Shown: in pieces, positions 1-20,312 of the stretch
Layout of the letters: each line of letters begins with the position of its first letter
How positions within the stretch are numbered: position 1 is the first letter of the stretch
Virus record (IMG/VR): IMGVR_UViG_3300029787_000434
Span: 1-20,312 of that record
Reading direction: 5' to 3' (one strand)
DNA from: a virus
Length of the DNA: 20,312 nt
Position numbers and translations under genes: made by a program
The notes under the pieces: model-generated
Databases searched by the model: none
What the model was told of the DNA's origin: nothing
The model's input: only the letters and a program-made list of their open reading frames with translations

Positions 1-1646
1 ATATTCTTTTGACCATCAGTACCAGTAACTAAACTTGGTAGATGTTCTTTAACTTCTTGTGCAATGAAACCAGTAAATGTTTTATCTGTAGGTGTTATGC
101 CATCTAAGTTTTTCCAGTTATAAGTTTTAGGAACTAACTTAGTTATCTTATCTAGTGAAGTACCAGTAATTGTAGTTATATTATCCTTTTTATCTCTATC
201 AGAAACATTACTACCATAGAATATATAATCTCCATCATTTTCTATTTTAAATTTCCACGATCCACCATTATCTAGATGACCTGTGTTAGAAGACCCATCA
301 GCATAAAAGTATCCACGTATACTACCATCTGATTTAAAACGTAAAGCACAGCTAGTAGAATCACCATTTAAACCAACACCATTAGACAGGGTTTCCAGCT
401 TCTCTTCATTATTATAAAAAAGTTTTGTATTTCCGTCACCATTACATAGAATACTATTTTCATAAGTTCCACTACCATTTCTATATTCTATACTTAAAGT
501 TTGACTAGCTTGCCATCCTCTTATTCTCCACTGGTCAGCCAGATCATCCTGTTCATCAGGGAAGATAAATATATAAGCATCATTACCTTCAGCACCATAA
601 GCAGCAATTCCATTCGTCTGTGTAGCAAAGGTTTTTACGCCGTTGTAATAGAGATCTATACCTGCATCGTCATCAAAGGTAGCAATAGTTTCTCCATCAT
701 CTTTAGCTCTAATTCTTAAATAAGCAGTTCTTATCTGTAACTCACCTGTATTACTGTCTATATATGAGTTGGAGCCATCATGAAAAATACCTAAATCATT
801 TCCAGTCCCAAAATTTGCAGCTTCATTATCAGGTATAAATAAAGAATCATTTAAATGTACACCATTTGAAGCAGTTTCTAGCTTTTTAACATTATTATGG
901 TAGAGTTCTACGGCACCATCTTTAATAAAGACTGCACTAACCTCACTCATTCCAACATTACCTATATAAACTCGATCATCTGATTCAAGATATAAATAAG
1001 AAGTACTGGAAACATCTAATCGTCCAGTTGTATTTTTTAGGTATGAATTAGAGCCATCATGATAGATTTGTAAATCTCCACTAGAGCCACATTCATATTT
1101 TCCTGTATCGTTTGGTATCTGTACTCTTCCGTCACTTTGGATGCGGAATTTTTCAACCCAACTTCCACTTTCTTTACTTCTAAAACCTAGTAGACTATCT
1201 CCTGCATTTTGAATACGCCAATAATCTGCATTGTCATCACCTTCATCTGCGGTGAAACTCAATATAGATCCACCACCTTCTCCACCTTTAATTTCAATAT
1301 GACCATCACCAAGATTTCCAGTAGTAGAAACTTCTAAATATCCTGCTGATAAAGTAGTACTTATTTTAGCTCCGTACTGAGTAGTCTCAAACTTTTTAGC
1401 GTTGTCGTAAAAAAGTGAAACTTCAGCATTAGGAGAGCAATCTATAAAGTTTTCAGAACCAGCAGCATTTTTAAAATAAATACCATCGTTTCTTATATGT
1501 AATGCACCTGTGCTATTTTTCAGGTATGAGTTCGACCCATCATGATACAGTTCAAAATCATTCCCTGTTCCCAAGCGGATCTTCTCATTATCAATGAGGT
1601 CGATAGGAGTCTTTAAACCCCTATCGTCTATTTGTGTTAATGCCAT
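1..1646 (-). CDS. Second tail-fibre-like protein with S74 chaperone domain (C-terminus cut by window edge)
   Basis: An uninterrupted reading frame runs from ATG at 1646 to the window edge, 548 codons with no stop. It starts 2 nt after the stop of the large tail fibre gene, so the two are probably co-translated. The protein begins MALTQIDDRGLKTPID and carries at least three YHDGSNSYLKN-type motifs (about residues 34-44, 194-204 and 287-297), each near phrases such as GTGND and followed by beta-rich sequence. Further repeats of the form LFYDNAKKFET and LFYNNEEKLET are visible. These modules are typical of marine phage fibres and structural proteins. From about residue 482 the motif SDRDKKDNI followed by FIAQEV marks the start of an S74 intramolecular chaperone domain, which normally trimerises the fibre and then cleaves itself off at the Ser. 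Role inferred: an accessory host-recognition fibre or tip protein, made after the gp17-like fibre. The exact receptor role is unknown. Only the last part of the S74 domain should be missing. Confidence 0.85.
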   Translation of the reverse strand, partial: MALTQIDDRGLKTPIDLIDNEKIRLGTGNDFELYHDGSNSYLKNSTGALHIRNDGIYFKNAAGSENFIDCSPNAEVSLFYDNAKKFETTQYGAKISTTLSAGYLEVSTTGNLGDGHIEIKGGEGGGSILSFTADEGDDNADYWRIQNAGDSLLGFRSKESGSWVEKFRIQSDGRVQIPNDTGKYECGSSGDLQIYHDGSNSYLKNTTGRLDVSSTSYLYLESDDRVYIGNVGMSEVSAVFIKDGAVELYHNNVKKLETASNGVHLNDSLFIPDNEAANFGTGNDLGIFHDGSNSYIDSNTGELQIRTAYLRIRAKDDGETIATFDDDAGIDLYYNGVKTFATQTNGIAAYGAEGNDAYIFIFPDEQDDLADQWRIRGWQASQTLSIEYRNGSGTYENSILCNGDGNTKLFYNNEEKLETLSNGVGLNGDSTSCALRFKSDGSIRGYFYADGSSNTGHLDNGGSWKFKIENDGDYIFYGSNVSDRDKKDNITTITGTSLDKITKLVPKTYNWKNLDGITPTDKTFTGFIAQEVKEHLPSLVTGTDGQKN

Positions 1647-1648
1647 AG

Positions 1649-4600
1649 TTATTTAGCCTCCAATGCTGTTACTTTTGCTGACAGTTCCTTAATTGCATTA
1701 ACAAGAACGGGAACTAGACGTTCATACTTAAGACCATACGCTGTTTTATCTTCATTAAGATTAACGACTAACATATCATCTTTATCGCTAGGGTTTCCTT
1801 CAATAGCTAATACATCTTGAGCTAGGAATCCAAGATGTTTCCTATTTCGTTTTTTACTACCATCAGGAGTGTTGTCGTCATACCAAGTACGTTTGTCCCA
1901 ACGATATGTCACAGGTTTTAATTGATTAATCCAATTTAACCCATTAGTAAAGTCAACAATATCAGTTTTATCTCTCTTATCAGATGATGAAATGGATGTA
2001 TCAGCACAATATATATCAGTAATATTATTATCTCCTAAACATATAACATTAGAACTTGTTTGTAGTTGTCCTGACGGAGAAGTAGACGATGCTGCATTAA
2101 ACCCTAGAACGAGATTGTTAGTACCTGAACTAATAAATGGACCAGCACCATATCCAAGAGCAGTGTTGTAGTTACCATTATTTCTACCAAGAGCAAAATA
2201 ACCAACACCAACTGCACCAGTAGCAGTTGTTTGTGCCTCCATAGCATCACAACCAACAGCAACATTATATTGACCAGTTGTATGGTGATCCAGTGCCTGA
2301 AAACCTAAAGCAGTGTTGTGAGTTCCAGTTGTGTTTGCTTTTAATGCTTGTGTTCCAACACCAGTATTATAATCACCATTAGTATTTAAATTTAATGTTT
2401 CAAAACCAACAGCTACATTATCATGTCCTGCATCAGTAATCGTATATAAAGCACTATTACCTACAGCAGTATTTCTAGCTGCTTCAGTAATGCTGTATAA
2501 AGCAGTACTACCTATTCCAGTGTTGTTAACACCAGTGGTATGGTTCTGACCTACTCTATACCCAATAGCAACATTACCTGTTCCTGTAGTGGTAGATTTA
2601 AGTGCTTCAAAACCAATAGCAACTTGATAACTTCCATCTGTTGCAGTTTCTAATGCTTTGTACCCAATAGCAACTTTACCGTTGCCATCTGTGCCTGAAA
2701 GCATTGCACGATGACCAACAGCAGTATTATTACTTCCAGTATTGTTAACTAAAACGCCATCACCAACACCAACATTAGCCTCACCTGTTGTAGTGCTTTC
2801 TAAAGTATTATTTCCTATAGCAACATTATAAGATGCAGTGGTGTTTGCACCTAATGCATTTCTACCTACTGCTATGTTCTGATTACCTGTAGTATTAGCA
2901 TCTAATGCAATCTCACCAACAGCAACATTCCTAAGTCCAGTTGTGTTATATAATAATGTATCCTTACCAAGTGCTGTATTATTAGACCCTGTTGTATTTG
3001 TATATAATGCAAAATTACCAACACCAACATTATATTGACCTGTAGTATTATTCTGTAACGTAGATTTACCTATAGCAGTATTCTGATCTCCTGTTGTATT
3101 GGCACTGAGAGCATAAACACCAACAGCAACATTGCTAGCAGCAGTTGTATTAGCATCTAATGCATATGCACCAACAGCAGTATTTGATGAACCTGTTGTA
3201 TTGGCCTCTAATGTAGCAAAACCAAGAGCAGTGTTTAGAGTTCCTGTTGTATTATTATATAAAGCACCATAACCAAAAGCAGCATTATTATCGGCAGTTG
3301 TATTACTTTCTAATGCAAATTTACCAACTGCAGTGTTATTACCTCCTGTTGTGTTTGCTTCTAATGCTTTATATCCAACAGCTACGTTATTAGCTCCTGT
3401 AGTATTTAATTCTAAAGCTGAATAACCTACAGCAGTGAGACTATCACCTGTTGTATTTGTATATAAAGATTTAGAACCAACGGCTGTGTTTTCATTGGCA
3501 GTTGTATTATTATATAAAGATCCATAACCAACAGCTGTATTATTAGAAGCTGTAGTATTGTTAAATAATGACCAACTACCTAATGCAGCATTATATCCAC
3601 CAGTTGTGTTATAGTACAGAGTGCTAGTACCGACTGCAAGGTTTATTACACCTGTAGTATTAGCATCCAAAGAATTTCTACCAAAAGCATTGTTATAATT
3701 ACCTGTGGTGTTACTTTCTAAAGCTTGTTCCCCTACAGCAGTGTTTTGAGTTCCTGTAGTATTAGACTTCAATGCTAAGTGACCAATAGCTACTTGTTGA
3801 GCTCCTGTTGTGTTTGCTTTTAATGCTCCTCCACCTACAGCGGTGTTATCAGATGCAGTAGTATTATTTGCTAAAGCACTCTCTCCAACTGCAGTAACAT
3901 TAGATCCAGTTGTATGATCATATAAAGCATCTTTACCTATACCAACATTATTATCCCCAGTTGTTAAAGCTGTTCCAGCATCCTTACCAATAAGAACATT
4001 ATTATTTGCATTTGTTCCATCAAAAGCATCCCCAGCATTAGTACCAACTACAGTATTATTCTGTGCATCAGCAGTAACTAATAGAGATCCAGAAGCTATC
4101 TTAGCTACTGTAACAGCGTTATTAGCTATTTTTTGGGTAGATATAAGATCATTTTGTAAGTGTACTGTATATATACTTCCATCTGCAATCTTTGTATTAT
4201 CTACAGCATCATCTGCTATTTTAACTGTTGTTACTGCTCCAGATGCTATCTTAGCTGCTGTAACTGTACCATCACTAGGAGTACCAATACTTACTGTCGT
4301 TCCGAGTGTAAGAATGAAATAATCACTACCACTAGCGGGGGCATTAGAAAAGATAATTGAGCTACCGTCAATAACAAATCCTTCGGATGGCTGACTGGTT
4401 CCGCTATTAGGTTTCTGAATGACTCCATTGATGCTAACAACATGTTGTTGAGCTGAAGAACCTGGGTTGGATAAGACAAATCTATAAGCTGATCCATTAA
4501 ATGTAGCAGAGTTACCACCAGTACCAGAATAACTGGATATTGTATTTATATAGAAATCACCACTAGATGCTACTTCTTCCCAAGCAGAACCATCATATAC

Positions 4601-6499
4601 CTTTAACTTATCTGTTGCTGTATCCCACCATAAGTCACCTTCATCTAATGAAGAACTAGGTGCAGATCCAGCTACTCTATATCTTTCAGCAAAGTCATTT
4701 ATGTCTCCACTAAGACTGAGTAGATCAGCTTCTTTAAGTGTTGCTTTGTGGTAGTTATATATCTGACCAGAGCCAGTAGAACTAACCATAAATGAAACAC
4801 CAGCATCAACAGTAGTACTGTTAAAGTTAGAAGCTATGTTATTAATAGTTACTGTTGAAGCACCTACAGTTCTACCTGTAGTACTTGTACCAGATCCATT
4901 AACTACAAGACCACCAGCATCAGCTATAGAAATGACTACACCAGCAGCAGGTTGAGTATTAGGAAATGCTGCGTCTGTTGCTATTACTTCTAATCCACCT
5001 ATGGGAGCAAGTTGTGCAGCAACATAATCAACAACAGCTCCAGATGTAGGAAGTTGTGTATCGCTATTTGATATACTAGTTTGTTTTAGATCACTAGCTA
5101 GTTTAGCAAGTGTTATATTACTATCTGCAACTTTAACTGTTGTTACGTTAGCATCAGTAATCTTAGATGTTGTAACAGCATTAGAAGCTAGTTTAGCATC
5201 TGTAACTTGAGTTGCACCTATATGTTCAGTATCAATAGATCCTGCTACATAGTGGTTAGAGTCAAGTTGATCATTAGCTATCTTAGAGCTAGTAATTGCG
5301 TCATTTGCTATCTTTGCAGTTGTTATCTCACCATCAGATATAAGAGCTTCTACAATAGTATTATTTGATATATCAACAGTTTGTATTGCACCAGTAGCAA
5401 TCTTAGCAGAAGTAATAGCATCGTTTGCAATCTTAGCTGTAGTAACAGCATCTGCTGCTATTTGATTAGAATTAACTGCATTAGTTCCTATTGCTGCATT
5501 ATTTACTGAACCAGCTGCATAATGCTCAGTACTAACTGCGTCGTCAGCTATTTTAGCTCCAGTCACAGCGTCAGCTGCTATCTTAGCTGTAGTAACATTA
5601 GCATCTGCAATTTTAGCTGTAGTCACTCCAGAGTCAGCTAAATCACTTGTACCTATAGTACCTGCTGCTAACTTAGCACCAGTCACTGAGTTATCTGCTA
5701 GGTGAGCTGTGTCTATAGATCCGTCTACATAGTGTTCTGAATCAATAGAGTCATCTGCTATCTTAGCATTAGTTATAGCATCATTAGCTATATCTACTGT
5801 AGCTACTGTGCCATCTACTAAGTTAGCACTAGCTACGGTAATATCAGTAGGTAATGCACCTGAATTCAGCTTTGCTAATGTAACAGCATTATCAGCTATT
5901 TTAGCTGTAGTTACGTTAGCATCAGCTATTTTAGCTGTAGTAACATTTGAATCTGCTATCTTAGCTGTAGTAACTTGAGCATCTGCTATATGTGCAGTAT
6001 CTATACTACCGTCTACATAGTGCTCAGAATTGATCTGATCATCAGCTATTAAAGCACTAGTTATATTATCAGCTTTTATCTTAACTGTAGTAACAGCAGC
6101 ATCTCTAATCTGTGTTGTACTAATTGTAGTACTCTGCTCTTCCTGTAATGCTCTTAATATCTGTGTTTGGTTAGCATTTAGATCTTCAGCTTTAATAGCA
6201 CTACCAGCTGCATAAGTAGCTTTAGCAGTATCTACACCTGTATCTCTTCTTATTCTAACTAGCAGTCCATTCTTAGGTGAACCATCAGATTCACATACAT
6301 TTGTATTTGTAGTGCCTGTAGTATTATCAAATGTAACTGTTCTTGTACCTGTAGTAGCATAGCTAGGTACTGTATAGTTATTAACTAATACACCATCTAC
6401 TTCTACTACTACTTCTCCTACAACGTAGGTTGGGAATGAATAATCAAATGTCTTATCTGACCCATCCCCTGTGTATTCATGAAAGGTTGTTGTTGCCAT
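1649..6499 (-). CDS. T7 gp17-like tail fibre, very long, with head-type repeats and C-terminal S74 domain
   Basis: This 1616-residue protein (T7 gp17 has about 553) is the main host-recognition fibre. Residues 1 to about 140 (MATTTFHEYTGDGSDKTFDY..., then RRDT and IKAEDLNANQTQILRALQE) match the T7 gp17 N-terminal domain that docks the fibre to the tail. Residues of about 125-475 are degenerate 11-12-residue units of the form IADANVTTAKIAD, probably a thin shaft. A middle segment (about 520-740) includes SGDINDFAERYRV and LDEGDLWWDT..LKVYDGSAWEEV, a module seen in cyanophage fibres. Residues of about 812-1470 are some 38 copies of a 17-residue repeat, NTAVGxxALxxNTTGxx, resembling YadA/adhesin head repeats. 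The S74 peptidase/chaperone domain begins at S1506 (SSDKRDKTDI), continues through HLGFLAQDV, and ends in a short coiled coil (LVNAIKELSAKVTALEAK). Start ATG 6499 lies 2 nt after the gp16-like stop. Trimer formation and auto-cleavage before S1506 are inferred from the family. Confidence 0.93.
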   Translation of the reverse strand: MATTTFHEYTGDGSDKTFDYSFPTYVVGEVVVEVDGVLVNNYTVPSYATTGTRTVTFDNTTGTTNTNVCESDGSPKNGLLVRIRRDTGVDTAKATYAAGSAIKAEDLNANQTQILRALQEEQSTTISTTQIRDAAVTTVKIKADNITSALIADDQINSEHYVDGSIDTAHIADAQVTTAKIADSNVTTAKIADANVTTAKIADNAVTLAKLNSGALPTDITVASANLVDGTVATVDIANDAITNAKIADDSIDSEHYVDGSIDTAHLADNSVTGAKLAAGTIGTSDLADSGVTTAKIADANVTTAKIAADAVTGAKIADDAVSTEHYAAGSVNNAAIGTNAVNSNQIAADAVTTAKIANDAITSAKIATGAIQTVDISNNTIVEALISDGEITTAKIANDAITSSKIANDQLDSNHYVAGSIDTEHIGATQVTDAKLASNAVTTSKITDANVTTVKVADSNITLAKLASDLKQTSISNSDTQLPTSGAVVDYVAAQLAPIGGLEVIATDAAFPNTQPAAGVVISIADAGGLVVNGSGTSTTGRTVGASTVTINNIASNFNSTTVDAGVSFMVSSTGSGQIYNYHKATLKEADLLSLSGDINDFAERYRVAGSAPSSSLDEGDLWWDTATDKLKVYDGSAWEEVASSGDFYINTISSYSGTGGNSATFNGSAYRFVLSNPGSSAQQHVVSINGVIQKPNSGTSQPSEGFVIDGSSIIFSNAPASGSDYFILTLGTTVSIGTPSDGTVTAAKIASGAVTTVKIADDAVDNTKIADGSIYTVHLQNDLISTQKIANNAVTVAKIASGSLLVTADAQNNTVVGTNAGDAFDGTNANNNVLIGKDAGTALTTGDNNVGIGKDALYDHTTGSNVTAVGESALANNTTASDNTAVGGGALKANTTGAQQVAIGHLALKSNTTGTQNTAVGEQALESNTTGNYNNAFGRNSLDANTTGVINLAVGTSTLYYNTTGGYNAALGSWSLFNNTTASNNTAVGYGSLYNNTTANENTAVGSKSLYTNTTGDSLTAVGYSALELNTTGANNVAVGYKALEANTTGGNNTAVGKFALESNTTADNNAAFGYGALYNNTTGTLNTALGFATLEANTTGSSNTAVGAYALDANTTAASNVAVGVYALSANTTGDQNTAIGKSTLQNNTTGQYNVGVGNFALYTNTTGSNNTALGKDTLLYNTTGLRNVAVGEIALDANTTGNQNIAVGRNALGANTTASYNVAIGNNTLESTTTGEANVGVGDGVLVNNTGSNNTAVGHRAMLSGTDGNGKVAIGYKALETATDGSYQVAIGFEALKSTTTGTGNVAIGYRVGQNHTTGVNNTGIGSTALYSITEAARNTAVGNSALYTITDAGHDNVAVGFETLNLNTNGDYNTGVGTQALKANTTGTHNTALGFQALDHHTTGQYNVAVGCDAMEAQTTATGAVGVGYFALGRNNGNYNTALGYGAGPFISSGTNNLVLGFNAASSTSPSGQLQTSSNVICLGDNNITDIYCADTSISSSDKRDKTDIVDFTNGLNWINQLKPVTYRWDKRTWYDDNTPDGSKKRNRKHLGFLAQDVLAIEGNPSDKDDMLVVNLNEDKTAYGLKYERLVPVLVNAIKELSAKVTALEAK
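2090..4062 (-). repeat. Tandem 51-bp repeats coding the NTAVGxxALxxNTTG array
   Basis: About 38 diverged tandem units with a 51-nt period lie inside the tail fibre gene. Each encodes N-T-A-V-G-x-x-A-L-x-x-N-T-T-G-x-x, with the first N, the G at position 5, the L at position 9 and the NTTG most constant. Almost all units are exactly 17 residues. A few near the C-terminal end lose the NTTG (for example ITEAAR and ITDAGHD) or vary by one residue. The pattern resembles the left-handed beta-roll head repeats of trimeric adhesins. Nucleotide identity between units is modest, so these look like old duplications held by selection on protein structure. Confidence 0.85.
5080..6120 (-). repeat. Degenerate VTTAKIAD shaft repeats in the tail fibre gene
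   Basis: The N-terminal third of the fibre consists of 11-12-residue units related to IADANVTTAKIAD, with variants such as IDTAHIADAQ, DSEHYVDGSI and DAITNAKIADD. The longer IDSEHYVDGSIDTAH phrase recurs several times, so there is a higher-order repeat as well. A few further units occur at about 4070-4275, after the middle module and before the head-repeat array. I infer a trimeric fibrous shaft. The exact unit boundaries are not certain. Confidence 0.75.
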
Positions 6500-6501
6500 G
6501 T

Positions 6502-9500
6502 TTATTTATAAGGTAGATTTAGAATGGGTTGGATGTCATTTGTTTCTCGTTTTTTAAGTATTCGTTTTTTCTTTTTTTCTTTATCCTGAGTTTCTAACTC
6601 TTTAATACGAGGATCATTCATTATCCTAGACCAAGCTTTATCTTTAGAATTTTCTACTAAAGAATCTATCATTCTTACATGATAGTAATCTTCGGGTTGA
6701 TAATCACCACGTTTACCAGAACGAATATCATTATTCATCATTTTCAATGATTCTATAATCTTAGGATCATCTGCTAATAATGTAAGTTTTGCTTCCAAAT
6801 TAGTTTCACCAATAGCTTTTGAAAACATTGATCTTATTCTAGGACTATTAGATAAATCTGTACCAGTTGGTGAAAAATATGTAGTTATACTACTATCATA
6901 TCCTGAATCAAACCAAAATCTTCTACCTGGACTTTCATCAAGATTTAATGATATTGGACTAAACATATTCCATGCTCTAGTCATAAAATCATAGTCTCTA
7001 ATAGGTTTAGCGTTTAATAAATCATATTTAGTAGGAAGATCGTCTCCAGGTAAATACTCTGATACTAAGTTTCTATTACGTAAAGCATCGCCTATTCCAG
7101 AACTTAATTCTTTCATATGTGGATTAAATAGTTTACCTAGTTCATTTCTTAAACCAGCTAAAGGTACTTGGTTATTTAATAAACCTGCTGCTATTCTAGC
7201 TTGTTGTCCAGGTTTACCAGCTACCATATCTACTAACTGAGTTATACCAGCAAAATATGATTTACTTGTAATAGACTGAGCTACAACTAATGATACTTTC
7301 TGTAATTGATCTTCTGTCCATTCATCACCCATTAATAAACTATAATCTCCTATATCAGATATAGTAGAAAATATCATATTAAATGGTTCAATAGCATCAT
7401 AACCAACTCTTACTGCACCTACTTTCCAAGTTCTAGGTTTATAACCTCCATCAATCCAAGCTTTTCTTTTTTGCCTATCAACAGGACCATTACCTGTTAA
7501 GTTTCCAGCCATCCAAGCCTGTATTGTCATCATAACTATAGAACTACCCATAGCAAATCTACCAGTCTGCAATGCTTTAGCATTAGCTAGTTCTTCAGCT
7601 GAGTTAATACCATACTGAATAACATTATCTAGATTGTCTGGTGTAGCTCTAGCTATATCATTAAATTCTTTAACTAAGAAGTTGAATCCAGGTGTATGTT
7701 TAGCAGTTAAAGCTAGTCCATTAACACCAGTTCTAGCAAATAGGAAAAAAGGTTTAGCCCAAGGATGAGCAGTAAATACATCATTCAATCCTTTAGAAAA
7801 TCCAGTTAAGTCTTGTGTTAGAGTTACTTCCTTACTAGCAAACTTAGCTGCCTCATCCGTTAAGTTACCATCTCCGTCAAATATTTGAGACAAGAAATCT
7901 TGTTCATATGCTTGCATTAAATCTTTATCTATTACAGGTGTTTTATACCCAGCAGATTGAAGATCCATAACACTACGCATAGCTTTTTCTCTAGCCTTAG
8001 CTCTACCAATGATGTGTTTAAAAGCATCATCAATAGCAGCCATTATCTTTGTGTTAGCAGTAAGAAAACTATTGTTATTCCAAGCTCTAGCCATGTTAGC
8101 CATAGAAAACATAGCTTTATCGCCTAAAGTAGCTCTACCACTATCTTCAGCCCAACGTCTTAATATTTCCCAGTTATCATCAGCTCTTGTATATTCGTAG
8201 TATCTTGATTTAATACTAGATATATCACCACTCCAATATGATTCTAGTTTAGTTTTAAACAAAGTAATAGATTCTGGAATAGCTTCTATCATAGCATTTA
8301 AAGAAGATATACCAGCTCTTGCTGTATTAAAATCTCCTCTTAATGTAGCTCCTAAAGCTGTATTAATAGGTCTTAAGAAAGTAGCTGTACTTGTACCAAT
8401 AGCAGCTCTAGCTGGTGTTTTAGGACCACTAAGTATGCTATTAGTCATTACACCTTCTAATTCTCTTATCAAGGCTCCTGTACGATCTGGTCCCTTGGGA
8501 TCAATCTTACCACCTTTGATCATCTTCCTTGCCCATGCGTCAAAATCGTCTAGATTATTAACAGTCTTCATAGATGAGAATGTTTCAAACAAAGCATTCA
8601 TTAAACCTTCTGGAGCATCATCTTTAGCGATTTTCAGGATTGTCATGATTGAATCCCGTGTATCAGCCATTTCTTCAGTCAACGTAGATTCTAAGAATTC
8701 TCTTTGCTTACCTGCACCTATCTCTCTAAAGTTCTGTGATTTTAAAATCCTAGCTTTTTTAACTTCTGTTAGGGCTGTAAGAAGTGTATCTACAACTTGA
8801 GCTGCAGGTCCATCTATATCACCAAGATCTACTATGTCTGCTAGTTCTCTACCAGCAATCCCTGTATCTCTTATTTGATGTAGTAATGTACCTACAATTA
8901 AATCTGTAGTTACTATGTTCTTACTTGTAAATGTTTCTATTGTATCTACTACTTCACCAGCTGCATTAGTTACATCGTAGCTATCTTTAGCTTTATACAT
9001 TTCTTCAAGATATTCTTTAGCTGACATTTCTGCAGCATTCCTACCTTGAGTAATACGTTGGTGTGCCATAATGCTATCACCAAATACTTCTACTAATGTT
9101 TTTCTACCAGCTCTGACTTGATCTATAACAGCTTTAAATTTATCAGCACTGTATAACTTACGTAGGATACTTTCAGCCGTAGCTTCACTAATGTCTCCTT
9201 CTCTAGCTATACGTTCACGTTGAACTGGAGTAGTAACTGAACCCGTAGATCCATCTTCTGCACCCCATTCCTTCCTGATACGCTGCTGTGTTTCCCATGC
9301 TTCAGATGGGTGTTGTTCTGATATGTGTGCTCCTTGATGTGAGTCAGCTACAGGTCTATTTTTATCTGCTCTAAATTCAGCTTCACCCCTTCTTAATTGA
9401 GCTAGTCCGTTTTCAGTTGTTTGTCTTTTAATACTTTCGTTTCTCAGTTCAACTTGAGATAAACTTTTTGGTCCTCTTTTCAAGAACATAGTAGCCCCAT

Positions 9501-10200
9501 CAAAAACGAGACCAATTCCCATACCTTCGACAATGTTCTTAAACTTCATCCATACAGGATGATCTGTGTCTTTTGTAGTGATAGGTGTATCTATAAAACC
9601 ATATTGCTTTCTTAAGGCTCCTAAAGCATTGTGTCCGTCTGATTCCTTAGAGATCAGGTCTGATACGGCACCAACACCAGCAGCTCTTACGAGGCTATTT
9701 GCAGCGAATCCAGTTGTAGCTAATGCTGTTCTACCTAGCGTTACCTTAGCAGCAGGTATGATAGCAGCAGCCATTGAACCGAAGTGTACTACACCTCTAG
9801 CTAATTTTCCCCACCATGTTCTTGTTTCTATCGGATTGTCATAGTCTACAAAGGGATCCCATTCAGGTCTATAAAAACCTTTTTCTTTCTTTTCCCTTTG
9901 CATCTCTCCAGAGAGTGCGTCAACTGTACGCTCTGGAAAAGTAGCTAAAGAGGAGGCAGTATCTTGTAAGCCTCCTGATAGGATTGATTGTCCTTCTTTT
10001 GCTAATGCTTTGAATCCCCAATTTTCTGCAGATCTAGGATCGTCAAGTTCTGTTTGGACTTGACCCTCTTCTGCAATCTCAGCTGCTACTGCAGCATCTC
10101 TAGTTTGTTTCTTTTGTTCTATTGATTCGATATACTCATTTGAAGCATCAGCAGCTTCTCCTATAGCTTCGGTATCAATTAGATTAGGATCTATTGGCAT
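6502..10200 (-). CDS. Internal virion protein, T7 gp16-like (ejected core protein)
   Basis: The protein has 1232 residues (T7 gp16 has 1318) and occupies the gp16 position between the gp15-like gene and the fibre gene. In T7 the gp16 protein is stored in the head core and ejected to help form the DNA channel across the cell envelope. The assignment rests on gene order, length and composition rather than a decisive motif. Visible features are an acidic, Ala-rich N-terminus, a hydrophobic Ala/Gly-rich stretch at about residues 135-183 ([18 protein letters not shown]...), a segment [20 protein letters not shown] in the second half, and a very basic C-terminus ([16 protein letters not shown]). 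I see no recognisable lytic transglycosylase (SLT) motif at the N-terminus, unlike T7 gp16. The ATG at 10200 is 4 nt after the preceding stop, and the gene ends 2 nt before the fibre ATG, which indicates coupled translation. Confidence 0.82.
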
Positions 10201-10204
10201 TTGA

Positions 10205-12859
10205 TTATTGTGTTAATTCTCTAATGAATTCTTTGGCTACGTCGGGGGATAAGTTATTTAAATCTAACCAAGGCTTACCTTTAATTAGATCACCAGCAAG
10301 TTCATTAAATTTATCATGTAAGTCTTTATCAATATTTACTAGTCTTCTATATTCAGTAACTACTCCAGTATATTTTTGAGCTTTTTGAGCTTTGTTTCTT
10401 AATGCAGCTAGGTATAAAAAATCTTGACCATCTTCATCAAAGATCATATCTAAAGATATTCCATTATTTTGAATAATATCTATTAAGTCATAAGATGGTA
10501 TTTCAAATATACCGAAACCAGTATAATCATTACCTATTAAATTAACAACATCACCTATCGTAATAGCTTCCATTGGTTTTCCAGCAGCTTCTTCTATATT
10601 TGAATAGTTACCATCTTTATCTGAAACAGAAAGATAACCTCCATTAGCAATAGCTGTAGGGCTTTTTGATTGCTCTATCATCCAGTTATCCCCCTCATTC
10701 ATTTTATAAACTCTTATAGTTTTAGCAGCTGTCGGGTTAACTAGTAACCTTTCACCTGGCTTACCTTCTTCTGGGAATACAACTTCTCCTTCTTTAATTT
10801 TACCTAAAGCCTCTAGTCTAGTTCTTACTAATTTATCAGGAGTTACACCTAATTTAGCAGACATACTTTTATAATAATTTGGAGCAGTACCTCCTCTACC
10901 ATTTATATAGCCATCTAAATATTTAGAAGCTAATTCAATGTAAGGTTCTTCACCTTCAAGAGGTTTAGATTGATTTAAAAGGTCAGGATTTTTAGCTACA
11001 TTAGCTACTGCTTTATTAACTATTTTAATTGAATCTAAATCAGCAACTGAAGTTCTTTCTGTACCTGCTTTTGGATCAGTTAATAAATCTTTAACTTGAT
11101 TCATAGCTTCAGTGTGAGCTTGACTTAAAGTTATACTACCATCAGAAGATTTATGACCATAAAAAGCTTCATTATAAATTGCTTCTGCTTTTTCAAGCAT
11201 AATAGCAGCTTTAGGATTACCTTCTACTTGTTGTACATCCATTGTAAGAGTGAAAGCAACTCTAGCTTTAATCGCTCTGTTTCTATAAGTAAATGAACCT
11301 GGACCTTTATCTACAGAACCTACTGAATTAGGAGCTTGTACTTCAGCTAGATAAGCTTTGTATGTATCAGTTCCTCTAGTCAAACCTTTTATATCAAGTT
11401 CAGTTAAAGGTCTTTGTAATTTAATATTTTCAAGTCTAGGTATAATGTTTTCATCAACTTCTTTACCTTCATACTCCATATTTAACAATACACTAGGAAC
11501 TTGTTCTCTACTTGAAATGTTAAATATTCTCATAAACTCTGCAATTTCTGCTGTTTTCTCTTCACCAGTCAGCATATTATTACCTGTGTTTTTATCAAGA
11601 ATTTTCTTTATTGCAGCATTTTTTTCAGCTTCAAGATTATCATCTTGTTCTTGTTTCTGAGCTTTATAATACTGGTTTTTAGCAGCTACTAATGTACCAA
11701 ACCTTTTTTTCCAGTGATCTTTAATCTTCCTTAGATCTCCTTGAGCATGACCAAATGGTTGAAATTCCACATTACCTAAAGCCTTTACTAAAGCAGCTGG
11801 GTTTTCAAATTCACCATTACTAATACCATCAGCTACTTTTTGAAAATATCTATCTAATACTAATTTATGATCAACATTACCTTTAGCATTTATAAATTCT
11901 GGATGATTAGTATGTGTTAATATTTGAGTAATTAATTCTTTAGGATCTCTTTCTAGTTTAGCATATAATTCTTTAGTATTACGTTGAGTAACTGTTTCTA
12001 AACTAGCAGCTGAGTAATCTTCAAGTATTCCTTTTTTCCAAGTATCCTGTTGTGTTACAATGTCATTTATAAAATCTTTTTTATATCTACCAAAACGTCC
12101 TCTAGCTACATCTTGATGTAAATAAGAATAGAAAGCTAAATTACGTAATCTTAACTCTTCTTTATCATCTGGATGTGTAGCTTCATTAACACTTTTATGT
12201 ATAGGTTTACCTTCTTCAGTGTAACCAAATTGAGGTAGATGATGTTTTATAGCTTCATCTGCAACTTTATTATAGCCTGGTATACCATCTCTTAATTCTT
12301 TAATATCACTATATAAATTTACTTCATCGTCAAATTGATTAAACTCACCATTAGAAAAAAAGTTAAATAAAGCTGGATCAAATTTTATATTTTGATAAGC
12401 TAAAGTTTGTGTTGTTACTCTAGATGTAGCTTTTTCTCCTTCAACTTCATTCTCCTTTTTAACATCTGGATCATCATCTAATATATTACGTAAAGCTTCT
12501 TTATATTCAGGAGCGTCAACACCAATAGTTTCTTTTATAACTGCTTGTCTATCTTTAATCTTTTTAGACATTTTGTTCCACGGACCCCAATACTTCTGCC
12601 ATTCTTCATATTCATCTTTAGCTTCTTTACCATATTTCATTACAGTAAGTAAATTTTCAGCAGGTGATTTTTGTTTATGAATGTGGTTCCAGATTTGAAT
12701 CATCTGGTCGTAATGAGCATCCCAAGAATTAGATATTTGTGTTATATTGTCGTTAACAGCTTTAGCTAAATCAGGTGTTTCTTTAAGATAATTAGTTTTA
12801 CTAATATCTGGAGGAGCATCAGTAGCTCTTCCTAGTGAACTGAAATAGGAATCTGTCAT
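10205..12859 (-). CDS. Internal virion protein, T7 gp15-like
   Basis: The protein has 884 residues (T7 gp15 has 747), is hydrophilic and apparently mostly alpha-helical, with many charged Lys/Glu stretches. In T7, gp15 is an internal core protein ejected into the periplasm as part of the DNA-translocation tube. The call depends on position (after the gp14-like gene, before the gp16-like gene), size and helical character. No catalytic motif is visible. The start ATG at 12859 overlaps the upstream TGA by 4 nt (ATGA) and has a GGAG ribosome site 8 nt upstream, one of the few clear Shine-Dalgarno sequences in this window. Very AT-rich codons dominate. Confidence 0.82.
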   Translation of the reverse strand: MTDSYFSSLGRATDAPPDISKTNYLKETPDLAKAVNDNITQISNSWDAHYDQMIQIWNHIHKQKSPAENLLTVMKYGKEAKDEYEEWQKYWGPWNKMSKKIKDRQAVIKETIGVDAPEYKEALRNILDDDPDVKKENEVEGEKATSRVTTQTLAYQNIKFDPALFNFFSNGEFNQFDDEVNLYSDIKELRDGIPGYNKVADEAIKHHLPQFGYTEEGKPIHKSVNEATHPDDKEELRLRNLAFYSYLHQDVARGRFGRYKKDFINDIVTQQDTWKKGILEDYSAASLETVTQRNTKELYAKLERDPKELITQILTHTNHPEFINAKGNVDHKLVLDRYFQKVADGISNGEFENPAALVKALGNVEFQPFGHAQGDLRKIKDHWKKRFGTLVAAKNQYYKAQKQEQDDNLEAEKNAAIKKILDKNTGNNMLTGEEKTAEIAEFMRIFNISSREQVPSVLLNMEYEGKEVDENIIPRLENIKLQRPLTELDIKGLTRGTDTYKAYLAEVQAPNSVGSVDKGPGSFTYRNRAIKARVAFTLTMDVQQVEGNPKAAIMLEKAEAIYNEAFYGHKSSDGSITLSQAHTEAMNQVKDLLTDPKAGTERTSVADLDSIKIVNKAVANVAKNPDLLNQSKPLEGEEPYIELASKYLDGYINGRGGTAPNYYKSMSAKLGVTPDKLVRTRLEALGKIKEGEVVFPEEGKPGERLLVNPTAAKTIRVYKMNEGDNWMIEQSKSPTAIANGGYLSVSDKDGNYSNIEEAAGKPMEAITIGDVVNLIGNDYTGFGIFEIPSYDLIDIIQNNGISLDMIFDEDGQDFLYLAALRNKAQKAQKYTGVVTEYRRLVNIDKDLHDKFNELAGDLIKGKPWLDLNNLSPDVAKEFIRELTQ

Positions 12860-13632
12860 GATACTTTCTCCATGTTTACATCAATTTTATCATAGTAAAT
12901 ACCAAGCATACCGTTAGGTAGAATTTCTACAGCCATAGGATCTCTCTTCATTACATCTTGTGCAATAGCTCCTCTATAACGAGAGTGCTTATTAGTCTTA
13001 TAGTTCCATTCATAGATAATATGTCCATCAGGAGACTTACCAACTTCTTCTATGTTTTCTTTTAATCTTCTATCAGAACCCAAAGCAAAAGCTAAAGAAG
13101 CGAATTGAAGACCCATACTTACAGAATTAAAGAATTGACCTGCTTTATCTCTAGGAGGCATCATAACTGGAGCACCGAACTCAGGACGTACACCTAGTTT
13201 TTCTCTATTCTTAGCAACATAGTTTTGATGTTGTCTAGTTATACCTTGATTCATTATATCCATATTCCTACCAAACTGTGTGTTGATAGTACTTTCTATT
13301 CTACTTTGTTGATCTAATATATCTTTATACTTACCAGACATATATCTGGAAGCTCTAGATACACCACTTTTTTGATCATACTTTGATAGTTTAGCTCTAC
13401 TTTTGTAAAGTTTTTCATTAGCTTGCCTACCTTTACCTAAAGCCCACAAAGCTTTAGTATAGGCATCACTTCTAGCTCTACTTAAACCTTTAGTTAAAGC
13501 ATTAGAGCGTTGTTTAGCAGCTACTTCTCTATTCCAATATTTTAGAGAAGCTGAGTTGTATTGTTGTAGTTTTTTCTTATGTTCTTGTCTGGCTTGCATT
13601 CTTATGCCAGCATTAGGATCGGGAGCGCACAC
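12856..13632 (-). CDS. Internal virion protein, T7 gp14-like, with C-terminal S74-type domain
   Basis: The protein has 258 residues (T7 gp14 has 196). Residues 1 to about 165 are basic and helical, rich in Gln, Arg and Lys, as expected of gp14, which in T7 is ejected to form the outer-membrane part of the DNA channel. From S186 the sequence SDRRLKENIEEVG, then YEWNY, RGAIAQDV and IYYDKI, is a short but clear S74 endosialidase-type chaperone domain that T7 gp14 lacks. The start is GTG at 13632. It is preferred over ATG at 13599 because it gives MCAPDPNAGI, resembling the MCW... start of T7 gp14, and because it overlaps the gp13-like gene by 20 nt, in keeping with the compact operon. The 3' end overlaps the gp15-like start as ATGA. 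Whether the domain self-cleaves here is unknown. Confidence 0.82.
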   Translation of the reverse strand: MCAPDPNAGIRMQARQEHKKKLQQYNSASLKYWNREVAAKQRSNALTKGLSRARSDAYTKALWALGKGRQANEKLYKSRAKLSKYDQKSGVSRASRYMSGKYKDILDQQSRIESTINTQFGRNMDIMNQGITRQHQNYVAKNREKLGVRPEFGAPVMMPPRDKAGQFFNSVSMGLQFASLAFALGSDRRLKENIEEVGKSPDGHIIYEWNYKTNKHSRYRGAIAQDVMKRDPMAVEILPNGMLGIYYDKIDVNMEKVS

Positions 13633-14056
13633 GGCAAAATTCTATAAAGGTTAGTTGTTTGGGTCCGTGAAAAATTTCTCTCAAAAATTTAAAGCCCAAA
13701 AATCTGAGTAGTTTTAAATGAACAATATTACGTTTATCAACGATGTTCCATAATAGCGGTTCAGGTCTACTCTCGATGAATCGCTTTGCTTCCCTTGCGA
13801 AGGTTATAGGGTAGTCATGGATAGCAGATGTGCATAACATCCATACTTCTCCATTTGGTCCGACTCCAGCCATACCAGCAGTCTTGCCGTTAGGCACCTC
13901 GAACCATACACAGGAGCACCTAGAAACAGCCAAAGTTAGCTCTTCCATAGGATCTAGCCCGTGACCTTCTTCGACCTCTCTACGGTCTTCTGGAAGTAAA
14001 TTAGAGGCTACAGTTATTGCAGCCTCAATTGTTGCAGGGTGAATATATTTAGACAC
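13613..14056 (-). CDS. T7 gp13-like protein with acetyltransferase-type fold (DUF2833-like)
   Basis: The protein has 147 residues (T7 gp13 has 138). The central GMAGVGPNGEVWMLCTSA segment and the C-terminal NIVHLKLLRFLGFKFLREI segment are characteristic of the phage GNAT-fold proteins at the gp13 position, where a small helix plus a LGF turn ends the domain. T7 gp13 is needed for virion morphogenesis, and enzymatic activity is not established for this group. The start is GTG at 14056, overlapping the tail tubular B stop by 8 nt. No in-frame ATG occurs before residue 37, which would remove the domain start. No Shine-Dalgarno is seen, so translation probably relies on coupling. The gene looks more GC-rich by eye than the genes on either side. 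Confidence 0.8.
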   Translation of the reverse strand: MSKYIHPATIEAAITVASNLLPEDRREVEEGHGLDPMEELTLAVSRCSCVWFEVPNGKTAGMAGVGPNGEVWMLCTSAIHDYPITFAREAKRFIESRPEPLLWNIVDKRNIVHLKLLRFLGFKFLREIFHGPKQLTFIEFCRVRSRS

Positions 14057-16835
14057 GTCTATAGTGCATAGGTGAATAGTCTCCTTCCCAAGACAACGAT
14101 CTTAAGGTAGCAGGAGCAGGGTGACTTGATTTTAAAGTTAGTTCTACATTCATATTCCTTTCATACACAGGTACTTCTTGTATCTCTTCATCTAAATATG
14201 GTGCATCAGACACATTATACTGGTTAGATAAAGCTGATTCATATATTTCAGTGTAATCTAATTTACCTATTCTTGTTAATGTAGTTTCATATAATCCAAT
14301 CTTACCAAAGTTTATCTTAGCTCTATGTATAGTTAATTTAGAATTAACATCAGACTGTACTGATTTACCATCAGTTTTTTGTAAATAAAAACGTGGAAAC
14401 TTAACACTATATTCATATAAGTATCCTATATTGAGTGTAGCACTAGACCAATCTCCAGGTAATGTAAAGTCATCATTATTTATAACTGTACACTCTGCAT
14501 ATCTACCTACTCTGGAAGAGTTTGTGTTACTATCAACAACAACTAAAGTCCCATTAGGTGAAGTAACTTGATCAATCCAATCAGACTGATTAGTAAATGT
14601 AGTTAAATTAGTAGTAGCATTATATGATCCACTGCCTACTGTTGTATAGTTATCTAAATGTAATAAGTAATTAATATTATCTTGATCGATACTAGGATCA
14701 GCATCCGCTTGTATAAGATTAATCTTTTGTAAGAAGTTATCTGTATCTAAGAAAAAATATTCATCATTAACAATGAAATGCCACTTAATAGGATTATTAT
14801 GTTTCCATTTAAACCATGCAGATTGAAGTCTATTATCTCCCTGATTCAAATATCTATATCCTATTATTTCATCTGAATTTGTTTTACCTAACAATACTAT
14901 TCCATTTTCTCTAGAGTTAGCTATTAAATCTAAATCTTTAGGTAATAGTGTAGGTACCACTTCACTAGTATTAACTACAGCTGCTTGAGCTTCTCTAGCT
15001 ATTGAAGCCATTTCCATGAAACGACTATACTTATTAGAATTATCTATGTAACCAATTGTAGCACCTAAAGATATAGGAGGCACAGTTTCATAATAATTAT
15101 ACATAGATACTGATCTTAATTTAGCAGTATCAGGATTCATTACTTCAGCATCTGAAGAAAATAAAAACTGTTCATTAGTACTAAAACATAATAACCCAGC
15201 TGGTATTTCTATTGCATCATATAAATCAGAAGGGTAAGTAGAAGAACAAGATATATCTATAGCATCTATAGCTGATACTGTTAATGCTGAGTCTGCCCAA
15301 AAGTTAGGTGTAACTAAGTTTCCAGGTTGAGCTGTTATTATATTTTCACCAGATAAAAAAGCTAATCTATTACGGAAAAATATAACTTTGTTAATTTTAT
15401 TACCATTAAATGATGGTATAGGATTAGTATTATCATCTCCTACTTCACGGTCAGCCCATGTATATTTCTTAACTAAGAAGTCTCCATCAGCTTGTCTTTG
15501 AAGTACATGAGGCATAGAAGAAGCATTGAAACTTTTAACTATACCTGGAGCTGCACATTCTACCCATGTCCCAGGACCATCTAAATTATTTTCTCCTACA
15601 AATTTTAAATAGTAATCATCTTCATCAGATGCTCTAGCATTAGCTATTTTAACAATAGCACCATGTCTACATTGTATAGGTAAAGCAGTGACATCATTTA
15701 TTTCACTACCCATAACTCTCATAAGATCTTGATCTACTGCTTCAACAGTAAAAGCATTACTAGAAGTTAAGTAAAGACCATTACCTATAACTTGATGGTT
15801 TATAGCAGCAGGTAATTCTGCTTCAATACTACCTAATATTGTATCAATAGTAACAGCAGTATCTGCATCAAATGGTGTAGGAGCAGGTCTTATTATACCA
15901 TCTCCACCTGAAGATATTTGACCTTGAATGCTTGTAGCTTCATGATCTTCTACTACTATAGTATAGTTATAAGATGTTTTAGCTTGGTCTAATGTAACTG
16001 TTGCTGTATCTCCAGTTACCCAACCTTCTCCACCATGTAGTAATGATATATTTCTATTATACGAACAACTATAAGTACTAGCTGGTACTGTGTCATCATA
16101 GCCATTTATCTGGCCTTGTTGACCATGTGTAGTAATACGAAATATAAGATTCTTTTTAGATCCAGAATCTACACTGAATACTTGAGTACCTATACCAGGG
16201 CAAGTTCCAGTACCAGCAGTTTCATCTAATGTATCAGATTGTATTTTTATTCTAGTAGCTCTATTTAAAGTAGTTGCATTACTATTAGTCTTTACATTTA
16301 AACCATATTGTCTACCATTTTCTGTTCGTAGTAACTCTACATAAGCAAAATGAGTTTCTGGTCTAGCAGTTGTAGTACCTGTAGTAGTGATATTAGTATC
16401 TCTATTATTTAAAAATGTAGTATCATTAATAGTTAATGCTTGTACATCTTCTGTATTACTTGCTGATAGGTAGGTAGTGATAGCTGTGTGATCAGAGTTG
16501 CCTCCACTGTATGCACTGTTATCTGTATGATACCATACATCTTTTTCATCTCCATCATTGCAACTCCACATTCTTACTCTACCGTCAGCTGCTACTTGAC
16601 CTATATAAGCTCCTTCTGTTTCATCTCTATAGTAGTGAAACCAAGACCCACCACTTTGTACATTAGTTAAGGGTGTAGCTCCTAATCGTTTAGCTCCCGG
16701 TCTTTTGTATAATCCATTAATTAAGTCAGGTATTGAATTAACAGTATCTACTACTTGACCTGGAGCTTTTAATTGATCAGGCTGTTCAGAAATACCAGTA
16801 CTATAACTAGGAATAGTTTGTGTAATACCTGTCAT
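14049..16835 (-). CDS. Tail tubular protein B, T7 gp12-like (nozzle)
   Basis: The protein has 928 residues (T7 gp12 has 794). The N-terminus MTGITQTIPSYSTGISEQPD...GLYKRPGAKRL follows the T7 gp12 pattern of a short beta segment, GISQQPD and KRP. The protein is the hexameric nozzle at the end of the short tail. The rest is beta-rich, with phrases such as VIFFRNRLAFLSGENI and SSDAEVMNPDTA that fit the gp12 propeller region, and a C-terminal NVELTLKSSHPAPATLRSLSWEGDYSP. I chose ATG 16835, which shares one base with the upstream stop (TAATG). A longer frame back to 16856 would need a TTG start and overlaps what looks like the ribosome site, GGAGG at 16850-16854, although the 14-nt spacing is long. 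The 3' end overlaps the gp13-like GTG. Confidence 0.92.
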   Translation of the reverse strand: MTGITQTIPSYSTGISEQPDQLKAPGQVVDTVNSIPDLINGLYKRPGAKRLGATPLTNVQSGGSWFHYYRDETEGAYIGQVAADGRVRMWSCNDGDEKDVWYHTDNSAYSGGNSDHTAITTYLSASNTEDVQALTINDTTFLNNRDTNITTTGTTTARPETHFAYVELLRTENGRQYGLNVKTNSNATTLNRATRIKIQSDTLDETAGTGTCPGIGTQVFSVDSGSKKNLIFRITTHGQQGQINGYDDTVPASTYSCSYNRNISLLHGGEGWVTGDTATVTLDQAKTSYNYTIVVEDHEATSIQGQISSGGDGIIRPAPTPFDADTAVTIDTILGSIEAELPAAINHQVIGNGLYLTSSNAFTVEAVDQDLMRVMGSEINDVTALPIQCRHGAIVKIANARASDEDDYYLKFVGENNLDGPGTWVECAAPGIVKSFNASSMPHVLQRQADGDFLVKKYTWADREVGDDNTNPIPSFNGNKINKVIFFRNRLAFLSGENIITAQPGNLVTPNFWADSALTVSAIDAIDISCSSTYPSDLYDAIEIPAGLLCFSTNEQFLFSSDAEVMNPDTAKLRSVSMYNYYETVPPISLGATIGYIDNSNKYSRFMEMASIAREAQAAVVNTSEVVPTLLPKDLDLIANSRENGIVLLGKTNSDEIIGYRYLNQGDNRLQSAWFKWKHNNPIKWHFIVNDEYFFLDTDNFLQKINLIQADADPSIDQDNINYLLHLDNYTTVGSGSYNATTNLTTFTNQSDWIDQVTSPNGTLVVVDSNTNSSRVGRYAECTVINNDDFTLPGDWSSATLNIGYLYEYSVKFPRFYLQKTDGKSVQSDVNSKLTIHRAKINFGKIGLYETTLTRIGKLDYTEIYESALSNQYNVSDAPYLDEEIQEVPVYERNMNVELTLKSSHPAPATLRSLSWEGDYSPMHYRRV

Positions 16836-17455
16836 TATCTTGCTAGATTCCTCCAAGGTTGATATGTTTGATAACTAGAATCTTCAGGGAATCCAAACAT
16901 AGAATGATTACCTTGATTACATTCATACTCCATACATGCAGCTCTAGCTAATTGCTCTTGCTGTCCTATTAAACTAACTAGCTGTGGATTAGCTACTAGT
17001 TGTGAAGCTGCCATACGACTAGCTCTATATATTATATATCTTTTAAAGACAGAAGGTAAATCTTCAAATGTAAATAGTCTTACTACATCTAATACTACCT
17101 CTGTATGAGCAGACCAATCATCTGTGTGATCAAACTTATCATATAAGTACCCTCCTCTTCTTACTACATCGTACTGTCTTTTACTCCAGCCATCTGCCAT
17201 ATCCATTTTGAGTATGTCACTAGCTATCTGTACTTTACCTGTAGTACCATCTGGTGTTAGGTGAATATGTTTTTCTGTATTAAAATGCCATCCCTCATTT
17301 TGTACATCAACATTAGCATCCCTTAACAAGTTATATATAAAACTTATTTCTGGGTTTGTAAAATTTAAGTTTGTTACTGGTGATTGACCTATGCTACCCA
17401 AGATTGAGTTAACTGCGGATAGTTCGGTATCGAGATCAATTGTTGTGGTAGCCAT
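16835..17455 (-). CDS. Tail tubular protein A, T7 gp11-like (gatekeeper)
   Basis: The protein has 206 residues (T7 gp11 has 196) and forms the ring between portal and nozzle. Family hallmarks are in place: ELSAVNSILGSIGQSPV near residue 10, GWHFNTE near 55, RRGGYLYDKFD near 100, and CMEYE near 180. ATG 17455 (MATTTIDLDTEL) is chosen over an upstream in-frame start at 17551, because the extra 32 residues would overlap the end of capsid, cross the terminator hairpin and have no counterpart in the family. No Shine-Dalgarno precedes the ATG. The terminator T-tract ends about 8 nt upstream, so expression must come from readthrough of the capsid terminator. Confidence 0.93.
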   Translation of the reverse strand: MATTTIDLDTELSAVNSILGSIGQSPVTNLNFTNPEISFIYNLLRDANVDVQNEGWHFNTEKHIHLTPDGTTGKVQIASDILKMDMADGWSKRQYDVVRRGGYLYDKFDHTDDWSAHTEVVLDVVRLFTFEDLPSVFKRYIIYRASRMAASQLVANPQLVSLIGQQEQLARAACMEYECNQGNHSMFGFPEDSSYQTYQPWRNLAR

Positions 17456-17463
17456 AAAATTTG

Positions 17464-17492
17464 ATAATAAAAAAGGGAGACCAAAGCCTCCC
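17464..17492 (-). terminator. Intrinsic terminator after capsid (T7 T-phi position)
   Basis: On the minus strand a 7-bp stem (GGGAGGC / GTCTCCC, with one G-U pair) and a TTTG loop are followed directly by TTTTTTATTAT. The stem occupies 17475-17492. It lies in the 52-nt gap between capsid and tail tubular A, the position where T7 carries its partial terminator T-phi after gene 10. It probably lowers expression of tail and core genes relative to capsid. Confidence 0.88.
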
Positions 17493-17507
17493 CATATGAA
17501 TAATAAG

Positions 17508-18698
17508 TTAGAATGCTTGAGCAACTCCAGAGTTTGGAGCGATACCAGCAATCAATTCCACAGCAGCAGCTGGGTTTAGAGGTGCGGCTCCCATAGCCAA
17601 CCTACCTAAAATGACATCTCCCTGATAAATCACGGATACATCACCTGAAGTAACTTGAACTTGAGGTCCAATAGCCTCTACACAACCAACAGCTTCTTTC
17701 TGGAAGATAAGTCCACAAGAGTTGTCGAACTTGTTTCCTTCACCGTAGTCATTAACTGTGCGTTGTCCATCAGGAGCACCAGAAGCAGATTCTGCTTGGT
17801 TTCCCATGTCCTCACTTACGAAAGAACCAGTATTACCAGGATCAGTTACACCTGTTACAGTTGTACCAGAACCAGTACCATACTTAGTACCAAACTTACC
17901 GAAGAATGGAATGTTCATTGACTTGTAGATCTTAATGCCTGCAATCTCAACGATACCTTGACCACTCTGGCGTGAGTCACCTTGCTCGTCTCTGTTAACG
18001 AGTCCGTTCTCACCAACCTGTTGTATTAATTCGTAATACTGTCTAGGGTTAAGTACACCAACACGTCCTTCAGTTGAAACACCTTTCTCATCTAGTGCAG
18101 CAGCTGCATCATAGAAAGCGTTTACAAGGTTAGCAGGAACATAAGCATCAGAACCTTGAGCTGTAGCACCAACACGAATCTGTGTTCCGCCTGGCTCTAG
18201 GAAGTTAGTCTTCTGAATAGGAGAAGCTTGTCTAGCAGCTTTAGTAATTGCTCTAAAGATTCTTCTATCGTAGTTCTCTGCAAGAGCATAACCAATCTTA
18301 CGTGAGATCTCTCCCCTCAAATCATAATGAGCAAGGGTCTCGTCCAATTCGTAAACGAATGCTGAACTGATTAAGAGGTCATCGCACTCGATGGTTACTT
18401 CTGCTACTGGAGGTGCACCGTCGGTGTTACCTAGTATGTTCTGGCCTGGAACATGAAACTCACTATTTGTACGACCAGTGAAGATGAACTGTAATGAACG
18501 TCCGTTCTTCAATGTACGCTTAGTGATTAGATCCCTAGCAATTGTGTTACGCTGGAATCCTTTGAACAGCTCTCCGCTGAACAATTTTAAATACAGGGCT
18601 CTTCTGTGTGCTGTTGTAGTAGCATCAGGAGTACCCTTATTAGCTGCAACACCACCCCATGTTAAGGAAGTGTTGTTAGCATTATTTTGATGTGCCAT
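17508..18698 (-). CDS. Major capsid protein, T7 gp10-like
   Basis: The protein has 396 residues (T7 gp10A has 345) and forms the icosahedral shell. Supporting sequence includes ALYLKLFSGELFKGFQRNTIARDL near residue 35, then GRSLQFIFTGRT, a DDLLISSAFVYELDETLAHYDLRGEISRKIGYALAENYDRRIFRAI stretch typical of the HK97-fold spine region in T7-like capsids, and VLNPRQYYELIQQ around 215-230. A Gly/Thr/Ser-rich insertion near residues 265-310 may be a surface loop that accounts for the extra length. The ATG at 18698 has no Shine-Dalgarno and is preceded by AT-rich sequence. A terminator and a structured leader lie upstream and a terminator lies directly downstream, so capsid sits in its own expression unit. 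I see no clear frameshift site for a 10B-like product. Confidence 0.95.
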   Translation of the reverse strand: MAHQNNANNTSLTWGGVAANKGTPDATTTAHRRALYLKLFSGELFKGFQRNTIARDLITKRTLKNGRSLQFIFTGRTNSEFHVPGQNILGNTDGAPPVAEVTIECDDLLISSAFVYELDETLAHYDLRGEISRKIGYALAENYDRRIFRAITKAARQASPIQKTNFLEPGGTQIRVGATAQGSDAYVPANLVNAFYDAAAALDEKGVSTEGRVGVLNPRQYYELIQQVGENGLVNRDEQGDSRQSGQGIVEIAGIKIYKSMNIPFFGKFGTKYGTGSGTTVTGVTDPGNTGSFVSEDMGNQAESASGAPDGQRTVNDYGEGNKFDNSCGLIFQKEAVGCVEAIGPQVQVTSGDVSVIYQGDVILGRLAMGAAPLNPAAAVELIAGIAPNSGVAQAF

Positions 18699-18880
18699 TT
18701 GTATGGATAAATTTTATATTAACTTTCTCAGCTGAAATTTTTTGATCATTGTTTGTGGTCTATCCCACCGTCTAGACGGCTAAAGGGTATCCTGCGTACA
18801 GGGCCAAAAGCCAATTAGCCAGAGATCCGACACTGAGGTGTCTCTGACCTATGGTATTGGAGGTGTGCTCCTTCTACCAT
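18699..18880 (-). other. Hairpin-rich leader of capsid mRNA
   Basis: There is no gene here, but inverted repeats are dense. From the upstream end: a hairpin with arms 18875-18881 and 18850-18856 (TATGGTA/TACCATA) and an inner GGAG/CTCC stem; a hairpin across 18820-18846 (CAGA + GACAC / GTGTC + TCTG); CCTG/CAGG at 18791-18802; and a perfect 12-nt palindrome CCGTCTAGACGG at 18768-18779. GGTC at 18846-18849 (minus sense) could pair with GACC at 18757-18760, closing most of the element into a multibranch fold. A TATAAA box-like sequence at 18713-18718 is a weak promoter candidate. It is not a tRNA by inspection. I infer a capsid mRNA leader, an RNase processing site or a structured RNA; the function is unknown. 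Confidence 0.55.
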
Positions 18881-18915
18881 AATAAAAAAGGCTAGCAGTC
18901 CGAAGACCACTAGCC
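18881..18915 (-). terminator. Strong intrinsic terminator between the small-ORF cassette and capsid
   Basis: On the minus strand an 11-bp stem (GGCTAGTGGTC / GACTGCTAGCC, with two G-U wobbles) and a UUCG tetraloop are followed by TTTTTTATTAT. The stem lies at 18890-18915. It is 18 nt after the stop of the 47-codon ORF and should end transcripts coming from psbA and the riboswitch cassette. Capsid therefore probably has its own promoter further down. On the plus strand the hairpin has no U-tract, so it acts only in the gene direction. Confidence 0.92.
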
Positions 18916-18933
18916 ATAATTCATTGAATCCCT

Positions 18934-19077
18934 TCACAGAGTAGAGAGTGCTTCTTCTAGAGAGATATCCTCGTCGAATTTCTCTTTAGTTTCTTCATGC
19001 TCTTCTGGTTTGTTGTGATGAGATTGGGGTGAAAATGAGGTAACATTAGCTGTTACCTTATTACTTTGATGAGCCAT
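18934..19077 (-). CDS. 47-residue acidic protein downstream of the riboswitch peptide
   Basis: An ATG-to-TGA frame of 47 codons starts 4 nt after the stop of the 17-aa peptide and ends 18 nt before the terminator hairpin, so it is the last gene of this unit. The N-terminus MAHQSNKVTANVTSFSPQ is polar. The second half is very acidic, with runs such as KPEEHEETKEKFDEDISLEE, and looks helical. There is no membrane segment and no domain I recognise. Its first codons (MAHQSN) closely mirror those of the capsid gene (MAHQNN) at both protein and DNA level. No clear Shine-Dalgarno is seen, so coupling to the upstream peptide is likely. The position supports a real gene, but the function is unknown. 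Confidence 0.7.
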   Translation of the reverse strand: MAHQSNKVTANVTSFSPQSHHNKPEEHEETKEKFDEDISLEEALSTL

Positions 19078-19081
19078 CAAT

Positions 19082-19135
19082 TTACTTTGTAGTTTTGGTG
19101 TACTCAACGCCACGATATACGTAAGTTACTGTCAT
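19082..19135 (-). CDS. 17-residue DUF4278-like peptide controlled by glutamine riboswitch
   Basis: The frame encodes MTVTYVYRGVEYTKTTK and then TAA. The YVYRGVEY core matches the start of DUF4278 proteins (typically LTYRGVSY), the family of very small cyanobacterial proteins that includes the PII-interacting regulator PirA. Published Downstream-peptide glutamine riboswitches lie in front of short ORFs of about 17 codons upward, and this one fits that lower limit. The ATG at 19135 is 15 nt after the last riboswitch helix, and a weak GGA lies 8 nt upstream. An in-frame ATG at 19180 lies within the RNA fold and adds sequence unlike the family, so I reject it. Function inferred: a peptide that interferes with host nitrogen control or glutamine metabolism. 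Its target is not known. Confidence 0.75.
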   Translation of the reverse strand: MTVTYVYRGVEYTKTTK

Positions 19136-19150
19136 GTGTAAAATCCATAT

Positions 19151-19210
19151 ACCAAGCCCCGTTCCATGCTTGGGTGTCATGCGCCTCTGATTTAAAGAGG
19201 TGAACGGACG
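19151..19210 (-). promoter_or_regulatory. Glutamine riboswitch, Downstream-peptide (glutamine-II) type
   Basis: Right after the psbA stop the minus strand reads CGTCCGTTCACC. A 5-bp hairpin follows (CCTCT 19200-19196 with AGAGG 19188-19184, 7-nt loop), then CGCATGAC, and then a 6-bp hairpin (CCAAGC 19173-19168 with GCTTGG 19157-19152). The second loop contains GAACGG (19164-19159), exactly complementary to CCGTTC (19207-19202), giving a pseudoknot. A CGUUCACC segment, a hairpin and a following GGCGCA are, as I recall, features of the Downstream-peptide glutamine aptamer known from marine cyanobacteria and their phages. The tiny DUF4278-like ORF that follows supports this. Gene control is probably at translation, because no terminator lies between aptamer and peptide. 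Ligand and direction of control are inferred. Confidence 0.75.
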
Positions 19211-19214
19211 TTGA

Positions 19215-20270
19215 TTAAACGACTGGCGTAGCTTCTATAGCTGCCAAGTCGAGAGGAAAGTTGTGGGCATTTCTTTCATGCATTACTTCCATACCTAGAT
19301 TAGCACGGTTCAATACATCTGCCCAAGTAGGGACAACCGAACCATTCGCATCTAACACGGACTGGTTGAAGTTGAATCCGTTGAGATTAAAAGCCATAGT
19401 GGAGATTCCCATACTGGTAAGCCATATGCAAAAGACGGGCCAAGTAGCAAGGAAAAAATGTAGGCTACGACTATTGTTAAAGCTGGCATATTGGAAGATA
19501 AGTCTCCCAAAGTATCCATGAGCCGCAACAATGTTATACGTCTCCTCTTCTTGACCGAATTTATATCCATAGTTTTGTGAGGTGAGACCAGTTGTCTCCC
19601 TAATAAGTGAGGAAGTAACAAGACTTCCGTGCATAGCAGCGAATAAAGCTCCACCGAATACCCCTGCAACACCGAGCATATGGAACGGATGCATAAGGAT
19701 ATTGTGCTCTGCCTGAAACACAAACATAAAATTGAAAGTGCCTGAAATACCAAGAGGCATACCATCAGAGAAACTCCCTTGACCAAATGGATAAACAAGG
19801 AAGACGGAGAAAGCTGCTGCAACAGGTGCAGAATAAGCGACGCAAATCCATGGTCGCATTCCTAGTCGATAACTAAGTTCCCATTGTCGTCCCAAGTAAG
19901 CTGAGATACCAATGAGAAAGTGGAACACAATGAGTTGATATGGTCCTCCGTTATACAACCATTCATCGAGGGTTGCAGCTTCCCAGATTGGGTAGAAGTG
20001 AAGACCGATTGCGTTAGATGATGGGACGATAGCCCCTGAGATAATGTTGTTTCCATAGAGTAAAGAGCCAGCTACGGGTTCACGTATACCATCTATGTCA
20101 ACAGGTGGAGCAGCTATGAAAGCTACTATAAAAGCTGTTGTAGCAGTTAAGAGTGCAGGGATCATTAGCACACCAAACCACCCCACGTAGAGGCGGTTGT
20201 CTGTGCTCGTAACCCAGTCACATAAACTCTGCCAGTTGGTATTTGGTTTTGTTAGTGTGGCTGTAGTCAT
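19215..20270 (-). CDS. psbA: Photosystem II reaction-centre protein D1
   Basis: The protein has 351 residues with five expected membrane helices. It binds the pigments, Q_B and the manganese cluster of photosystem II. Numbering is one less than in the standard D1. TyrZ is Y160, the Mn-cluster ligands D169, E188, H331, E332, D341 and the mature C-terminal A343 are present, as are the P680 ligand H197, the iron and Q_B ligands H214 and H271, and the Q_B serine S263. After HNFPLDLA only 8 residues remain (AIEATPVV), about half the usual extension removed by CtpA. The stromal loop reads [17 protein letters not shown], resembling marine picocyanobacterial and phage D1 ([12 protein letters not shown]). 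No intron interrupts the gene. In cyanophages, D1 replaces damaged host protein and sustains photosynthesis during infection. The ATG at 20270 lies 4 nt after an upstream stop; AGGAG sits about 20 nt upstream and is brought closer by a small GAGT/ACTC hairpin. No hli gene follows it here. Confidence 0.98.
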
Positions 20271-20274
20271 TTAA

Positions 20275-20312
20275 TTAGAAAGAGTATTTAACTCCTAGTT
20301 TTGTACCGTAGT
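20275..20312 (-). CDS. C-terminal end of an unidentified upstream gene
   Basis: One minus-strand frame stays open from the window edge to TAA at 20277-20275, ending YGTKLGVKYSF. The stop is 4 nt before the psbA ATG, the same spacing as other gene junctions here. The other two frames stop earlier. The alternating pattern ending in Phe resembles the last strand of an outer-membrane beta-barrel, but twelve codons cannot prove this, and it could equally be any late phage gene. Confidence 0.4.
   Translation of the reverse strand, partial: YGTKLGVKYSF

Follow-up and report, generated by a model that had tools for sequence, protein, structure and literature searches.

A conserved, covarying RNA core preceded by tRNAs, tRNA mimics or a fixed-loop hairpin adjoins the capsid gene of T7-like marine cyanophages and may mark the 5′ end of the capsid messenger

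Introduction

Cyanopodoviruses are among the most abundant viruses of the ocean, and their polymerase uses few promoters, which raises the question of how they make far more capsid than other proteins. In T7, the leader of gene 10 lies at the corresponding gene position and gives the most abundant of the late mRNAs a structured 5′ end. Passages of PMC3950665 describe two promoters for the Syn5 RNA polymerase, one of them transcribing over 37 kb. In the Syn5 genome, exact promoter copies were found only at 4929 and 44797, and the capsid gene lies at 20017. Unlike T7, which has its own promoter before gene 10, Syn5 has neither of its promoters near the capsid gene. The capsid leader analysed here offers a testable answer, in which RNA processing would replace the promoter.

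Gene Order and Known RNAs Around the Leader

The window, i.e., the whole stretch of 20,312 nucleotides that was analysed (IMG/VR record IMGVR_UViG_3300029787_000434), represents part of the genome of a T7-like marine cyanophage that carries psbA. Along the minus strand, psbA is followed by a Glutamine-II riboswitch, small ORFs, a terminator, the leader and the major capsid gene, an ORF at 17508..18698 (minus strand) identified by tblastn to cyanophage capsid proteins. The leader runs from 18889 to 18699 in the sense of this gene. Its upstream neighbour, reported as a terminator by the initial annotation, was recovered by pattern scan as a terminator-like hairpin of 11 pairs with a T run (18915-18890, minus strand); it forms the upstream border of the capsid unit, and hairpins like it are visible in near relatives of the window. 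A further terminator-like hairpin detected by pattern scan (17474..17493, minus strand) lies 3′ of the capsid gene.

The Glutamine-II riboswitch aptamer (RF01704; 19209-19151, minus strand; 49.5 bits) stands directly behind psbA, with only small ORFs before the next terminator, and is also present in many related loci. It is a structured RNA of the same intergenic region, but a separate one, placed ~340 nt upstream of the core described below. It was the only match when the whole window was searched with Rfam 15, and it falls outside the leader, where no family reached its gathering cut-off. A search of 18650-19250 with E values up to 10 returned only chance matches on the leader, and 18 related loci yielded tRNA and Glutamine-II only. 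A ribozyme reading was dropped for want of an Rfam match in the leader. The cyanophage structured RNAs PhotoRC-II, wcaG and manA were, like the core, found by comparison (PMC2864571); however, they belong to other genes, the text of that paper mentions capsid 0 times, and none of the three matches the leader in Rfam. No published description of the leader was found in the openly accessible literature, to which the search was confined.

From a Single Fold to a Conserved Unit

A densely structured leader had been proposed for this locus, comprising several hairpins, a perfect 12-nt palindrome and a two-part stem containing AAGGAG, all able to close into one multibranch fold. The candidate roles given were RNase processing or mRNA stability, cis-regulation by a new RNA, and a small RNA of the phage. 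The palindrome CCGTCTAGACGG (18768-18779) and the two-part stem (18881-18850, minus strand, in the predicted fold) are indeed present, and several more hairpins occur beyond those named. The multibranch fold gave way to another arrangement, since the conserved unit consists of a hairpin (18849-18815), the core (18814-18749) and a downstream palindrome (18728-18735). When relatives were read by eye, the outer stem of 18850..18881 was common to near relatives only, and AAGGAG was kept, among the relatives compared, only in the nearest ones (L001, L002, L003 and L009). Burial of a Shine-Dalgarno sequence at AAGGAG was therefore rejected, this motif not being conserved.

Folding energy is by itself a modest argument for structure. 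For the 190-nt leader, the predicted folding energy is −47.6 kcal/mol (z −2.16), a level reached by 4/200 shuffles; the stretch made up of the core and a short 3′ tail gives a z of only −0.98, and 33/200 shuffles do as well. The conservation and covariation of the leader, on the other hand, are far beyond chance.

The Core Is a New Covarying RNA Family Before the Capsid Gene

The core RNA extends from UUGG to past hairpin P4 (18749..18814, minus strand), contains a 64-nt core with P1, P2 and P4, and matches its covariance model with 80.5 bits. Helix P1 (18778..18812, minus strand) pairs GGCUUUUGG (18812-18804) with CCUUUAGCC (18786-18778) and encloses helix P2 (CCUG/CAGG; 18791..18802, minus strand), which carries a UACG cap. 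On the 3′ side of P2 stands the conserved A-UAC bulge (18790-18787, minus strand), whose three conserved bases vary as UAC, CAC, CAA or UAA. The palindrome mentioned above, here P3 (18768..18779), is symmetric in most leaders and lost in one divergent group; it overlaps the 3′ strand of P1 by 2 nt, so that P1 and P3 compete for both. Hairpin P4 (GUGG-GAUAGA-CCAC; 18755..18768, minus strand) has other stem types that could be read directly (GUCG/CGAC and GUCUG/CAGAC), and its 5′ strand seems to resemble the T7 phi10 start. Long insertions in P2 were observed in L017, L068, L171 and L176, the remaining core being unchanged.

A blastn search with the leader returned 32 phage records, all of cyanophages or uncultured relatives, in which leader blocks share 71-87% identity, though the capsid proteins differ by 26-48% or more. 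The covariance model was built from 19 gap-free cores (seed A2), and 75 of 80 IMG/VR capsid loci match it; in four of them the match is truncated because the contig begins there. The five loci without a match (L019, L028, L030, L053 and L071) start at most 53 nt before the capsid match, which means that the core was found in 75/75 loci holding upstream sequence. It was also found in all five phage loci searched with the model. In the reverse direction, a capsid gene follows 186 of the 189 pattern sites having at least 400 nt downstream; the exceptions are L273, L275 and L256, where a hairpin A loop (see below) lies away from the core.

Covariation in relatives, the very test that the initial annotation had proposed for its structural claim, was strongly positive. 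A further 100 sources were then scanned with the model, and the 94 matches obtained form alignment A3, with 83 distinct rows. In these rows 91.8% of cells pair, against 74.4% in shuffled alignments and 32-52% when one strand was slid by 1-3 columns. Changes on both sides were found in 13 of 16 pairs (shuffled, 9.1) and in 231 cells (shuffled, 80), values that 0/500 shuffles matched in either case; further pair types numbered 33 against 28.3 in shuffles, a level attained by 5/500. All eight modelled pairs of P1 changed on both sides, although two of the inner ones stay unpaired in 48 and 40 of the 83 rows, roughly half. P2 changed on both sides in 3/4 pairs with 98.6% of cells paired, and P4 in 2/4 pairs, with the other two invariant and 100% of cells paired. 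The P4 counts lean to the A2 register, since the 19 seed rows were chosen by P4 register from 32 gap-free rows; L171 and L179, with long P2 insertions, were excluded from one core set. A3 was fitted to the model, which favours structure, but the slid control and compensatory variants read directly from the sequences (GGC/GCC to GAC/GUC, and GUGG/CCAC to GUCG/CGAC in P4) argue against model fitting as the cause of the signal. The helices covary as RNA, G-U pairs included, and therefore a structured RNA is conserved in cis to the capsid gene. Judged from these alignments, the core is a new covarying RNA family, and its covariation is unusually clear.

A later pattern set is no evidence of covariation, because it holds too few distinct P1 strands: P1 pairing was 0.725 both observed and shuffled. 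Among distant phages with rearranged or weak cores, P60 and S-TIP28 matched at E 0.002-0.005, S-CBP42 and SS120-1 at E 0.02-0.03, and Syn5 only at 0.14, and the core model with E up to 1 found no match in S-CBP2 or Roseobacter phage CRP-125. The likeness of the distant phages was read by eye, including a Syn5 P1 with its strands exchanged. Two core copies were observed on each of two contigs, which may be one genotype, at 4990-5059 and 5827-5887 in L226 and at 2682-2751 and 3519-3579 in L267; in L226, one copy precedes ORFs of 84 and 148 aa and the other the capsid gene.

The Slot 5′ of the Core Holds tRNAs, Minimal Mimics or a Fixed-Loop Hairpin

The position 5′ of the core, hereafter the slot, was classified in 206 leaders, five of which had too little upstream sequence. 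Among the other 201, the slot holds hairpin A in 149, a T arm in 51 and neither in one (L110). Three leaders (L020, L045 and L134) that had first been sorted as "other" were assigned to their class manually, and a regular expression confirmed this. Truncated or duplicate IMG/VR capsid loci (L006, L021, L039, L050, L052, L069, L072 and L076) were omitted, as were, among the further sources, L214 (the IMG/VR copy of S-CBP1), L211, L228, L231, L274, L296 and the second L267 match.

The T-arm slots range from complete tRNAs through forms without a D arm to minimal acceptor-plus-T-arm forms. The complete ones are Gly-UCC and a Leu call, score up to 72.4 bits (70.5 bits for that of NATL1A-7), and end one nt before the core in L011, L013, L022, L033, L059, L060, L068, L077, L083/L205, L091 and L256. 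Thus, in NATL1A-7 the tRNA occupies 3479-3549 (minus strand) and the core starts from 3478, and in L256 the tRNA occupies 6154-6224 (minus strand) and the core starts from 6153. The tRNA called by ARAGORN runs one nt into the core, onto its first U, in L011, L013, L022, L033 and L091; in L011, Rfam places the tRNA end at 444, one nt short of the core. Where the D arm is missing (L010, L040 and L196), the Rfam score is 29-32 bits, and the minimal forms overlap a small ORF at its end, as in P-SSP7. In L060, an Rfam match to abiF RNA (168-204; 47.8 bits) was observed immediately upstream of the slot tRNA, which is called Leu (AAG).

The distance between the T stem and the core is 8 nt in 35/51 leaders and 9 nt in the other 16, whose T arms stand one nt beyond the canonical distance. 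As 8 nt equal the seven acceptor bases and the discriminator, the core begins at tRNA position 74, right after position 73, the cut site of tRNase Z. According to passages of PMC3714273, the cut of this enzyme falls after the discriminator, and RNase P, tRNase Z and the CCA-adding enzyme all accept an acceptor-plus-T-arm minihelix. The minimal mimics keep the tRNA ruler, since the distance is 8 or 9 nt throughout. Tested crudely over 7 nt, acceptor pairing in 40 distinct T-arm slots rose above shuffles for complete tRNAs only; in the minimal mimics, the longest Watson-Crick helix between the flanks averaged 4.89 pairs against 3.73 when permuted (0/500; 18 distinct strands), which points to a real acceptor helix in these mimics.

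In the window, the slot was assigned by loop match to hairpin A, a stem with the fixed loop CACCTCAGTGTCGGA that ends directly before the core (18815..18849, minus strand), and 0 tRNA genes were found in the window with ARAGORN or Rfam (RF00005). The 15-nt loop is identical in 113 of the 149 leaders, and 27 more share one common variant. Over the first 10 positions of 95 distinct stems, 88.7% are paired, against 64.0% (maximum 67.6%) in row-shuffled stems. The stem has 8-11 pairs and ends 0-2 nt before the core, each in 132/147, and the ruler to the core is 11 nt in 127/149 and 12 nt in 22/149. No T-loop match was found in hairpin A, and we know of no enzyme for it. That hairpin A could be a tRNA mimic is suggested by its equal position and its ruler only. 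S-SRP01 also carries hairpin A, and its genome is reported without tRNA genes in passages of PMC8557907. By eye, the loop of hairpin A could be paired with GGUG in P4, but this pairing is lost in GUCG-type leaders and was dropped.

These rulers recurred in the later pattern set, with 8/8 hairpins at 11 nt and 6/6 T arms at 8 nt; the set comprised 17 distinct cores, including two others that are apparently false matches and one short one, and nine more rows without a TTG start look like coding matches. Slot type follows the capsid weakly: on a tree of 163 capsids it changes at least 35 times (shuffled mean 42.5, minimum 34), a count inflated because thinning kept near relatives that differ in the slot. 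In the search for host copies, 11 exact 17-mer matches were found in genome contigs, about the number expected by chance for the bases searched, and none was followed by the core. L256 also holds, near 16-6929 (minus strand), a hairpin A loop that leads into a long hairpin of another kind, on the same contig as its core-abutting tRNA-Gly. The conservation of the leader, its helices, its position, its slot types and their distances are established.

A Proposed Processing Site and Its Rivals

Processing is the best-supported function of the leader, because tRNAs or tRNA mimics fill the slot at a fixed distance. From its place along the genome, the leader probably marks where the long phage transcript gets cut, releasing the capsid messenger. 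The phage polymerase would produce long transcripts from few promoters, and the slot element, whether a tRNA, a minimal mimic or, as in the window, hairpin A, would be the target of a host RNase, with tRNase Z as the likeliest enzyme for slots carrying a T arm. Cutting at the 3′ edge of this element would leave two unpaired U 5′ of P1, so that UU would form the start of the capsid mRNA, ahead of helix P1/P2 and hairpin P4. In the window, the processing site before the capsid gene and the terminator behind it, which would close the other end, would together yield a separate capsid mRNA. The cutting, the enzyme and the stabilisation of the mRNA by the core are thus what we infer from position.

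Passages of PMC10989914 attribute to cyanobacteria RNase Z, an RNase E with a 5′-end sensing pathway and a 5′-3′ RNase J; for most of its substrates RNase E favours a 5′-monophosphate end, and RNAs that lack the 5′ triphosphate are degraded by the cyanobacterial RNase J. Pairing at the 5′ end would therefore be of help, and P1/P2 and P4 may shield the new 5′-phosphate end from both. According to passages of PMC9692554, an isoform of the host RNase E is induced in P-SSP7 infection, in which the phage transcripts are said to be shielded by antisense RNA. Taken as a whole, the reading of the leader as RNA punctuation that supplies the capsid mRNA of T7-like marine cyanophages with its 5′ end stands in our estimate at an even balance.

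A rather unlikely but possible reading is that hairpin A is a processing hairpin for RNase III or RNase E, as in the maturation of T7 late mRNAs, and that tRNAs are simply another route, with no mimicry involved. Hairpin A has the long paired stem (8-11 pairs) and the fixed loop, without a T-loop, that suit such a hairpin, and cyanobacteria have RNase III, Mini-III and RNase E (again in passages of PMC10989914); however, RNase III does not require the fixed 15-nt loop that most leaders share, and the spacing from the core is no less fixed than in leaders with a T arm.

The leader element might instead act uncut, slot and core forming one cis-regulatory RNA that controls capsid translation, with the capsid protein, a ribosomal protein or a tRNA-binding factor as example ligands, and we consider this unlikely. 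The leader always adjoins the capsid start, and the short gap between slot and core would permit stacking. Against this, the complete, high-scoring tRNAs of the slot would be useless as tRNAs if still attached, and the second core copies of L226 and L267 precede other genes, so the element is not tied to the capsid protein alone.

It had also been suggested that the leader yields a free small phage RNA, which would arise by cutting off the leader or by early termination. The compact stable fold beside a processing site would suit this, but the element is fixed to the gene start, and no terminator-like site was found by pattern scan between the core and the capsid gene in the window. Comparison bore out a conserved structured RNA in cis, and a free small RNA became less likely because 186/189 pattern sites precede a capsid gene; we regard it as very unlikely.

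A DNA element, i.e., a phage-polymerase promoter or operator in the core or the palindromes, is highly improbable even though the palindromes are conserved and T7 has a strong promoter at the corresponding place, since the helices covary as RNA, the palindrome letters change freely, the known Syn5 promoter is located elsewhere, and the core and the 16-nt palindrome context occur, weak chance sites aside, once per genome in P-SSP7, NATL1A-7 and S-TIP37. A T7-type promoter in the core was rejected on account of this single occurrence per genome.

Relation to Known RNA Punctuation

In mitochondrial transcripts, tRNAs lying between genes are excised and thereby make mRNA ends. The cyanophage leader would be a variant of such punctuation, which differs in that a single phage gene is concerned, that cutting is predicted, and that the slot also holds minimal mimics and a non-tRNA hairpin. 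In the gammaherpesvirus TMERs and the MALAT1 mascRNA, a tRNA-like part, processed by tRNase Z or RNase P, abuts another RNA and sets its end. These systems are eukaryotic, whereas the downstream product of the phage leader would be the capsid mRNA, and they are likened to it by arrangement alone. The cyanophage slot, occupied in a natural series by tRNAs, minimal tRNAs and a non-tRNA hairpin, could be useful for defining the requirements of RNase P and RNase Z.

A Loop-Less Palindrome Before the Capsid Start

A separate puzzle is posed by a symmetric, zero-loop palindrome 5′ of the start codon, TCAGCTGA in the window (18728..18735), whose position is conserved while its sequence changes, and which stands outside the punctuation model. 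Between the core and the start codon, a loop-less palindrome of at least 8 nt was found in 184 of 191 distinct leaders, and one of at least 10 nt in 141/191, against ~21 expected from shuffles; in 142/191 the best inverted repeat has a loop size of zero, against 29 in shuffles. The palindromes comprise 67 distinct sequences with 13 centre tetramers, and 159/184 end 25-39 nt before the start codon. Four sequences were tested for repeats of the palindrome, and in none does it recur as an operator would; in the window the 16-nt palindrome context is not repeated within 3 mismatches, except at one distant site with 3 mismatches.

A symmetric centre is needed by a two-copy duplex or a DNA dyad, not by a hairpin. 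A joint reading, distinctly unlikely as a whole, is that the late transcript is punctuated by tRNAs, their mimics and an evolved stand-in hairpin, and that the capsid mRNA (or a DNA site) dimerises via the palindrome. If so, the capsid mRNA would pair with its own copies, the sequence being free and the symmetry kept, and the dimer could serve, for example, in sensing mRNA dose or in providing a double-stranded 5′ region against RNases.

One further trait of the region concerns the start of the capsid protein itself: a 47-aa ORF upstream of the terminator (18934-19077, minus strand) begins with MAHQ, like the capsid protein, and is perhaps a duplicated capsid start.
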